Notes under the pieces: generated by a model
What the model was told of the DNA's origin: nothing
Database searches by the model: none
Seen by the model: only the letters and a program-made list of their open reading frames with translations
Position numbers and translations under genes: made by a program
Part shown: positions 1-64,000 of the stretch, one piece after another
How positions within the stretch are numbered: the first letter of the stretch is position 1
Layout of the letters: every line of letters begins with the position of its first letter
Source: an uncultured Anaerolineales bacterium
GTDB taxonomy: Bacteria > Chloroflexota > Anaerolineae > Aggregatilineales > Aggregatilineaceae
Assembly (NCBI GenBank): GCA_937135955.1
Contig: CAKZOB010000020.1
Location: 1-64,000, forward strand
Length of the DNA: 64,000 nt
Direction of reading: 5' to 3'

Positions 1-285
1 CAACTCTACAAACGCCAGTGCCCAACCTATCCGGCTCATGTCCGAGATTTCGCGTATCCTTGACTTTATCCACTCCCTCGTCAGCTTGAAGGTAACGCGG
101 AGTCAAGTTACACTACAGGTGTCCCTGTGTGACCAGAAGCGCGGGTATCTAAGGAGGCAGCGATTGGCAAAACTCCCTTAAACAGGTTCCAACGTACCAT
201 TAAAGCGCTCTCGGTACTCTGCATTTCGCACCCGCTCTATGCTCAACAGACAGGCAAATAGACAGGAGTTCAAGGAGAACGGAAC
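1..285. other. 5' edge of window, non-coding leader of the first binding-protein gene
   Basis: I see no gene here. The stretch must hold the promoter and leader of the binding-protein gene at 286, but no convincing -35/-10 pair stands out. A CTAAGGAGG sequence near 149-157 resembles a ribosome site but is followed only by a few codons. The sequence is less GC-rich than the neighbouring genes. Confidence 0.4.
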
Positions 286-1656
286 ATGCGCAAATTGATC
301 GTTCTGGTTCTGGCTCTGACCCTTGCCATCCCTGCGATGATGGTCAATGCCCAAGAGGGTTCCGGTTTTGTCCGCACCTTCGACCTGCCCACCACACCGG
401 CCACCGAAGGCCCTCTGGCGGGGGTTGACCCCAGCGGGCAGACAGTGGTGTGGTGGCACCAGCACAGCGGTAGTCGTGAGGAGTTTCTCAATGGCCTGAT
501 CGCCGAATTCAACGAGGGCAACCCCTGGGGCATTACCGTCGAAGGCTCCAACCAGGGCGGCTATGGCGACATCTATCAGAAGATGATCGCTGGCATCCCC
601 TCCGGTGACGTGCCCAACCTGGTGGTGGCCTACCAGAATCAGTCGGCAGCCTACTACCTGGCCGGCGGCCTGGTGGACGACATGGACGTGTTTGTGCTCG
701 ATCCACAGTGGGGCCTCAACGAAGCTGAGCTCGCCGACTTCGTGCCCGGCTTCTTCTACCAGGACTACCTGCCGGACGGCTCGAAGCGCATTGGGTTCCC
801 GCCCAACCGCTCGCTCGAAGGCATGTACTACAACCTGACCGCCCTCAAGGAACTGGGCTACGACGGTCCGCCGACCAGCCTGGACGAGTTCCGCGAGATG
901 GCCTGCAAGTTCACCCAGGAAGGCTGGAGCGGCTACGATGCGGGTGACCAGGTCGGCTACCTGATCCGCACCGATGCCTCGAACATCGCGGCGGGCACCT
1001 ATGCCCTCGGCGGCGATATCTATGTAGACGGGCAGTTCCAGTACAACAACCCGGCCACTGTGCAGTACATTCAGCTCATGGTTGACCTCTACAAGGACGG
1101 CTGCGCGGGGCTGATCGCCGAGCGGTACGGCGACCAGAATGCCTTCACCGCGGGCAAGGCGCTCTTCTACATGGGGTCTAGCTCTGGCCTGCCGTTCGTG
1201 CGCCAGGGCATCGAGAGCGCTTTCGCCGAGCCGTTCGAGTGGGGCATCACCGCCCTGCCGTACTCCGACGTGCCGGTGAGCGATGTCTATGGCGCGAGCG
1301 TGAGCATCCCCAAGACCACCCCCGAAGCTGAACTGGCCGCCTGGCTGTTCGTGCGCTGGTTCACCGAGCCGGAGCAGCAGTCGCGCTGGGCGCTGGCGTC
1401 CAACTACTTCCCGGTGCGTTACTCGGCTTCCGAGGGTATGGCCGCCATCTTCGCCGACTTCCCGCAGTTCGAGGAAGCGTGGAACCTGCTGCAGGGCGAA
1501 ACGAAGGTCGAGCCGCAGATCGCCAGCTACGACGTGATCCGCGACGAAGCCCAGGCCACTTTCGAGAGCCTGCTCGCCAGCGGCGGTGACGTGGAGACGG
1601 CCCTCACCGACCTGACCAACCGGGCCAACGAAATTCAGGCTTCCTTCCAGCCCTAA
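286..1656 (+). CDS. ABC transporter extracellular sugar-binding protein (UgpB/MalE type)
   Basis: 456 residues. Secreted receptor of an ABC importer, most likely for a sugar, oligosaccharide or glycerol-phosphate. Residues 1-22 form a signal peptide with cleavage near VNA|Q and no lipobox cysteine. The mature part has the features of the type 1 extracellular solute-binding family: an early TVVWWHQHSG strand, GDIYQKMIAG, and a C-terminal EPEQQSRWAL stretch close to the end of such proteins. Length is normal. An AAGGAGAAC-like ribosome site lies just before the ATG. No permease or ATPase follows; the gene is closed by a strong terminator at 1679-1711, so it is an orphan here or belongs to a transporter upstream of the window. 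The substrate cannot be told from sequence. Confidence 0.85.
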   Translation: MRKLIVLVLALTLAIPAMMVNAQEGSGFVRTFDLPTTPATEGPLAGVDPSGQTVVWWHQHSGSREEFLNGLIAEFNEGNPWGITVEGSNQGGYGDIYQKMIAGIPSGDVPNLVVAYQNQSAAYYLAGGLVDDMDVFVLDPQWGLNEAELADFVPGFFYQDYLPDGSKRIGFPPNRSLEGMYYNLTALKELGYDGPPTSLDEFREMACKFTQEGWSGYDAGDQVGYLIRTDASNIAAGTYALGGDIYVDGQFQYNNPATVQYIQLMVDLYKDGCAGLIAERYGDQNAFTAGKALFYMGSSSGLPFVRQGIESAFAEPFEWGITALPYSDVPVSDVYGASVSIPKTTPEAELAAWLFVRWFTEPEQQSRWALASNYFPVRYSASEGMAAIFADFPQFEEAWNLLQGETKVEPQIASYDVIRDEAQATFESLLASGGDVETALTDLTNRANEIQASFQP

Positions 1657-1678
1657 GCCTTGACTGGCTCGCACAGGC

Positions 1679-1711
1679 AACGAGGTCGCTGCACAGTGAC
1701 CTCGTTCTTTT
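1679..1711 (+). terminator. Rho-independent terminator after the first binding-protein gene
   Basis: Stem AACGAGGTC (1679-1687) pairs with GACCTCGTT (1698-1706). It extends inward by a G-T, C-G and T-A pair to a GCAC loop, and CTTTT follows. It lies 23 bp after the stop codon and also separates the gene from the convergent anti-sigma gene. Confidence 0.85.
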
Positions 1712-1737
1712 CCACCTGGGCTGAGGGCCAGACCGTG

Positions 1738-2493
1738 TCACGAATTCACATAGACGCGGAACAGCACCGGCCCGCTGGGGCGATCGGCGTAGGGGCTGCC
1801 CCCCGCTGGCTCGATCGAGACCCCGAAACGCTGATAGGCGCTGAAAGGGCGCTCCAGCGGCACGATGATATGCGTGGCTTCCCCCTGTGCCCGGAAGATG
1901 CCCCCGCTACGCAGCGTGCCTTCGATATCCAGCAGCCAGAGCTGGAAGGTCTGGTCGGCGGGCAACGCGGGCAACTGTTCGACACGGATCACCGCGCGGT
2001 CGCCGCTGGCTGTGACGATCAACTCGCCGCGCAGGTTCGCCTGTTCCTCCCCGGCTTCGATGGCAAAACGGCGGGCGTCGGCCTGCGCGGCGATGGTGGC
2101 ATATACTGCACCGGGATCAACGGCGGGCGATCCGCTATCTCCCAGCAGGCGCAATAACACCGCCACTCCCAGCACCACGATCAACACTGCAGCCGCTGCC
2201 AGCCAGACGCGCCCGCGACGCCCGGCGCGACTTGCGCCGAGTCCGCGGCCAGACGAAGCGCGTTCGGCGGCCAGGCGACGACGCAGATCGGCTTCCAGAT
2301 GCGGCGGGGCGGGCTGGAGTGGGGCCAGCGCATAGAGACGATCGGCCACCGCCTGATATTGCGCCAACAACGCGCGCGCCTCGGCGTCGGTGGGCAGCCA
2401 GCTTTCCACGGCGGCCAGCTCGTCCGGATCGAGCGCACCCAGCGCATACGCCGGCAACAACGCCAGCAACTCGTCACGACTCATCCCGTTCAT
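1738..2493 (-). CDS. Membrane anti-sigma factor, RskA (anti-sigma-K) type
   Basis: 251 residues. The N-terminal about 85 residues are cytoplasmic, with a start typical of anti-sigma domains (ELLALLPAYALGALDPDE) and no zinc-binding HxxxCxxC motif. One membrane helix lies near residues 95-117. The C-terminal extracytoplasmic part (about 120-251) carries the RskA-like pattern FQLWLLD...SGGIF. It should hold the ECF sigma factor encoded just upstream (66 bp gap, same strand) at the membrane until an external signal releases it. ATG at 2493 was taken as start; a second ATG nine bases in is possible. Family is clear from the domain order; the signal is unknown. Confidence 0.85.
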   Translation of the reverse strand: MNGMSRDELLALLPAYALGALDPDELAAVESWLPTDAEARALLAQYQAVADRLYALAPLQPAPPHLEADLRRRLAAERASSGRGLGASRAGRRGRVWLAAAAVLIVVLGVAVLLRLLGDSGSPAVDPGAVYATIAAQADARRFAIEAGEEQANLRGELIVTASGDRAVIRVEQLPALPADQTFQLWLLDIEGTLRSGGIFRAQGEATHIIVPLERPFSAYQRFGVSIEPAGGSPYADRPSGPVLFRVYVNS

Positions 2494-2558
2494 CGTCGCT
2501 CAATTTCTGCTCATCACCGCGCCTGCTTTGCTCCAGTTTTCACATCCCCTGCTATCTA

Positions 2559-3131
2559 CTACGTTCCGGAAGGGGGGGCTGGATCTTCCCCCAACCACGC
2601 CGCGCGAAGTTTTTCCATGCCCAGGCGGATACGAGTTTTGACGGTGCCCAGGGGCAATCCCAACCGCGCCGCGATCTGACTGTGCGACATGCCCCAGAAA
2701 TAAGCCATCTCAATGGCCTGACGTTGCTCGTTGGGCAGCGCTGCTGCCGCGTCGCGCAGCAGGTGATACGCGATGCTCTGCGCCTCGTCCGCTGGCAGAA
2801 CGTTTTCCCACGTCTCAGGATGGTCATCCAGAAAAACGGGGTCGCGCAAGGCATCGCGTTGCTGCCTGCGCAGGGTATCAAGGGCCTGACGGCGGGCAAT
2901 GGTCAACAGCCAGGGCACGAAGGCCCCCCGCGCCGGATCAAACGTTTCGGCGCGGTGCCACAGGCGCAAGAAGGTGTCCTGCGTCACCTCCTCGGCGGCC
3001 ATTTGCTCGCTGAGCACACGATAGGCAACTGAGTAGACCAGGCCCGCATAGCGCCGATGTAGCACCAGCAGGGCTTCTTCATCACCCTGCTGAATGCGTT
3101 GCAGCAACTCAAGGTCGGCAGGCTCACTCAT
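2559..3131 (-). CDS. ECF (extracytoplasmic function) RNA polymerase sigma factor
   Basis: 190 residues, the usual length. Region 2 is seen around EEVTQDTFLRLWHRAETFDP (promoter -10 recognition and core binding) and region 4 around LPNEQRQAIEMAYFWG...GTVKTRIRLGMEKLR (helix-turn-helix for the -35). ATG at 3131 was chosen over an upstream in-frame GTG (3140) because GGGAG sits about 10 bases before the ATG but only 2 before the GTG. It forms an operon with the anti-sigma gene downstream. The divergent secreted haem-domain protein at 3343 is the obvious nearby candidate target, but I could not identify an ECF promoter motif, so that link is inference. Confidence 0.92.
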   Translation of the reverse strand: MSEPADLELLQRIQQGDEEALLVLHRRYAGLVYSVAYRVLSEQMAAEEVTQDTFLRLWHRAETFDPARGAFVPWLLTIARRQALDTLRRQQRDALRDPVFLDDHPETWENVLPADEAQSIAYHLLRDAAAALPNEQRQAIEMAYFWGMSHSQIAARLGLPLGTVKTRIRLGMEKLRAAWLGEDPAPPSGT

Positions 3132-3342
3132 CGGCGGCACGTCTCCCGCGGTGGCGCAGCATGGTGCTGCACCTGGCGCAGACTATAGCATGGCCTGCCT
3201 GGCCTGCACAGGACATCTCCGATTTTTGCAATCTTTATTGAAGAAAATCCGCTCCACACAGATCCACAAACCCGGCACAGGGCGTATCTAAATAGTAGCA
3301 GCCTGAACGAGGCTGCCAGCAGAGCACAACGGAGGAAAACAT

Positions 3343-4659
3343 ATGTCTTGTAGAACTTTTTCCCTTTCATGGATCGTGATCACTATCGCCCTGTTCAGCA
3401 TTCTGGTTGGTCTGCCGCTGGCTGGGGCGCAGGAAGCGCCGCCCACCGTTCAATGGGGCGGCAACGACGAACTCGGTTCCTTCCTGGTTGACGGCCAGGG
3501 CATGACGCTCTACGTCTTCGCCAACGACAGGCCCGGCGTCAGCAACTGCACTGGCGATTGCCTGGCCAACTGGCCGCCCTTGCTGGTCGCCGAAGGGCAA
3601 CAGCCCACCCTGGCGGCGGGCATCCCCGGACGGCTGGGCGTGATCCAGCGCCCGGACGATGGCACCTTCCAGGTCGTCTACAACGGAATGCCGCTCTACT
3701 ACTGGGTTAATGACAAACAGCCCGGCGACGCCACAGGCCACAACGTGCGCGGCGTATGGTTCGTTGCCCGGCCAGCGGATGTGTCGCTGGGCGGCAACGC
3801 TGAACTGGGCCGCTTCCTGGTCGGCCCGAACGGGATGACGCTCTATCTCTTCACCAGAGACGCGCCCGGCGTGAGCAACTGTTCAGGTGACTGCCTGGCC
3901 AACTGGCCGCCTTTGCTGGTCGCCGAAGGGCAACAACCTACCCTGCAGCCGGGGTTGATCGGCACGCTGGGCACCATCCGGCGGGACGATGGCACCATCC
4001 AGGTGACCTACAACGATATGCCGCTGTACTACTGGGTCAACGATCAGCAGCCCGGCGATGCTACGGGACAGGGCGTCAACAATGTCTGGTTCGTCATGCA
4101 GCCGCCGACGGTTAACATAGGCGGCAACGACGAACTGGGGTCGTTCCTGGTGGGGCCGGACGGCATGACGCTGTATCTCTTCACCAACGACGCGCCCGGC
4201 GCCAGCAACTGTTACGACGAGTGCGCCGTGCGCTGGCCGCCGCTGTTGATCCCAGAAGGGCAGCAACCGACCGCTGGCGAAGGCGTCACCGGCAAGCTAG
4301 GTGTGATCAAACGCCAGGATGACACCTACCAGGTGACCTACAACGACATGCCACTCTACTACTGGTTCAGGGATGTCGTCCCTGGCGATGCCACCGGCCA
4401 GAATGTCGGCGGGGTGTGGTTCGTGGTCAGCCCGGAGGAGAGCATGGGAGCGACGGGCGCAGAGCCTGCCGCGCCCGCCCTGGATGGAGCCGCGCTGGTG
4501 GCGCAGCGTTGCACGGTCTGCCATAGCGCCGGGCGTATTGATAACGCCAGCAAAGACCGTGCGGGCTGGGAAGCGACCGTGGATCGCATGATCGGCTATG
4601 GGGCGCAACTGAACGCCGAGGAGCGTCAGGCCGTCATTGACTACCTGAGCAGCCGCTAA
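3343..4659 (+). CDS. Secreted three-repeat protein (COG4315-type) fused to a C-terminal cytochrome c-like domain
   Basis: 438 residues. An N-terminal signal peptide (about 1-29, ending AGA|QE) is followed by three copies of an about 108-residue repeat at roughly 36-144, 147-254 and 257-364. Each has the YxFxxD motif typical of the COG4315 secreted-repeat family (YVFAND, YLFTRD, YLFTND), a CxxxC pair and a NWPPLL or RWPPLL motif. Residues about 380-438 form a small haem-c domain with CTVCH at 390-394, a following GWEATVDRM with a possible distal methionine, and a helical end. The repeat family has no settled function. The attached haem domain suggests an extracytoplasmic electron-transfer role. 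It is divergent from the ECF sigma/anti-sigma pair, with AGCACAACGGAGGA as ribosome site. Confidence 0.82.
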   Translation: MSCRTFSLSWIVITIALFSILVGLPLAGAQEAPPTVQWGGNDELGSFLVDGQGMTLYVFANDRPGVSNCTGDCLANWPPLLVAEGQQPTLAAGIPGRLGVIQRPDDGTFQVVYNGMPLYYWVNDKQPGDATGHNVRGVWFVARPADVSLGGNAELGRFLVGPNGMTLYLFTRDAPGVSNCSGDCLANWPPLLVAEGQQPTLQPGLIGTLGTIRRDDGTIQVTYNDMPLYYWVNDQQPGDATGQGVNNVWFVMQPPTVNIGGNDELGSFLVGPDGMTLYLFTNDAPGASNCYDECAVRWPPLLIPEGQQPTAGEGVTGKLGVIKRQDDTYQVTYNDMPLYYWFRDVVPGDATGQNVGGVWFVVSPEESMGATGAEPAAPALDGAALVAQRCTVCHSAGRIDNASKDRAGWEATVDRMIGYGAQLNAEERQAVIDYLSSR

Positions 4660-4681
4660 ATTTCCCCCCGCACTGCCGCAA

Positions 4682-4716
4682 GGAGAGGGCCAGTCTCACA
4701 CGCGCTGGCCCTCTCC
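4682..4716. terminator. Long GC-rich hairpin between convergent genes
   Basis: A perfect 12-bp stem, GGAGAGGGCCAG (4682-4693) with CTGGCCCTCTCC (4705-4716), and an 11-base loop. There is no T-run on either side, so it may act as a bidirectional transcription block or RNA-end stabiliser rather than a classical terminator. Confidence 0.55.
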
Positions 4717-4727
4717 GCGTTCCGGCG

Positions 4728-5681
4728 TCAGGGTTTGGGCACCGCCAGGTCGGGCGAACCGGCGGGCGAGAGCCGGAGATCGGGCTGTGTCGCCTGAATC
4801 AGCTCGTGAATGATCTGGGCATATTTGACCTTCTCGCGGGCGAACTGCGCCAGCGCGTCGGTGCTCGTCCAGGGCTTGTACATGGCCCCCGGCCCGGCCA
4901 CCAGTGCCGGCCCTGGCTCAATCTTGAAGTAGCAGGGCGAGCACACCCGCGCCATCTCCGCGCCTTCGTAGAAACGGTTGAAGCCGCCGAACGAGTCCGC
5001 CAGCATGATATGCAGATCGAGCGGCAGGTCAACCGCGCGGCGGATGCTCGCCAGTTGCGGCAACGAGAGATCGCCCAGCGGGTTGAATGTCCCCGCGCCG
5101 AGCATTTGCAGCACGCGCGCCCCCGCCGCCGAGCCGTGCCCGGCGAAGATGCTGACCTTGATCGTCACATCGGCGGGCAGGTCGCCGCGCTGACGCAGCT
5201 CGTTGAGCAGCCACAACAGCCCTTCGTCAATGGCCAGAAAACCGCGAAAACCCAGGTCTATCAGGCGCAGAATCTCGGCGATGACATAGCTGAGTTGATC
5301 CGAGCCGCGGAACCGCAGGCCGGACAGGCTGCCCTCGGCAGATGCAAGCTGACGGCCCACGTCCCAACCAGAGCGCGGGCCAGGCGTCACGATCACTTCC
5401 AGGCGGGCATCGGCGGCCATCTGCGCGAAGTCGCGCAGTTCGGCGTCGTCCAGCAGCGACGATCCCATGACGACCGAGATCAGCCGATGGATGGCGATCT
5501 GTCGCCGCTGCATCTCGTCTATGAGCGCTGCCAGCACCTGCGGGCGCTCGATGCCGGAAATCTCCATACGGTAGTGCCCGCCGTCGGGGAAAGTGCGTCC
5601 AGAGGTCGGCAGGTCGTAGGCGTCGCGGCCAGGGATGCCGACCGCCTCCATCATGGCCCGCACGTCGTGTAAACTGCGCAT
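4728..5681 (-). CDS. U32-peptidase-like TIM-barrel protein of unknown function
   Basis: 317 residues, no signal peptide or membrane segment. It looks like an alpha/beta barrel with alternating hydrophobic strands (LEVIVTPGPRSGWDVG, FRGFLAIDEGLLWLLNEL, DVTIKVSIFAGHGSAAG, LPLDLHIMLADSFGGFNRFYE). It resembles proteins annotated as U32 family peptidases, but I see no established catalytic signature, so proteolysis should not be assumed. VCSPCYFKIEPGP carries the only cysteine pair. A clear ribosome site (GGGAGGAAG) precedes the ATG. It sits 50 bp downstream of panB on the same strand, perhaps co-transcribed. Low confidence in function, high confidence that the gene is real. Confidence 0.6.
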   Translation of the reverse strand: MRSLHDVRAMMEAVGIPGRDAYDLPTSGRTFPDGGHYRMEISGIERPQVLAALIDEMQRRQIAIHRLISVVMGSSLLDDAELRDFAQMAADARLEVIVTPGPRSGWDVGRQLASAEGSLSGLRFRGSDQLSYVIAEILRLIDLGFRGFLAIDEGLLWLLNELRQRGDLPADVTIKVSIFAGHGSAAGARVLQMLGAGTFNPLGDLSLPQLASIRRAVDLPLDLHIMLADSFGGFNRFYEGAEMARVCSPCYFKIEPGPALVAGPGAMYKPWTSTDALAQFAREKVKYAQIIHELIQATQPDLRLSPAGSPDLAVPKP

Positions 5682-5731
5682 CTATTACTTCCTCCCTAAG
5701 ACTCTATTGGCAGGGGACGTGAACGCCGCTT

Positions 5732-6598
5732 TCAGTCGCTCTCTCTATCGTGTAGCAACGCCAACACCTCGGCATAGACTTCGTCTTTCAGGCCGAACCA
5801 GTGTTCCGGCTGAGGAAACGACCTGTCCTGCACCTCGGCCACGTATTGCTTCAGGCCATTGAGGATGACCTCGCCCGCGTTGCCGTAGACCTTGGCCATC
5901 TTGGGCTTGAAGCGCGGGTATAGCCCGAACATGTCGTGAAAGATCAGCAGTTGGCCGTTGGCGTGCGGGCCAGACCCCAGGCTGATGATAGGGATATGCG
6001 CGCGCTCGGTAATGAGCTGACAGACACGATCGGGCACCATCTCCAGCAGGATCGAGTAAGCGCCCGCCTGCTCAAGAATAGCCGCGTCCTCGATGATGCG
6101 CACCGCGCGGGCAGCGTCGCGTCCCTGGACTTTGAACCCGCCCAGGCTGGAAGCGCTCTGCGGCGTGAGGCCCAGATGCCCCATGCAGGGGATGCCTGCC
6201 GCCACAATGCCCGCCACGCGATCGGCCATCTCGCGCCCGCCTTCCAGCTTCACCGCGTCGCAGCCGGCCTCGGCCATGAAGCGCCCGGCATTGCGAATGG
6301 CATCTTCGACTGACGTCTGATAGGTCATGTAGGGCATATCGCCGATCACCCAGGCGGTCGGCGCGCCGCGCCGCACGGCCTGCGCATGACGGATCATGTC
6401 GGCCATGGTGACCGGCAGCGTGCTCTCGTAGCCCAGGATGGTCATGCCCAGGCTATCGCCCACCAGGATCATCTCCACGCCTGCCTGTTCCTGCAGGTAG
6501 GCGGTAGGATAGTCGTAACAGGTGAGCATGGTGATCGGCTCGCCGCGTTGATACTTCTCGTATAGATAGGGCAGCGTAATTTTCTTGCGTTCGGCCAT
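5732..6598 (-). CDS. panB: 3-methyl-2-oxobutanoate hydroxymethyltransferase (ketopantoate synthesis)
   Basis: 288 residues. It transfers a hydroxymethyl group from 5,10-methylene-tetrahydrofolate to 2-oxoisovalerate, the first step of pantothenate/CoA synthesis. Conserved PanB segments are present: ITMLTCYDYPTA near the start, the metal-binding VGDSLGM, DAVKLEGG, and PCMGHLGLTPQS. The frame is open to 6715, but ATG at 6598 is the start because GGAGGAGG lies 10-15 bases upstream and the protein then begins MAERKKITLPYL, matching the family. No other pantothenate gene is nearby. Cytosolic. Confidence 0.95.
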   Translation of the reverse strand: MAERKKITLPYLYEKYQRGEPITMLTCYDYPTAYLQEQAGVEMILVGDSLGMTILGYESTLPVTMADMIRHAQAVRRGAPTAWVIGDMPYMTYQTSVEDAIRNAGRFMAEAGCDAVKLEGGREMADRVAGIVAAGIPCMGHLGLTPQSASSLGGFKVQGRDAARAVRIIEDAAILEQAGAYSILLEMVPDRVCQLITERAHIPIISLGSGPHANGQLLIFHDMFGLYPRFKPKMAKVYGNAGEVILNGLKQYVAEVQDRSFPQPEHWFGLKDEVYAEVLALLHDRESD

Positions 6599-6692
6599 AA
6601 GGTTCTTGCCTCCTCCTGCTGAAAAAGGCTTTCTTGCGTTGCCCTCATTATCGGTCACAATGACGCAGGGCGAAAATTGCCCCCTAGTCAAC

Positions 6693-6782
6693 GGGTGCAT
6701 TTCAGTTGAGTTCACCAGGTCAAGCGAACTGAAGCGGATGTCTGAAGCCGTGCGCTGGGGTGAGCTTTTGTGAAATGCCCCC
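6693..6782 (-). repeat. Dispersed repeat family B, copy 1 (about 90 bp, palindromic ends)
   Basis: The ends are inverted: GGGTGCATTTCA at 6693-6704 and TGAAATGCCCCC at 6771-6782 (11 of 12 pair). Read on the minus strand, the whole unit aligns by eye with 42483-42575, sharing blocks such as GCACGGCT, ATCCGC, TCAGTTCGCTTG and GTGAACT. Non-coding, in the panB-prfA gap. Confidence 0.65.
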
Positions 6783-6793
6783 TCAAAGCGTTT

Positions 6794-6884
6794 ACCTCAC
6801 CCCCGCTCGGCGCTGGCGCGCCTCGCGCCCCCTCCCCGCGTCGAGGAGGGGACAAGTCGAGCGTAGCGAGGCTGGGGGTGAGGT
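6794..6884. repeat. Dispersed repeat family A, copy 1 (91 bp with 11-bp terminal inverted repeats)
   Basis: Perfect terminal inverted repeats ACCTCACCCCC (6794-6804) and GGGGGTGAGGT (6874-6884) with a GC-rich body. A related copy in the opposite orientation lies at 42333-42429, and half-copies at 13171-13217 and about 61380-61440. It fills most of the 438-bp gap between panB and prfA together with family B. MITE-like, no coding content. Confidence 0.7.
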
Positions 6885-6941
6885 CAAGCACAGCGCAGCG
6901 CGCGGCCTGTCATAGCTTGCTTGCCCCCGTCAACTCCAGCC

Positions 6942-6970
6942 TCAACAGCTCCCCCGATCGCTGGTATAAT
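6942..6970 (+). promoter_or_regulatory. Candidate promoter of prfA-prmC-tsaC
   Basis: TATAAT at 6965-6970 preceded by TGG (extended -10), with TCAACA 17 bases upstream at 6942-6947. It lies about 65 bp before the prfA start. The -35 match is partial. Confidence 0.6.
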
Positions 6971-7036
6971 CGCCGCAGTCTAGCCCACCTTTCGCACGAT
7001 CTGCCCTCTGAGGGCATTCGTTACTGAGGATACTTG

Positions 7037-8113
7037 ATGGCCGAGAACACGTTGCTGGACAAACTGGCCGGCATTGAGGCACGTTATGACGAGTTGGAAC
7101 GGTTGATCGCTGATCCGGCCAACGTCAGCGACTACGAGAAAATCGCCGCCTACGCCCAGGAACGCGCCGAGATCGCCGACCTGGTTGCCACGGCACAGCG
7201 GTACCGGCAGGCTCTGCGCGACCTGGAAGAGGCCGAAAGCCTGCTCGACGACCCGGACATGGCCAACCTGGCCCGCGAAGAGGTCGAGCGTCTCACCGCG
7301 CTGATCCCCGACCTGGAAGCGCAGTTGCGCCGGATGTTGCTGCCCAAAGACCCGCGCGACAACAAGAACGTGATCGTCGAGATTCGCGCGGGCGCGGGCG
7401 GTGACGAAGCCGGGCTGTTTGCCGCCGACCTGTTCCGCATGTACTCGCGCTACGCCGAAGATCACGGCTGGAAAGTCGAAGTGCTCAGCGCACACGAGAC
7501 CGGAGTCGGGGGCTATAAGGAAATCATCTTTCAGGTGCGCGGGCACGGTGCGTATTCGCGGCTGAAGTATGAGAGCGGCGTTCACCGCGTGCAGCGCGTG
7601 CCGATCACCGAAAGCCAGGGGCGCATCCACACTTCGACGGCTACCGTCGCTGTGCTGGCCGAGATGGACGAGGTCGAAGTCGAGATTGACCCCGACGACC
7701 TGCAGATTGATACTTATCGCTCGGCAGGGGCGGGCGGCCAGAACGTGCAGAAGAACGAGACGGCCATCCGCATCACACACCTGCCCACTGGCATTGTGGT
7801 CTCCTGCCAGGACGAGCGCAGTCAGTTGCAAAACAAGCTGCGCGCCCTGTCCATTCTGCGGGCCAGGCTCTACGAAATGGAGCAGGAACGCCTGCGCGAA
7901 GCGCAGGACGCCGCCCGCCGCAGTCAGGTGGGCACGGGCGAGCGCAGCGAGAAAATCCGCACCTACAACTTCCCGCAAAACCGCGTGACCGACCATCGCA
8001 TCAACAAGTCCATCTACAACCTGCCCGCTGTACTCGATGGGCAGCTCGATGAGTTCATTGACGAACTGGCCACGCGCGAAGAAGCCGAACGGTTGCAAGC
8101 CATCGGCATGTGA
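7037..8113 (+). CDS. prfA: Peptide chain release factor 1
   Basis: 358 residues. It terminates translation at UAA and UAG. The catalytic GGQ is in [17 protein letters not shown], and the RF1-type anticodon tripeptide is PIT in [15 protein letters not shown], the PxT form of RF1 rather than the SPF form of RF2. The ATG at 7037 follows GAGGA at 7026-7030; a TTG directly before it (7034) could also serve. The next gene is prmC, which methylates this GGQ glutamine, and then tsaC, giving a translation-fidelity operon. Confidence 0.97.
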
Positions 8114-8128
8114 GTATTCGGTCAGCAG

Positions 8129-8998
8129 GTGCCTATGACTGACCTGCACACTGTAGCTGTTGCCCTGGCCTGGGCACGACAGACCCTGGCGCGGACCCCT
8201 GTCGCCGAACCGCTCGACGGGCCGGTGTTGCTGGCCCATGTACTGGGCTGCGACCGCGCCCTTTTGCTGGCTCACCCTGAACACTCCCTGACTCCAGAGC
8301 AGCAAGTGGCCTTTCGCACCCTGATCGCCCGCCGCGCCGAAGGGGCCCCCGTGGCCTACCTGACCGGTCGGCGCGCCTTCTTCGACCTGGAATTGCTGGT
8401 CACCCCAGATGTGCTCATCCCCCGCCCGGAGACCGAGCATCTGGTCGAGCTGGCGCTGGCGTGGGCACGCGAGCGCGGCGGACGCCTGCGCCTGATAGAC
8501 GTGGGTACGGGCAGCGGGGCAATCGCCCTGGCCCTGGCCCGTCATCTGCCGGGGGCGCAGGTGTGGGCGGCTGACCTGTCGTTCGCCGCGCTGCAAGTGG
8601 CCCGCCTCAACGCTGCCCGTCATGGCCTGAGCGAGCGCGTGCATTTCCTGCAGGCGGACTTGCTGACGGCCTGTGGCGGCCCTACCCCGCCCTTCGACCT
8701 GATCGTGGCCAATTTACCCTACATCCCCGCCCTCACCCTGGCAGACCTGCCCGTCGCCCGGCACGAGCCGCTGCTGGCGCTGGACGGCGGCCCAGATGGG
8801 CTGACGCTCATCCGGCGATTGATGGCGCAGGCCCCGCGCGTCCTGGCCACAAACGGGTTGCTATTGCTGGAGATCGAGGCGACGCAGGGCGAACAGGTGA
8901 CGGCGCTCGCTGCCCAGGCGTTCCCTGGCACACTGATCCAGGCACACCAGGACTACGCGGGTCTGCTGCGTGTGCTTAGTGTAGAACGGAAAGGTTGA
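8129..8998 (+). CDS. prmC: Peptide chain release factor N5-glutamine methyltransferase
   Basis: 289 residues. It uses S-adenosylmethionine to methylate the glutamine of the GGQ motif in release factors. The N-terminal helical domain (about 1-80) precedes a class I methyltransferase fold with LIDVGTGSGAIALALA as the SAM-binding motif. The active-site motif reads NLPY (in LIVANLPYIPA) where NPPY is the classical form, a tolerated variant in many relatives. It starts with GTG at 8129 or ATG at 8135; neither has a strong ribosome site. It lies 15 bp after prfA, and its stop lies one base before the tsaC start. Confidence 0.93.
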   Translation: MPMTDLHTVAVALAWARQTLARTPVAEPLDGPVLLAHVLGCDRALLLAHPEHSLTPEQQVAFRTLIARRAEGAPVAYLTGRRAFFDLELLVTPDVLIPRPETEHLVELALAWARERGGRLRLIDVGTGSGAIALALARHLPGAQVWAADLSFAALQVARLNAARHGLSERVHFLQADLLTACGGPTPPFDLIVANLPYIPALTLADLPVARHEPLLALDGGPDGLTLIRRLMAQAPRVLATNGLLLLEIEATQGEQVTALAAQAFPGTLIQAHQDYAGLLRVLSVERKG

Positions 8999-8999
8999 C

Positions 9000-9614
9000 G
9001 TGAGCCAGATTATCGAAGCCAATCATCCGCAAGCCCCCACCATGGCCGCAGCAGTCATCGCCTGCGGTGAACTGATCGTGATGCCTACCGATACTGTCTA
9101 TGGGGTAGGCTCGGCCATCGAGGAAGCGGCTATTGAGCGGCTGTTCGTCGCCAAGCGCCGCCCTCCCGAACGTGCCATCCCGGTGCTGCTGGCCTCGCGC
9201 GACGACGTGTGGCGCGTGGCCCGCGAATTCCCACCCCAGGCGCAACGGCTGGCCGATGCCTTCTGGCCTGGCCCGCTGACGCTGGCCCTGCCCAAACGCG
9301 ATGACCTGCCCCCCAACCTGACGCAACTGCCTACCGTTGGTGTGCGCGTGCCCGATCTGACCGAGGCGCGGGCGATCCTGGCGGCGGCAGGCGGGGCGCT
9401 GGCCGTTACCAGCGCCAACCGCTCCGATCAGCCGCCCGCCTGTACCATTCAGGCGGCCATGCGCTACCTGGGCGAGTCGGTAGCGCTCTACCTGGACGGC
9501 GGGACGTGTAGGGGCGGCGTGCCGTCTACCGTGGTGACGTTCGAGGACGGCGAGTTGCGCATCGTGCGCCCTGGCCCACTCAGCGAAGCCGATCTGCGCG
9601 CTGTGCTGGAGTAA
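9000..9614 (+). CDS. tsaC: L-threonylcarbamoyladenylate synthase (Sua5/YciO/YrdC family)
   Basis: 204 residues. It makes the threonylcarbamoyl-AMP used for the t6A37 modification of ANN-decoding tRNAs. The YrdC fold shows in GELIVMPTDTVYGVGSA (substrate loop), AKRRPPERAIPVLLAS, FWPGPLTLALPK, VGVRVPD and ALAVTSANRSDQPP. It is the short TsaC form without the extra Sua5 domain. GTG start at 9000, one base after the prmC stop, so translation is probably coupled. A YciO paralogue with another role cannot be excluded by sequence alone. Confidence 0.88.
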   Translation: MSQIIEANHPQAPTMAAAVIACGELIVMPTDTVYGVGSAIEEAAIERLFVAKRRPPERAIPVLLASRDDVWRVAREFPPQAQRLADAFWPGPLTLALPKRDDLPPNLTQLPTVGVRVPDLTEARAILAAAGGALAVTSANRSDQPPACTIQAAMRYLGESVALYLDGGTCRGGVPSTVVTFEDGELRIVRPGPLSEADLRAVLE

Positions 9615-9821
9615 AGCGGAGCGGGTCTGGCCCAGGTGCTCCCCTTCGCCCGCACCCAGGCGCTGAGCGAACCAGTCAAGATGGGCTGATCTCTACGGCA
9701 TCCCGCTGAGCATGGTGCTCAACAGAGGCGCAGTCTATTTATAGGGGCGCACGGAATCCGTGGTAGAGAGGAGATTCAGGGGCGAAGTAAACCTGCCGGA
9801 CAGGACTTCTCCACTGCATCT

Positions 9822-10115
9822 CTAACCACAATGGCGGCACACAGGGGGAGGGGTGTCGCAGACAGGGTCGTCGTCGCGCACAACCTCGTACGTGCGAGGC
9901 ATTTTGGCGACGAACGGGCAACTCGCGCCATGTCCGCAGCTCGCGCAGGCAGGAGACGAGTCTACCTCGCGCAGGCGACCCTTGCGCACCCAGTAGGTCA
10001 GCATCTCTTCGAGCATGGCCGGGCTGAGGTCGAACTGATGCGCCAACTGAGCCAGCGTGCACGGCTCGTCCGCTGTTTCGACCGCCTGCAAGACCTGCGA
10101 CAACAGTGAAGGCAT
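9822..10115 (-). CDS. FeoC-like winged-helix protein with cysteine-rich tail
   Basis: 97 residues. Residues 1-50 resemble a winged helix (LLSQVLQAV...CTLAQLAHQFDLSPAMLEEMLTYWVRKGRLRE), as in FeoC, the small regulator/stabiliser of FeoB. Residues 55-97 carry CASCGHGASC and a final CRHCG, candidates for an Fe-S cluster or zinc. The gene starts 4 bp after the feoB stop and is last in the feoA-feoB-feoC operon. DNA binding has not been shown for all FeoC homologues, so the role is inferred from context and fold. Confidence 0.75.
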   Translation of the reverse strand: MPSLLSQVLQAVETADEPCTLAQLAHQFDLSPAMLEEMLTYWVRKGRLREVDSSPACASCGHGASCPFVAKMPRTYEVVRDDDPVCDTPPPVCRHCG

Positions 10116-10119
10116 TCCG

Positions 10120-12414
10120 TCACCCTATCCCCAGCAACAAGCCACCCTGGTACACGATGGTCGCTGCCAGCCAGGCGACCAGCAGAGCATAGCTCGACTG
10201 GTAGAGCACCCAGCGTCCGCCGAACTCGTGACGCATCGCCGCCACGGTAGCCATGCACGGCACATAAAGCAGCACGAAGACATTGAAGGCGACCGCCGCC
10301 AGCTTGCCGCGCTCGGCAGAGCCTGTCGTGCGTGTGAACGCCGCGATGAGCGCATCCTGCAAGGCAGTGGTCTCCTCGGCCTCTTCACCCCGATTCAGCC
10401 AGTCGGCCAGGCCCAGATGCACGCCCGGCAGCAGGTTGACCGTGCGCGGCACGATATTGACGGTCTCCTGAGCGGTGAGCACCAGCGCCTCGCCCAGCGA
10501 ACGCAGCAGCTCTTGCGCCTCGTCGGCGAAGCGCGGTGCGGGCTGTGACTCCTCAGCGCCGGCAACTTCCGCGTCGTCCGCTGTCTGCACATAAATCTGG
10601 CTCATGGTGCTGATCACCGCTTCTTTGGCGACGAAACCGGTGATCAGCGACCCCGCCGTCTCCCAACTGGCAAATCCAGCGGGTTCGAAGGCTGGCGCAA
10701 TGGTACGACTCACTGCTCCGAACAGGCTGTCTTCGGTGCGCACGTCGTTGAAACGCCCCTCCCCGCGCACCGGCAACGCCAGCATGAACCAGATCACGAT
10801 GGACGCAGCCAGGATGATGGTGGTCGCGTTGCGCAGGAACTGAGCGGTGCGCTGCCACACCTGCCGCCAGACGTTGCGGGGAGTCGGCAGGCGATAGGGC
10901 GGCAGTTCCAGCACGAAAGGTTGCGGCGGTTTGTGCCGGTAGACGGTGCGCTTGAGGGCCAGACCGGTCAGCAGGGCGATGGCAATCCCCAGCAGATACA
11001 GGCCGAAGATGAGATTACCCGCCTTCGCCCCAAAGAATGCCGCGCCGAACACGACGTACACGGGCAGGCGCGCCCCGCAACTGATGAAGGTGGTGATGAA
11101 AGCGGTCAGCTTGCGGTCGTCTTCATCTTCCAGGGTGCGGGTGGCGTAGATCGCCGGCACGTTGCAACCGAAACCGACTACCAGCGGCAAAAAGCTCTTG
11201 CCGTGCAGCCCGATCGCTCGCATCACGCGATCCATGACAAAGGCGGAGCGGGCCATATAGCCGGAGTCCTCCAGCACGGCGACGGCCAGATAGAGGAAAA
11301 ACAGCACCGGTATGAACACCAGCACACCGCCGACCCCCGCAATCACGCCATTGATGACCAGCGCCCCAAACCACGTCTCGGCCAGGCTCAGGGCGTTCAA
11401 TAGTGCTTCGGCCCAGCGCGTGAACGGGCCGTTGATGGTGGCGTCAATCCAGTCTACCAGCGGCGCGCTGACGTTGGCCGTGAACTGAAAGATCACCCAC
11501 ATCAGCAGCAGGAAGATCGGCACGCCCCAGATGGGGTGCGTCACCACACGATCGGCGCGGTCGGAGCGCGTCTCGACGCCACTGCGCGGTCGCTGGACTG
11601 CTCCGCGCAGCCACTTGGCGATCATCTGATAGCGCCGGTCGGTGATCAGCGTCTCGGCGTCCTCGCCAGTCTGCGCGGCGATGCGTTCCATGGCCGCGTG
11701 TGCCGCTTCGATCAGGGGGTGATAGCCCGCGCCTTCCAGGCGGGCGTGCAGGTCTTCGTCGTTTTCCAGCAGTTTGGTTGCCAGCCAGCGCGGGCGGAAC
11801 TGACGCGAGAGGATGGGATCGGCGGCAATCTGCGCCTGCAGCGCGGCGATCTCCGCCTCTAGCGGCTGCCCATAGTCTACAGGCTGCGGCAGGGTACGCC
11901 CTGTGCCGTTCGTCTGCGTATAGATAGCCTGGCGCAGCGCATTCAGCCCCGCCCCGCGGCTGCCGATCGTCTCGACGATGGGCAAGCCGCCCAGGCGCTC
12001 GGCCAGCAAAGCCGTATTGACCCGAATCCCCCGCCGTTGGGCCATGTCCGCCATATTCAGCGCCAGCACGGCCGGCACGCCCAGCTCCATGATCTGCACG
12101 GCCAGGTACAGCGTGCGCTCCAGATTGGCGGCGTCAACTACCGTCACCACGGCAGCAGGATGCTCGTTGATGATGAAGTCGCGGGCGATGATCTCTTCGC
12201 TGGAATAGGCGTTCAGGCTGTAGGTGCCCGGCAGGTCTACCACCTTGTACTGGCGATCGCCAATGGTGATGAGCCCCTCCACCTTCTCGACTGTCTTGCC
12301 AGGCCAGTTGCCGACATGCTGGCGCGCGCCGGTGAGCGCGTTGAATAGCGTGCTCTTGCCCACATTGGGATTGCCCGCCAGGGCGACGATCTGCGGTGTG
12401 GTCACCGATATCAC
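10120..12414 (-). CDS. feoB: Ferrous iron transporter FeoB, full length
   Basis: 764 residues. Inner-membrane Fe(II) importer. The N-terminal G domain (1-170) has GNPNVGKST (G1), VDLPGTYSL (G3) and LNMAD (G4), followed by the helical NFeoB extension to about 260. The membrane domain starts near [21 protein letters not shown] and contains both gate motifs with cysteines, [14 protein letters not shown] and [16 protein letters not shown] loop of about 25 acidic residues ([17 protein letters not shown]) lies between late membrane helices. The start ATG overlaps the feoA stop by 4 bases, and FeoC follows after 4 bases. A palindromic operator precedes feoA, consistent with iron repression. A second, split FeoB lies at 61461-63721. 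Confidence 0.96.
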
Positions 12415-12725
12415 TCCTCGTGACCGTTGGTCGAAAGGGGCAGACGAACCAGGATGCGCTGTGCCATGCCACGCCCGATCGCCAGTCGCGCGTCTTCGCG
12501 CACGGCCAGGATCAGCGGCCCGGCGAAACTGTTCTGCACCACCCGCACGTTCAGGCCGACATTGAGACCCAGGTCAGCCAGTCGTTTGCGCAGGCGACGG
12601 CATTCGCCGATGCTGACCAGCTCTACCGTCTGCCCCGCTTCTACCATGCTCAGCGGGAGCAGCGGCTGAGGGGCCGCAGCATGTTTGCCGCGATGTTGCC
12701 TGTGAGACCTGTGCATGATGGGCAT
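12411..12725 (-). CDS. feoA: FeoA, SH3-like partner of FeoB
   Basis: 104 residues. A small cytosolic beta-barrel that assists FeoB. The core is seen as [43 protein letters not shown], followed by [24 protein letters not shown]. It has a basic, histidine-rich N-terminus ([12 protein letters not shown]) not needed by the fold. Several starts are possible (TTG 12734, ATG 12725, ATG 12716); none has a strong ribosome site. First gene of the feoABC operon. The stop overlaps the feoB start (ATGA). Confidence 0.88.
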
Positions 12726-12754
12726 GACCACCAACCTATCGGAATAGACCCTTA

Positions 12755-12771
12755 TTGCGAACGATTCTCAA
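12755..12771 (-). promoter_or_regulatory. Candidate metal-responsive operator (Fur/DtxR-type palindrome) of feoABC
   Basis: A 17-bp inverted repeat, TTGAGAA-TCG-TTCGCAA on the minus strand; 6 of 7 positions per arm are symmetric. It lies 30 bp upstream of the feoA start in an A/T-rich patch, where an iron repressor site is expected. It does not match the enterobacterial Fur box closely, so the regulator is uncertain. Confidence 0.5.
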
Positions 12772-12892
12772 TTATTCTGCCCGACCTGTCAAGGGAGGAG
12801 TGATAGCTGGCATCAACCTTTGTGCCAATCGTCACCTGCGGCCTCTTGGCTGATCACCGGCGGTGACTCATCGCGCGGGTGAAAGCCGAACG

Positions 12893-13217
12893 CAGAGATC
12901 GCGGAGGCCGCAGAAGAACACAGAGGGCCGTCTTTGCCTTTCCTTCTGCGCTCTTTGCGCTGGTTGCTTGTTCGGGTGCGTGCAAAGTGTGACAGGCGGC
13001 TATTTGCCGCAGTCTGCTGCCCCTCACCCCTCAATCCCCTGTCCCTCGCGACTGCGTCGCGGGGCGAGGGGACTTGCTGTCTGTCGCACGAGCGCTCCCC
13101 TTCGCCCGCAGCGCGGGAGAAGGGGCCGGGGGATGAGGGCCAGCGGCTCAAGATGTGGGTAATGATAAGCCGCGTCGGGGAGGGGGCAGGCCGAGCGTAG
13201 CGAGGCGGGGGGTGAGG
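12893..13217. repeat. Composite repeat block: CGCAGAG-type remnant, family C unit, family A half-unit
   Basis: The 615-bp gap between feoA and gatC is almost entirely repeat DNA. About 12893-12970 is a degenerate CGCAGAG/CACAGAG repeat as also seen at 25527 and 49687. About 12977-13150 is a family C unit: tail with GCAAA..TGTGACAGGC and hairpin GCGGC-TATTT-GCCGC, then CCCTCACCCCTCAATCCCC and a second palindrome. It is closely matched in reverse orientation by 22083-22262. About 13171-13217 matches the right half of family A. No coding signal. Confidence 0.7.
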
Positions 13218-13292
13218 TAAAGCAGCAAGCGGTTTGATGCAATCCTCCTGCCTTTGCATACACTCCCTGTTCGCGCGGCTGGCGAGCTACGC

Positions 13293-13298
13293 TATAAT
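13293..13298 (+). promoter_or_regulatory. Candidate -10 element of gatC
   Basis: A perfect TATAAT in CGCTATAATCC, 42 bp before the gatC start. The sequence 17 bases upstream (TTCGCG) is a poor -35, so an activator or another spacing may be used. Confidence 0.45.
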
Positions 13299-13340
13299 CC
13301 TGCGCTGGGTAGACGTATCGTGCTTCTGGAGCGCCACGCT

Positions 13341-13634
13341 ATGAAACTTGACCGCGCCATGGTAGAGCATATCGCCGAACTAGCCAAACTGCAGCTCACC
13401 GACGACGAAATCGAGCGCTACACCGGACAGCTTTCCGACATTCTGGCCTATTTCGAGACGCTACAGGCCCTCGACACCGACGACATCCCTCCCACGGCCT
13501 CTGTGCTCCCCTTGCGCAACGTGTTGCGCCCCGACGAGGTCACGCCCTCATTGCCACGCGAGGAGGCGCTGGCCAACGCCGCCGACATTGCCGATGGGCA
13601 ATTCCGGGTGGACGCGATCCTCGATAGCGAATGA
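13341..13634 (+). CDS. gatC: Aspartyl/glutamyl-tRNA amidotransferase subunit C
   Basis: 97 residues, normal for the family. The small belt-like subunit of the GatCAB transamidase, which converts misacylated Glu-tRNA(Gln) or Asp-tRNA(Asn). The family pattern is clear: HIAELAKLQLTDDEIERYTGQLSDILAYFETLQALDTDDIPPT, then NVLRPDEVTPSLPREEALANA and GQFRVDAILD. The frame is open from 13254, but ATG at 13341 fits the family start. gatA and gatB are not adjacent. TATAAT 42 bp upstream is the likely promoter. Confidence 0.93.
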   Translation: MKLDRAMVEHIAELAKLQLTDDEIERYTGQLSDILAYFETLQALDTDDIPPTASVLPLRNVLRPDEVTPSLPREEALANAADIADGQFRVDAILDSE

Positions 13635-13664
13635 GCGCAGGGATCACCGGAAAGGGGGTGTCAG

Positions 13665-14501
13665 GTGCAGAACCAGAACCACTTGCTGATTCTTGCCCAC
13701 GATAGCCGCCTGGGAGCTGCCTTAAGCCAGCACTTCACCGCGCAGGGCTACCAGGTGCTGACTGCGTCCTCGCTGGCCGAAGGGCTGGCGTTGCCACCAG
13801 CCGCCGCCCCCCATTTGCTCCTGATGAGCGCCCAACTGGCCGATATGCACGCCTTGCAGGCGCTCGCCACCCTGCGGGCCAGACCGCGCCTGAGCGGTTT
13901 GCCGGTGATCGTCCTGGTCGGGCCAGACGAAGCGGCTCTACAGCGCGATCTGCTGGCGGCAGGGGCCGATGACGTGATCGTCGCTCCCCTTGATATGGAC
14001 ATCCTGAGTCTGCGCGTGCGCAATGCCCTGCAACGCGCCGAGCGGGAAGATGTCACCGAGCCGCGCACTGGTCTGCCCACGGGACGCCTGTTGCAGGAAC
14101 GGCTCGCCGCGCTGACCCAAAACGACGACTGGTACCTAATCGAAGTGACGCTGGAGCACTTCGCTGCCTTCCGCGACCTGGTGGGCTTTGTCACAGCGCA
14201 CGAAGCGTTGCGGCATGCCGGCTATCTCATCAGTCGGCTGGCGGCGGAGGTGGGAGGCGAAGAAAGTTTCGTGGGTCACCTGCGCGGCACAGAGACGTTC
14301 GTCGTGCTGACCAACACCGCCTGTGGTCCCGATCTGCGGGCAGCGCTGGCAGAACGCCTGCCGCCCGCCCTGCACGCTTTCTATAGCTTCACCGAGCGCG
14401 ACCAGGGCTATATCGAACTGCAAGATGGGGCGGGAGGCACCACCCGTCAGCCGCTGATGACTGTACGCCTGGCCGTCGAGCAGCAGTCTCCCGCTTCCTG
14501 A
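13665..14501 (+). CDS. Pseudo-receiver protein with a degenerate GGDEF-like domain
   Basis: 278 residues. Residues 5-125 follow the CheY fold (LLILAHDSRLGAALSQHF...LPVIVLVGPDEAA..AGADDVIVAPLDMDILSLRVRNALQ). The phosphoacceptor aspartate is missing: the strand reads HLLLMSAQLADM. Residues about 130-270 resemble a GGDEF fold (TGLPTGRLLQERLAAL, HEALRHAGYLISRL, FVGHLRGTETFVVLT), but the GGDEF signature is replaced by GTETF, so neither phosphorylation nor cyclic-di-GMP synthesis is expected. GTG start at 13665 after AAAGGGGG. Convergent with pyrH, 8 bp apart. Probably a phosphorylation-independent sensor or protein-interaction module; function unknown. Confidence 0.7.
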   Translation: MQNQNHLLILAHDSRLGAALSQHFTAQGYQVLTASSLAEGLALPPAAAPHLLLMSAQLADMHALQALATLRARPRLSGLPVIVLVGPDEAALQRDLLAAGADDVIVAPLDMDILSLRVRNALQRAEREDVTEPRTGLPTGRLLQERLAALTQNDDWYLIEVTLEHFAAFRDLVGFVTAHEALRHAGYLISRLAAEVGGEESFVGHLRGTETFVVLTNTACGPDLRAALAERLPPALHAFYSFTERDQGYIELQDGAGGTTRQPLMTVRLAVEQQSPAS

Positions 14502-14509
14502 GCGCCGCC

Positions 14510-15259
<750 letters not shown>

Positions 15260-15316
15260 CTACACATGCGATGGCTCACACAAGAAAGCACGCGCGGCCA
15301 CGCTGGCCGATGCGAC

Positions 15317-15353
15317 AAAAAAGGGGACTAGGTTCTCGGTAGTCCTAATCCCC
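15317..15353 (-). terminator. Rho-independent terminator between tsf and pyrH
   Basis: On the minus strand GGGGATTAGG pairs with CCTAGTCCCC (10 bp, one G-T), with an 11-base loop followed by TTTTTT. It lies 30 bp after the tsf stop and should limit read-through from rpsB-tsf into pyrH. Confidence 0.88.
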
Positions 15354-15382
15354 TGGTCATGGTGATACCAGTCTCCTGGGGC

Positions 15383-15991
15383 TTATGCGGCCCCGGCGTC
15401 TTCGCCCACCTCGAAACGGGCGAAGCGGCGGATGGTGATGTTTTCGCCCAGTTCGGCGATAGCCCGCGTGATCAGCTCGTTGATGGTGACGCTGTCGTCT
15501 TTGATGAAGGGCTGCTCCAGCAACACCAGGTCTTCGTAGAACTTGCTCATGCGCCCATCCACGATCTTTTCCACCACGCTTTCGGGCTTGCCCTCTTCCA
15601 GGGCGCGGCGGCGCTGCTGTTCGCGCTCAGCCTCGACGAGCTCGGCGGGGATGTCTTCGCGCCGGACGTACTTTGCGCCCAGGTTGGCAATCTGCAGGGC
15701 GATGTCGTTGGCCAGGGCGCGGAACTGATCGGTCTTGGCGACGAAATCCGTCTCGCAGTTCAGCTCCAGCAACACGCCCACGCGGTTATTGTGGTGAATA
15801 TAGGCGTGCACAATGCCTTCGTTGGTGGCGCGCCCGACTTTCTTGGCCGCTTTCGCCAGCCCCTTCTCGCGCAGGAACTCTGCCGCCTTCTCCATGTTGC
15901 CGTCGAACTGCTCCAGCGCCTTCTTGCAATCCAGCGGACCAGCACCGGTCAGTTCGCGCAGGTCTTTGACCATCTGTGCCGTGATTGTCAT
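15383..15991 (-). CDS. tsf: Elongation factor Ts (short form)
   Basis: 202 residues. Nucleotide-exchange factor for EF-Tu. The N-terminal UBA-like module ([40 protein letters not shown]) is followed by the core with [23 protein letters not shown], including the TDFVAK contact to EF-Tu. It is much shorter than the 283-residue enterobacterial protein and lacks most of the second core subdomain, as in many cyanobacteria and thermophiles. The start ATG overlaps the rpsB stop by 4 bases. Followed by a strong terminator. Confidence 0.95.
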
Positions 15992-16866
15992 TCTTCCTCG
16001 CTCTCTTCGTCCTCGTCCAGGTCAAGGTCCTCTTCGTCGCCGAAGTCGAGTTCGCCGCTACGCAGCTTGGCCAGCGTGGATGCGCCCAGGAAGCTCTCGT
16101 CGTCTTCGTATTCCCCGGCCATCGCCTCTGCGAAATCCACTTCTTCCTCTTCCGGCAGTTCGCCTTCGTCAATGCGGGTCTTGCGCAGGGCCAGACCTTC
16201 GAGCGCGGCGTCGGCGATCACACCCGTCAGCAGCTTAATGGCGCGGATGGCATCGTCGTTGGCCGGGATGATGTAGTCAATGGGGTCAGGATCGCAGTTG
16301 GTATCTACCAGGGCGATCACCGGGATCTTCAACGAATTGGCCTCTTTGACGGCAGTCTCTTCGCGGCGTGTATCCACCACGTAGAGCAGGTCGGGCAAGC
16401 GGGTCATGTTGCGCATACCGCCGAAGCGCAGGCGCATCCGGGCCATTTTGCGGTCGAGCAGCAGGCGCTCTTTCTTGGTGAGTTGCTCGAAAGCGCCTTC
16501 CTCGATCTGACGCTCCAGCCGCTTCATTGTCTCCAGACGGGTGCGCATGGTGCGCCAGTTGGTCAGGGTGCCGCCCAGCCAGCGCTGATTGACATAGGGC
16601 ATACTGCAGCGGGTGGCTTCGATGGCAATGGTCTCCTGGGCCTGGCGCTTCGTGCCGACGAAGAGGATCGTGCCGCCGTCGGCGACTTTTTCGCGCACCA
16701 CGTTGTAGATTTCGTCCAGGAAAGCGATCGTCTGCTGCAGGTCAATGATGTGAATGCCGTTGCGCTCGGTGAAGATATAGGGCTTCATCTTCGGGTTCCA
16801 CTTGCGCGCACGGTGCCCGAAGTGAACCCCCGTCTCCAGTAGCGCTCTCATCGAAACAACGGGCAT
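15988..16866 (-). CDS. rpsB: 30S ribosomal protein S2
   Basis: 292 residues. Recognised by [25 protein letters not shown] at the start, [39 protein letters not shown] and [29 protein letters not shown]. After about residue 232 there is an about 60-residue, strongly acidic tail ([20 protein letters not shown]...[13 protein letters not shown]) beyond the usual S2 fold. AGGAGG precedes the ATG. The leader carries a promoter at 17005-17033 and a hairpin at 16915-16954 that might serve S2 autoregulation. Overlaps tsf (ATGA). Confidence 0.97.
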
Positions 16867-16914
16867 GATCGAAATCCTCCTGTGTCTGTGTTTATGCGTT
16901 CACGCCATTCATCC

Positions 16915-16954
16915 TCCGCCGCAATCCGGTGCCCAGCCGGACAACACAGGCGGA
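16915..16954 (-). promoter_or_regulatory. Candidate rpsB leader hairpin (possible S2 autoregulation site)
   Basis: On the minus strand an outer stem TCCGCC/GGCGGA encloses an inner stem TCCGG/CCGGA with loop CTGGGCA. It lies about 50 bases before the rpsB start in the about 130-base leader. Autoregulation is inferred by analogy with known rpsB leaders; no conserved motif was recognised. Confidence 0.35.
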
Positions 16955-17004
16955 GTCCTGACGTGTGGAATTGAGCCACCGACAATCTGGCAGCCCGGCG
17001 GAGC

Positions 17005-17033
17005 ATTGTAGCATAAGCCCCCTGCCCCAACAA
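17005..17033 (-). promoter_or_regulatory. Candidate promoter of rpsB-tsf
   Basis: On the minus strand TTGTTG (17028-17033), 17 bases, then TACAAT (17005-17010) with an upstream TGC (extended -10). It places the transcript start about 130 bases before rpsB. Confidence 0.6.
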
Positions 17034-17192
17034 GGCCCATTCAGCGGTTAGCGGTCAGCCGTCAGCGAGGGGGAATACATCTGCGCCCGGCCTTGGGCTA
17101 TGGCAATCCCGTCGCTTTCGAGCGCCAAGATGCCAGCGAAATCAAGACTGTCTGGTAAAAGGGGGCAAGGTCGGGGGTCTTGGGCGTTCGTT

Positions 17193-17525
17193 TCAGGCGG
17201 GGCTGCCCTCGACGCACTGTGCGCCCGTCGGCCCGACTACTGCGCCATAGCGCATCCCGCGCGGAAGGTCAATGCGGTCGCCGGGGCCGAGCACCAGCCG
17301 CTGCCGGGCGTCCGGCAGGATAATCTCAATGGAACCCTGCACGCAATAGATGGTCTTGTCGTAGCCGTGACTGCGTATCGGGTGGCGCGAATTGGGGGCA
17401 TTCACCCACACATAGGGCCGCAGTTGTTCGTCGCGCATCAGGCGGGTGATGGTGTCCAGCGTAGGGTGCTGACCCCCGCGCCAGCGAACCAGACGAAACT
17501 GTGGCTGTGTGGTGGTAAGGGTCAT
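17193..17525 (-). CDS. Small cupin-fold protein
   Basis: 110 residues. A single conserved beta-barrel: YVWVNAPNSRHPIRSHGYDKTIYCVQGSIEIILPDARQRLVLGPGDRIDLPRGMRYGAVVGPTGAQCVEG. It matches cupin motif 1 (H..H.Y....YCVQGSIEI) and motif 2 (PGDRIDLPRGMRY), with two histidines and a glutamate-like pattern suited to a metal. The start ATG at 17525 has GGGGAGAG upstream; the frame is open further to 17594 without support. Substrate and reaction unknown. Monocistronic between rpsB and the DHH-CCA fusion. Confidence 0.72.
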   Translation of the reverse strand: MTLTTTQPQFRLVRWRGGQHPTLDTITRLMRDEQLRPYVWVNAPNSRHPIRSHGYDKTIYCVQGSIEIILPDARQRLVLGPGDRIDLPRGMRYGAVVGPTGAQCVEGSPA

Positions 17526-17668
17526 GAATGCTCTCCCCAGGAAGTTGTAATCACATGTGGACAACGGTCGAGTGGCGGGAATCATATCGCGCATTAAAAA
17601 AGATTAACAGACCTTGTGGTGCCCCAGCGGGAACTCTCAGCAACCTTTAATCTTTCTTTCTAATTTTC

Positions 17669-20308
17669 TCAGCTTTTGTGCGCTTCTTCACCCACGCCAG
17701 CCAGTTCGGTCATCAATTGCAGCAGCATGGCTTTCTCCTCCTCAGGCGAGGCGATCAGGCCATTCAGCCACGCTTCGCGCAGCCGCCCCAGCAGGTGCCC
17801 ATAGAGCGGCCCCGGCTTGATGCCGGTCAACGCCCGCAATTCCTGCCCGCCCAGCGTAGGCCGCACATAGCGCCAGGTGCTGGCGAAGCGCTCGATCTGC
17901 TCGCGGGCCACGGCGTTCGGCGCGGCGGCCCAGGCGGCCAGCCAGCCGACCTCGTCCAGCGGCTCCAGCAATTGCACAACCTGGCTGGGAGATAGCGGTT
18001 CGCTGAGTTGAGGGAGCAGGGCGATGGCGACGCGCGCGTCCTGCAGATGATTCAGATAGCGGCGCGAGAATTGCAGACGCCGCCCCAGCTTCTCCAGTTC
18101 GTCCTGTGCCAGGCGGCCCGTGAACAGTGAGAACGAGGTCAGCATCCAGTTGTCGAACGTCGCCAGCGACGGCCAGGGGTGATGCTGACGGGCATAGCGC
18201 AGCGCATAAAACGCCGAGCGCACCCATTCGTCCACGCGCAGTTGGGGATGGATGGCGGTCAGGATGCCCAGCCGCTCCAGCCGACTTAGCGCGCGCAAGG
18301 GGTACGGCTCGGCCAGGATCAGGCTCAGTTCGTGGCGAATGCGGTCGCCGCTGACGCGGTCGAGCAGGCCGATAGCGCTGCGGATCAGCTCTTCGGTGCG
18401 CGGCTCGATGCAAAAGCCCAACCGTTGTTCCAGGCGCACCGCCCGCAACATGCGCGTGGGATCGTCTACAAAGCTGAGGCTGTGCAGCACGCGGATCACA
18501 CCGTCGCGCAGGTCTTGCTCGCCGCCGTAGAAATCGAGCAATTCGCCCATCGGCTCCGGCGACAGGCGGATCGCCAGCGTGTTGATGGTGAAGTCGCGCC
18601 GATACAGATCGGGCTTGATCGAGCTGCGTTGCACCGTGGGCAGCGCGGTGGGCTGTTCGTAGAACTCGCGCCGCGCCGAGGCAAAATCCAGGAATGCCGG
18701 CCAACCGTTCTCCTGCCAGGAACTGCCCAGCGCCCTGGCGACGGTTTCGTCCAGAATCCATTTGGCTGTGCCGAACTGCGCATGGCTGCGCATATCGCCG
18801 CCATAGGTCGCGCACAGGGCCTGCACCAGGGCGATGGCATCATCCTCGACCACCAGGTCGAGGTCGTGCGTGGGCTGCCCCAGCAACAGATCGCGCACGA
18901 AACCGCCCACCAGATACAACCCTACGCGCTCTTTCTGCGCCTGCTGCGCGATGGCATTCACCAGCCGCCACAGGCCCGGCGACAGCGTAGCCTGCATCCG
19001 CCGCAGAATATGCTCGCGGCGACCGTCGTCGGGGCGCTGCCCCCAGCGCTTGATCAGGTCGGTGCGGGTGACGATGCCCAGCAGGCGGCCCTGCTCGTCC
19101 ACCACGGGAATCTGCCCCCAGCCAGAGCGCATCATGCGTTGCTGCACGACTTCGATCGAATCAGTGGGGCGCACGGTCACTTCGCCCGCATCCATGATCT
19201 CGCGCACACGGCGGTGCCCCAGACCGTGGCTCATGGCGCGGTCTACGGCGCGGCGGGTCAGCAAGCCGACCACTCGCCCGCCTTCCACTACCGGAAAGCC
19301 CTCGTGACCGGTGCGCTGCATCCGCTCGACTACGTCTTTGATACGCTCGTCGGCGCGCACGGTCTGTGCGCTGACCGACATCAGCGCCTCGACCAGCACC
19401 GAGGGCACGATGATCTCCGGCAACACCTGCAAAATCTCGGCGCGCACATCGGCGAGCTGTCGGTCGCGGATGAGGGCGGCAGCCGCGCGACTATGCCCCC
19501 CACCGCCGAAGCGCCGCGCGATGGCTGAGACATCCAGGGCGTCGGTGGTGCCCCGTGCCACAAGCTGAATATCGCTGTTGAGCTGCACCAGCACGAACAC
19601 CGCCGCCGGTTCATAGAGTTCGCGCAGCTTATGTGCCAGCGTCGCGATCTCGTCTACCGGTCGGCGAGTGGTGGCCATCGCCAGCAGGATGGCGTGCCCC
19701 TTCACCGTGTGCGTTTCGGTGTGTTCGAGCAGGCGCTCGTAGAGTTCGCGCTGTTCGGGAGTCAGCCGATGAGCCAGGAAATGGCGGATCACGTCCAGGT
19801 CGGCCCCGCATTCCAGCAACCAGGCTGCGCAACGGGCATCGCGCGCGGTCGTGGTGCCATAGAGCAGCGAGCCAGTGTCTTCGTAAATGCCCAGCAACAG
19901 CAGCGTCGCCTCTAGCGGAGCCAGGCCGATGCCCTGCTCGTGAATCTGCTCGACCAGCAGCGTAGTGCAGGCTCCCACCGCCTCGCCAGCGAAGGTCTGA
20001 TTCGGCTCCAGTTCACGAGCCAGGGGGTGATGGTCTATGAAATGCACGGGCGTATCGGGGCGCATCCCGCGCGCTGTCGAAAAGCTCTGCGTGTCCACCA
20101 CGGTGACGCACTCGACCGGCCCGCCGCGCTTAAGTTCGCCGCGGCGGACGAAGGGCAGTTCGCTGCCATAGAGGGTCAGGAACTCCTCGACGTTGCGGTT
20201 GACGCGCTTGGGCAACACCGGCAACGCCTCCGGATCGAGCTTGTGCGCGGCCAGCAGCGAGGCCACGGCGTCGAAATCTGCGTTATCGTGCGTCAGGATC
20301 AGCTTCAC
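17669..20308 (-). CDS. Fusion protein: DHH phosphoesterase, CBS pair and CCA/polyA-type tRNA nucleotidyltransferase
   Basis: 879 residues. Domains in order: DHH (about 1-190: LILTHDNADFDAVAS, VVDTQSF, VHFIDHHPLA); DHHA1 (about 210-310: VDEIATLAHKLREL, RRFGGGGHSRAAAALI); two CBS repeats (about 315-430); nucleotidyltransferase head (about 455-590: YLVGGFVRDLLLGQPTHDLDLVVED with the DxD metal pair, RRDFTINTLAIRL, DDPTRMLRAVRLEQRLGF); then the helical RNA-binding body. The combination is known as a class II CCA/A-adding enzyme with an N-terminal DHH-CBS part. The head maintains the tRNA 3' end; the DHH part may hydrolyse nucleotides or short RNA. GTG at 20308 gives MKLILTHDN, the natural family start. 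Confidence 0.9.
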   Translation of the reverse strand: MKLILTHDNADFDAVASLLAAHKLDPEALPVLPKRVNRNVEEFLTLYGSELPFVRRGELKRGGPVECVTVVDTQSFSTARGMRPDTPVHFIDHHPLARELEPNQTFAGEAVGACTTLLVEQIHEQGIGLAPLEATLLLLGIYEDTGSLLYGTTTARDARCAAWLLECGADLDVIRHFLAHRLTPEQRELYERLLEHTETHTVKGHAILLAMATTRRPVDEIATLAHKLRELYEPAAVFVLVQLNSDIQLVARGTTDALDVSAIARRFGGGGHSRAAAALIRDRQLADVRAEILQVLPEIIVPSVLVEALMSVSAQTVRADERIKDVVERMQRTGHEGFPVVEGGRVVGLLTRRAVDRAMSHGLGHRRVREIMDAGEVTVRPTDSIEVVQQRMMRSGWGQIPVVDEQGRLLGIVTRTDLIKRWGQRPDDGRREHILRRMQATLSPGLWRLVNAIAQQAQKERVGLYLVGGFVRDLLLGQPTHDLDLVVEDDAIALVQALCATYGGDMRSHAQFGTAKWILDETVARALGSSWQENGWPAFLDFASARREFYEQPTALPTVQRSSIKPDLYRRDFTINTLAIRLSPEPMGELLDFYGGEQDLRDGVIRVLHSLSFVDDPTRMLRAVRLEQRLGFCIEPRTEELIRSAIGLLDRVSGDRIRHELSLILAEPYPLRALSRLERLGILTAIHPQLRVDEWVRSAFYALRYARQHHPWPSLATFDNWMLTSFSLFTGRLAQDELEKLGRRLQFSRRYLNHLQDARVAIALLPQLSEPLSPSQVVQLLEPLDEVGWLAAWAAAPNAVAREQIERFASTWRYVRPTLGGQELRALTGIKPGPLYGHLLGRLREAWLNGLIASPEEEKAMLLQLMTELAGVGEEAHKS

Positions 20309-20411
20309 GGGCACTGTCTCTGGCTGAGAGTCGCGAGTTATGAGTTGGGAGCAGCAAGAGGGAAACCTCCCAGACGGCGACGATCGCCTGGCCGCTTGCT
20401 CGCCGTGCTCC

Positions 20412-21491
20412 CTAGCCCAGGGCGTCCCATACGGCCAACTTGGCCTGCACACGCCGGATCACCTCGTCGGTGAACTCGGTTGTGGTGGCCTGACCGCCCA
20501 GGTCGGGGGTGCGCACGCCGTCGTAAACCGCTTCGAGCGTCGCCTCACGGATAGCGCGGCAAACGCGCGTGGCGCGGTCGTCGGGAATATAGCTGAGCAC
20601 CGTTGCCGCCGCCATGATCATGGCTACCGGATTGGCCAGGTTCTTGCCATACAGCGAGGGCGCGGTGCCATGAGGCGCTTCGGCGACAATGGCGTTGGGC
20701 TGCAGGTTGTCGTCGAAGCTGATGATCACCGACTCCGAACCGGCGATGGTGCCGAACATCTTCAGCACCAGGTCGGACATGCTGTCGCCGTCGCGGTTGA
20801 GGGTGGGGATCACCAGAGGTTCGCCGGTTGTTTCCAGCAACAGGGCATAGGTTGCGTCAATCAACTGCGGTTCATAGCGCACAGTGGGGTAACGCGCTGC
20901 TGCCGCGTCCAGTTCCTCCTTGAACATGCCCTCGTAGATGGGGCTGACAGTATACTTGGGGCCGCCGAAGACCTTTGCGCCGGTGCGCGCGGCGTAGTGA
21001 AAGGCATATTCGGCCACCGCGCGGCAGGTGCGGCGGGTGATCCGCTCGGTGCGGTAGGCGACTTCGTCCAACCCCTCGCCCTCGCGCCATTCTTTGGCTC
21101 CGTAGGCGTCGCCGACCGCCATGCGCACCACCGCAATGGGCGCGTGCACGCCCGCGATCGGGCGCACTGGCGGCAGTCGTCGGCCCACGCGCAGGATGAC
21201 CTGTGCGTCAATGGCTTCGCGCAGAATGGCGTTGGGACTGCCCACGTCGTCGGGGTCGCCGGGGGTGATGGTCGCCGCCTTCAACCCCAGCCCATGCTTC
21301 TTCACCGCTTCCGCCGCCTGATAGACGACCTGATTGCGGGTGGCGCGGCGGTTTTCCAGCGACAGGTCGAAGCTGACGAAGTGAATATTGGGCGGCAGGA
21401 TGGTCGGCGACAGCACGCGCAGCGCCTCTTCGAGCAATTCTTGCCCGGTCTGATCGCCCTGCATGACGACAATGGTGTACGTCTTCTCCAC
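20412..21491 (-). CDS. Isocitrate/isopropylmalate-family dehydrogenase
   Basis: 359 residues. NAD(P)-dependent beta-decarboxylating dehydrogenase, cytosolic. The start TIVVMQGDQTGQELLEEALRVL is the family's GDGIG-like N-terminus. Later come RVGRRLPPVRPIAGVHAP, the metal-binding region NRDGDSMSDLVLKMFGTIAGSESVIISFDDN, and AEAPHGTAPSLYGKNLANPVAMIMAAATVL, the nucleotide-binding HGTAP segment. The residues that distinguish isocitrate, isopropylmalate, tartrate and homoisocitrate cannot be read with confidence. GTG at 21491 follows AGGGAAGAG; ATG at 21509 is an alternative. It follows the CheY-like gene by 62 bp and precedes the DHH-CCA gene by 103 bp, all on one strand. Confidence 0.85.
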   Translation of the reverse strand: MEKTYTIVVMQGDQTGQELLEEALRVLSPTILPPNIHFVSFDLSLENRRATRNQVVYQAAEAVKKHGLGLKAATITPGDPDDVGSPNAILREAIDAQVILRVGRRLPPVRPIAGVHAPIAVVRMAVGDAYGAKEWREGEGLDEVAYRTERITRRTCRAVAEYAFHYAARTGAKVFGGPKYTVSPIYEGMFKEELDAAAARYPTVRYEPQLIDATYALLLETTGEPLVIPTLNRDGDSMSDLVLKMFGTIAGSESVIISFDDNLQPNAIVAEAPHGTAPSLYGKNLANPVAMIMAAATVLSYIPDDRATRVCRAIREATLEAVYDGVRTPDLGGQATTTEFTDEVIRRVQAKLAVWDALG

Positions 21492-21553
21492 GTTCTCTTC
21501 CCTATGCATATCTATGTTGATGGCAGCGATGTCTGCGGCTGATCCGCGTCTGT

Positions 21554-21931
21554 TCAGAGACGACGGGCATTCAGCACTTTGCGAATGGCGCCCACCAGCG
21601 AGTCTACGCTGACCGGCTTGTGAACGACCAGATCGGCGCCCGCTTCCAGCCGTCGTTCTTCGAGATCGAGCGATTGATAGGCCGTGACGAAGATGATGGG
21701 CAGGGCCTGGGTGACCGGATTCTGGCGCATCATCTTGCACAGCATGAAGCCGTCAATCTCCGGCATCATGATATCGAGCAAGACGACGTCTGGCTTTTCC
21801 CGCTCGGCCAGGTCGAGCGCTTCCAGCGAATTGAGCGTGGTGATCGGCTCGAACCCGCCAATTTGCAACACAGTGCGCAGCAGGCGCAGGGTGTCCATTT
21901 CGTCATCCACAACGAGTACGCGAGTGGGCAT
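21554..21931 (-). CDS. Stand-alone response regulator receiver (CheY-like)
   Basis: 125 residues, receiver domain only. VLVVDDEMDT gives the acidic pair, PDVVLLDIMMPEIDG the phosphoacceptor aspartate, FVTAYQ the conserved threonine and VHKPVS the lysine, so phosphotransfer is expected. No output domain and no histidine kinase nearby; the partner kinase is unknown. The frame continues upstream to 21985, but ATG at 21931 begins MPTRVLVVDDE, the standard start. Confidence 0.9.
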   Translation of the reverse strand: MPTRVLVVDDEMDTLRLLRTVLQIGGFEPITTLNSLEALDLAEREKPDVVLLDIMMPEIDGFMLCKMMRQNPVTQALPIIFVTAYQSLDLEERRLEAGADLVVHKPVSVDSLVGAIRKVLNARRL

Positions 21932-22082
21932 GAGACGCCGTCTTTCTCTATCACAATGCTGGACGCGCGCGATAGGCATCGCCAACTCTCACGCGCGCCA
22001 GGGTCAGCCAGACGTTACGCTCATTATATATGCTTGGCGGGCCTGTAACCAATCCTTCGTTCATGGGGGAGGTTGTCAGCGG

Positions 22083-22262
22083 CTTTGCCCCACCCGCTGG
22101 CCCTCATCCCCCGGCCCCTTCGCCCGCGCTGCGGGCGAAGGGGAGCGCTCGTGCGACAGACAGCAAGTCCCCTCGCCCCGCGACGCAGTCGCGAGGGAGA
22201 GGGGATTGAGGGGTGAGGGGCAGCAGATGGCGGCAAATTGCCTGTCAACCTTTGCACACACC
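22083..22262 (-). repeat. Dispersed repeat family C, copy 2
   Basis: Reverse-orientation counterpart of 12977-13150. It contains two long imperfect palindromes: CCCTTCGCCCGCGCTGCGGGCGAAGGGG and the CCCTCGCCCC...GGGAGAGGGG block. A GACAGACAGCAAG linker joins them, and a tail with CAGCAG, GGCGGCAAATTGCC and TGTCA...TTTGCACAC follows. It lies in the 680-bp gap between the CheY-like gene and pyrB; 22263-22383 holds nothing I recognise. Confidence 0.72.
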
Positions 22263-22383
22263 CGCCAGCAGAGGGATTGTATCAAACCGCCTGCCGCTTC
22301 ACCTCACACCTGAGCTTACTTCTGCCCACGGTTCTGCTGGCTGGTTTTGATGCGATGACCCTGCACCCGCCAGTTTTTTGGCA

Positions 22384-22412
22384 TTGACGGGCGCGTCAGT
22401 TCCTGGTAAAAA
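22384..22412 (+). promoter_or_regulatory. Promoter of the pyrBCDEF operon
   Basis: TTGACG (22384-22389), 17 bases, then TAAAAA (22407-22412) in an A/T patch. It would start a leader RNA at about 22419, some 190 bases before pyrB. Confidence 0.65.
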
Positions 22413-22418
22413 ATCCTT

Positions 22419-22611
22419 TCGAACCCGGCCCTGGCCGGGCGTTGTGCAGCATTCCGTTTTGGGGGAGGATGGGTTCGTGGCAGCCAGGATTCTGCCTGCA
22501 CCTGTTGCCCGTCCCGCCACTGGCGGGAGCGGGCGCATTGGCCGCCCCCGTTCGATCGATCGGTAAGACCACCATTTGGTGGTCTTTTTTTTGCCTGGTG
22601 AGGAGGCCGCC
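22419..22611 (+). promoter_or_regulatory. Structured leader of the pyr operon ending in an intrinsic terminator (attenuator)
   Basis: Possible elements in order: hairpin CCCGGC/GCCGGG with loop CCTG (22424-22439); GTGCAG (22444-22449) able to pair with CTGCAC (22496-22501); GGCAG/CTGCC (22479-22496); hairpin CCCGCC-ACT-GGCGGG with outer CCCG/CGGG (22508-22533); a competing GGGCG/CGCCC (22531-22547); then the terminator at 22565-22592. GAACCC (22421-22426) and GGGTTC (22471-22476) can also pair. No PyrR-binding consensus was recognised and no pyrR gene lies in the window. Confidence 0.55.
22565..22592 (+). terminator. Leader terminator immediately upstream of pyrB
   Basis: AAGACCACCA (22565-22574) pairs with TGGTGGTCTT (22577-22586), and a run of eight T's spans 22585-22592. 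The pyrB ribosome site (GAGGAGG) begins about 8 bases later. A complete terminator inside an operon leader implies attenuation control. Confidence 0.88.
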
Positions 22612-23688
22612 ATGTCTGTACCCGAACATGTCGTCGTCAACGATCTGCGTCAGTCCAGCCGTTTCCTGCAGCTCTACACGCCGCCCAAGATCAACGGCGA
22701 CTTCACCGAGAAACATATCATCTCGGTAGATCAGTTCGACCGCCACGATCTGCAGATTCTCTTCGATGCCACCTCGTCCATCCGGCGGCGCATCAAGCAG
22801 CAGGATCGCGGCCTGCTGGCCCTGACGGCGGGCAAGCTGATGGCCACCCTGTTCTACGAGGCCAGCACGCGCACCGATCTTTCTTTCCAGGCCGCCATGC
22901 GCCGTCTGGGCGGTGAGGTGGTCGCCGCCAGCAATGGCGTGCAGTTCTCCTCCATCTACAAGGGCGAGAACCTGGCCGACACCGTGCGCGCCGCCGGCTG
23001 CTACGCCGACGTGATCGTGCTGCGTCATCCGGAAGTGGGATCGTCCTACGAGGCCGCCTACTACCTCGACCGCCTGGCCGAGCAGATTTCGCGCCGCCCG
23101 GTCGTCATCAGCGGCGGTGACGGCATCGGCGAGCACCCCACGCAGGCGTTGCTGGACTGCTACACTATCTACGATGCCAAAGGCTCTATTGACGGCCTGG
23201 ACATCACCCTGGTGGGCGATCTCAAGAACGGGCGCACAGTGCACTCGCTGGCCAAGCTCATTGCCCGCTACGAAGCGCAGGGCGTCACGCTCAACCTGGT
23301 CGGCCCCGACCTGCTGCCCATGCCCGAAGAGATCGGGCACTTCGTCGAATCGAAGGGCATTCGCGTCCGGCAGACGGATAATCTCGACGAGGTGCTGGGC
23401 CATACCGACGTGATCTACTGGACGCGCGTGCAGGAAGAGCGCTTCGCCGACCGCGCCGAGTACGAAGCGATCAAAGACCGCTTCATCATGACGCCCGACG
23501 TGCTGGCCCGCGCCAAGTCCGACGCCATCCTGATGCATCCGCTGCCGCGCAAGCACGAAATGGGCACGCCCGCTGATCACGATGCGCTGGACGCCGACCC
23601 CCGCTCGATCTACTTCCGCCAGATGGAAAACGGCATGTTCGTGCGCATGGCCCTGCTGGCCAAAGTGCTGGGCGGGTTGTGGGTATGA
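22612..23688 (+). CDS. pyrB: Aspartate carbamoyltransferase catalytic subunit
   Basis: 358 residues, longer than the usual about 310. It makes N-carbamoyl-aspartate from carbamoyl phosphate and aspartate. The signature is complete: FYEASTRTDLSFQAAMRRLGG (phosphate binding), VVISGGDGIGEHPTQALLD, ITLVGDLKNGRTVHSLAKL, YWTRVQEERF and ILMHPLPRKHEMGTPADHD. An N-terminal segment of about 30 residues (VNDLRQSSRFLQLYTPPKINGDFTEKHI) precedes the core. No pyrI regulatory subunit is present. ATG at 22612 has GAGGAGG upstream. First gene of a tightly overlapping pyrBCDEF operon controlled by the upstream attenuator. Confidence 0.96.
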   Translation: MSVPEHVVVNDLRQSSRFLQLYTPPKINGDFTEKHIISVDQFDRHDLQILFDATSSIRRRIKQQDRGLLALTAGKLMATLFYEASTRTDLSFQAAMRRLGGEVVAASNGVQFSSIYKGENLADTVRAAGCYADVIVLRHPEVGSSYEAAYYLDRLAEQISRRPVVISGGDGIGEHPTQALLDCYTIYDAKGSIDGLDITLVGDLKNGRTVHSLAKLIARYEAQGVTLNLVGPDLLPMPEEIGHFVESKGIRVRQTDNLDEVLGHTDVIYWTRVQEERFADRAEYEAIKDRFIMTPDVLARAKSDAILMHPLPRKHEMGTPADHDALDADPRSIYFRQMENGMFVRMALLAKVLGGLWV

Positions 23689-24761
23689 GCACCCTGATCG
23701 TCCCCGCCCCGCTCGACCCACACGTGCACCTGCGCGACCTGGCCTGGGCGCACAAGGGCACGTTTGCCAGCGAGACGGCGGCAGCCCTGGCGGGCGGGTA
23801 CTGGGCGGTGCTCGATATGCCCAACACCCCGCCACCCACCATTGACCCGGCGGCGCTGGAAACCAAACTGGCGGCGCTGACGGCGGGGGCCGTGTGCGAC
23901 TGGGGCGTCTATTTCGGGGCCAGCCAGGACGACAACACGGCCTGCTATCCGCAGGTCGCCGGTCGGGTGTGTGGGCTGAAGATGTACAACAATGCCACCA
24001 CAGGCACCCTGTTGCTGGCCGATCAGCCAACGCGCGAAGCGCATTTCCGCGCCTGGCCCGCCGGGCGGGTGATCGCGGTGCATGCGGAGGATCAGACGGT
24101 GGCCGATATCCTGGCCCTGGTGCGGCGCTATCGCAAGCACACGCATTTCTGCCACATCAGCATGGCGGAGGAGATCGCGCTGCTGCGGGCGGCCAAAGCC
24201 GAGGGTCTGCCCGTCAGCGTCGGCGTCACGCCGCATCACCTCTTCCTGACCGAGCGCGACGTGATCACGCTGGGCGCGCTGGGGCGCATGAAACCGGAAC
24301 TGAAGACCGCCGCCGATCAGGCCGCGCTGTGGGACGCCCTGGCCGACGGCACGGTGGACGTGGTGGAGTCCGATCACGCGCCGCATACCCTGGCGGAGAA
24401 GGAGAACGATCCGCCGCCGTCGGGCGTGCCGGGCCTGGAGACGACCGTGCCTCTGCTGCTGACGGCAGTCCGCGAGGGGCGGCTGAGCCTGGAGCGGGCG
24501 ATCGCCCTGGTAGCGACCAACCCCCGGCGCATCTTCGGGCTGCAAGCGCCACCGGAGACCTACACTGAGATAGACCCGGATGTCTCTTATGTGATCGCTC
24601 GCCAGGCCCTGTTCACGGCCTGTGGCTGGTCGCCCTTCGAAGGGATGCGCGTATGGGGGCGCGTGCGGCGGGTGGTGGTGCGCGGACAGACGGCTTTCGA
24701 AGATGGACAGGTGCGCGTAGCGCCGGGCTTTGGCCGCAACCTGTTCGCGGAGGGCGTATGA
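23685..24761 (+). CDS. pyrC: Dihydroorotase (class I amidohydrolase)
   Basis: 358 residues. It cyclises carbamoyl-aspartate to dihydroorotate. Metal-site motifs: DPHVHLRDL (HxH), LKMYNN (the lysine expected to be carbamylated), VIAVHAED, HFCHIS, and VVESDHAPHT (catalytic aspartate). PSGVPGLETTVPLLL is the class I substrate loop. The start ATG overlaps the pyrB stop (ATGA), and its stop overlaps pyrD in the same way, indicating translational coupling. Confidence 0.93.
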   Translation: MSTLIVPAPLDPHVHLRDLAWAHKGTFASETAAALAGGYWAVLDMPNTPPPTIDPAALETKLAALTAGAVCDWGVYFGASQDDNTACYPQVAGRVCGLKMYNNATTGTLLLADQPTREAHFRAWPAGRVIAVHAEDQTVADILALVRRYRKHTHFCHISMAEEIALLRAAKAEGLPVSVGVTPHHLFLTERDVITLGALGRMKPELKTAADQAALWDALADGTVDVVESDHAPHTLAEKENDPPPSGVPGLETTVPLLLTAVREGRLSLERAIALVATNPRRIFGLQAPPETYTEIDPDVSYVIARQALFTACGWSPFEGMRVWGRVRRVVVRGQTAFEDGQVRVAPGFGRNLFAEGV

Positions 24762-26098
24762 GTCGCCGCGTCGTCCGTCAGGGAATGTTGACGCTGGCCG
24801 ACCTGTCCTATCGCCTGGCCCGCCCGTTGATCTTCCGCCTGAGCAGCGCTCAAGAGGCGCACGAGCGGATGCTGGCCGCTCTGCGCTGGGCCGATGGGCA
24901 GCGCTGGCTGATCCCCTTGCTGGGCCGTTTGCGCGGCCTGACTCTGCCGCCCGCGCCGGTGAGCGTAGGGGGTGTGGTGCTGGAAACGCCGCTGATCCTG
25001 GCCGCCGGTCTGGTGAAAGGCGACGGCTTCGCCAGCGAAGATGAAGCGCTGGCCGCGGTGAATGCAGGGCACAACATCATGCCCGGCTGGCGGAGCATAC
25101 CCGCCCTGATGGGCCTAGTGGAGTTCGGCTCGTTCACACGCTGGCCGCGTCTCGGCAACCCCGGCGTGGTGACCTGGCGCGACGTGCACACCCGCTCCAC
25201 CCAGAATCGCGTCGGACTGCGCAACCCCGGCGCGCGAGCGGCGGCGTTCTTCCTGGCGGGGCGGCGCGACCGGTTGCCGCGGCAGTTCGGGATCAATGTG
25301 GCGGTCAGTCCGGGCGTCAGCGACCCGCAACAGCAGACGGACGAGGTGCTGGAATCGCTGAGGGCGTTTCTGGCGGCGGGCGTGATCCCGACCTGGTTCA
25401 CGCTCAACCTGAGCTGCCCCAACACCGAAGACGACCCGCGCGGCCATCAGACGGCGGACGAAGCGCGGCAGGTATGCGGCGCGGCCATCGCCCTGCTGCA
25501 GGAAGCGGCGGGGGGCAGAGAGAGTATCACCGCAGAGGGCGCAGAGGACACAGAGAAGGCACAGAGAGACATTGCTTCGTCTTCTGTGCACTCTCCGCGC
25601 CTTGGCGTAGGGGCGTATGGCCATACGCTCCCACAAATCCCCTCGCCCCGCGACGCAGTCGCGAGGGAGAGGGGCGCAGGGGTAAGGGGCTTCTCTGAAC
25701 GACCTGCTGGACGAATCCCGCCCCTTTGGGTTAAAGTGGGGCCGAACCTGAGCGATGATCAATACCGGGCGCTGCTGCGCGTCTTTGCCGAAACAGGCGT
25801 GCGGGCGGTGGTGGCGACCAATACGCTACCCTGGCCCGCGCCGGACGATCCGACGTTGACGGCGGGCGTGGGCGGGGGGAGGTTGTTCGCCCGCGCCCTG
25901 GAAGTGGTGGCGTTGTTGCAGGCGGAGCGCGCCGCACACGGCCACCCCGTGGACGTGATCGCCTGCGGCGGGGTACAGGATGGCGCAACCTTCCGCTCCT
26001 TCGCCGCCCTGGGAATTGCTGTCATGCAATACTGGACAGCGCTGGTCTATCGCGGGCCGTTAGCCGGCGCGTTGATCGCCTGGGAGGGGGGGCTATGA
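24758..26098 (+). CDS. pyrD: Dihydroorotate dehydrogenase with an in-frame repeat-derived insertion
   Basis: 446 residues, against the usual 300-350. FMN enzyme oxidising dihydroorotate to orotate. Core motifs flank an insertion: ILAAGLVKGDG, GSFTRWPRLGNP, NRVGLRNPG, FGINVAVSPG, WFTLNLSCPNTEDDPRG (catalytic loop), then after the insertion LWVKVGPNLSDDQ, VVATNT, GGGRLFARALEVV and IACGGVQDG. Residues about 254-319 (DNA about 25517-25712) have no DHODH character; their DNA consists of intergenic repeat sequence. If folded as a surface loop the enzyme could work. The N-terminal helix is class 2-like, but class assignment is uncertain. Overlaps pyrC and pyrE (ATGA both sides). Confidence 0.85.
   Translation: MSRRVVRQGMLTLADLSYRLARPLIFRLSSAQEAHERMLAALRWADGQRWLIPLLGRLRGLTLPPAPVSVGGVVLETPLILAAGLVKGDGFASEDEALAAVNAGHNIMPGWRSIPALMGLVEFGSFTRWPRLGNPGVVTWRDVHTRSTQNRVGLRNPGARAAAFFLAGRRDRLPRQFGINVAVSPGVSDPQQQTDEVLESLRAFLAAGVIPTWFTLNLSCPNTEDDPRGHQTADEARQVCGAAIALLQEAAGGRESITAEGAEDTEKAQRDIASSSVHSPRLGVGAYGHTLPQIPSPRDAVARERGAGVRGFSERPAGRIPPLWVKVGPNLSDDQYRALLRVFAETGVRAVVATNTLPWPAPDDPTLTAGVGGGRLFARALEVVALLQAERAAHGHPVDVIACGGVQDGATFRSFAALGIAVMQYWTALVYRGPLAGALIAWEGGL
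25527..25695. repeat. Repeat DNA inside the pyrD coding sequence
   Basis: Three repeat types are stacked: CGCAGAGGGCGCAGAGGACA-type sequence at about 25527-25600 (as at 12893 and 49687); the perfect palindrome GCGTATGG-CCATACGC at 25613-25628 inside GTAGGGGCG...CTCCCAC; and a CCCCTCGCCCCGCGACGCAG...GAGGGAGAGGGG block at about 25638-25690, matching family C (13040-13075, 22170-22205). The reading frame stays open throughout. Confidence 0.82.
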
Positions 26099-26760
26099 AT
26101 ACAGCCAGTGCCATTCAGGTCGCCGTGGCGAGAGCTTTGCTCGATATTGGGGCGGTTGTCTTCACGCCGCACGCGCCGGTGACCTTCAAGTCTGGCATCA
26201 TCTCGCCCGTCTATGTGGACAATCGCCGTCTGCCCTTCTGGCCAGCCCAATGGGGCGCGGTGATTGACGCCTTCCGCCAGACCATCGAGGGGCAGAAGCT
26301 GGTTTTCGACGTGATCGCCGGTATCGAGACGGCGGGCATCCCTCATAGCGCTGCGCTGGCCTATGCGCTGAGGGTGCCATCCGTGTTTGTGCGCAAGCAA
26401 GCCAAAGATCACGGGCTGCGCAGCCGGGTAGAAGGGGGCGAGGTCGAGGGACGGCGTGTGCTGCTGGTCGAAGACCTGGTGACTACCGGCGGCAGCAGCC
26501 TGGCCGGTGTAGAGGCGCTGCGCGACGCCGGAGCGGTCGTCGAACATTGCCTGTGCATCACGTCCTACGGTTTCCCCGAAGCTGCCCGCGCCTTCGAAAC
26601 GGCGCGGGTGCGTCTGCACCCGCTGACTCCGTTTTCGGCAATTGTGATCGAAGCAGCACAGCGCGGCCTGTTCGGCGCAGACGAATTGAGCATTCTCGAA
26701 GCCTGGCTGCGCGATCCGCACGGTTGGCATCTGACATCACCTGAGGGAGGAGCGCGATGA
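26095..26760 (+). CDS. pyrE: Orotate phosphoribosyltransferase
   Basis: 221 residues. It forms orotidine-5'-phosphate from orotate and PRPP. The PRPP motif is VLLVEDLVTTGGSSLAGVEAL. FKSGIISPVYVDNRRL and DVIAGIETAGIPHSAALAYAL are typical upstream segments, followed by VFVRKQAKDHGLRSRVEGGEVEG, the flexible catalytic loop. The start overlaps the pyrD stop and the stop overlaps the pyrF start, each by 4 bases. Cytosolic dimer in the family. Confidence 0.95.
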   Translation: MNTASAIQVAVARALLDIGAVVFTPHAPVTFKSGIISPVYVDNRRLPFWPAQWGAVIDAFRQTIEGQKLVFDVIAGIETAGIPHSAALAYALRVPSVFVRKQAKDHGLRSRVEGGEVEGRRVLLVEDLVTTGGSSLAGVEALRDAGAVVEHCLCITSYGFPEAARAFETARVRLHPLTPFSAIVIEAAQRGLFGADELSILEAWLRDPHGWHLTSPEGGAR

Positions 26761-27560
26761 ACCCCGTTATCGAGAAGTACAACCGCCGCGTCGAGGCGGC
26801 TGATTCGCTGTTGTGTGTGGGGTTGGATAGCGACTACGACCGCCTGCCGCCACACTTCCAGCAAGAGGAACTGCCTCAGTTCGTCTTCAACCGCTGGATC
26901 ATCGAGCAAACACACCCCTTCGTCAGTGCCTACAAGCCCAACCTAGCCTTCTATGAGGCGCGCGGTGTCGAAGGGTGGCGTTCGCTCGAAGCGACCATGG
27001 AATACCTGCACAGCCATCACCCGGACATCCTGACTATCTGCGATGCCAAGCTGGCCGACATCGGCTCGACCAACCGCGGCTACGTGACTGCCCTCTTCGA
27101 TCGCCTGGGCTTCGATGCGGTGACGCTCAACCCCTACCTGGGTCAGGATGCCCTGGCCCCCTTCCTGGAGCGCGAGGACAAAGCGTGCATCCTGCTCTGC
27201 CGCACCTCCAACCCCGGCGCGGGTGAGTTCCAGGACCTGGCGGTGAACGGGAAACCATTGTGGTATCTGGTGGCGGAACACGTCAGCCAGGTGTGGAACA
27301 CGCGCGGCAACTGTATGCTCGTCGCCGGCGCGACCTACCCCGAAGAGCTGCGCCAGATTCGCGCCCTGGTCGGCGACAGCATGACTCTGCTGGTGCCCGG
27401 CATCGGGGCGCAGGGCGGCGACATCGAGCAGACGATCCTCGGCGGGGCCAACAGTCATGGGGGCGGGCTGATCGTCAGCGCGTCGCGGGCGGTCATCTTC
27501 GCCGACGATCCGGCCAGCGCGGCGCACTCTCTGCGCGACATTATGAACAGCTATCGTTGA
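26757..27560 (+). CDS. pyrF: Orotidine-5'-phosphate decarboxylase (type 2)
   Basis: 267 residues, the length of the longer type 2 subfamily. It converts OMP to UMP. LLCVGLDSDYDRLP is the N-terminal strand. The catalytic lysine-aspartate pair is in CDAKLADIGSTNRGY. LVPGIGAQGGDIEQT and GGLIVSASRAVIFADDP form the phosphate-binding end. It overlaps pyrE by 4 bases and closes the set of five sequential pyr genes. The HAD phosphatase gene follows after 18 bp. Confidence 0.95.
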   Translation: MNPVIEKYNRRVEAADSLLCVGLDSDYDRLPPHFQQEELPQFVFNRWIIEQTHPFVSAYKPNLAFYEARGVEGWRSLEATMEYLHSHHPDILTICDAKLADIGSTNRGYVTALFDRLGFDAVTLNPYLGQDALAPFLEREDKACILLCRTSNPGAGEFQDLAVNGKPLWYLVAEHVSQVWNTRGNCMLVAGATYPEELRQIRALVGDSMTLLVPGIGAQGGDIEQTILGGANSHGGGLIVSASRAVIFADDPASAAHSLRDIMNSYR

Positions 27561-27578
27561 CGCAACCCTGGAGACCCT

Positions 27579-28235
27579 GTGACCATGATTGAAGCCGTCG
27601 TGTTCGACATGGACGGGCTGCTCGTGGATTCCGAGCCGCTCTGGCAGCGCGCGCGCATCGAAGCCTTCGGGGCCGACCGGCTGCGCTGGACGGAGGCCGA
27701 TCAGAAGCGCGTGATGGGCAGCAGCACCCTGGCCTGGGCCAGACAGATACAGGAGAAAATCGGTGACTCCCATACCCTGGAGGAGATCATCGAACGAGTG
27801 CTGGCGCAGATGGTGACGCTCTATCGCCAGGGCGTGCCGCTGATGCCCGGCGCAAAAGAGATCGTAGACCTGCTGCGCGGACGCTATCCGCTGGGGCTGG
27901 CGTCGGGGTCGCCTTACCGCCTGATCGAGGCTGTGCTGCAGGAGACGGGATGGGATGGCGCGTTCGGCTACGTGCTCTCCACCGACGATCTGCCGCGCGG
28001 CAAGCCCGCGCCCGACATCTACCTGGCCATTGCGCAGCGAATGGGCGTGCCCACCGAGCGGATTGCCGTCTTCGAGGACTCGCCCAACGGCATCCTGGCG
28101 GCGCTGGACGCTGGTTGCAAGGTGATCGCCGTGCCCGGCCACGATCAGCCCACACAGCCCGATCTGCTGCGGCGGGCGAGCCTGGTGCTCGGCTCGCTGC
28201 GCGATTTCCGCCTGGAGATGCTCGCAGGGCTGTAA
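27579..28235 (+). CDS. HAD-superfamily phosphatase (beta-phosphoglucomutase-like subfamily)
   Basis: 218 residues. The nucleophile motif DMDGLLVDSEPLW is at the N-terminus, followed by a helical cap (about 18-85). Motif II is in LGLASGSPYRLIEAVLQ, the motif III lysine in RGKPAPDIYLAIAQRMGV, and the motif IV acids in IAVFEDSPNGILAAL. It dephosphorylates a small metabolite, most likely a sugar phosphate or nucleotide; the cap residues do not decide. A GGAG site lies 5 bases before GTG 27579 (ATG 27585 is the alternative). It is 18 bp behind pyrF and could be the last gene of the operon. Confidence 0.88.
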   Translation: MTMIEAVVFDMDGLLVDSEPLWQRARIEAFGADRLRWTEADQKRVMGSSTLAWARQIQEKIGDSHTLEEIIERVLAQMVTLYRQGVPLMPGAKEIVDLLRGRYPLGLASGSPYRLIEAVLQETGWDGAFGYVLSTDDLPRGKPAPDIYLAIAQRMGVPTERIAVFEDSPNGILAALDAGCKVIAVPGHDQPTQPDLLRRASLVLGSLRDFRLEMLAGL

Positions 28236-28237
28236 GT

Positions 28238-28397
28238 CCTCATCCCCCAACCCCTTCTGTCGCGCTGCGAGCGATGGGGAGCGCCCGCCCGGGAGACAGC
28301 AAGTCCCCTCGCCCCGCGGCGCAGTCGTGAGGGCGAGGGGATGGAAAGGTGAGGGCCAGCAAACCGTCCCAAATGGCCTGTCACATTTCGCAGGCAC
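28238..28397 (+). repeat. Dispersed repeat family C, copy 3 (degenerate)
   Basis: TCATCCCCCAACCCCTTCTG, a GAGACAGCAAGTCCCCTCGC linker, a GCGGCGCAGTCGTGAGGGCG palindrome and the tail GGCCAGCAAACC...GGCCTGTCACATTTCGCAGGC correspond block by block to 12977-13150 and 22083-22262. It occupies most of the 304-bp gap before the phosphofructokinase gene; about 28400-28535 holds no recognisable gene. Confidence 0.65.
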
Positions 28398-28539
28398 TCT
28401 TCCTCGGCGCTCCGGGTCTGGCGAGTAGACATTCTACCGCCGAGACACGGAGCGCCCCTCGCGGAGTCTCTTATTTGCCGCCACAAACGCTTGCTACTAG
28501 AGTCAGAGCATGGTATCGAGCACACAGACAGGGGGAGCG

Positions 28540-29670
28540 ATGGCCAAGCATATCGGAATCCTCACGGCAGGGGGCGATAGCCCTGGGCTGAACGCGGCAC
28601 TGCGCGGTGTGGGCAAGGCCGCCATCGGCGCGTATGGGATGCAGGTGGTCGGCTTCCGCGATGGCTTCCGGGGGTTGGTGGAAAACCGCACCATGCGCCT
28701 GGACGGGTCAACGCTGTCGGGCATTCTCACCATCGGCGGCACCATCCTGGGCACCAGCCGCGACAAACCGCACCGGATGCCCATGGGCGGCCAGGAAATG
28801 GACATGACCGATGTCATCATCGCCAATTACCAGAAGCACAATCTCGATGTGCTGGTGTGCATTGGTGGCGGCGGCACCCAGAAGAATGCCTATCGCCTGA
28901 TGCAGTGCGGCCTGAACGTGATCACCCTGCCCAAGACCATTGACAACGACGTAGCCATGACCGATGTGACCTTCGGCTTCGACACGGCGCTGGGCATTGC
29001 CACGGAAGCCATTGACCGCCTGCACAGCACCGCGCACAGCCATCACCGCATCATCGTCGTCGAGGTGATGGGGCACAACGCGGGCTGGCTGGCCCTGGGC
29101 GCGGGCATTGCCGGCGGGGCCGACGTGATCCTGATCCCCGAAATCCCCTACGATGTGAACGTGGTCGCCGAGTCCATCCTGGCCCGTTATCGCAGCGGCA
29201 AGGCCTTCTCCATCGTCGCCATTTCGGAAGGGGCTATGTCCAAAGAGGACGCGGCAGCGATCCAGGAGGCGCAACAGGCCGTCAAGAAAGCCGAGAAAAA
29301 GAACGATCCCGATAAGCTCGCCGAGGCTCAGGCACACCTGGCCGCGCTGGAAGCAGCGCAGCTCGATAGCACAGTGCGCCTGGCCCGTCAGCTCGAACAG
29401 CTCACCCGCCTGGAGTCGCGCGTGACCATCCTGGGGCATCTGCAGCGCGGCGGCACGCCCTCCGCCGCCGACCGCCTGCTGGCGACCCGCCTGGGCACGG
29501 CCTGCGCCGACCTCGTCGCGCAGGGCGTCTATGGGGTGTTGGTCGCCGCGCGCGGCGACGGAGCGGAGCCGGTGCCGTTGAGCGAAGTTGCGGGCAAGCG
29601 CAAGACGGTTCCACTCGATCACCCCTGGATCGAAAGTGCCCGGCGCATTGGCACCTGTCTGGGCGACTGA
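28540..29670 (+). CDS. 6-phosphofructokinase, PfkA family, with a charged helical insertion
   Basis: 376 residues. It phosphorylates fructose-6-phosphate in glycolysis. [19 protein letters not shown] is the N-terminal phosphoryl-donor loop, [13 protein letters not shown] (lysine at 132) the substrate loop and [21 protein letters not shown] the C-terminal effector/substrate part. The motif usually reading GGDGS or GGDDS is GGGGT (109-113), so the metal-binding aspartate position holds glycine and ATP versus pyrophosphate use cannot be read from it. Residues about 233-285 form a lysine/glutamate/alanine-rich coiled-coil-like insertion ([20 protein letters not shown] onward). ATG at 28540 with GGGGGAG upstream. 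Confidence 0.88.
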
Positions 29671-29691
29671 GTGAACAGCCGGAGAGTGCCC

Positions 29692-30609
29692 ATGAGCCTG
29701 ATCCTGGGGTTGCTCTGGCTGGGAGCAGGGCTGACACTCGCTGTGCTGGCGCTGGCCTTCGCCGCGACAGTGCCGCTCATGCGCCGCCGCGAACCCGATC
29801 CGCCGGACTGCCCGGCCAATCACGATATGCCCGCCGAGGCCGTGCACTTCCCCAGCCGCGACGGATTGCAGTTGGGCGGCTGGTGGATTCCCGCTGCAGG
29901 GACGCCGCGCGGCACGGTGATCCTGTGCCCTGGCCAGAACGGGAGCCTGGACAAAGATATCCCCCAGGCCATGCCGTTGCAGCGGGCTAGTTTCAATGTG
30001 CTGCTCTTCGACTTCCGCGCGCACGGCTGCTCAGAAGGCGAACTGGTCACGCTGGGGGCGTTGGAACAGGCCGACCTGTTCGGCGCGCTGGACTACCTGG
30101 AAGCAGAACGCGGGATCAGCAGGGTGGGCGTGCTCGGCTTTAGCATGGGGGCGGGGGTGGCGTTGCTGGTCGCCGCGCAGGATCACCGCGTCGCCGCGCT
30201 GGTCGTGGACGGCGCTTTCCCGCGCCTGAGAGGCATCCTGACCGGCTATCTGCGTTTGCGCGGGATTCCGGGGCCGCTGGCAGGAGGTTTCGCAAGGCTG
30301 GTGTTGTGGATGGCTAGCTTACGGGCGGGATACTCCATCGGGCGGGCAAACCCGCTCGACCTGGCGCAGCGCATCACCGCCCCGACGCTGTTCGTGCACG
30401 GCGAGCGCGATCCGTTCGTGCGGACGGAGGAAGTGCACGCCCTGGCCGCACGGCTAGGCAGGCCGGTCGAGGTGTGGTCGCTGCCCGACTGCGGTCACCG
30501 GCAGGCGTACCAGCGCCATTCGGACGAGTACGCTCGCCGAGTGGTGGGCTGGTTCGCCCGTTACCTCTCGGCAGACGAGACGCTCAGCGCTGAGGCTGAT
30601 AGGCGATGA
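29692..30609 (+). CDS. Membrane-anchored alpha/beta hydrolase
   Basis: 305 residues. An N-terminal helix (about 3-27, LILGLLWLGAGLTLAVLALA) is a membrane anchor or uncleaved signal. The hydrolase core follows: FPSRDGLQLGGWWIPAAG, VLLFDFRAHGCSEGE, VGVLGFSMGAGVALL with the nucleophile serine in GFSMG, ITAPTLFVHGERDPFV (acid) and LPDCGHRQAY (histidine). The pattern is that of S9/DUF-type peptidase-like hydrolases; substrate unknown. ATG at 29692 with CCGGAGAG upstream. It lies 21 bp after the phosphofructokinase gene. Its 3' end overlaps the convergent small gene by 26 bp. Confidence 0.82.
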   Translation: MSLILGLLWLGAGLTLAVLALAFAATVPLMRRREPDPPDCPANHDMPAEAVHFPSRDGLQLGGWWIPAAGTPRGTVILCPGQNGSLDKDIPQAMPLQRASFNVLLFDFRAHGCSEGELVTLGALEQADLFGALDYLEAERGISRVGVLGFSMGAGVALLVAAQDHRVAALVVDGAFPRLRGILTGYLRLRGIPGPLAGGFARLVLWMASLRAGYSIGRANPLDLAQRITAPTLFVHGERDPFVRTEEVHALAARLGRPVEVWSLPDCGHRQAYQRHSDEYARRVVGWFARYLSADETLSAEADRR

Positions 30610-30793
30610 GCATCACGCCGAGCGTTTCCTCGACCTCCTGCACCTTGGCGACCTGTTCGGGAGTCAGCGAGGCCAGGCGTAACTTCTCCGGCACCAGCGC
30701 CAGCAGGTAGACGCCCAGTTCTTGCTCCAGCGCCTGTAGCGTTTTGAGTTGTTCTTCGTTCAGGGTGGCGAATTTCACACCGGGCAGAGGCAC
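30584..30793 (-). CDS. Small protein built from two 27-residue repeats
   Basis: 69 residues, unknown function. Residues 9-35 (ATLNEEQLKTLQALEQELGV then YLLALVP) and 41-67 (ASLTPEQVAKVQEVEETLGV then MLIAYQP) are two copies of a helix-strand unit separated by five residues. GTG at 30793 was chosen because AAGGAGG lies 6 bases upstream; the frame is open to 30814. It overlaps the 3' end of the convergent hydrolase gene by 26 bp. The internal symmetry and strong ribosome site support a real gene. Confidence 0.65.
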   Translation of the reverse strand: MPLPGVKFATLNEEQLKTLQALEQELGVYLLALVPEKLRLASLTPEQVAKVQEVEETLGVMLIAYQPQR

Positions 30794-30938
30794 GGCAACC
30801 CTCCTTGGGAGCACACAACGGGCTTGTTAAGTGATCATAACATTACCGCCCCAAAAGTGGAACGAAAGAACGGACGAGATTTATTTTTAATAAAGAATTC
30901 TTACAACAAACTGAAGTATATCTTTACGACGCGCCCAC

Positions 30939-30967
30939 TTGACATTGATTCACCCTGGTCTTAAAAT
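30939..30967 (+). promoter_or_regulatory. Strong promoter of the ribose-type ABC importer operon
   Basis: Perfect TTGACA (30939-30944), 17 bases, TAAAAT (30962-30967). It lies in an A/T-rich stretch in the 413-bp gap and leaves an about 230-base untranslated leader before 31207. I see no defined riboswitch in the leader; short GC-rich stems around 31140-31200 are possible. Confidence 0.78.
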
Positions 30968-31206
30968 AGAAATTAGTTGGTTGCCACAACAAAGTAAAGC
31001 CTGACTGGATTTTGGGTTTTGTAACTTCTTCATCGCTCCCATATGCAAGCCTGTCCGTCATCCAGACCAACGGACAACATTGTTGCTCTGCTCTCTACGT
31101 CATAACTGCATCGCTCGAAGCCATCGCTACTGCTGACCCTTGTTGTTCGAGCAGGCAAACAGCAAGGCTGTAAACAGCAGAACACCGCTATACAGGGGCC
31201 TTTTCA

Positions 31207-32268
31207 ATGAATGTTTCAAGCGCTCTCACCAAATACCGTGCAACGCTACGTGAGTTGCAAACCCGGACGCCAGGTTTCCTGCGCGCTCGCGAGGTACCTA
31301 TCGCGCTGGTATTTCTGGTCCTGTGTTTCTACTTCTGGCAGGAAAAGCCCAATATCTTTCTACGACCTGCCAACCTGGCGGTCATCATGCGCTTCGTGGC
31401 CACCTATGGCCTGTTGGCCATTGGGGAGCTGCTGGTCATTCTCACCCGCGGCATTGATCTCTCGGTTGGCTCGATGACGGCATTGACGGGCGTCCTGGTA
31501 GCGACCCTGATGATGAAAGGATTCGATGCCATCCCCCCCTTCAACAACGTATTGCCCGATCTGTCGCCAATGGGCATGTGGGCGGCTATCGTCCTGGTTT
31601 TGGCTTTCAGCGCCCTGGTTGGCATCTGGCATGGGCTATTCGTCACCAAGTTTCATATCCCACCCTTCATCATCACGCTGGGCACCTGGCTGATGGCCAG
31701 CGGTGCGGCGGCGTACATCACCCGTGGCTATCCCATCGTCTTCCCCTCAGGTTTTGCCTTTCTGGAGCTTGGCCAGGGCGAGCAGGAGGTGCTGGGATAT
31801 AGTATCCCCAATATGTTCATCATCTTGCTCCTCGTGGCGGCGGTCGTGGCCTTCATCCTCAACATGACCACCCTGGGCCGACACATATATGCCATCGGGG
31901 GAGACATCGAGGCCGCCCGCGTCTCTGGCGTCAAGGTAGATCGGGTGCGTATCTTCTGCTACGCCGGCAGTGGTATGTTGGGCGGCCTGGTAGGTATTCT
32001 GCTGGCTTCGCGATTGGGCCAGGGCACACCTGCTGTAGGCACAGCTTACGAGTTGTGGGCCATTGCCGCTACCGTCATTGGCGGCACGAGCCTTTTCGGC
32101 GGCGAGGGCACGGTGTTGGGCGTCATCCTGGGGGCGGCCATCATGGGCGTCATGTCCAACGGGATGGTCTTGCTCAACGTATCGTCTTACCTGCAACAGG
32201 TGGTGCTGGGCGTTGTCCTCGTCATCGCCGTAACCTGGGATATGTGGCGGCGTCGCCGCGCTGGTTGA
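31207..32268 (+). CDS. Sugar ABC transporter permease (RbsC/XylH/FrcC family)
   Basis: 353 residues, about 8-10 membrane helices. Characteristic segments are [108 protein letters not shown] (the EAA-like coupling region) and [35 protein letters not shown]. It forms the channel of a CUT2-type importer with the ATPase and the tandem binding protein that follow. Order permease-ATPase-receptor, 18 and 83 bp apart. The promoter at 30939 drives it. Confidence 0.95.
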
Positions 32269-32286
32269 CAGTACCCCGAAGGGAAC

Positions 32287-33096
32287 ATGGCTATGGCAGA
32301 GCAGACTCCCATAGTGGAAATGCAAAATATCAAGAAGCACTTCGGGGCCGTACAGGCTTTGCGGGGAGTAGACCTGACCCTATATCCTGGCGAAGTGCTG
32401 GGATTGGTGGGCGATAACGCCGCGGGCAAGTCCACGTTGATGAAAGTCCTCAGCGGGGCATACCTTCCCGATGAAGGGCAGATCTTCATTAAGGGCAAGA
32501 AGGCGCATATCACCAACCCCGAAGACTCGCGCCGGCTGGGCATTGAGATGGTCTATCAGGACTTCGCGCTGGCGGGCAACCTGGACGTGGCCGCCAATAT
32601 CTTCCTGGGGCGTGAGATCGTGCGCTGGGGGCTTGGCCCCATCCGCGTCATGAACAAACGCGCGATGGAAGAGCAGTCGCGCAACCTGGTTGACCGTCTC
32701 AAGATTGACATCAGTTCGGTACGCCTCAAGGTTGACAGGCTGTCCGGCGGTCAGCGGCAGGCAGTGGCTATCGGGCGCGCCACAGCGTTCGACGCCAAGG
32801 TCATCATCATGGACGAGCCAACTGCTGCGCTAAGCGTAGCGGCCATCAGCAAGGTGCTGGATCTGATCCGCGAACTGAAAGCGCAGGGGTGTAGCGTCAT
32901 TCTCATCAGTCACCGGCTGGAAGATATCTACGCCGTATCCGACCGGGTCATCGTCCTGCGCCAGGGACGTAAGGTAGCAGACCGACCGGTCAGCGGCAAC
33001 ATTCACGAGTTCCGCGAAAACATTGTCGCTTACATGGTGGGCGCTAAAAACGATTTCTCTCAAGAGAGTGAAGAGACACTGGCCGAAAGGGGGTGA
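32287..33096 (+). CDS. Sugar ABC transporter ATP-binding protein (single nucleotide-binding domain, FrcA-like)
   Basis: 269 residues. Walker [11 protein letters not shown]-loop [12 protein letters not shown], signature [14 protein letters not shown], Walker [13 protein letters not shown] and switch histidine in ILISHRLED. It has one ATPase domain only, unlike the duplicated RbsA/XylG type, and resembles the short FrcA/XylG-like proteins. Two of these should dimerise under the permease dimer. ATG at 32287 or 32293, both close to GAAGGGA. Confidence 0.95.
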
Positions 33097-33179
33097 TGGT
33101 CAAAAAGGTACCTGCAGCGAGACCGTTCGCCTCTCATTCTATTGTTAGCCCTTGAGTATTTAGAGACGGAGAGAGTGCC

Positions 33180-35147
33180 ATGAAACGCCTTAGCCTATTG
33201 CTGATTCTGATCCTGACTCTACTACCCCTGACCATAGGTCAGACCTCGGCCCAGGAAAACTTCAAGGTAGTGGTGATTGGCAAGTCGGTGCACCCCTATT
33301 GGAGCAACGTCGAGATGGGGGTGCGCGCGGCAGCCAAAGACCTGGGGCTGCGCGATGACCAGGTGGTCTTCTGGGTGCCGCCGCGCGAGGATGTGGCCGC
33401 ACAAATCCAGACGATGGAGACCTACATCGCCGAAGGGGTGACGGGCATCGCCATCGCGCCCTCCGACCCCAACGCCCTGGAGCCGGTGATGAAGAAAGCC
33501 GCCGATGCGGGCATCATCGTCACCACCCTGGACACCCCGCCGGTGGAGGGGTCGGTCTCGCTGGTGTACATCGGCACCGACAACTATGCCGCGGGCTTCA
33601 TCGCCGGGCAGGAGATGGCCAAGCTGCTGCCTGAAGGTGGTGTGGTGGGCATCGGGCGCGGCTCAGACACCGCCCTCAACGCCCTGCAGCGCACCGATGG
33701 CTTCCTGGCCGCCCTGGAAGGCACCAACATCACCGCCCTGGAACCGGTCAATGACCGCGAGGACGCCGCCCGCGCCCTCGAACTGGCCAACTCGGTGCTG
33801 TCGGCCAACCCCGAACTGGATGGCGCTTTCGGCGTGTACGCCTACAACGGCCCCGCCTGGGCCACCGCCATCAAGGAAGCCGGTCGCGTGGGCAAGACCA
33901 AGCTGGTCTGCTTCGACGCCACCACCGACATCATCAACGGCATCAAGGAGGGCGTGATCAATGCCACCGTAGCCCAGCGCGAGTACGACATGGGCTACAA
34001 GTCGGTCGAGCTGATCTTCCGCATCGTCACCGAGGGGCAGGAAGCCGCCTTCGCCAAGATGGGCGTGGTGAACGGCGTGATTGACACCGGTGTGGACGTG
34101 ATCACCGCCGCCACCCTCAAGGACTACGAGGCCGCGCTCGACGCCAAGGGCATCCCGCACGAGTGGACTACCGAAGGCTGGACGCCGCCTGTCGTGGCAG
34201 CGCCAGAAGACTTCAAGGTAGTGGTGATTGGCAAGTCGGTGCACCCCTATTGGAGCAACGTCGAGATGGGGGTGCGCGCGGCAGCCAAAGACCTGGGGCT
34301 GCGCGATGACCAGGTGGTCTTCTGGGTGCCGCCGCGCGAGGATGTGGCCGCACAAATCCAGACGATGGAGACCTACATCGCCGAAGGGGTGACGGGCATC
34401 GCCATCGCGCCCTCCGACCCCAACGCCCTGGAGCCGGTGATGAAGAAAGCCGCCGATGCGGGCATCATCGTCACCACCCTGGACACCCCGCCGGTGGAGG
34501 GGTCGGTCTCGCTGGTGTACATCGGCACCGACAACTATGCCGCGGGCTTCATCGCCGGGCAGGAGATGGCCAAGCTGCTGCCTGAAGGTGGTGTGGTGGG
34601 CATCGGGCGCGGCTCAGACACCGCCCTCAACGCCCTGCAGCGCACCGATGGCTTCCTGGCCGCCCTGGAAGGCACCAACATCACCGCCCTGGAACCGGTC
34701 AATGACCGCGAGGACGCCGCCCGCGCCCTCGAACTGGCCAACTCGGTGCTGTCGGCCAACCCCGAACTGGATGGCGCTTTCGGCGTGTACGCCTACAACG
34801 GCCCCGCCTGGGCCACCGCCATCAAGGAAGCCGGTCGCGTGGGCAAGACCAAGCTGGTCTGCTTCGACGCCACCACCGACATCATCAACGGCATCAAGGA
34901 GGGCGTGATCAATGCCACCGTAGCCCAGCGCGAGTACGACATGGGCTACAAGTCGGTCGAGCTGATCTTCCGCATCGTCACCGAGGGGCAGGAAGCCGCC
35001 TTCGCCAAGATGGGCGTGGTGAACGGCGTGATTGACACCGGTGTGGACGTGATCACCGCCGCCACCCTCAAGGACTACGAGGCCGCGCTCGACGCCAAGG
35101 GCATCCCGCACGAGTGGACTACCGAAGGCTGGGAACCGCCGCAATAG
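33180..35147 (+). CDS. Tandem-duplicated periplasmic sugar-binding protein (two fused RbsB-type receptors)
   Basis: 655 residues, twice the normal size. A signal peptide (1-24, ending TSA|QE) precedes copy 1 (residues 28-334), a 10-residue linker (TPPVVAAPED, 335-344) and copy 2 (345-651). The two 307-residue copies are identical wherever I compared them, including on the DNA level (33261-34181 and 34212-35132, period 951 bp). Each is a complete type 1 periplasmic-binding fold: FKVVVIGKSVHPYW, IAPSDPNALEPVMKKA, LDTPP, ITALEPVNDREDAARALELA, YNGPAWATAIKEA and LVCFDATTDIINGIKEG. It delivers sugar to the permease/ATPase upstream. A terminator follows at 35170. Confidence 0.92.
   Translation: MKRLSLLLILILTLLPLTIGQTSAQENFKVVVIGKSVHPYWSNVEMGVRAAAKDLGLRDDQVVFWVPPREDVAAQIQTMETYIAEGVTGIAIAPSDPNALEPVMKKAADAGIIVTTLDTPPVEGSVSLVYIGTDNYAAGFIAGQEMAKLLPEGGVVGIGRGSDTALNALQRTDGFLAALEGTNITALEPVNDREDAARALELANSVLSANPELDGAFGVYAYNGPAWATAIKEAGRVGKTKLVCFDATTDIINGIKEGVINATVAQREYDMGYKSVELIFRIVTEGQEAAFAKMGVVNGVIDTGVDVITAATLKDYEAALDAKGIPHEWTTEGWTPPVVAAPEDFKVVVIGKSVHPYWSNVEMGVRAAAKDLGLRDDQVVFWVPPREDVAAQIQTMETYIAEGVTGIAIAPSDPNALEPVMKKAADAGIIVTTLDTPPVEGSVSLVYIGTDNYAAGFIAGQEMAKLLPEGGVVGIGRGSDTALNALQRTDGFLAALEGTNITALEPVNDREDAARALELANSVLSANPELDGAFGVYAYNGPAWATAIKEAGRVGKTKLVCFDATTDIINGIKEGVINATVAQREYDMGYKSVELIFRIVTEGQEAAFAKMGVVNGVIDTGVDVITAATLKDYEAALDAKGIPHEWTTEGWEPPQ
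33261..35132 (+). repeat. 921-bp tandem direct repeat inside the binding-protein gene
   Basis: Unit 1 is 33261-34181 and unit 2 is 34212-35132, separated by 30 bp. Line-by-line comparison found no difference; even the translations of unused frames are identical. Unit plus spacer is 951 bp = 317 codons, so the frame is kept. Confidence 0.93.
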
Positions 35148-35169
35148 AATCACCCGTTCAGATAAACTG

Positions 35170-35204
35170 TGGGGCCAGTTCTACCTGGCCCCATTCGTTT
35201 TCTT
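35170..35204 (+). terminator. Rho-independent terminator of the sugar importer operon
   Basis: TGGGGCCAG (35170-35178) pairs with CTGGCCCCA (35185-35193), loop TTCTAC, followed by TTCGTTTTCTT. It is 23 bp after the binding-protein stop. Confidence 0.88.
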
Positions 35205-35213
35205 AAGCGCAGT

Positions 35214-35417
35214 TCACCGGGCTGACAGCGGTTCGTGCGCTTTGCGTCCGTAGACCCGCTCATAGGCCTGGCAGTAGGGGCACATACCGCTTTCGATATG
35301 CTTGACGAACCAGAAGGCCAGGCCGCGTTGTTTGTGGCGCGCACGCTTGCAAACAGCACATTCCAGGCACTTCTGGGCCATGTCGCGATCCTGCTCGCTG
35401 ATGGTTTGCGCGGACAT
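35214..35417 (-). CDS. Small zinc-ribbon-like protein
   Basis: 67 residues, function unknown. Cysteines are arranged as CLECAVC at the N-terminal third and CPYC about 30 residues later, between them RGLAFWFVKHIES. This suits a four-cysteine zinc or iron site. ATG at 35417 with AGGAGGAG upstream; an extension to 35444 is unlikely. It is 65 bp downstream of ychF and on its strand, so probably transcribed with it. Confidence 0.68.
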   Translation of the reverse strand: MSAQTISEQDRDMAQKCLECAVCKRARHKQRGLAFWFVKHIESGMCPYCQAYERVYGRKAHEPLSAR

Positions 35418-35481
35418 CGCTCCTCCTCTATAGAGACCGGACATCTGTCTATACGCAGAGAGGAGCGCGAAGTTGCGTGGC

Positions 35482-36567
35482 TCAGATGGCGAAGCGGATG
35501 ATGATCATGTCGCCATCGCGCACGACGTAATCGCGCCCTTCCAGGCGCATCTTGCCGCGCGCTTTCACTTCGGCCATATTGCTACCTGCCGCGACAAAGT
35601 CCTCGTAGGCGACGACTTCGGCGCGGATGAACCCGCGCGCCAGGTCGGTGTGAATGGTCGCCGCCGCCTCGACCGCTGTGCCCCCTTTGCGCAGCGGCCA
35701 GGCGCGCACTTCGTCGTCGCCATAGGTGAAGAACGAGTGAATGCCCAGCAGGTCGTAAGACACCTGCAAGACGCGCTCGCGGCTGGGCCGCTCGATACCG
35801 TATTCGGCCAGGAAGAGCGTCACGTCGTCGGGGTTGTCCAGTTGGGCGATCTCCGCTTCCAGCTTGCCGTGCAGCGCCATCACCTGCGTCTGGCGGTGCT
35901 CATAGGCCAGGTCAGGCGGAGTTGTATTGAGGTCGTCGCCCATGTTGACGATCACCAGCACCGGCTTGAGCGTCAGGAAGCCATAGCCGCGCACCAGTTT
36001 CAGCTCGTCGGGCGTCAGGTCGAGATCGCGCAGCGGCTGCTCTGCTTCCAGGTGCGCGTGCATCTTCTCCATCAGCGCTGTTTCGAAGGCGTGCTGTTGT
36101 TTGTTATCGGTCTTGCCCTTCTTGCGCTCTTCTTCCAGCCGCGCCAGGCGGTTCTCGACGGCGATCAGGTCGAGCAGCAGGAATTCGCCATCAATGACGG
36201 CCAGGTCGCGGGTGGGGTCTACCGAGCCGAGCGAGTGCAGGACTGTTTCGTCCTCGAAGGCGCGCAGGACGTGCAGAAAGCCGTCCACCTGGGCCAGTTC
36301 GTTGCGCAGGGGGCCGCTCAGCCCGCCCTCGCCGATGCCCTTGTCCAGCCCGCCGATGTCGGTGTAGGTGACGGTGGCGTAAACGGTCTTGCGGGGCTTA
36401 TAGACCTGGCTCAGATGATCCAAGCGCGGATCGGGCACGTTGACGACGGCGGTGTGCACTTCCAGTTGCCCCGACGAGAACGGCTCGGTGGGGTAATGAC
36501 TGCCAGTCAGGGCGTTGAAGATGGTAGTCTTGCCGCTGTTGGGCAGACCGATGATTCCCAGTCGCAT
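35482..36567 (-). CDS. ychF: Ribosome-associated P-loop ATPase YchF (Obg family)
   Basis: 361 residues, the usual length. P-loop GLPNSGKTTIFNALT, switch region DIGGLDKGIGEGGL, the altered G4 motif NMGDD in VLVIVNMGDD (YchF binds ATP rather than GTP because NKxD is changed), coiled coil between, and the C-terminal TGS domain (FFTYGDDEVRAWPLRKGGTAVEAAATIHTDLARGFIRAEV...YVVRDGDMIIIRFAI). Implicated in stress response and translation in other bacteria. Downstream of carB by 207 bp on the same strand; may have its own promoter. Confidence 0.95.
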   Translation of the reverse strand: MRLGIIGLPNSGKTTIFNALTGSHYPTEPFSSGQLEVHTAVVNVPDPRLDHLSQVYKPRKTVYATVTYTDIGGLDKGIGEGGLSGPLRNELAQVDGFLHVLRAFEDETVLHSLGSVDPTRDLAVIDGEFLLLDLIAVENRLARLEEERKKGKTDNKQQHAFETALMEKMHAHLEAEQPLRDLDLTPDELKLVRGYGFLTLKPVLVIVNMGDDLNTTPPDLAYEHRQTQVMALHGKLEAEIAQLDNPDDVTLFLAEYGIERPSRERVLQVSYDLLGIHSFFTYGDDEVRAWPLRKGGTAVEAAATIHTDLARGFIRAEVVAYEDFVAAGSNMAEVKARGKMRLEGRDYVVRDGDMIIIRFAI

Positions 36568-36774
36568 GAAGGCTCTCTCATTCAGACCCGCTCAGGGGCG
36601 CAGCCGACGCGCTTACTGCTGCGCCCAGTATAACGCGGGGGTGAGCTTTGATCGAGGGCGGATCGGGCACGGGAGGGCTTCCCCCTTCGAGCAGCAGAAG
36701 CCCTGCTCGTTGGCGTTGCGCCTCGCCAGGCCTGGGCCGCCGACGAAGCGACCCGCACAGGGCGGTTTTCTGGC

Positions 36775-39700
36775 TTATCGCCCTCTGCGCCGATGATGTT
36801 CTTGCAGGCTGCGGACCCGTAGGCCGTGCGCTTTGAGGGCCTGAATGCCGTTAATGGCGGCCTGTGCTGCGCTCAGGGTGGTGAGCAGCGGCACGCCGTA
36901 GCGTACAGCGGCGGTGCGAATGCGCATCCCGTCGCTGTGCGCCGTTGGCCCCAGCGGCGTGATGATGATCAGGTCAATCGCCCCTTCGCGGATCAGGTCA
37001 ACAGCGTGCGGGCTGCCTTCGGAAACCTTGTTGACCGGCATGACGTTCAGCCCTGCCTGCACACAAAAGGCCGCCGTGCCGCGCGTCGCCAGCAGCCGGA
37101 ACCCCATGCGCTGCAAGTCGCGGGCCAGCTTGAGCGCAGCGCTTTTGTCGTAGTCGTTGACGCTCAGAAAGACTGTGCCCTCCAGCGGCAGTTGATTTCC
37201 GGCGGCCAGTTGGGCCTTGGCGAAGGCGTGCCCGAAGTGCGACGCATGGCCCATCACTTCGCCAGTACTGCGCATCTCCGGCCCCAGCAGCGCATCTGTA
37301 CCCAGAAATTTCTTGAACGGCAGCACGGCCTCTTTGACGAAGAAACCATCTACGGCGGGCATCTCAGCCAGCCCCAGCTCGTCCAACGTCCGTCCGGCGA
37401 TGATATGCGCCGCGACCCGCGCCAGCGGCACGCCCGTCGCCTTGCTGACAAAGGGCACGGTGCGGCTGGCGCGCGGATTCACCTCCAGCGCATAAACAAT
37501 GTCATCTTTGATGGCGTATTGCACGTTCATCAGGCCGCGCACGCCCAGCGCCATACCCAACCGCTCGGTGTATTCGATGATGTGCGCCTGGTGAAAGGCC
37601 GAGATTTTGTAGGGAGGCAGCACGCAGGCCGAGTCGCCGCTATGGACGCCCGCCTCTTCGATGTGTTGCATGATCCCGCCGATCACCACGCGCGTCCCGT
37701 CGGCCACCGCGTCTACGTCCACCTCGTAGGCATCTTCCAGGTAATGATCAATGAGGATGGACTGACCGGGCACCGCGGCTAGCGCCGTCTCGATGTAATG
37801 GTCGAGCATGTCTTCGCTGTAGACGATCGCCATGGCGCGCCCCCCTAACACGTAGGACGGTCGCACCATGACCGGATAGCCAACCTCCTGTGCCACGCGA
37901 CGCGCTTCGGCGGGCGAATGCGCCACCCCATGCGCCGGGCCGGGAATCTCCAGGGCATCCAGCAGCGCGCCGAAACGCCCCCGATCTTCAGCGGTCGCGA
38001 TGGCCTCCGGCGATGTGCCCAGGATCGGCACGCCATGTTTGAGCAGCGCCGCCGTCAGGTTGAGGGGCGTCTGTCCACCGAACTGCACCACGACCCCCTT
38101 AAGTGGCTGCTCACGTTCGACGACATTGAGCACATGTTCCAGTGTCAGCGGTTCGAAGTACAGGCGGTCCGAGGCATCGTAATCCGTGCTGACCGTTTCC
38201 GGGTTGCAGTTGATCATCACCACTTCGTAACCGGCTTCGCGGAAGGCCTGCACAGCGTGCACACAGCAGTAATCGAACTCGATGCCCTGCCCGATGCGGT
38301 TGGGGCCGCTGCCCAGGATGATCATCTTTTCGCGGCTCGTCGGTGGCGCTTCGCTCTCGGTTTCGTAGCTACTGTACAGATAGGGCGTGTAGGATTCGAA
38401 CTCCGCGGCGCAGGTGTCCACCACGTGAAAGGTCGGGACAATGCCCGCCGCCAGCCGCCGCGCCCGTACCTCGGCCTCGGTCACTGACTGCCCTTTACCG
38501 CTCAGCAGGGCCGCGATGTGCTCATCGGCAAACCCCATGCGTTTGGCGGCGCGCAGCAAGGCGGGGGGCAGCGCGTCGAGCGTCTCATACGCGGCGATCT
38601 GCTGCTCCATGTCTACGATCTCGGCCAACTGTGCCAGGAACCAGGGATCAATGTGGCTGACAGCAGCCAGATCGTCCGGGCTGTGGCCAGCGCGCAGCGC
38701 CTCCCACAGCGCCCAGATGCGCTCGGCGCGGGGCGTTGCCAGGCTCTCCAGCCGCCCATCCCATACCGGATGTGCAGGGACGGGGAAAGGCGGGCGCGAC
38801 AGTTCCAGCGAACGCAACCCCTTGAGCAGCGCTTCTTTGAACGTGCGCCCGATGGCCATCGCTTCGCCCACCGACTTCATCTGCGGGCCGAGCGTCAGGT
38901 CAACGCCAGGGAACTTTTCGAACGCCCAGCGGGGGAGCTTGGCCACCACGTAGTCAATGCTCGGCTCGAAAGCCGCGACGGTAGTGCGGGTGATGTCGTT
39001 CCACAGTTCGTCCAGCGTGTAACCGACGGCCAGCAAGGCGGCCAACTTGGCGATCGGAAAACCGGTCGCTTTGCTCGCCAGCGCCGACGAACGACTGACG
39101 CGCGGGTTCATCTCGATCACCAGCACGCGCCCGTCTTCCGGGTTGACGGCGAACTGAACGTTCGAGCCGCCCGTTTCGACGCCGACGGCGGACATCACCA
39201 CGCGGGCCATGTCGCGCAGGCGCTGATATTCGCGATCGGTTAGCGTCATCGCCGGGGCCACGGTGATCGAATCGCCCGTGTGAACGCCCATCGGGTCGAG
39301 ATTCTCGATCGCGCAGACCACCACGAAATTGTCGGCCCGGTCGCGCATCACTTCCAGTTCGTATTCTTTCCAGCCGAGCACACTCTCCTCGATGAGCACG
39401 CTGCCCACCGGACTTTCGCCGAGGCCGAATTTCACTTTGTCGTCGAACTCGCTGGCATCGAAAGCAATGCCGCCGCCGCTCCCGCCCAGGGTGAAGGAGG
39501 GCCGGATCAACAGCGGGAAGCGCCCGATCTCGGCGGCAATGGCGCGGGCTTCTTCCAGCGAACGGGCCAGCCCGCCCCGCGGCACGTCCAGGCCCGCGTC
39601 GAGCATGGCCCGCTGGAACAACAGGCGATCCTCGGCGAGTTGTAGCGCGCGCAGATTGGCCCCAATCAGCGCCACCCCATAGCGATCCAGCACGCCGCGC

Positions 39701-40011
39701 TCGGCCAGCGCCACAGCCATATTCAGGCCAGTCTGCCCGCCGACGGTGGGCAGCAGCGCGTCGGGGCGCTCCTGGGCGATGATCATCTCCAGCACATCGG
39801 GCGTGAGCGGCTCGATGTAGGTGGCGTCAGCCAGTTCCGGGTCGGTCATGATGGTGGCCGGATTGCTGTTGACCAGCACAACCCGATATCCTTCGGCCTT
39901 GAGCGCTTTGAGCGCCTGCGTGCCGCTATAATCGAACTCGGCGGCCTGCCCGATCACAATCGGCCCGGCCCCCACGATCAGGATGGTATGAATGTCGGTT
40001 CGTCTGGGCAT
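36775..40011 (-). CDS. carB: Carbamoyl-phosphate synthase large subunit
   Basis: 1078 residues, full length. It forms carbamoyl phosphate from bicarbonate, ammonia and two ATP for pyrimidine and arginine synthesis. The two homologous halves are visible: half 1 begins [23 protein letters not shown], with [12 protein letters not shown] and [18 protein letters not shown]; half 2 begins [22 protein letters not shown], with [11 protein letters not shown] and [18 protein letters not shown]. The C-terminal MGS-like allosteric domain (about 940-1078) has [33 protein letters not shown]. The start follows carA by 16 bp. A peptide joins it to ychF downstream by strand only. Supplies PyrB. Confidence 0.97.
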
Positions 40012-40027
40012 GGGTACGTACCTGTGC

Positions 40028-41200
40028 CTAATGCCGCCCTGCGTCGCGGGCGTGAGCGATCATCAACTGAACGAATTCGACAAAGAGCGGATCGGCATCG
40101 TGCGGCCCAGGGCCAGCTTCGGGGTGATACTGCACACTCAGGGCGGGCAGGGTACGATGGCGCATCCCTTCGCAGCACCCGTCGTTCAGGTTGACGTGCG
40201 TCACTTCCACCTCTGGCGGCAGGGTATTGGCGTCCACCGCGAAGTTGTGATTGTGAGCGCTGATCTCCACGCGGCCAGTGGGAAGATGCTTGACCGGCTG
40301 ATTACCCCCGTGATGCCCGAACTTGAGCCGATATACTCTGCCGCCGACGGCCTGACCCAGAATCTGATGGCCCAGGCAGATACCGAAGAGCGGGACACGG
40401 CCCAACAGTGCCCGCGTTGCCGCGACGGTATAGGGCAGCGCGGCGGGGTCGCCGGGGCCGTTGCTCAGCAGCACGCCGTCGGGGCGCAGGGCCAACACCT
40501 CTTCCGCGGGAGTCAGGGCTGGCACTACGGTCACGCGGCAGCCAAAGGCGCTCAGGCGGCGCAGGATATTGCGCTTGATGCCGAAATCGTAGGCGACGAC
40601 GTGCAAACCATCCGGCGGCAGGTCGAGCGGGGGGTATGCCCGCCATTGCCGGAACTCCCAGGGGGCGGCGGTAGAGGCGCGCCATTCGTAAGGCATCTGG
40701 CACGAGACAGCCTGAACCATGTCTACCCCATCGAGACCAGACCAGGCGCGGGCCTGCGCGATCAGTTCGTCGTCGGTACAGGTTGGGTCTGTGCTCAGCG
40801 CCCCTTTCAGCGTACCCGTGACGCGCAGGCGGCGCGTCAGCGCACGGGTGTCTATCCCCGCAATGCCGGGGACACCCTGCCGGGCCAGCCACTCCGACAG
40901 GGGACAGGTGGCCCGCCAGCTAGATACACGCGGGCTGAGGTCGCGCACGACAAACCCGCTCAGGAAGGCCCGCCGGGCTTCGTCGTCGTCTGGGGTGATG
41001 CCCGTATTGCCAATATGTGGGGCGGTCATGACCACAATCTGCCCCGCGTAGCTTGGATCGGTCAGGATTTCCTGATAGCCCGTCAGGCTGGTGTTGAAGA
41101 CTACTTCTCCCAGGCGGGTGCCGGATGCGCCAAAGGCTGCGCCATGCCACACGCTGCCGTCCTCCAGCACCAGGCGTGCCAGTCCGGAGACGATCCCCAT
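40028..41200 (-). CDS. carA: Carbamoyl-phosphate synthase small subunit (glutaminase)
   Basis: 390 residues. It hydrolyses glutamine and passes ammonia to CarB. N-terminal domain: [20 protein letters not shown] and [26 protein letters not shown]. The class I glutaminase has [28 protein letters not shown], nucleophile cysteine in [16 protein letters not shown] and the histidine-glutamate pair in [16 protein letters not shown] at 41200 with AGGAGAG. A weak promoter-like pair (GTGACG, 17 bases, TATAGC, minus strand) lies just upstream. carAB is separate from pyrBCDEF by about 9 kb and on the opposite strand. Confidence 0.96.
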
Positions 41201-41299
41201 GCTGTGCTCTCCTATGCAACCCATCGGCTATAAGCACTATTAGGGATACCGTCACCGGCCCCGGCAAACAAGGTGCATTTTGACCAATTCGGCCTTTTG

Positions 41300-41393
41300 T
41301 GTCGCGCTGCGGACGAAGGGGAGTGCCTGGGCGAGAGAAAGTAAGTCCCCTCGCCCACAGCGTTGGGAGAGGGGATTTAGGGGTGAGGGGAGA
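41300..41393 (-). repeat. Dispersed repeat family C, copy 4 (short)
   Basis: GTCGCGCTGCGGACGAAGGG, then GGGCGAGAGAAAGTAAGTCC, CCCTCGCCCACAGCG and GAGGGGATTTAGGGGTGAGG. It closely matches the reverse of 49848-49930 (same AAAGTAAGTCCCCTCGCCCA linker). It fills most of the 271-bp gap between carA and the dehydrogenase gene. Confidence 0.65.
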
Positions 41394-41471
41394 CTTGTGG
41401 CTAATGCATAGCTCGCCAGAAGAGAGAGGCAGGCATGGAAGAAGATGCCGGACGACAGCCTATCACTGTCC

Positions 41472-42188
41472 CTAGCTGCGCCCGTAGACGGGCACCACCG
41501 CCCCGTTGACCGCGCGGGCAGCGTCCGAGGCCAGGAAGAGGATCACGTCGGCGATTGCCTCCGGCGCGACCCACTTGCTGTAGTCGGCCCCTGGCATGGC
41601 CTGGCGGTTCTGCGGTGTGTCAATCGTGCCCGGCAGCACGCAGTTGACGTTGATCCCTTCCTGGCGCAATTCGGCAGCCAGCGTCTCCACCAGGCGAATG
41701 ACCGCGCTCTTGGCCGCGCTGTAGGCGCTGTGTTTCGCCGTGCCTGTCAGCCCGCCGCGCGCGGCCACATGAATGATCTTGCCGCCGCCCTGCGCCACCA
41801 TGGTTGGGATCACCGCCTTGCTGATCAGAAAGGCAGTGCGCGCGTTGAGCGTGAGCATAAAGTCCCACGTCTCCAGCGGTGTTTCGTGTACCGGCGTGCC
41901 AGCGCGATAGCCGCCCACCGTGTTCGCCAGGATGTCAATGCGCCCAAAGCGTTCGAGCGCGCCAGTGACCAACGCCGAGACGGACGCCTCGTCGGTCAGG
42001 TCGGCGGCGGCGAAGTACACCCGCGCGGGCGCGAACTGTTCCGGCGGATAGGCAAGGGGCAGGCGGTCAGGCAAGCGATCTACCAGCACCAGCGACGCGC
42101 CGCTCTGGTAGAAGGCGCGAGCGACCGCGCCGCCCAGGTTGCCCCCAGCGCCGGCGACCAATGCTACCTTGCCAGTGAAGTCGAACAT
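41472..42188 (-). CDS. Short-chain dehydrogenase/reductase
   Basis: 238 residues, classical SDR length. The cofactor loop is VAGAGGNLGGAVARAF (G-rich motif). The substrate-binding strand is ILANTVGGYR, close to the NNAG motif. The active site is YSAAKSAVIRL (Tyr-x-x-x-Lys) with a preceding serine/alanine region HVAARGGLTGTAKHSAYSAA. Cofactor (NAD or NADP) follows from LVLVDRLPDRL, where the aspartate after the second strand favours NAD(H). Substrate unknown. GGAGGAAG precedes the ATG at 42188. Single gene between repeat-filled gaps. Confidence 0.88.
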   Translation of the reverse strand: MFDFTGKVALVAGAGGNLGGAVARAFYQSGASLVLVDRLPDRLPLAYPPEQFAPARVYFAAADLTDEASVSALVTGALERFGRIDILANTVGGYRAGTPVHETPLETWDFMLTLNARTAFLISKAVIPTMVAQGGGKIIHVAARGGLTGTAKHSAYSAAKSAVIRLVETLAAELRQEGINVNCVLPGTIDTPQNRQAMPGADYSKWVAPEAIADVILFLASDAARAVNGAVVPVYGRS

Positions 42189-42296
42189 GAGCTTCCTCCC
42201 TCAAAAGCGACTTCAACGATCAGGTTTTGCCACAAACCGGGGGCGATGACAAACAGCCCCGCGCGGAGATACCCGAAATGCACCCCCCTTGAGAGG

Positions 42297-42692
42297 TGCG
42301 CGCAAACTGTGACAGGCCGTTTGCTGCGTTGTGGTTTACCTCACCCCCAGCCTCGCTTCGCTCGGCTTGCCCCCTCTCCGACGCGGAGAGGGGGCGCGAG
42401 GCGCGCCAGCGCCGAGCAGGGGTGAGGTCAACGCCTCCGCACCGAGCAAATCGCTGAGACCCTTTGCTCGCACTCAGTTTGAGGGGTGCGTTTCACAACA
42501 GTTCACCTCAGAGCACGGCTGCAGAAATCCGCCTCAGTTCGCTTGCACTCGTGAACTGGCAACCTGTCCGTAAATTCCTGGCGCGCAGCAAGCAGTGCCC
42601 CCACAGAACCGAATTTACGGATAGAAGATACTTAGGGGTGAGGGGCAGCAGACGGCTGCAAATTGCCTGTCAGATTTTGCACGCCCCTGGTG
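42297..42692. repeat. Repeat-filled gap: family C tails, family A copy, family B copy and a perfect inverted repeat
   Basis: The 624-bp gap before the permease gene contains no gene. About 42297-42327 is a family C tail (GCAAACTGTGACAGGC). 42333-42429 is family A in reverse of 6794-6884, bounded by ACCTCACCCCC and GGGGTGAGGT. 42483-42575 is family B matching 6693-6782. 42567-42577 and 42611-42621 are a perfect 11-bp inverted repeat, TCCGTAAATTC/GAATTTACGGA, 33 bp apart. About 42630-42692 is a further family C tail (GGGGTGAGGGGCAGCAGACG, TGCAAATTGCCTGTCAGATT). Confidence 0.7.
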
Positions 42693-42812
42693 CCAGCGCA
42701 CGGTTGTAGTTCCGGCGGGCGCTCAGTATCATTAAGGGCATTGCGCCCCACACCAGAGGGCGCAGCGAATGCCTCTGCTCGCTCCTCCGGCGGGCTTGCC
42801 TGGAAGTGATCC

Positions 42813-43736
42813 ATGACCGTAGTCTACGCAACTCCTGTAACCGCCCGACCCAATCCCCAGAAAAAGAACATCCTGATCCGCAGACTGGCGCGCGCGCCCT
42901 GGTGGTTGTTGTTGATGGCGCTGATGGTCATCGTGTTCGCGCTGAGCGTGAACGACCGCCATCCCTACCCGATCATCTGGCGGGCCGTCCGCCAGGGCAT
43001 CTGGACGACCATCTGGGTGTCGGTAGTCGCCTACAGCATCGCCGTGGTTTTGGGCCTGCTGGTAGCACTGCTGCGCCGTTCCAACAACGTGATCATCTAT
43101 CAGCTCAGCACCTTCTACGTCGAAGGGGTACGCGGCATTCCCACGCTGGTGCTGGTCTACTATATGGCGTTGGCCGCCATCCCCCAACTGATCACGCTGG
43201 GCAACGAGTTTGGCGAGTGGCTGTCGTACCTCAAGATCACTATCACTCTCAGCGACAGCGCTGTCTATCACCTGACCTTCCAGAGCATCGGCACCAGCCT
43301 GGCGGAGTTCAACACGCGCCAGTTTCCCAACGCCTACCGGGCCATCATCGGCCTGGCGATTTCCTACAGCGCCTTCCTTTCAGAAATCTTTCGCGCCGGC
43401 ATTGACAGCATCGGCAAAGGGCAGCGCGAGGCCGCCGAGAGCCTGGGCATGACGCGCTGGCAGATCATGCGCCTGGTGGTGTTGCCCCAGGCCATCCGCG
43501 TGGTGATCCCGCCGCTGGCCAATGACTTCATCGCCATGCTCAAGGAAAGCTCGCTAGTCTCTATCCTGGGTGTCGAGGACATCACCCGCCAGGGGCAAAC
43601 CTACGCGGCCAGCACCTTCACCTTTTTCCAGGCATACAATGTGGTCGCTCTGACCTACCTGGTGTTGACGCTCTCTCTGTCCATGGCTGTCAAGCTGCTG
43701 GAGATGTACCTGCACCGCGGACGCGAGCACGTCTAG
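42813..43736 (+). CDS. Polar amino-acid ABC transporter permease (HisM/GlnP family), orphan
   Basis: 307 residues. A hydrophobic first helix at about 30-48 is followed by GIWTTIWVSVVAYSIAVVLGLLVALLRR, and the family signature lies in FYVEGVRGIPTLVLVYYMALAAIP. The EAA loop that contacts the ATPase is EIFRAGIDSIGKGQREAAESLGMTRWQIMRLVVLPQAIRVVIPPLANDFIAMLKESSLVSILG. An about 40-residue hydrophilic insert (FGEWLSYLKITITLSDSAVY onward) separates two helices. No receptor or ATPase gene is adjacent; the FGGY kinase gene follows after 33 bp. It must share components encoded elsewhere or be a remnant. Confidence 0.9.
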   Translation: MTVVYATPVTARPNPQKKNILIRRLARAPWWLLLMALMVIVFALSVNDRHPYPIIWRAVRQGIWTTIWVSVVAYSIAVVLGLLVALLRRSNNVIIYQLSTFYVEGVRGIPTLVLVYYMALAAIPQLITLGNEFGEWLSYLKITITLSDSAVYHLTFQSIGTSLAEFNTRQFPNAYRAIIGLAISYSAFLSEIFRAGIDSIGKGQREAAESLGMTRWQIMRLVVLPQAIRVVIPPLANDFIAMLKESSLVSILGVEDITRQGQTYAASTFTFFQAYNVVALTYLVLTLSLSMAVKLLEMYLHRGREHV

Positions 43737-43769
43737 CGGAATGCGCACAGCGATCAACGCGGAGACTCC

Positions 43770-45317
43770 ATGCCCGACGATGTCATCCTGGCTATAGACA
43801 ATGGTACGCAGAGCGTGCGCGCCCTGCTCTTCGACCTGCAGGGGCGGCTGCTGGCCAAGTCGCGCGTGATGATCGAGCCGTATGTGTCGCCGCGCCCTGG
43901 CTGGGCCGAGCAGCGCCCTGAATACTTCTGGGAAAAGCTGTGTGAGGCGTGTCGTCAACTCTGGACGCTGACTGACATCCCCAAAGAGGCGGTGCGCGGT
44001 GTGGCGCTGACCACACAGCGCGGCACGGTGATCAACCTGGACAGCGCGGGGCAACCCCTGCGCCCGGCTATCGTCTGGCCGGATCAGCGGCGGGCGGTCG
44101 GCGTGCGGCCCGTCGGTGGACTGTGGGGGCTGGCCTTTCGCGTGGCGCGGCTGCGCGACACGGTCGCCTATCTACAGGCCGAAGCCGAAGCCAACTGGAT
44201 CGCCAGCGAACAACCTGATCTGTGGGCGCGCACGCACAAGTACGTGTTGCTCTCCGGCTACCTGACTTATCGCCTGACCGGTCGGCTGGTGGATTCGGTG
44301 GGCTGCCAGGTGGGTTACCTGCCCTTCGACTACAAGCGTCAGACCTGGGCGCGCGCCTGGGACTGGAAATGGGGGGCGCTGGCTGTGCGCCCCGAACAGT
44401 TGCCGGAGCTGGTGCCGCCGGCCACGCCCCTGGGCAACGTCAGTTCGCGCGCCGCTCAGGAGACAGGTCTCCCCGCCGGTCTGCCGGTGATCGCTGCCGC
44501 TGCCGACAAAGCCTGCGAGGTGATCGGCTCTGGCTGCCTGGAACCGCACATCGGCTGCCTGAGCTACGGCACGACGGCGACGATCAACACTACACACCGC
44601 CGCTATATCGAGGTCATCCCGCTCATCCCACCCTACCCGTCTGCCGTGCCGGGTGCCTATAGCCTGGAAATACAGATTTACCGCGGCTTCTGGATGGTGA
44701 GTTGGTTCAAGCAGGAGTTCGGTCACCGCGAAATCGCCCTGGCTGAACAAAACGGCGTTGAGCCGGAAACATTGCTCGACGAGTTGCTGACCCAGGCCCC
44801 GCCCGGCTCGCAGGGGCTGGTCTTGCAGCCCTATTGGTCACCAGGGGTGCGCGTGCCGGGGCCGGAAGCGCGTGGCGCGGTGATCGGTTTCAGCGATGTG
44901 CACACGCGCGCTCATCTCTACCGCGCCATCCTGGAAGGGCTGGCCTATGCCCTGCGCGAGGGTAAAGAGCGCACCGAGAAGCGCAGCGGCGTGCCCATCA
45001 CCGAACTGCGCGTTTCCGGCGGCGGGTCCCAGAGCGACGCGGCTATGCAGCTCACCGCCGATGTCTTCGGCTTGCCCGCTGCCCGCCCGCACACCTACGA
45101 AACTTCGGGGCTGGGCGCGGCCATTGACGCGGCAGTGGGGTTGGGCCTGCATCCGGACTTCACTACGGCTATTCGCACCATGACGCGCATTGAGCGCGTC
45201 TTCGAGCCGAATCCGGCCACCCATGCCATCTACGACGCGCTGTACAATCAGGTCTACCGGCGGTTGTATGGGCGGCTGCGCCCGCTCTACGAGACGCTGC
45301 ACCGTCTGTCGCCGTGA
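43770..45317 (+). CDS. FGGY-family carbohydrate kinase
   Basis: 515 residues. It phosphorylates a polyol or sugar (xylulose, glycerol and ribulose kinases belong here). The N-terminal ATPase fold begins [35 protein letters not shown] is a family signature in the first domain. The second domain has [13 protein letters not shown] and the C-terminal FGGY signature region [48 protein letters not shown]. Specificity is not readable. The last 47 bases of the gene are part of a 49-bp sequence (45271-45319) repeated at 46930-46978, beyond the toxin-antitoxin-like module. Confidence 0.92.
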
Positions 45318-45319
45318 GG
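45271..45319 (+). repeat. 49-bp direct repeat, left copy (3' end of FGGY kinase gene)
   Basis: Begins GGCGGCTGCGCCCGCTCTAC and ends CTGTCGCCGTGAGG, including the kinase stop codon. It is identical to 46930-46978 except for one base (G at 45296, A at 46955). The two copies bound 1610 bp holding the Xre-ImmA and PIN genes. Confidence 0.95.
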
Positions 45320-45337
45320 GTGTGAAGCGCTTTTGGG

Positions 45338-45366
45338 TTTACAAAATTGCAATTCTGATGCAAAAT
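45338..45366 (+). promoter_or_regulatory. Promoter with embedded operator for the Xre-ImmA/PIN module
   Basis: TTTACA (45338-45343), 17 bases, CAAAAT (45361-45366) in an A/T-rich stretch unlike the surroundings. Between and over the elements lies the inverted repeat TTGCA-N7-TGCAA (45347-45363), a likely binding site for the Xre domain and thus for autoregulation. Confidence 0.55.
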
Positions 45367-45406
45367 ATAAACACAAGCCGTGTTGCTATACAGAAGAAAG
45401 TGCCCC

Positions 45407-46456
45407 ATGCTCCCGATCGGAGAACGGCTCAGGCTGGCGCGCCTCAAAGCGGGCATGAGTCAGCTCGAACTGGCTGAGCGCGTCGGCGTATCGGCCATGT
45501 CCATCTCGAAATATGAGAACAACCTGATGGTGCCCAGCGCCACGACGCTGTCCAGGCTGGCGCAGGTGTTGGAGGTACGCCTCGAATTCCTGTTGCGCCA
45601 GGCTCCTGCTGTGCAGATTGCCCCCCTTTACCGGCGTCACAGGCGCATGAGCGCAAAGACCGAGCAATTAGTCAAAGCGCAGGTTCAAGACCGGTTGGAA
45701 CGCTATCTGCTGGTCGAATCGTTCTTCCCAGACGAGCGGGCGAGGACGTGGCTGCCTGAGGGGTTTCCGTACCCTGTCAGGTCGCTTGACGATGCCGAGC
45801 GGGCCGCTGCGGCTCTGCGCGAAGCCTGGCAACTGGGTACTGATCCCATTGTCAATCTGACCGAGTTGCTTGAAGACAAGGGGATCAGGATCGGCCTGAT
45901 AGAAGGCGCTGCGAATTTCGACGCCTGCACGTTCCTGTACGATGAACACACGCCGGTCATTGCTGTCAACCGCAATCGGCCAGCCGACCGCCAGCGCTTC
46001 GATCTGGCACATGAGGTGGGACATCTGATGATGCAGGTAGCCGACTATCTCGATGAAGAGAAGGCCGCTCACCGTTTCGCTGCGGCTCTGCTGGTTCCCG
46101 CCGCAGTAGCTGTCATGGAACTTGGTCAGCGCCGTAGCTACCTGGACCTGTTCGAATTGCTGAAGCTTAAAGAGAAATACGGCATGAGCATCGCCGCCTG
46201 GATATACCGGGCACAAGACCTGGGCATCCTCCCTGGCGGCTCTGCCCGCCGGTTGTGGCAACAACTGAGCGCGCGGGGCTGGCGGAAAGAAGAACCGGGG
46301 ATGCTCCCGCCAGAAACCCCTGGCCGGATGTACCGTCTGGTGCGGCGTCTGGTTGCCGAGGGGATTATCTCTGAAGCACGGGCAGCAGAGTTGATGGGCG
46401 AGCGTATCGCTCTGTTCTCACCCCAGCGCGAGGAAGCCCGTGCGGTGTATCGTTGA
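45407..46456 (+). CDS. Xre-family regulator fused to an ImmA/IrrE-type metallopeptidase
   Basis: 349 residues. Residues 1-65 are a Cro/CI helix-turn-helix (GERLRLARLKAGMSQLELAERVGVSAMSISKYENNLMVPSATTLSRLAQVL). A helical linker follows, and residues about 140-260 form the ImmA/IrrE (COG2856) domain with the zinc motif HEVGH at 202-206 in FDLAHEVGHLMMQ, followed by AHRFAAALLVPAA. This architecture is common in type II toxin-antitoxin and phage-regulatory loci. It probably represses its own promoter and acts as antitoxin/sensor for the PIN protein encoded next, whose start overlaps by 17 bases. A/T content is higher than in its neighbours. Confidence 0.9.
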   Translation: MLPIGERLRLARLKAGMSQLELAERVGVSAMSISKYENNLMVPSATTLSRLAQVLEVRLEFLLRQAPAVQIAPLYRRHRRMSAKTEQLVKAQVQDRLERYLLVESFFPDERARTWLPEGFPYPVRSLDDAERAAAALREAWQLGTDPIVNLTELLEDKGIRIGLIEGAANFDACTFLYDEHTPVIAVNRNRPADRQRFDLAHEVGHLMMQVADYLDEEKAAHRFAAALLVPAAVAVMELGQRRSYLDLFELLKLKEKYGMSIAAWIYRAQDLGILPGGSARRLWQQLSARGWRKEEPGMLPPETPGRMYRLVRRLVAEGIISEARAAELMGERIALFSPQREEARAVYR

Positions 46457-46886
46457 TACCAATATCCTTATTGACCTCAACCGGGGCAACCTGCTGGAAT
46501 GGCTCTTTGCCCTGCCCTTCCAGTTCGCTGCACCCGATGGTGTCCTGGACGAGCTGCGGGAACCAGATCGAGAACGCCTGCGGCGAATGGGCTTGCAGCG
46601 CATAGCTTTGTCTACGGAACAGCTTTTTCAAGCGGCTTCGCTCAGCGCAGAGCACCGGCATCTCTCATTAGGTGATTGCACAGCGCTGATCGCCACGCGC
46701 ACGACCCAAAGTGTGCTACTGACAGGTGATGCAGGGTTGCGTAGATTGGCCTACCAACAGGGTATCACGGTGCACGGCGTACTGTGGGTACTTGACGAAC
46801 TGGAAGCCGCTGGGTTGCTGAGCTACGCCGCCCTGGCGGCCAGCCTGCGCCAGATGCTGGCTGCAGGCGCTCGCCTCCCCGTGTGA
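46440..46886 (+). CDS. PIN-domain ribonuclease-like protein (putative toxin)
   Basis: 148 residues. The PIN fold shows in CIVDTNILIDLNRG (first acid), PDGVLDELREPD, LSLGDCTALIATRT (acid in the third motif) and VLLTGDAGLRRLAYQQGITVHGVLWVLDEL (fourth acid and final strand). PIN proteins of this size are metal-dependent RNases in type II toxin-antitoxin systems. GTG start at 46440, 17 bases inside the preceding Xre-ImmA gene, a tight coupling typical of such pairs. Target RNA unknown. Followed after 43 bp by the right copy of the 49-bp direct repeat. Confidence 0.83.
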   Translation: MRCIVDTNILIDLNRGNLLEWLFALPFQFAAPDGVLDELREPDRERLRRMGLQRIALSTEQLFQAASLSAEHRHLSLGDCTALIATRTTQSVLLTGDAGLRRLAYQQGITVHGVLWVLDELEAAGLLSYAALAASLRQMLAAGARLPV

Positions 46887-46929
46887 TATCCGCCTGAAGC
46901 GCTGGGAACACCCCTGAACAGTCACCCCT

Positions 46930-46978
46930 GGCGGCTGCGCCCGCTCTACGAGACACTGCACCGTCTGTCGCCGTGAGG
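46930..46978 (+). repeat. 49-bp direct repeat, right copy
   Basis: Matches 45271-45319 at 48 of 49 positions. Here it is non-coding: the 49 bases are no longer preceded by the rest of the kinase gene. It lies 85 bp before the aldo/keto reductase start. Confidence 0.95.
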
Positions 46979-47062
46979 CAAGTTGGGCAGTGTGCCCGAC
47001 CTTGCGCTAAAACTGTCAACTGTGCGTATCCTTCATTTCTGGTACAAGGGGGCAAAAAAGAC

Positions 47063-48016
47063 ATGCAATATCGTCGTTTGGGTAAGTCTGGCCTGAAAGT
47101 CAGCGCCTTAAGCCTGGGGGGATGGACGACCTTCGGCGACACCCTGACCGATCCGCGGCTGGCACGCGACATCATCGTCAAGGCTTACGATAGCGGGATC
47201 AACTTCTTCGACATTGCCGATGTCTACGCCAAAGGCGAAGCCGAACGGCTGATGGGGTCGATCCTCAAGCTGTTTCCGCGCCATACGCTGGTCATCTCCA
47301 GCAAGGCGTACTGGCCGATGAGCGACGACGTGAACGACCGCGGCCTGTCGCGCAAGCACATCATGGAGAGCGTGGAGAAATCGTTGCAGCGCATCGGCAC
47401 CGACTATCTCGATCTCTACTTCTGCCACCGCTGGGATGACGAGACTCCCCTGGAAGAGACCGTCCGCGCCATGAACGATCTGGTGCACCAGGGCAAGATT
47501 CTCTATTGGGGCACCAGCGAGTGGACGGGCGCGCAAATCCGGCAGGCGCTCGATCTGTGCGAGCGACACAACCTCTACAAGCCGCAGGTCGAACAGCCCC
47601 AATATAGCCTGATCGTCCGCCGCAAGGTCGAAGAGGATGTGTTGCCCGTCGCCGAAGGGGCGGGCATGGGCCTGGTGGTCTGGAGTCCGCTGGCCAGCGG
47701 GCTGCTCACTGGCAAATACGACGACGCCGTGCCCAGCGATAGCCGTCTGGCGCGCTTCGACTGGCTGCGCGACAACTGGTACAAGCAAGACCTGATCGCC
47801 GCGACCCGCCAACTGAAGCCCATCGCCGAGGGCCTGGGGTTAACGCGCGCGCAACTGGCCATCGCCTGGGTATTGCGCCAGCCAGGGGTCAGCAGCGCGA
47901 TCACGGGGGCAACCAAAGTGGCGCAGCTTGAAGAGACGCTCAAGGCGGTTGACGTGACGCTGGACGCCGAGACGCTCGCCCGTATAGACGAGATTTTCGC
48001 GCCCGTCGTCCAGTAA
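47063..48016 (+). CDS. Aldo/keto reductase (potassium-channel beta-subunit-like branch)
   Basis: 317 residues. NADPH-dependent oxidoreductase fold, (beta/alpha)8 barrel. YRRLGKSGLKVSALSLGGWTTFGD is the family start. The tetrad is found as aspartate and tyrosine in FFDIADVYAKGEAERLMG, lysine in LVISSKAYW and histidine in DLYFCHRWDDETPLEE. WGTSEWTGAQI and VVWSPLASGLLTGKYDD are typical of the Kv-beta/YghZ branch. The frame is open from 46973 but ATG at 47063 fits the family; AAGGGGG lies upstream. Followed by a small SDR gene on the same strand. Confidence 0.93.
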   Translation: MQYRRLGKSGLKVSALSLGGWTTFGDTLTDPRLARDIIVKAYDSGINFFDIADVYAKGEAERLMGSILKLFPRHTLVISSKAYWPMSDDVNDRGLSRKHIMESVEKSLQRIGTDYLDLYFCHRWDDETPLEETVRAMNDLVHQGKILYWGTSEWTGAQIRQALDLCERHNLYKPQVEQPQYSLIVRRKVEEDVLPVAEGAGMGLVVWSPLASGLLTGKYDDAVPSDSRLARFDWLRDNWYKQDLIAATRQLKPIAEGLGLTRAQLAIAWVLRQPGVSSAITGATKVAQLEETLKAVDVTLDAETLARIDEIFAPVVQ

Positions 48017-48080
48017 CGTTCGGTAGAACCATGTCAGGCAGGGCCTGGGTGTTGGTGGACAGGCCAAAGGGAGGGATTCG

Positions 48081-48713
48081 ATGCCAGAGGCTTTGATCTG
48101 GGGAGCTTCGGGTGGAATCGGGGCGGCGCTGGTGAACACTCTGCACACGGCGGGATGGCGCGTGCTGGCCGTGGCCCGCGATATAGCACGTGTCCCCGCG
48201 CAGGTAGATTTTGTCTGCTCCTTCGACGCAGCCAACCCCGCCAGTTTCCGGGAGGCAAGCACTTTGCTCGCCTACGAAACCGAGGGCGTGGAGCTGGTGG
48301 TCTATGCGGCTGGCGACCTGCGGGCGGAGATGCTCAAGAAGATGGATTTCTCCGACTGGGATGCTGTACTGGCCAGCAACCTGACCGGCGCATTCCTGGC
48401 GGCCAGTCACAGCCTGTATCTGCTCAAAGACGACGGGCTGATGGCCTTCCTGGGCGCATACGTGGATCATGTGACCCTGCCCAAGATGGGCGCGTATGCC
48501 GCCGCCAAGGCCGGCCTGGAAGCGCTGGTGGCCGTGCTGCGCAAAGAAAATCGTCGCCAGCGTTTCGCCCTGGTGCGCCCCGGCGCAGTGAACACGCCTT
48601 TCTGGCAGAAAGCGCCCTTCAAACTCCCTGCCGATGCCAAAGCACCACAGGCCATCGCCGCTGCACTTCTGGCGCACTATCACAGCGGGCAGAACAGCGA
48701 CCTGAACCTGTGA
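48081..48713 (+). CDS. Short-chain dehydrogenase/reductase (short form)
   Basis: 210 residues. LIWGASGGIGAALVNTLHTAGWRVLAVARD is the cofactor-binding start, VYAAGDLRAEMLKKMDFSDWDAVLASNLTGAFLAAS the central strand region, and MGAYAAAKAGLEALVAVLRKE the active site, in which the catalytic tyrosine-lysine pair is Y-A-A-A-K. RFALVRPGAVNTPFW completes the fold. The arginine after the second strand suggests NADP(H). Substrate unknown. Lies 64 bp after the aldo/keto reductase gene, convergent with the PfkB kinase. Confidence 0.88.
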   Translation: MPEALIWGASGGIGAALVNTLHTAGWRVLAVARDIARVPAQVDFVCSFDAANPASFREASTLLAYETEGVELVVYAAGDLRAEMLKKMDFSDWDAVLASNLTGAFLAASHSLYLLKDDGLMAFLGAYVDHVTLPKMGAYAAAKAGLEALVAVLRKENRRQRFALVRPGAVNTPFWQKAPFKLPADAKAPQAIAAALLAHYHSGQNSDLNL

Positions 48714-48725
48714 CAGGGCGCACGC

Positions 48726-49655
48726 TCAATTGTCCAGACGGGCCAGCCAGGCATCGAGTTCGGCGCGGGTGGGCGCGGCAGTGGCACCGCCCACCTGCGT
48801 CACCGATAGGCCGCCGCAGATGTTGGCATAGCGGGCGCAGCGTTCCAGGGGAGCGCGTTCCACCACATAGCCCAGCAGAAAGCCCGCGTTGAAGCAGTCG
48901 CCCGCGCCGGTCGTGTCTACCGCTGGCCCGGCGTTGACCGCGGGCGCATGAATGATCTTGCCCTCTGTGCCGATCCACGCGCCATTGGCCCCATCTTTGA
49001 CTACCACGATCTCCGTCCAGTCCATCAGGCGGTAGAGCGCGCTTTCGACGGCGCTGCTGCCGCTGATCAGCAGCGCCTCGCGGGCGTTGGGCATGAAGAT
49101 ATCCACCATGCTCAACAGGCGCGGCCAGGTGCAGGCATTGGGCAGGTTGGGCACGTCCTGGCAATCCATCGAGACGGTTGCGCCGTGCGCGCGCGCTTCC
49201 TCCACCAGCGGCGTCAGGCGCTCCAGCGACATAATCGCGCCCAGATGCAGATGTTTGAAAGAACAGCGCCGCATGGCCGCCAGCCAGTGCGCTTCCAGGT
49301 CAATCGGCGGCGGATCATGATAGGTGACGAAGGCGCGCTCGCCCTGGAAAGGGATCGAAGTGGTGACGCGGCGATAGGGTTTGTCTACGTTGGCAGCCAG
49401 CGAGAGGTCAACGCCTTCGGCCACTGCCAGGGAACGCACGTACTGGCTGTAGTAGTCATCGCCGAAGCAGGCCGCCCAGCCCACGCGCACCCCCAGCCGG
49501 TGCAGCGAAGTGGCAGTGATGAACATGGCCCCGCCCGTGGCAATGATGCCCTGCGCGTAGACCTCGCGCCCCAACATGGGGAATTCGGGCAGACCTGTGT
49601 AGATCAGGTCGAAGAAGTAGTCACCGGGCACGAAAATGTCATATTCCAGTTCCAA
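48726..49655 (-). CDS. PfkB-family carbohydrate kinase
   Basis: 309 residues. Ribokinase-like fold: the N-terminal strand YDIFVPGDYFFDLIYTGLPEFP, the glycine-rich GGAMFITATSLHRLGVRVGWAACFGDDYYSQYV, central VSMDCQDVPNLP and VDIFMPNAREALLIS, and the C-terminal signature AVDTTGAGDCFNAGFLLGYV, with the catalytic aspartate in GAGD. Phosphorylates a sugar or nucleoside. TTG at 49655 is preferred because GGAG lies 9 bases upstream; TTG 49670 has no ribosome site. It lies downstream of the CUT1 importer genes on the same strand, separated by a repeat-filled 333 bp, so it may act on the imported sugar. Confidence 0.85.
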   Translation of the reverse strand: MELEYDIFVPGDYFFDLIYTGLPEFPMLGREVYAQGIIATGGAMFITATSLHRLGVRVGWAACFGDDYYSQYVRSLAVAEGVDLSLAANVDKPYRRVTTSIPFQGERAFVTYHDPPPIDLEAHWLAAMRRCSFKHLHLGAIMSLERLTPLVEEARAHGATVSMDCQDVPNLPNACTWPRLLSMVDIFMPNAREALLISGSSAVESALYRLMDWTEIVVVKDGANGAWIGTEGKIIHAPAVNAGPAVDTTGAGDCFNAGFLLGYVVERAPLERCARYANICGGLSVTQVGGATAAPTRAELDAWLARLDN

Positions 49656-49682
49656 CGCGGTTTTCTCCAACGAGTGAAAGAC

Positions 49683-49981
49683 AAGGCCTCACCGCAGAGG
49701 CGCAGAGGGCACAGAGAAGAACCTGTCAGGCGCTCAGTTTTCTGCCTCTGCCTGTTCTGCGTCCCCGCGGTTCAGAGACCATTTGAAACCCCTCACCCCG
49801 GCGCTGTGCACCACCCCTCGCCCTCAACGGGGCTATGCATTACCCACAAGTCTCCCCTCACCCCTCAATCCCCTCTCCCAACGCTGTGGGCGAGGGGACT
49901 TACTTTCTCTCGCCCAGGCACTCCCATCCGCCCGCAGCGCGGGAGAAGGGGCCGGGGGTTGAGGGGGGCTTTACGGTCTCT
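49683..49981. repeat. CGCAGAG repeat plus family D MITE-like element with family C core
   Basis: About 49687-49762 is a CGCAGAGGCGCAGAGGGCAC repeat and its complement-like return. 49774-49981 is an element with inverted ends AGAGACCATTTGA (49774-49786) and CTTTACGGTCTCT (49969-49981), imperfect. The body holds CACCCCGGCGCTGTGCACCA as at 53260, then a family C block as at 41300-41393 in reverse. It fills the 333-bp gap between the PfkB kinase and the permease genes. Confidence 0.68.
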
Positions 49982-49988
49982 CAACTCC

Positions 49989-50858
49989 TTAACGCTTGAC
50001 GCCGCCCATGGCAATGCCAGCGATGAAATAGCGTTGCATGGCCAGGAACAGGATCAGCATGGGCACCGTCGCCAGAAACGATCCCATCATCAGCAGGTTG
50101 TAAGGCGTGTGACGCTCGCCCTGCAGCAGGGCAATGCCGATCGTCACCACGCGCGTGTTGGGCGTGCTGGACACCACCAGCGGGTACAGGAAATCGTTCC
50201 ACGCTGCCTGCACAGTGATCACGGCGAAGGCCGCCAGCGCGGGCACCGAAAGCGGCAACGTGACATGCCACAGCACGCGCAACGGGTTTGCCCCATCTAT
50301 GATCGCCGCTTCCTCGATCTCCAGCGGGATTTGCAAGAACGCCTGACGCAGCAGGAACAGCGCAAACGCGCTGAACATCCCCGGCACGATCAGCGCTTTG
50401 AAGCTGTTCAGCCAGCCCAGTTTACGGATCAGCATGTACTCTGGGATGAGGATGGCCTGGAAGGGCACCATCAACAGCGCCAGGCACAGCGCAAAGATGA
50501 GGTTGTGCCCCGGAAAGCGGAAGCGGGCGAAACCATAGGCCGCCAGCGAACAGGTGACGAGCTGCCCCAGCGTCCGCCCGATGGTCACGATGGCCGAATT
50601 GAGCAGATAGCGGTTGAAGTGGGGCGATGTATTGTAGAGCGTATCGAGATTCTGGCGGCACACCGGGTTGTCGGGCAGGAAGCGCACGGGCAGTTTGTTC
50701 AGTTCGACGGGCGGCTTGCAGGCGGTGGAGGCCATCCACAGGAAAGGCAGCACCATCACGATGGCCCCGGCCAGCAGCACCATATACGAAAAAAGCTGGA
50801 TGGGCACGGTCAGGTCGCGCGGGCCTGTCTTCCTCCGCTTGAGTAGCAGCCCCTTCAT
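49989..50858 (-). CDS. Sugar ABC transporter permease (MalG/CUT1 type)
   Basis: 289 residues, six membrane helices expected. FSYMVLLAGAIVMVLPFLWMASTACKPP is the first helix. The core contains LLNSAIVTIGRTLGQLVTCSLAAYGFARFRFPG and MVPFQAILIPEYMLIRKLGWLNS, and the EAA coupling loop is EIEEAAIIDGANPLRVLWHVTLPLSVPALAAFAVITVQAAWNDFLYPLV. ATG at 50858 overlaps the MalF-type stop (ATGA), with GCGGAGAG upstream. Third gene of the receptor-MalF-MalG operon. No ATPase gene is in the operon; a shared MsmK/UgpC-type ATPase elsewhere is expected. Confidence 0.93.
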   Translation of the reverse strand: MKGLLLKRRKTGPRDLTVPIQLFSYMVLLAGAIVMVLPFLWMASTACKPPVELNKLPVRFLPDNPVCRQNLDTLYNTSPHFNRYLLNSAIVTIGRTLGQLVTCSLAAYGFARFRFPGHNLIFALCLALLMVPFQAILIPEYMLIRKLGWLNSFKALIVPGMFSAFALFLLRQAFLQIPLEIEEAAIIDGANPLRVLWHVTLPLSVPALAAFAVITVQAAWNDFLYPLVVSSTPNTRVVTIGIALLQGERHTPYNLLMMGSFLATVPMLILFLAMQRYFIAGIAMGGVKR

Positions 50859-51829
50859 GACTGACTCTCCGCTTCGTAGTACACCCAATAGCGCTGAATG
50901 GCGAGCTGAAACACCGTCACCAGCAGGATCAGCGTGAAAAGCACCAGCGCGATGGCCGAGGCATAGCCGAACTCAGAGTTGGTGAAGGCGCGCCGGTAGA
51001 GGTAGTAGGCCAGCGTGGTCGCGCTGCCGCCGACGCCGCCGGGCACTGTGCGCAGCGTCATCACGTAGACCTGATCGAAAATCTGGAAGCCGTTGATGAT
51101 CGCCAGCACCACCACCAGAAAAGTCGTGGGCGAGAGCATGGGCAACGTCACATGGCGGAAGCGCCCCCAGCGCCCCGCGCCATCAATCCGTGCCGCTTCG
51201 TATAGCTCGGCGGGGATGGCCTGCAAACCAGCCAGGAAGATCACCATGTCGAAGCCCAGCCGCTGCCAGATGGTGACGACGGCCACCGGAATCAACACCA
51301 GGCCAGGGTCAACCAGCCAATTGGTGTCGCCCAGGCCCAGCGGCTTGAGAATCTGGCTGAGAATGCCATAGCGCGGCTGGAAGATGCTCGTCCACACTAC
51401 CGACGCTGCCACCGTCGAGGTGACCACGGGCAGAAAATAGGCTGTGCGCAGCAGGTTGCGCCCGCGCAGCGGCAGGTTGAGCAACACCGCCACGCCCAGC
51501 GCCAGGCCGACTTCCAGCGGCACGGCCAGCCCGATCAACTTGAAGGTGTTGGTCAGCGCCTGGGCGAACCTGTCGTCCTGGATCAGGCGCTCGAAGTTGT
51601 CCAGCCCGATGAAACGCGCTGGCCGGATGGCGTTCCATTCCTGCAACGAAGTGGAAAAAGCCATCAGCACGGGGATGCCGAAGAAGAAGAACAGCCCTAG
51701 CGTATTGGGAGCGATCAAGGCCAGACCCCACAGCGCCTTGCGCCGGCTGAGCGGCGTAGGGCCAAGCCATTCCAGCGGGCGCGCCAGCCAGACACGCCAA
51801 TGAGTCGTGGTCGGTCGTAGAGTAGACAT
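50855..51829 (-). CDS. Sugar ABC transporter permease (MalF/CUT1 type)
   Basis: 324 residues. After a hydrophilic N-terminus of about 28 residues comes ALWGLALIAPNTLGLFFFFGIPVLMAFSTSLQEWN, the usual first helix and periplasmic loop, then GLDNFERLIQDDRFAQALTNTFKLIG. The EAA loop is ELYEAARIDGAGRWGRFRHVTLPMLSPTTFLVVVLAIINGFQIFDQVYVMT. Pairs with the MalG-type permease downstream (4-base overlap). The receptor gene lies 61 bp upstream. The length is normal. Confidence 0.93.
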   Translation of the reverse strand: MSTLRPTTTHWRVWLARPLEWLGPTPLSRRKALWGLALIAPNTLGLFFFFGIPVLMAFSTSLQEWNAIRPARFIGLDNFERLIQDDRFAQALTNTFKLIGLAVPLEVGLALGVAVLLNLPLRGRNLLRTAYFLPVVTSTVAASVVWTSIFQPRYGILSQILKPLGLGDTNWLVDPGLVLIPVAVVTIWQRLGFDMVIFLAGLQAIPAELYEAARIDGAGRWGRFRHVTLPMLSPTTFLVVVLAIINGFQIFDQVYVMTLRTVPGGVGGSATTLAYYLYRRAFTNSEFGYASAIALVLFTLILLVTVFQLAIQRYWVYYEAESQS

Positions 51830-51890
51830 CGCAAACTAAAGCCGGGGAGCGGGCGACCCTCACTCCCCGGCGGGTGAGTCGGAGAGACGC

Positions 51891-53192
51891 CTAGGGCAAC
51901 TGCTCGTTGATCACGTCGCACGTCTCGGCGACGGCATCCTCGACGCTCATGCCCAGATCGAAGATCTTCACGACCAGCTCGGTGTTCATCACGTCCCAGA
52001 TTTCCTCGAAGACGGTGACACCCTGCGAGTCGTAGGTAGCGTCTACGAACGCCTGGATGTTGACATCGGTCTCGCCGAACGAGTCAATCCACAGTTGCTG
52101 GATCGCGGGCGAGGGGTTGGCCGGTGCCACATTGCCACCTTCGGCGAAGAAGCGCTGCCCCTCGTCGCTGGCCAGGAAGAGGATCAGGTTGGCGGCCAGG
52201 TCGGGATTGGCGGTGCGCGCCGAAGCCACATAGCCCACCGCGTGCACGATCGAGCGGCTGCGACCGGTCTGCGGGTGCTTGGGCAGTTGCACCACGTCCC
52301 AGTTGAAGGGCACTTCCTGCAGCGCCTGCGTCAGCTTCCACGAGCCGCCGGTGATCATGGCCACCTTGCCCGACGCCCAGAAGTTGAAAGCGTCGTCGGC
52401 GGAGGTGCCGCCCATCACCGACACCGAGGGCATGTAGCCCTTGTCGTACAGGCCCTTGAGAAAGTTGAGCGCTTCCAGGCTGCCGGGGTTGTCCAGCGTG
52501 CAGTCGGTGCGGGCCGCGTCTACGACTGGCGTCTCGCCCGTGGCGGCGATCCAGTTCGGATAACCGGCCTGATATTCGGCGTAGACCGCCGCGCCATAGA
52601 CATCGGCCTCTGGATCAGTCAGCGCCTCGGCGTAGGCGGCGAAGTCGTCCCATGTCCAGTCGGCAGTGGGATAGGCCAGCCCCTTGGCGTCGAACATGTC
52701 TTTGTTGTAGAAAACGGTAATGGTGTCCCAGTTGACCGGTGCGGCGTACAGGTCGCCGTTCTCGCCCCAGCGATAGGGGCCGACCAGACCGCTGCCCCAG
52801 ACCGAGGTATCTACGCCGAACTCGTCCCAATAGGGCTGCAGGTTGAGCACCGCCTCGTTGACCGCGTAGAAGTAGAAGAACGGCTGCGACATGTTGAAGA
52901 CATCCGGCAGTTCGCCACCGGCAGCATTCGTCTTCAGCAGGTCCCAATACTGACCCCAGGGCTGTACCTGCAGCTCTACCTCAGCGCCAGGGCAATATTC
53001 GCTCTTCCACAGCTCGATAGAGTCGCCGATAATCTTGGCCCAGTTCTCGTCCCAGACCCACATGGTCAGTTTGCCTGGCTCTTTGCAGGGCAGCGCCTTG
53101 ATGACAGCTTCGCCTTCCTGGGCCTGGACTGGCAGTGCCAGCGCCAGCATGAGTACCACAATGAGCAACAAGCCAACACGACGTGCGTTCAT
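51891..53192 (-). CDS. ABC transporter extracellular sugar-binding protein (type 1, MalE-like)
   Basis: 433 residues. A signal peptide (about 1-24, ALPVQA|QEGE) has no lipobox. Mature features: KLTMWVWDENWAKIIGDSIELW near the start, LPDVFNMSQPFFYFYA, FYNKDMFDAKGLAYPTADWTWDDFAAYAEALTD (typical substrate-lobe segment) and GGTSADDAFNFWASGKVAMITGGSWKL. First gene of a CUT1 operon with two permeases. GGAGAGG precedes the ATG. A minus-strand TATAAT at 53399-53404 may be its promoter, with a MITE-like repeat between promoter and gene. Substrate unknown. Confidence 0.92.
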   Translation of the reverse strand: MNARRVGLLLIVVLMLALALPVQAQEGEAVIKALPCKEPGKLTMWVWDENWAKIIGDSIELWKSEYCPGAEVELQVQPWGQYWDLLKTNAAGGELPDVFNMSQPFFYFYAVNEAVLNLQPYWDEFGVDTSVWGSGLVGPYRWGENGDLYAAPVNWDTITVFYNKDMFDAKGLAYPTADWTWDDFAAYAEALTDPEADVYGAAVYAEYQAGYPNWIAATGETPVVDAARTDCTLDNPGSLEALNFLKGLYDKGYMPSVSVMGGTSADDAFNFWASGKVAMITGGSWKLTQALQEVPFNWDVVQLPKHPQTGRSRSIVHAVGYVASARTANPDLAANLILFLASDEGQRFFAEGGNVAPANPSPAIQQLWIDSFGETDVNIQAFVDATYDSQGVTVFEEIWDVMNTELVVKIFDLGMSVEDAVAETCDVINEQLP

Positions 53193-53244
53193 AGAAACCT
53201 CTCCTCACCTAAGAATCCCACTCTTGTCACGCGCCCGTTGCCTC

Positions 53245-53369
53245 AGAGGCCATTTGATCACCCCTCACCCCGGCGCTGTGCGCCACCCCTCTCCCTCAAT
53301 GGGGAAAAGCTGGCCCGTCTCCCCTTCGCCCCTCGGAGGGGGGCTGAGGGGGCTTTTCAAACGGTCTCT
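53245..53369. repeat. Family D MITE-like element (125 bp, 13-bp terminal inverted repeats)
   Basis: Ends AGAGGCCATTTGA (53245-53257) and TCAAACGGTCTCT (53357-53369) are complementary at 11 of 13 positions. The interior shares CACCCCGGCGCTGTGCgCCA and CCCTCAAtGGGG with 49790-49840. It lies in the 704-bp gap between the divergent importer operons, in the leader of the CUT1 receptor gene. Confidence 0.75.
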
Positions 53370-53398
53370 CAATCTTCGGCAACGCGCGATGTGCTGTT

Positions 53399-53427
53399 AT
53401 TATAGCGCAGAATCGGCGTGTTGCTCA
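53399..53427 (-). promoter_or_regulatory. Candidate promoter of the CUT1 importer operon
   Basis: On the minus strand TATAAT (53399-53404) with TGAGCA 17 bases upstream (53422-53427). The -10 is perfect and the -35 poor. It is about 205 bp before the receptor gene, beyond the MITE-like repeat. Confidence 0.4.
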
Positions 53428-53633
53428 GGGACATAAAGTGAAAAATCAAGAGTTTCCTGAGGCAAAGTTCCATCAGGTCTTTCACACCATACGACGTGTC
53501 TTCGCCAGGTTTTTTAGGGGCGATCTTGTGCAATTTGAACAAGACCGTTGCCGGGTCATGCCGTACAATTGCAGATACACAGATATGCCCTATGTGACTG
53601 TTCGCCCAGAGCGCGGATTGTAATGTTCATGGT

Positions 53634-53663
53634 TTGACACACATTGAGCAATTTTGCTAACAT
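53634..53663 (+). promoter_or_regulatory. Promoter of the branched-chain amino-acid importer operon
   Basis: TTGACA (53634-53639), 18 bases, TAACAT (53658-53663), in an A/T-rich zone (about 53440-53690). The transcript would have an about 225-base leader before 53897, in which I recognise no riboswitch. The rest of the 704-bp gap shows no gene. Confidence 0.62.
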
Positions 53664-53896
53664 AAGGTATCCTTTCTCAACTGTTTCTCCCTGTTTTTCT
53701 GGTGCCCTGGCGGGCGCATGGGCCAAAGCCGGGGCGAGCGAAGTGAACCGAACATCTCAACGCTCTACGAACGCAAGCGGTCATAAGGAGGTGCCTTCGG
53801 GAATAGTCACATCTTCAGAAGTACCTATCGCGAGCAGATCGTCAGCCATGTGAGTCATGCGTCACATCCTACTTGATTTGCAGGAGAGATTAAACC

Positions 53897-55105
53897 ATGC
53901 GCAAAAAACTGCTGTTCCTGATTATCACGGCCCTGCTGCTGGTGACCGTGCTGCCCGTACAGGCACAGGAGGGCGGCAAGGTAGTGGTCAAGCCCGGCGA
54001 AAAGATCAAGATCGCCGTGGCGACCGACCTGACCAATGCCATCCCCGAATTCGGCCTGGACATCGCCCAGGGTGCCCAGACGGCCCTGTCGTTCCTCAAC
54101 GAGAAGGGCGGCATCAAGGGCTTCGAGGTCGAGATGTTTGTCGAAGACGACCGCTGCACGGGTGACGACGCCACTACGGTGGCCAACCGCATCGCCTCCG
54201 ATCCACAGGTAGTCGCGGTTGTGGGCCATATCTGCTCTGGCGCGACGATTGCGGCCTCCAACGTCTATGAAGAGGCGCGTATTGTGATGGTGTCGCCCAG
54301 CGCAACGGCGGCAGAAGTGACCTCGCGCGGCCTGACTGTCATCAACCGTGTGGCCCCGCTGGACAGTGTGCAGGGTGTGTTCGACGCACACTTCATCTAC
54401 AAAGTGCTGGGCGCTCGCAAGATCGCCGTGCTGCACGATAACGATACCTATGGGTTGGGCCTGGCCACCGCCGTGAAGGATGAGTTCGAGCGGCTGGGTG
54501 GCGAAGTGGTGGCCTTCGAAGGGATCAACCCCGAAGATCAGGACTATCGTCCGGTGCTCACCCCGCTGGTAGCGCTGGAGCCAGAGGTGATCTTCTTCGG
54601 CGGTTACGAGCAGCAGGCCGTGCTGCTGGCTCCCCAGAAGAACGACGTCGGCCTGCAGGACGCGATCTTCTTCGGCCCGGATGGCATCTTCGGCCAGGCG
54701 TTCATTGACGGCGCGGGCGATGCCGCAGAAGGCACCTACGCCAGCTTCCCGCCTCAGCTCGTCTATGAGGACTGGGATGCCCGCTACGAGGAACTGTTCG
54801 GCATCAACCCGACCGAAGACTTCCTCGGCCCGTTCCACTACCATGCTGCCGATGCTGCCGGCCTGATCTTCGCCGCGTTGGAGAAGGTGGCTGAGATTGA
54901 CGCCGACGGCAACCTGGTGGTCGATCGCGAGGCGCTCATCAAAGCTGTGCGCGAGACCAAGGACTACGAGGGCCTGACAGGCACGCTCACCTGCGCCGAA
55001 AACGGTGACTGCGGCGCGACTGTCTTCAACATCTATGTGGTGGAAGACGGCGAATTTGTGCCGGTGGAAGTGCCCGAAAACCTGCTGGAGATGGAAGTCG
55101 AGTAA
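53897..55105 (+). CDS. Branched-chain amino-acid-type ABC transporter receptor (LivJ family)
   Basis: 402 residues. Signal peptide 1-23 (LPVQA|QEGG), no lipobox. The type 1 periplasmic fold is seen as IKIAVATDLTNAIPEFGLDIAQGAQTALSFLNEKGGIKGFEVEMFVEDDRCTGDDATTVANRI, then VVAVVGHICSGATIAASNVYEEARIVMVSPSATA and KIAVLHDNDTYGLGLATAVKDEFERLGGEVVAFEGI, and the C-terminal AENGDCGATVFNIYVVEDGEF. LivJ-family receptors bind leucine-type amino acids but also urea, amides or aromatic acids, so the ligand is open. Followed by livH-, livM-, livG- and livF-type genes. A 12-bp hairpin lies after the stop. Confidence 0.93.
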   Translation: MRKKLLFLIITALLLVTVLPVQAQEGGKVVVKPGEKIKIAVATDLTNAIPEFGLDIAQGAQTALSFLNEKGGIKGFEVEMFVEDDRCTGDDATTVANRIASDPQVVAVVGHICSGATIAASNVYEEARIVMVSPSATAAEVTSRGLTVINRVAPLDSVQGVFDAHFIYKVLGARKIAVLHDNDTYGLGLATAVKDEFERLGGEVVAFEGINPEDQDYRPVLTPLVALEPEVIFFGGYEQQAVLLAPQKNDVGLQDAIFFGPDGIFGQAFIDGAGDAAEGTYASFPPQLVYEDWDARYEELFGINPTEDFLGPFHYHAADAAGLIFAALEKVAEIDADGNLVVDREALIKAVRETKDYEGLTGTLTCAENGDCGATVFNIYVVEDGEFVPVEVPENLLEMEVE

Positions 55106-55143
55106 CCCGCCTGTGACCCAGGCGGACCAGAGTGGTTCGTAGC

Positions 55144-55186
55144 GTACCAGCGCCATAAGTTGGAGTTTTGCTTGTGGCGCTGGTAC
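55144..55186 (+). terminator. Perfect 12-bp hairpin between receptor and permease genes
   Basis: GTACCAGCGCCA (55144-55155) pairs with TGGCGCTGGTAC (55175-55186), 19-base loop, followed by AATTTCG. Without a strong T-run it is more likely a partial terminator or mRNA-stabilising structure that raises receptor over permease expression. The right arm also contains an extended -10-like TGGTACAAT. Confidence 0.6.
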
Positions 55187-55303
55187 AATTTCGCCCTAAT
55201 CTGCAGGCTTCGCACGCTGAGCCAAGCAGAGTGTCTTGTAGCGCATTCCTGGGGGTAGCTCTGGCTTGGCGCGGGCCTCAGCGCCCTGGGGAGGGAGATC
55301 TGG

Positions 55304-56857
55304 ATGGCGCACATCACACAGGCTCGCCGGTTAGAACGCATCGAACTCAATGCCGACCAGCTCAGCAGCCAGTATTTCGGTTGGGGGGCTTTGATCGCCA
55401 CCCTGCGTATCTTCTGGGTGATTGCAGTCAACGCCAAGCTGTTCGGCTCACCGCCAGACGACATCTACGTCCGCATCGGAGACTGGCTGGGCATCCTTTT
55501 ATGGGGCTACACACTGATCGGGCTGATAGGTCTGGGAGCGGTGCTCTACGCACGGTCGCGCAGTGAAGAGGCGACCTCCTCGACGCGGGTGATCATCAAC
55601 TATCTGGGGGTGGTGCTCTTCCTGGCTGCCTCCATCCGCGTGGTCACCGTCATCGAAGCCGACCCGGCACGCTTTCCCATCACTCTATGGGGCTTGCAAC
55701 TGGTCAACGGGCTGGTGCTGGGCGGCATGTACGCCCTGGTGGCGCTGGGCTACACCCTGGTATATGGCATCCTGTTCATGATCAACTTCGCGCACGGCGA
55801 AGTGCTGGTCATGGGCACTTTCGGCGGCTGGTTTGCGCTCACCTATGTGATTGAGACAGGCGGGGGCACTTTTGAGGTAGGCGCGGCCACTGTGGCAGGG
55901 GTGCTGCTGCCGCTGATCTTCGCCGTGCTGTTCCTGCCTCTGGAAACTCTCGCCGCCCGGGCAGGACGCCGCCATACCGCCCGCGCCGCCGAACCCGACC
56001 CTACCTGGTTCATCACCCTTCTCAGCCTACCCGTGCGGATGCTCATCGGCGCGCTAGTTGGCTACGGCCTGCTGCAAGCGCTGGGAGGCTTCGCCCCGCA
56101 CATCTACGAAGCGGTGGCCACCATTGTGGCGCTGCTGTTCATCGTGGCAGTGGGAATGATCGTCTCGATGCTGGTGGCGGTCACCGTCGAGCGCATCGCC
56201 TATCGCCCGTTGCGCGGCGCGCCGCGCCTGACGCCGCTGATCAGCGCCATCGGTGCGTCGTTCTTCCTGCAACAGACCATGCTCAACGTCTTCGGCCCCT
56301 CCAAACGGGCTTATAGCCGCCCCAAGCTGATAGACGGCACCCTTGACGTGCGCCTGGGCGATCTGGGCACCATTCCCGTCACCAAAACGGGCATCATCAT
56401 CGTCATCTTCTCTTTGCTGCTCATGGTTTTCCTATACCTGTTTGTGCAGCGCTCCAAGACGGGGCGGGCCATGCGCGCGGTGGCCGAAGACAAGCCAACC
56501 GCCGCCCTGATGGGGGTAGACGTTGACCGGGTGATCGTGATCACCTTCGCCCTGGGCGCGCTGCTGGCGGGCGCAGCCGGCGTGATGATGGGCTTTCACA
56601 ATCAGTCGTTCAACTTCCGCGCCGGTTTCATCCCTGGCCTCAAGGCTTTCACGGCTGCCGTGTTGGGCGGCATCGGCAACATCCCCGGCGCGATGTTCGG
56701 CGGCTTCTTCCTGGGGTTGGTAGAAGCGCTGGGGCCAACCATGCTGGGCATCCCGGCAGAGTATAAGGACGTGATCGCCTTCAGCCTGCTGGTGCTCGTG
56801 CTCATCTTCCGGCCTACCGGCATCTTCGGTGAAGTGTTGGCAGAAAAGAAGGTGTAG
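55304..56857 (+). CDS. Branched-chain amino-acid ABC transporter permease (LivH family) with extra N-terminal helices
   Basis: 517 residues, versus about 300 in standard LivH. Residues 1-125 add about three predicted membrane helices (IATLRIFWVIAVNAKLFG, LGILLWGYTLIGLIGLGAVLYA, YLGVVLFLAASIRVV). The LivH core begins at GLQLVNGLVLGGMYALVALGYTLVYGILFMINFAHGEV. A second hydrophobic expansion of about 90 residues (about 180-275) precedes VERIAYRPLRGAPRLTPLISAIGASFFLQ. The coupling loop is SKTGRAMRAVAEDKPTAALMGVDVDRV. The end is standard (GLVEALGPTMLG...LIFRPTGIFGE). GGAGGGAGA precedes the ATG. livM-type follows after 3 bp. Confidence 0.9.
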   Translation: MAHITQARRLERIELNADQLSSQYFGWGALIATLRIFWVIAVNAKLFGSPPDDIYVRIGDWLGILLWGYTLIGLIGLGAVLYARSRSEEATSSTRVIINYLGVVLFLAASIRVVTVIEADPARFPITLWGLQLVNGLVLGGMYALVALGYTLVYGILFMINFAHGEVLVMGTFGGWFALTYVIETGGGTFEVGAATVAGVLLPLIFAVLFLPLETLAARAGRRHTARAAEPDPTWFITLLSLPVRMLIGALVGYGLLQALGGFAPHIYEAVATIVALLFIVAVGMIVSMLVAVTVERIAYRPLRGAPRLTPLISAIGASFFLQQTMLNVFGPSKRAYSRPKLIDGTLDVRLGDLGTIPVTKTGIIIVIFSLLLMVFLYLFVQRSKTGRAMRAVAEDKPTAALMGVDVDRVIVITFALGALLAGAAGVMMGFHNQSFNFRAGFIPGLKAFTAAVLGGIGNIPGAMFGGFFLGLVEALGPTMLGIPAEYKDVIAFSLLVLVLIFRPTGIFGEVLAEKKV

Positions 56858-56860
56858 GCC

Positions 56861-59212
56861 ATGCTGCAAACACGCATCCGACAGTTTATTACCTCTGTGC
56901 GCGAGGGGATCAGCGCCGGTTTCATCAGCGGGATACTGGTGATCTTCCTGATCCTGCTGGGCATTCCGATCAACCTGCGCGATATCGCTCTGTTCGTGAT
57001 CCTGCTGGTGCCGGTCATCTTCGGGGTGCGGCTGGCGCGCCGTCTGCACGGGCGCGGGCTATTCCACTTGCTGCGCAACGCCCTGGTGCTGGGCCTGGTA
57101 GCGGCGCTGTTGGCCTACCTGCTGATGGCGCTGATCAACCGCTGGCAGGAACATGGCGTCAACGTCACCAACTATTTTCCCTCCGTCACAACCGATACGA
57201 TGACGCTGCTCTCCGGCGTGCCCGCGTCGGAACTGTTCCCCAACCCGCCGCGCGATCCCCTCACCGGCCAATATCCGGAGGGTAAACCGCTGCGCGCCAA
57301 TCCCATGCGCCTGACCTTCGACGAGAAAACAGGGCTGGAGGTGCTGGGCGTCAACGTCGTCATCGGCGGGTTCTATGGCTTCCTGCTCGCGTTGATCGTG
57401 ACAGGCGTGGCCGGCGCGTTGCTGGGCTGGGTTTTCCTGGCGGCACGCGCGGGGCAGCGCTGGAAAGCCGCCCGCGCCTATCTTTCTACCAGCCCGGCGG
57501 CGCATAACGGCGTCTTGCTGTTGCCGCTCGCTTTCTTCGCCCTGCTGTGGCTGACGGTCGGTCACGGTCTGTACAACGCTAGCAAAGCCACCTACAGCGT
57601 CCTCGACCCGGTCATTAACCTGGGCGGCAGCGCGCAGGAAGTGCAACTGCTGATTGGCTTCGGCATCATCCTGTGGGGGCTGGTGGCCGTGCGCGCCGCT
57701 CAACCCAACGACAAGGGCCTCAGTTACCCGGCGCGCCTGGGGGTATGCCTGGCCCTGATCGCTCTGTTGATCGCAGTAGGCCTCTGGCGCGTGATGGGCA
57801 GCAATATCTACTTTGTCGCCACGTCGCGGGCGCTGCGGGGCAGCGAGACGCTCAGCGTCCTGATCTTGCTCGCCGTAGGGCTGCTGCTGGTCGTGCAGAA
57901 CGCGCGAGCCTTGCGCACGCCCGGTCGCTTCGAGGCACAGTTTGCGAGCACGCAGGCCCTGCTGGTGGTGCTGCTGATGCCGCTCTTCCTCAATCAGGGC
58001 CAGAACGACGTGATGACCATCGTGGGCATCAACATCATGCTCGGTCTGGGGCTGAATATTGTGGTGGGCTACGCGGGCCTGCTCGACCTGGGCTATGTGG
58101 CTTTCTTCGCCCTGGGCGCTTATGCCTATGCCTTTCTGTCGTCGAATCAGATCAAAACCGGCCCAGATGGGCAGCCCGCCGGTCTGAAGTTCGCCGGCAA
58201 CGACGAGATGGTGATCAAACTGGCTGGCTGGATTCCCATCACCGTCATCGTGACGCTGCTGGTAGTCCTGGTGGGCGTACGCTGGTGGCAGCGCCGCAAC
58301 GCCGACCATCGTCCCTGGACATATCGCCCGCCGCTGATACGCTTCCCGTCGCACCCCAGCAACGGCTTCGCCACCCTGCTGACGGTGATCGCCATCGCGC
58401 TGAGCGTGATCGTGGCCTCGGCGCTGGAGGGCACGGCGCTCTACGAGCGTCTTTTCCACAGTGCCTCGCCCTTTGTGATCGGTATTATTGTGGGGATCAT
58501 CGCCGGTATGCTGTCGGGCATCATGCTGGGCATTCCGGTGTTGCGCCTGCGCGGTGACTACCTGGCCATCGTGACATTGGGCTTCGGCGAGATCATCCGC
58601 CTGCTGTTCACCAACCTGCGCGACTACACGGGCGGCCCCCAGGGCGTGCTGGAAATCCCGCGCCCCCTGCCCGCTGGCGCGACTGGCCCGGTGGGCTATC
58701 TGTGGATGGTCTATCTGGTCTTGCTGGGCGTGGGCATCATCGCTTTCTTCTCTACGCGCCTCAAGCAGTCGCGCATAGGCCGGGCGTGGAGCGCCATGAA
58801 GAGCGATGAGGACATCGCGCAGTCCATGGGCATCAACCTGGTGCAGACCAAACTGACGGCGTTCGCCATTGGCGCGGCCTTCGCCGGACTGGGCGGCGTG
58901 CTGTTCGCGGCCCGTCAGCGCAACATCTACCCCAACGACTTCCGCCTGGATGTGTCCATCGAAGTGCTCAGTCTGGTGATCATCGGAGGGATGGGCAGCA
59001 TCCCCGGCGTGATCATGGGCGCGATCGCTCTCATCGGCGTGCCGGAGGTGCTGCGCGAACTGGCCACGTACCGCATTTTGGTTTTCGGGGCGCTGCTGGT
59101 GGCCATGGTCATCTTGCGGCCAGAGGGGTTGTTGCCTGCCCCGACCGCGCAACTGCGCGAGCGGGCGCGTGCCCTGGTGCAGAGTCGCTACCAGGCTGGA
59201 GGAGGTGACTGA
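56861..59212 (+). CDS. Branched-chain amino-acid ABC transporter permease (LivM family) with a long polytopic extension
   Basis: 783 residues, about twice the usual LivM. Residues 1-350 hold about eight predicted membrane helices not found in standard LivM, with a periplasmic-like stretch after the third. The LivM core begins near QALLVVLLMPLFLNQGQNDVMTIVGINIMLGLGLNIVVGYAGLLDLGYVAFFALGAYAYA. An about 100-residue insertion with two helices separates the first core part from MLGIPVLRLRGDYLAIVTLGFGEIIRLL. The coupling loop is SRIGRAWSAMKSDEDIAQSMGINLVQTKLTAF, and the end RPEGLLPAPTAQLRER is standard. Stop and livG-type start share one base (TGATG). Confidence 0.9.
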   Translation: MLQTRIRQFITSVREGISAGFISGILVIFLILLGIPINLRDIALFVILLVPVIFGVRLARRLHGRGLFHLLRNALVLGLVAALLAYLLMALINRWQEHGVNVTNYFPSVTTDTMTLLSGVPASELFPNPPRDPLTGQYPEGKPLRANPMRLTFDEKTGLEVLGVNVVIGGFYGFLLALIVTGVAGALLGWVFLAARAGQRWKAARAYLSTSPAAHNGVLLLPLAFFALLWLTVGHGLYNASKATYSVLDPVINLGGSAQEVQLLIGFGIILWGLVAVRAAQPNDKGLSYPARLGVCLALIALLIAVGLWRVMGSNIYFVATSRALRGSETLSVLILLAVGLLLVVQNARALRTPGRFEAQFASTQALLVVLLMPLFLNQGQNDVMTIVGINIMLGLGLNIVVGYAGLLDLGYVAFFALGAYAYAFLSSNQIKTGPDGQPAGLKFAGNDEMVIKLAGWIPITVIVTLLVVLVGVRWWQRRNADHRPWTYRPPLIRFPSHPSNGFATLLTVIAIALSVIVASALEGTALYERLFHSASPFVIGIIVGIIAGMLSGIMLGIPVLRLRGDYLAIVTLGFGEIIRLLFTNLRDYTGGPQGVLEIPRPLPAGATGPVGYLWMVYLVLLGVGIIAFFSTRLKQSRIGRAWSAMKSDEDIAQSMGINLVQTKLTAFAIGAAFAGLGGVLFAARQRNIYPNDFRLDVSIEVLSLVIIGGMGSIPGVIMGAIALIGVPEVLRELATYRILVFGALLVAMVILRPEGLLPAPTAQLRERARALVQSRYQAGGGD

Positions 59213-60027
59213 TGAAAGAACACACCGATCATCAGCCGATTCTGCAGGCCATCGGCGTGACCAAGCGCTTTGGCGGCCTGGTGGCCGTAGGTGATCTCGA
59301 TCTGACCATCATGCCCAATCAGATCGCCAGCGTGATCGGCCCCAATGGCGCGGGCAAGACCACCTTCTTCAACTGTGTCAGCGGTTTCTACACCCCGGAA
59401 GAGGGCGAGATTCGCTTCCTGGGCCATCCCATCCAGGGCCTGCGCCCCGACCAGGTGACGGCGCGTGGCATTGCCCGCACCTACCAGAACATTCACCTGT
59501 TCAAGGGGATGACTGTGCTGGAAAACGTGCTGGTGGGCGTACACGCCAACCTGCGTAGCACGCCCCTGGGCGCTCTGCTGCGGTTGCCCATCAATAACCA
59601 GGAGGAAGAAACGGCCCTGGCCCGCGCCTATGAGTTGCTGGAATTCGTGGGCCTGGCCGATGTCGCCGATATCCTGGCGACCAACCTGCCCTATGGTAGT
59701 CAGCGCCGGCTGGAGATCGCGCGGGCATTGGCCAGCAACCCGCGCCTGCTCCTGCTCGACGAACCGACGGCGGGCATGAATCCCCAGGAAACCGAAGATA
59801 CCATGCACTTCATCCGTCGCCTGCGCGATGAACGCGACCTGACCGTGTTGCTCATCGAGCACGACATGAGCGTGGTGATGAACATCTCCGACCAGGTGAC
59901 CGTGCTTGACTACGGGCGCAAAATCTCCGAAGGCACACCCGAATACGTGCAGAACGATCCCCTGGTCATCGAAGCCTACCTGGGCACTGCCGCCGACAAG
60001 GTGGATGTCGATCTGCTGGCTTCGTAG
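59212..60027 (+). CDS. Branched-chain amino-acid ABC transporter ATPase (LivG family)
   Basis: 271 residues. Walker A GPNGAGKTTFFN, Q-loop RTYQNIHLFKGMTVLENVLVG, a modified signature LPYGSQRRLEIARAL as usual in LivG, Walker B LLLLDEPTAGMNPQE and switch histidine in LLIEHDMSVVM. The C-terminal ISEGTPEYVQNDPLVIEAYLG is the family tail. With the LivF-type protein it forms the heterodimeric motor. GGAGGTGACTG precedes the ATG. Next gene 24 bp downstream. Confidence 0.95.
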   Translation: MKEHTDHQPILQAIGVTKRFGGLVAVGDLDLTIMPNQIASVIGPNGAGKTTFFNCVSGFYTPEEGEIRFLGHPIQGLRPDQVTARGIARTYQNIHLFKGMTVLENVLVGVHANLRSTPLGALLRLPINNQEEETALARAYELLEFVGLADVADILATNLPYGSQRRLEIARALASNPRLLLLDEPTAGMNPQETEDTMHFIRRLRDERDLTVLLIEHDMSVVMNISDQVTVLDYGRKISEGTPEYVQNDPLVIEAYLGTAADKVDVDLLAS

Positions 60028-60051
60028 CCGCAAGCGCAAAGGAATGCGACT

Positions 60052-60765
60052 ATGGCGCTTTTGGAAGTCGAGAACCTGCACACCTACTACGGCAAGATTC
60101 ACGCCCTCAAAGGCATTTCGCTGTCCGTGGAAGAGGGCGAAATCGTGACGCTGATCGGCGGCAACGGCGCGGGCAAGACCACCACGCTCAACACTATCTG
60201 CGGCATCGTGCGCCCATCGGAAGGGCGCGTGCTGCTGCGCGACGAAGACATCACACATCTGCCGCCTCATATGATCACCAGTCGAGGCGTGGTGCAATCC
60301 CCAGAGGGGCGCAAGATTTTCCAGCGCCTCACCGTGCTGGAGAACCTGGAAATGGGCGCTTACAGCCGCTCCGACGTGCACGGCATCGCCGAAGACCTGG
60401 AGTTCGTCTTTGAGACGTTCCCTCGCCTGAAGGAACGCCAGAAGCAACTGGGCGGCACGCTTTCGGGTGGTGAGCAGCAGATGCTGGCCATTGGCCGGGC
60501 GCTCATGGGCCGCCCGCGCGTGCTGTTGCTGGACGAGCCTTCGATGGGGCTGGCCCCGCTGCTGGTGCGCGACATCTTCCGCATCATCAAGTACCTCAAC
60601 GAGCACGGCACGACCATCCTGCTGGTAGAACAGAACGCGCTGATGGCGCTGGCGGTGGCACACCGCGGCTATGTATTGCAGACGGGCAATATCATCCTGT
60701 CCGATACGGCGGCGGCGTTGCGCGAGAATCAGATGGTGCGGGCCGCCTACCTGGGCGAGCACTGA
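60052..60765 (+). CDS. Branched-chain amino-acid ABC transporter ATPase (LivF family)
   Basis: 237 residues. LLEVENLHTYYGKIHALKGISLSVEEGEIV is the standard LivF start. Walker A GGNGAGKTT, Q-loop QSPEGRKIFQRLTVLENLEMG, signature LSGGEQQMLAIGRALM, Walker B VLLLDEPSMGLAP and switch histidine replaced in LLVEQNALMAL by the glutamine usual for LivF. Second ATPase of the importer. A lipoprotein gene follows after 25 bp. Confidence 0.95.
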   Translation: MALLEVENLHTYYGKIHALKGISLSVEEGEIVTLIGGNGAGKTTTLNTICGIVRPSEGRVLLRDEDITHLPPHMITSRGVVQSPEGRKIFQRLTVLENLEMGAYSRSDVHGIAEDLEFVFETFPRLKERQKQLGGTLSGGEQQMLAIGRALMGRPRVLLLDEPSMGLAPLLVRDIFRIIKYLNEHGTTILLVEQNALMALAVAHRGYVLQTGNIILSDTAAALRENQMVRAAYLGEH

Positions 60766-60790
60766 GGCAAAACAACAGGAGGAGAGACCG

Positions 60791-61315
60791 GTGAAACGAG
60801 CGAGCTTCTTCCTGGTGATCGCCCTGGTCGTGCTGGCAGGGGCGTTGCTGTCCGCCTGCAGCAGCAGTCCGCGCGCCCGTGCTGATGAATTCGCCCGCTA
60901 CCTGCCCGCCGAAGCAGGCGATTGGGAGCGCGACGACAAAGAGACCGTGCGGCTGCGCTCCAGCACCGTCACCAACAAGGGCCATGTGACCATGTACTAC
61001 GAGGGGGCCGATGATGCCATCGCCTATGTGGTGGTGGAGGTACACCCCGGCGTAGATGCCGCCGAGGTCGCCTATACGACGCGCGAGCGCGAATGGCGGC
61101 TGCAGGGCCTGGCCCTGGATCGCGACCGCGTGGCGCAGAAAGCCACGGCGCTGGTGGCGCAGACGCCCCTGGTGCGCTATGCGCTATTCCAGGAAGACGA
61201 CATCGTGGTCGAAATCAACGTCATCGCCGAGTCGGAGGACGCGCCAGTGAGCGAGGAAGCCTTCGACGAACTGCTGACGATGGTGCGTAACGCCTACGCC
61301 AAGATGGCAGAATAG
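60791..61315 (+). CDS. Lipoprotein of unknown function at the end of the liv-type operon
   Basis: 174 residues. Signal and lipobox (LAGALLSACSS) give a predicted lipidated cysteine near residue 23. The mature domain (about 30-174) looks like a mixed alpha/beta fold with strands VTMYYEGADDAIAYVVVEVHPG and ALFQEDDIVVEINVIAESED. No family recognised. GTG at 60791 with AGGAGGAG 6-13 bases upstream. Position directly after livF-type suggests co-transcription and perhaps a role in receptor docking or uptake, which is inference. A terminator follows at 61341. Confidence 0.75.
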   Translation: MKRASFFLVIALVVLAGALLSACSSSPRARADEFARYLPAEAGDWERDDKETVRLRSSTVTNKGHVTMYYEGADDAIAYVVVEVHPGVDAAEVAYTTREREWRLQGLALDRDRVAQKATALVAQTPLVRYALFQEDDIVVEINVIAESEDAPVSEEAFDELLTMVRNAYAKMAE

Positions 61316-61340
61316 TTCCCCTTCGGTGACGCACAAGAAC

Positions 61341-61373
61341 ACCGCCGGTCACTGTACTGGCGGTTGTTGTTCT
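61341..61373 (+). terminator. Terminator after the liv-type operon
   Basis: ACCGCCGGT (61341-61349) pairs with ACTGGCGGT (61356-61364) with one G-T pair, loop CACTGT, followed by TGTTGTTCT. It separates the operon from the convergent feo locus. A family A-like fragment (about 61380-61440) follows. Confidence 0.7.
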
Positions 61374-61460
61374 CTGGCGGGGACACCTGCCCCCTGGCCT
61401 CGCTGCGCCCGGCATGAAGCGCGCCAGCGCCGAGCGGAGCTACGGTGAACTGCACCACCC

Positions 61461-62885
61461 TCACGCCCAGCCGAGCAGCCGCGCCAGAGTCGCCAGGGTG
61501 AAGGTGACGCCAAAGCCCAGCGCCAGCGGCAGGCCCGTCGCCACTGCCGTCCATTTGAGGCTGCGCGTCTCGTGGTAGATGGTGAGGATAGTCGTGCTGC
61601 ACGGGTTGTGAATCAGGCTGAACAGCATCAGGTTGATTGCCGTGAGCGTCGTCCAGCCGCCCGCATGCAGAATAGAACGGATGGCGTTGTCCGATTCCAG
61701 GTCGAACATCACGCCCGCCCCCGCGCCGACGCCCGTCAGCCCTGCCGTCAGCACAGTGAGCATCAGAATGGTGGGGAGGATGATCTCGTTGGCGGGGATG
61801 GCGACAATGTAAGCCAGCAGGATCACGCCATTCAGCCCCAGCAGCCAGCCGAAACCATCCAGCGCGGCGACCAGGTGTTCCGCGACGCTCTGCCCGCCGA
61901 CGTGCACGTTGGAGATCGTCCAGATGACGACGCCCGCCGGCAGGGCCATGGTGATGGCCCGCGACAGCACGATCAACGTGCGGTCGATTAGCGAGGTATA
62001 GAGCGTATGCAGGATACGCGGAGGGCGATAGGGGGGCAATTCCAGGCTGAAGACCGACGCCTCGCCCTTCAGCAGCGTATGCGACAGAAACCACGACACG
62101 GCGAAAGTGAGCAGCACGCCCAGCACCGCCACCCCCACCACCGCCAGCGCCGACACCAGTCCGGCCAGCGCCGCGGGCACCGCGCTGCCGATGAAGATGG
62201 TCGAGACCATGATCAATGTGGGCCAGCGCCCGTTGCAGATGGCGAAGTTATTGGTGATGATGGCGATCAGGCGTTCGCGGGGGCTGTCTATCACGCGCGT
62301 GGCAACCACGCCCGCCGCGTTGCAGCCGAAGCCCATGGTCATGGAGAGCGCCTGCTTGCCATGCGCCCCCGCCCGGCTGAACAACCGATCCAGATTGAAC
62401 GCTACGCGCGGCAGATAGCCGAAATCTTCCAGCAGCGTGAACAGGGGGAAGAAAATGGCCATCGGCGGAAGCATCACGCTGACCACCCACGCCCCGGCCA
62501 GGTACGCCCCGTCAATTAGCACGCCGCTCAGCCACCAGGGAAAGCCCAGCGCATTCGCGCCATCTTTGAGCGCCGGATGGATGGTATCGAGCAGCAGCCT
62601 TGCCAGCAGGTCCGATGGGACGTTGGCCCCCTGGATGGTGATCCAGAACACCATTGTCAACAGCAGGGCCATGATCGGGAAGCCCCACGTGCGGCTGGTG
62701 ACCAGCCGGTCAATGGCCCGATCCAGGTCGAAGCGCGGGGGCGCAGCGGGGGGGATCACCGCCCGCTCGGCCAGACGCGCCGCGTCCGCATAGAGGACTT
62801 CGGCCAGTTGATCGTGAATCCCTCCCCCCAGTTGCTGGCGCAACGCCTGCGCCTTGTGCAGCACCTCCGCGGCGGGATCGCGCAT
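61461..62885 (-). CDS. FeoB membrane (permease) half, split gene
   Basis: 474 residues. It corresponds to the C-terminal membrane part of FeoB without a G domain. After about 45 cytosolic residues ([36 protein letters not shown]) comes [38 protein letters not shown], the usual FeoB entry helix. The gate motifs are [27 protein letters not shown] and [16 protein letters not shown], each with a cysteine. [23 protein letters not shown] joins the two halves of the channel. Its start overlaps the G-domain gene stop (ATGA), so a two-protein FeoB is made. Fe(II) transport is inferred from homology and the adjacent feoA. Confidence 0.9.
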
Positions 62886-63721
62886 CAAGCCACCTCCACC
62901 AGCGCCGGAGTAACAGGCAACGGAGTGGGCGGCGTGCCGCGCGACAAATCGCCCAGGCCGCCGTCGGCGATGGCGCGTTCGATGGACGGATCGCCGTCGA
63001 GCAGGCGCAGCGCCACCCAGCGGGCGTTGGGCAACCCCGGAAAAGCGCGCTCAATCTCAGCGACCAGCTCGTTCACGGCGCGGTCGAGCTGCGGGTCGAG
63101 CGTCGAGGGCAGGCGACGCGGGCGGGGCCTGATCTCGCCAGTCGCCACGCCGTGCACCATCTGCAGCAGCTCGCGGATGCCTTCGCCGCGCCGCGCGGCC
63201 ATCGGCACCACCGGCACGCCCAGGTCGCGCGCCAGCCGGCGCTCGTCCACGCGCAGCCCATGACGGCGCGCTTCGTCTATCAGGTTGAGCGCGATCACAG
63301 CGCGATCGGTGATCTCCAGCACCTGCAGCGCCAGGTTGAGGTTGCGCTCCAGGCGGGTAGCGTCTACCACGATCACCGTCACGTCCGGTTGACCAAACAG
63401 AATGAAGTCGCGGGCGATCTCTTCGTCCACGCTGGCGGCCAGCAGGGAATAAGTGCCGGGCAGGTCTACCAGCTTGTAACGCTTGCCGCCATATTCGAAA
63501 CCGCCCTCGGCTCTCGTTACCGTCTTGCCGGGCCAGTTGCCGGTGTGCTGACGCAGACCAGTCAGCGCATTGAAGACGGTGCTCTTGCCTGTGTTAGGAT
63601 TGCCAGCCAGGGCTACCACGTAGTCCCAAGAATCCATCCTGACGCCCAGCCGCGCCAGATGGCGGTTCATGGGGCAACTGGCGCAAGCCGATCCCGCGAA
63701 GGTATCCGATGTCATCGTCAT
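62885..63721 (-). CDS. FeoB GTPase half with N-terminal cysteine motif, split gene
   Basis: 278 residues. A CASCPMN motif (residues about 13-19) lies in a short extension absent from the full-length FeoB at 10120. The G domain has [19 protein letters not shown] (G1), [35 protein letters not shown] (G3), [12 protein letters not shown] (the G4 motif reads NLID) and PMAARRGEG (G5 region). The helical NFeoB domain follows ([16 protein letters not shown]), and the protein ends before any membrane segment. It must act in trans on the membrane half encoded next, with which it overlaps by 4 bases. The start overlaps the feoA stop. Confidence 0.9.
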
Positions 63722-63993
63722 AGCTGTTTCTCCTCAGAGACAGGGCGCACCTCGATTTGAGCCGCCTGACTGCGGCGCAGGGCGATCAACGCGCCGCGCA
63801 CCCGGTAGGCCACCGGATCGCTCAGTGGACTGCGCAACTCCGCCGTGATGCGTGTACCGGGCACGATGCCCAGGTCGAGCAGGCGACGGCGCTCTGGCCC
63901 CTGACTGTGCACGGTTACCACCTCGGCGGTTTCGCCGGGTTGCAGGTCGGCCAGAGTGCGCAGCGCGGCGGCTGTGTGCAGCGTGATGCTCAT
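63718..63993 (-). CDS. feoA: FeoA, second copy
   Basis: 91 residues. SH3-like fold: [71 protein letters not shown]. It overlaps the FeoB G-domain gene by 4 bases (ATGA) and heads the second feo operon. Its promoter would lie beyond the window edge. It differs clearly from the feoA at 12411 and lacks the histidine-rich N-terminus. Confidence 0.9.
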
Positions 63994-64000
63994 CGAATGT

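What the first reader, a model, noticed from the sequence alone, without database searches (positions are those of the whole stretch)
33180..35147. Binding protein made of two apparently identical 307-residue receptors
921 bp are repeated with no difference that I could find, in frame, joined by a 10-residue proline/alanine linker. Fused receptors exist in some ABC systems, but a perfect copy implies a very recent duplication, active gene conversion or an assembly error. If real, each secreted molecule carries two ligand sites for one permease, which could raise local receptor concentration.
Basis: seen in the sequence. Interest (0 to 1): 0.72.

Follow-up and report, generated by a model that had tools for sequence, protein, structure and literature searches.

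The report
Twin sugar receptor with self-copying halves
A bacterial sugar importer has a receptor built from two copies of the same protein in one chain; about fifty such twin receptors turn up in related bacteria, and the two halves appear to keep overwriting each other's DNA so that they stay alike.

Summary
Window 33259-34181 is repeated exactly (923 bp) at 34210-35132, in one 655-aa ORF joined by a 10-residue linker. It is the last gene of a three-gene sugar ABC importer (permease, single-domain ATPase, receptor). Each half is a CUT2/Peripla_BP_4 receptor, 51% identical to Thermotoga maritima glucose-binding protein.

It is not a one-off, and an invented second unit is very unlikely because the junction is unique sequence. 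The same gene breaks, or carries a 100-N gap, at the repeat in at least four relatives' assemblies. About 50 other twin receptors from several receptor families occur in related Chloroflexota, including nine in a 5-contig genome of the same family and others in single-contig genomes. Linkers are conserved across species, yet the two halves of one gene are often more alike (88-100% nt) than orthologous halves of different species (64-91%), with converted centres and diverged ends. This is concerted evolution, best explained by gene conversion between two ancient halves, not by recent duplication.

Function is inferred: two equivalent sugar sites delivering to one permease, as in GlnPQ but not membrane-fused. 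Whether identity is exactly 100%, and the copy number exactly two, in this genome cannot be proved without reads.

The parts
30939..30967 (+). promoter-like site TTGACA-17-TAAAAT upstream of the importer operon
   Evidence: consensus scan, 11 of 12 matches; the number found does not exceed shuffles, so a suggestion only
31207..32268 (+). ABC importer permease, CUT2 type (BPD_transp_2), 353 aa
   Evidence: PF02653 E 4.5e-40; conserved next to the receptor in relatives at 60-76% identity
32287..33096 (+). ABC importer ATPase, single-domain, 269 aa
   Evidence: PF00005 E 4e-30; best NCBIfam matches are the N-terminal halves of xylose/ribose ATPases; single-domain orthologues in L017 and L038, two-domain in others
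33180..33254 (+). start and signal peptide MKRLSLLLILILTLLPLTIGQTSAQ; SPase I-like end, no lipobox cysteine
   Evidence: read from the translation; inference by eye
33255..34172 (+). receptor unit 1, Peripla_BP_4 sugar-binding protein
   Evidence: PF13407, two stretches in the protein, 1e-117; tmGBP 2h3h E 2e-89; exact repeat 33259-34181
34182..34209 (+). non-repeated linker/junction between the two exact repeats (TPPVVAAPED)
   Evidence: direct comparison; a linker of the same unit period in relative L017 (WQAPMAAVPEDF against WTPPVVAAPEDF)
34206..35144 (+). receptor unit 2, identical to unit 1 over 923 bp (34210-35132)
35169..35194 (+). terminator-like hairpin (10 pairs) with T-rich tail just after the receptor stop
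   Evidence: count not above shuffles, position fits the operon end

Best explanation
This is a covalent homo-tandem (twin) sugar receptor of a CUT2-type ABC importer. Two equal tmGBP-like domains are secreted as one chain, joined by a short flexible linker, and serve one permease/ATPase pair. The tandem is old. Its two halves are kept nearly identical by recurrent gene conversion (homologous recombination) between the direct repeats 951 bp apart, i.e. concerted evolution inside one gene, together with purifying selection on both halves. Shown here: the twin gene, its operon, the same architecture in many relatives, homologous linkers, and within-gene identity often exceeding between-species identity, with converted centres and diverged ends. 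Inferred: that both halves bind the same monosaccharide (glucose-like), that they dock in turn on one permease, and that the gain is a higher effective receptor concentration or avidity at the permease.
For: Exact 923-bp repeat with a unique junction. Same gene in relatives, broken by contig ends or 100-N gaps at the repeat with both units partly visible: L017, L025/L011, L024/L010, L029; G005 and G002 contigs also end inside the gene. Visible parts are about 98-99% identical within a gene away from the edges, while G000 and L017 units are only 79% identical (751/951), with 144 third-position differences in 317 codons against 3 between the two halves in G000. Two more twins in the same genome: C71 (99.8% nt, 874 bp exact) and C85 (87% overall but a 478-bp exact tract between diverged ends). 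About 50 twin ORFs in at least eight groups, including single-contig G276 and G542 and nine in 5-contig G011. Within exceeds best between for families A-C and six of 15 D members, and for groups F (3 of 3), I and G000/G011 D. Permutation tests for clustered identity p<=0.0015 for L004, L076, L077, L079, L094, L097, L113. In genus g35 the u1 and u2 clades are largely separate (u2 clade 100/99), but L113 u1/u2 are sisters at 100/99. u1/u2 dN about 0.1 against dS about 0.9 in old pairs. The Asp/Arg/Asp/Gln sugar contacts are invariant in both halves of 26 tandem proteins (residues from PMC2630998). Model: both halves pLDDT above 90, pTM 0.62.
Against: For this gene no reads are available; metagenome assemblers collapse small differences between near-identical copies, so exactly 100% and exactly two units are unproven. 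No finished relative carries the family-A twin itself; its orthologues come from fragmented assemblies. Nine of 15 family-D twins and group H have drifted apart and do not show within above between, so homogenisation is episodic. L113, a strong conversion case, has an N gap right after unit 2. Nothing was measured on binding, docking or transport; in GlnPQ the tandem had no effect on ligand affinity (PMC8025302).
Confidence: 0.78

Rival explanations
1. Very recent tandem duplication of a single-unit receptor gene in this lineage, with no time yet to diverge; no homogenising process.
For: Perfect identity of the units; single-unit orthologues exist (L021, L023, L026, L027, L036, L039).
Against: L017 (79% nt away) has the tandem with the same 951-bp period and a matching linker; other families keep homologous linkers across genera while halves stay alike; mosaic genes with converted centres and old ends.
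Confidence: 0.1
2. Assembly artefact: a single-unit gene assembled twice, or copies that differ collapsed to one sequence.
For: A 923-bp exact repeat is longer than short reads; assemblers broke at this gene in several relatives; collapsing of SNP bubbles could turn about 98% into 100%.
Against: The junction sequence is unique and in frame; twins with 86-98% nt halves in long-contig genomes G011, G276 and G542; visible second-unit pieces in four other assemblies of this gene.
Confidence: 0.05
3. Homogenisation by unequal crossing-over (expansion to three units or contraction to one, then re-expansion) rather than gene conversion, so unit number varies in the population.
For: Direct tandem repeats about 0.9 kb long can also undergo this; it would give identical cores with distinct outer edges.
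Against: About 50 twins and no gap-free three-unit ORF, including in long-contig genomes; conversion alone explains the fixed number of two.
Confidence: 0.2
4. The twin has no receptor advantage: a neutral duplication held alike by recombination.
For: Twins are a minority of receptors even in this genome (3 of about 24 Peripla_BP_4 ORFs); GlnPQ tandem domains bind independently of each other.
Against: Both halves of old pairs are under purifying selection (dN/dS about 0.1); frame and linkers are kept across genera; many receptor families have it; about 23% of Peripla_BP_4 ORFs in this bacterial family are twins against about 1-2% in a truncated phylum-wide list.
Confidence: 0.15

Closest known systems
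GlnPQ tandem substrate-binding domains (Lactococcus lactis; PMC8025302)
   Same: Two substrate-binding domains in tandem with a 14-residue linker serve one importer; domains act independently and compete for docking.
   Different: In GlnPQ the domains are fused to the membrane domain and differ in sequence and specificity; here the receptor is a separate secreted protein, both domains are sugar receptors and essentially identical.
Thermotoga maritima glucose/xylose-binding protein (PDB 2h3h, 3c6q; CUT2 receptors)
   Same: 51% identity per half, same fold; Lys9 and Tyr190, the two glucose-contact residues named in PMC9601137, are conserved by alignment.
   Different: tmGBP is a single unit.
Concertedly evolving duplicate genes of prokaryotes (tuf, rRNA operons; PMC6053082, PMC5485169)
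   Same: Copies in one genome resemble each other more than orthologues elsewhere, by gene conversion.
   Different: Those copies are separate genes; here both are halves of one reading frame. The passages read of the 26-gene survey (PMC6053082) name no ABC receptor.
Hybrid A-E tandem receptors found here (L015, L016, L018, L019, L020, L049, L050, L052)
   Same: Same first unit fused in frame to a second receptor domain.
   Different: The second unit belongs to another receptor family (E, 66-77% to the E-E twins); where both sides are held, the gene lies between two complete ABC systems.

Membership tests
CUT2 / Peripla_BP_4 sugar receptors (PF13407) | profile match above the curated cut-off over each unit | tested here: met
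   392.7 bits against 35.1, two stretches
CUT2 / Peripla_BP_4 sugar receptors (PF13407) | ribose-type ligand contacts Asp89, Arg141, Asp215, Gln235 present | tested here: met
   invariant D98/R151/D226/Q246 and D415/R468/D543/Q563 with the same spacing (reference residues)
CUT2 / Peripla_BP_4 sugar receptors (PF13407) | adjacent CUT2 permease and ATPase | tested here: met
   the ATPase is single-domain, unlike the usual two-domain CUT2 ATPase
tmGBP-like glucose receptor | binds glucose or xylose | not testable with these tools
   51% identity and conserved Lys9/Tyr190 only
GlnPQ-type importer | tandem receptor domains fused to the permease | tested here: not met
   receptor and permease are separate ORFs
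Concertedly evolving duplicates | within-genome identity exceeds between-species identity although the duplication is older than the split | tested here: met
   for the window gene itself it rests on one relative (L017) with partial units
Lipoprotein receptor (as in many other relatives) | lipobox cysteine at the signal peptide end | tested here: not met
   no Cys in MKRLSLLLILILTLLPLTIGQTSAQENF; relatives L021, L023, L029 and others have one
Assembly artefact | junction explainable by joining ends of a single unit | tested here: not met
   unique junction

The most novel reading that the evidence does not exclude
A lineage of Chloroflexota has adopted twin receptors as a general design for monosaccharide uptake, applied independently to several receptor families, and keeps the two halves of each gene alike by continual intragenic gene conversion; partner exchange between families (A-A, E-E and A-E hybrids lying between two importers) makes single receptor molecules that can feed one or two transporters.
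Probability: 0.5. Interest if true: 0.78.

Novelty: new variant of a known kind. Interest (0 to 1): 0.6.

Why it matters
Tandem receptor domains were known as permease fusions of unlike domains. A soluble receptor made of two matching halves, repeated in many receptor families of one bacterial lineage, turns the old question of why an importer would have more than one binding site into a clean comparison: natural one-unit, twin and hybrid forms of the same receptor exist side by side. It is also a ready-made system for studying gene conversion inside a reading frame, and it warns that metagenome assemblies lose or break such genes, so twin receptors are probably undercounted.

Tried and rejected
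Assembly error as the whole explanation (unique junction, long-contig relatives). Chance similarity (923 bp exact). Twin architecture tied to loss of the lipid anchor: rejected, since family B twins and L029 have a lipobox while single L027 does not. Twin tied to a single-domain ATPase: rejected, relatives with two-domain ATPases also have twins. Twin state in the other big receptor family: none of 37 SBP_bac_1 matches in this genome lies twice in one frame. My first self-comparison script printed nothing because of its settings and was redone. The literature searches that ran on tandem, fused or duplicated receptors and related wording found GlnPQ-type domains but no description of twin soluble sugar receptors (for gene conversion); subscription papers are not covered.

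Full report
Observation. The window holds a 655-aa ORF at 33180-35147 (+). Positions 33259-34181 and 34210-35132 are identical over 923 bp, offset 951 bp; no other exact repeat in the window is longer than 37 bp. The two units differ only at the edges: the DNA before unit 1 encodes the signal peptide end, the DNA before unit 2 is the linker, and the tails differ (WTPPVVAAPED against WEPPQ-stop). The junction is therefore unique sequence, which assembling a single-unit gene twice does not create.

What it is. Both halves match Peripla_BP_4 and are nearest to Thermotoga maritima glucose-binding protein: E 2e-89 by sequence, 51% identity in the fold search. The residues Lys9 and Tyr190 that contact glucose in tmGBP (PMC9601137) are conserved in the alignment. 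Upstream lie a CUT2 permease (31207-32268) and a single-domain ATPase (32287-33096); a terminator-like hairpin follows the receptor stop. The signal peptide lacks a lipobox. AlphaFold gives two confident domains (mean pLDDT 92) but pTM 0.62, as expected if the relative orientation is not fixed.

The same gene elsewhere. The closest relatives show the tandem although their assemblies break at it. L017 has unit 1, linker, the start of unit 2, a 100-N gap and the end of a unit. L025/L011 have the start of unit 1, a 100-N gap, the linker and a full unit 2. L024/L010 begin in unit 1 and run through the linker into a full unit 2. L029 has unit 1, linker and the start of unit 2 to the contig end. G005 and G002 contigs end inside the gene. 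Where two copies are visible they agree at 104/112 (with most differences in the first 17 bases), 130/133 and 142/144 positions, while the G000 and L017 units agree at 751/951. The L017 linker has the same length as that of G000 and similar sequence. Between G000 and L017 there are 144 third-position differences in 317 codons; between the two halves in G000 there are three. Other relatives have a single unit (L021, L023, L026, L027, L036, L039), and others a hybrid (below).

A general pattern. The same genome has two further twins in unrelated receptors: C71 (99.8% nt, 874 bp exact) and C85 (87% overall, but a 478-bp exact tract between ends of 60-75% identity). Searches with those units and the window unit across the class, and of relatives, gave about 50 twin ORFs in at least eight receptor groups. 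They include G276 and G542 (single contigs), and nine in G011, a 5-contig genome of the same bacterial family, with halves 86-98% identical. In that family 26 of about 114 strong Peripla_BP_4 ORFs are twins (my count), against 2 of about 140 among the best hits of a phylum sample (my count; truncated list, so the Fisher value of 4e-8 is only indicative). In this genome the other large receptor family has none.

Concerted evolution. Linkers are homologous across species: YIYTETPREP in G000 and G011; YTSNTSDPAPALDxSYNLAFVPGVN in ten g35 genomes; PPAYPPEDG in five group-E genomes; VPVYIPVDLRLVQKLTLG in group F. The tandem is thus old in each group. Yet halves of one gene are often more alike than orthologous halves: B 97-98.6% against 81-91%; C 88-100% against 60-68%; L138 96% against at most 86.5%; L145 99.5% against 85%; L004 89% against 77%. 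In genus g35, u1 and u2 mostly form separate clades, as after an old duplication, but the u1 and u2 of L113 are sisters with 100/99 support and share a 787-bp exact stretch; an assembly gap follows it, so this case carries a caveat. Clustering of identity beyond chance was found for L004, L076, L077, L079, L094, L097 and L113 (p<=0.0015), not for the fully drifted pairs. Old pairs have dN about 0.1 and dS about 0.9, so both halves are under selection. The order of events is: duplication, then purifying selection on both halves, then episodic conversion. The window gene is an instance caught soon after, or under continual, conversion.

Hybrids. In eight other loci the window-type unit is fused to a second unit that is not its twin but a member of group E (66-77% identical to E-E twins). 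In L015, L018, L019 and L020 the gene order is permease A, ATPase A (seen in three of the four), A-E receptor, ATPase E, permease E. A single receptor molecule there plausibly serves two importers. Within the window's family, A-A and E-E twins occur as separate genes (G006 carries both, 39 kb apart).

Mechanism. The closest measured system is GlnPQ, where tandem domains bind independently, compete for docking, and a longer linker slows transport (PMC8025302). By analogy the twin gives two equal sites per secreted chain near one permease. This is inference. Retention at the cell surface without a lipid anchor is a further possible gain; it was not supported as a general rule because some twins are lipoproteins and one carries a LysM-like N-terminus.

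Limits. No reads were available. Metagenome assemblers may hide small differences between copies, and the unit number in this genome is assumed. Family-A evidence comes from fragmented assemblies; finished genomes support the architecture through other receptor families.

Noticed in passing
L015, L018, L019, L020 (also L016, L030, L049, L050, L052): Hybrid receptor: window-type unit fused to a group-E receptor; where both flanks are held the gene sits between two complete ABC import systems.
   Followed up: partly
G000:C71:15591-17348 (L071) and G000:C85:8290-10092 (L070): Two further twin receptors in the same genome, one 99.8% identical between halves, one mosaic with a 478-bp exact core.
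   Followed up: yes
L080/L055 (G107:C85): Twin receptor preceded by a LysM-like stretch (YIIAKGDWLSKIAEKYLGN...), suggesting a cell-wall anchor; read by eye.
   Followed up: no
L153 (G542:C1, contig of 5258541 bp): Twin receptor (91.6% nt) in a single-contig genome whose size matches what I remember for Chloroflexus aurantiacus J-10-fl.
   Followed up: partly
G000:C19:25215-26144 and 26673-27602: Two adjacent, separate SBP_bac_1 receptor ORFs with identical family scores: perhaps a recent tandem gene duplication without fusion.
   Followed up: no
family D twins (L109-L118, L121-L125), unit nt about 750-825: One short stretch stays at 56-75% identity between halves in nearly all species while the rest is more alike: possibly a half-specific contact.
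   Followed up: no
L092, L093, L100: C-type receptor fused to an unrelated second receptor unit (about 26% identity): another hybrid tandem.
   Followed up: no
window 22168-22204 and 25638-25674: 37-bp exact direct repeat, unexplained.
   Followed up: no
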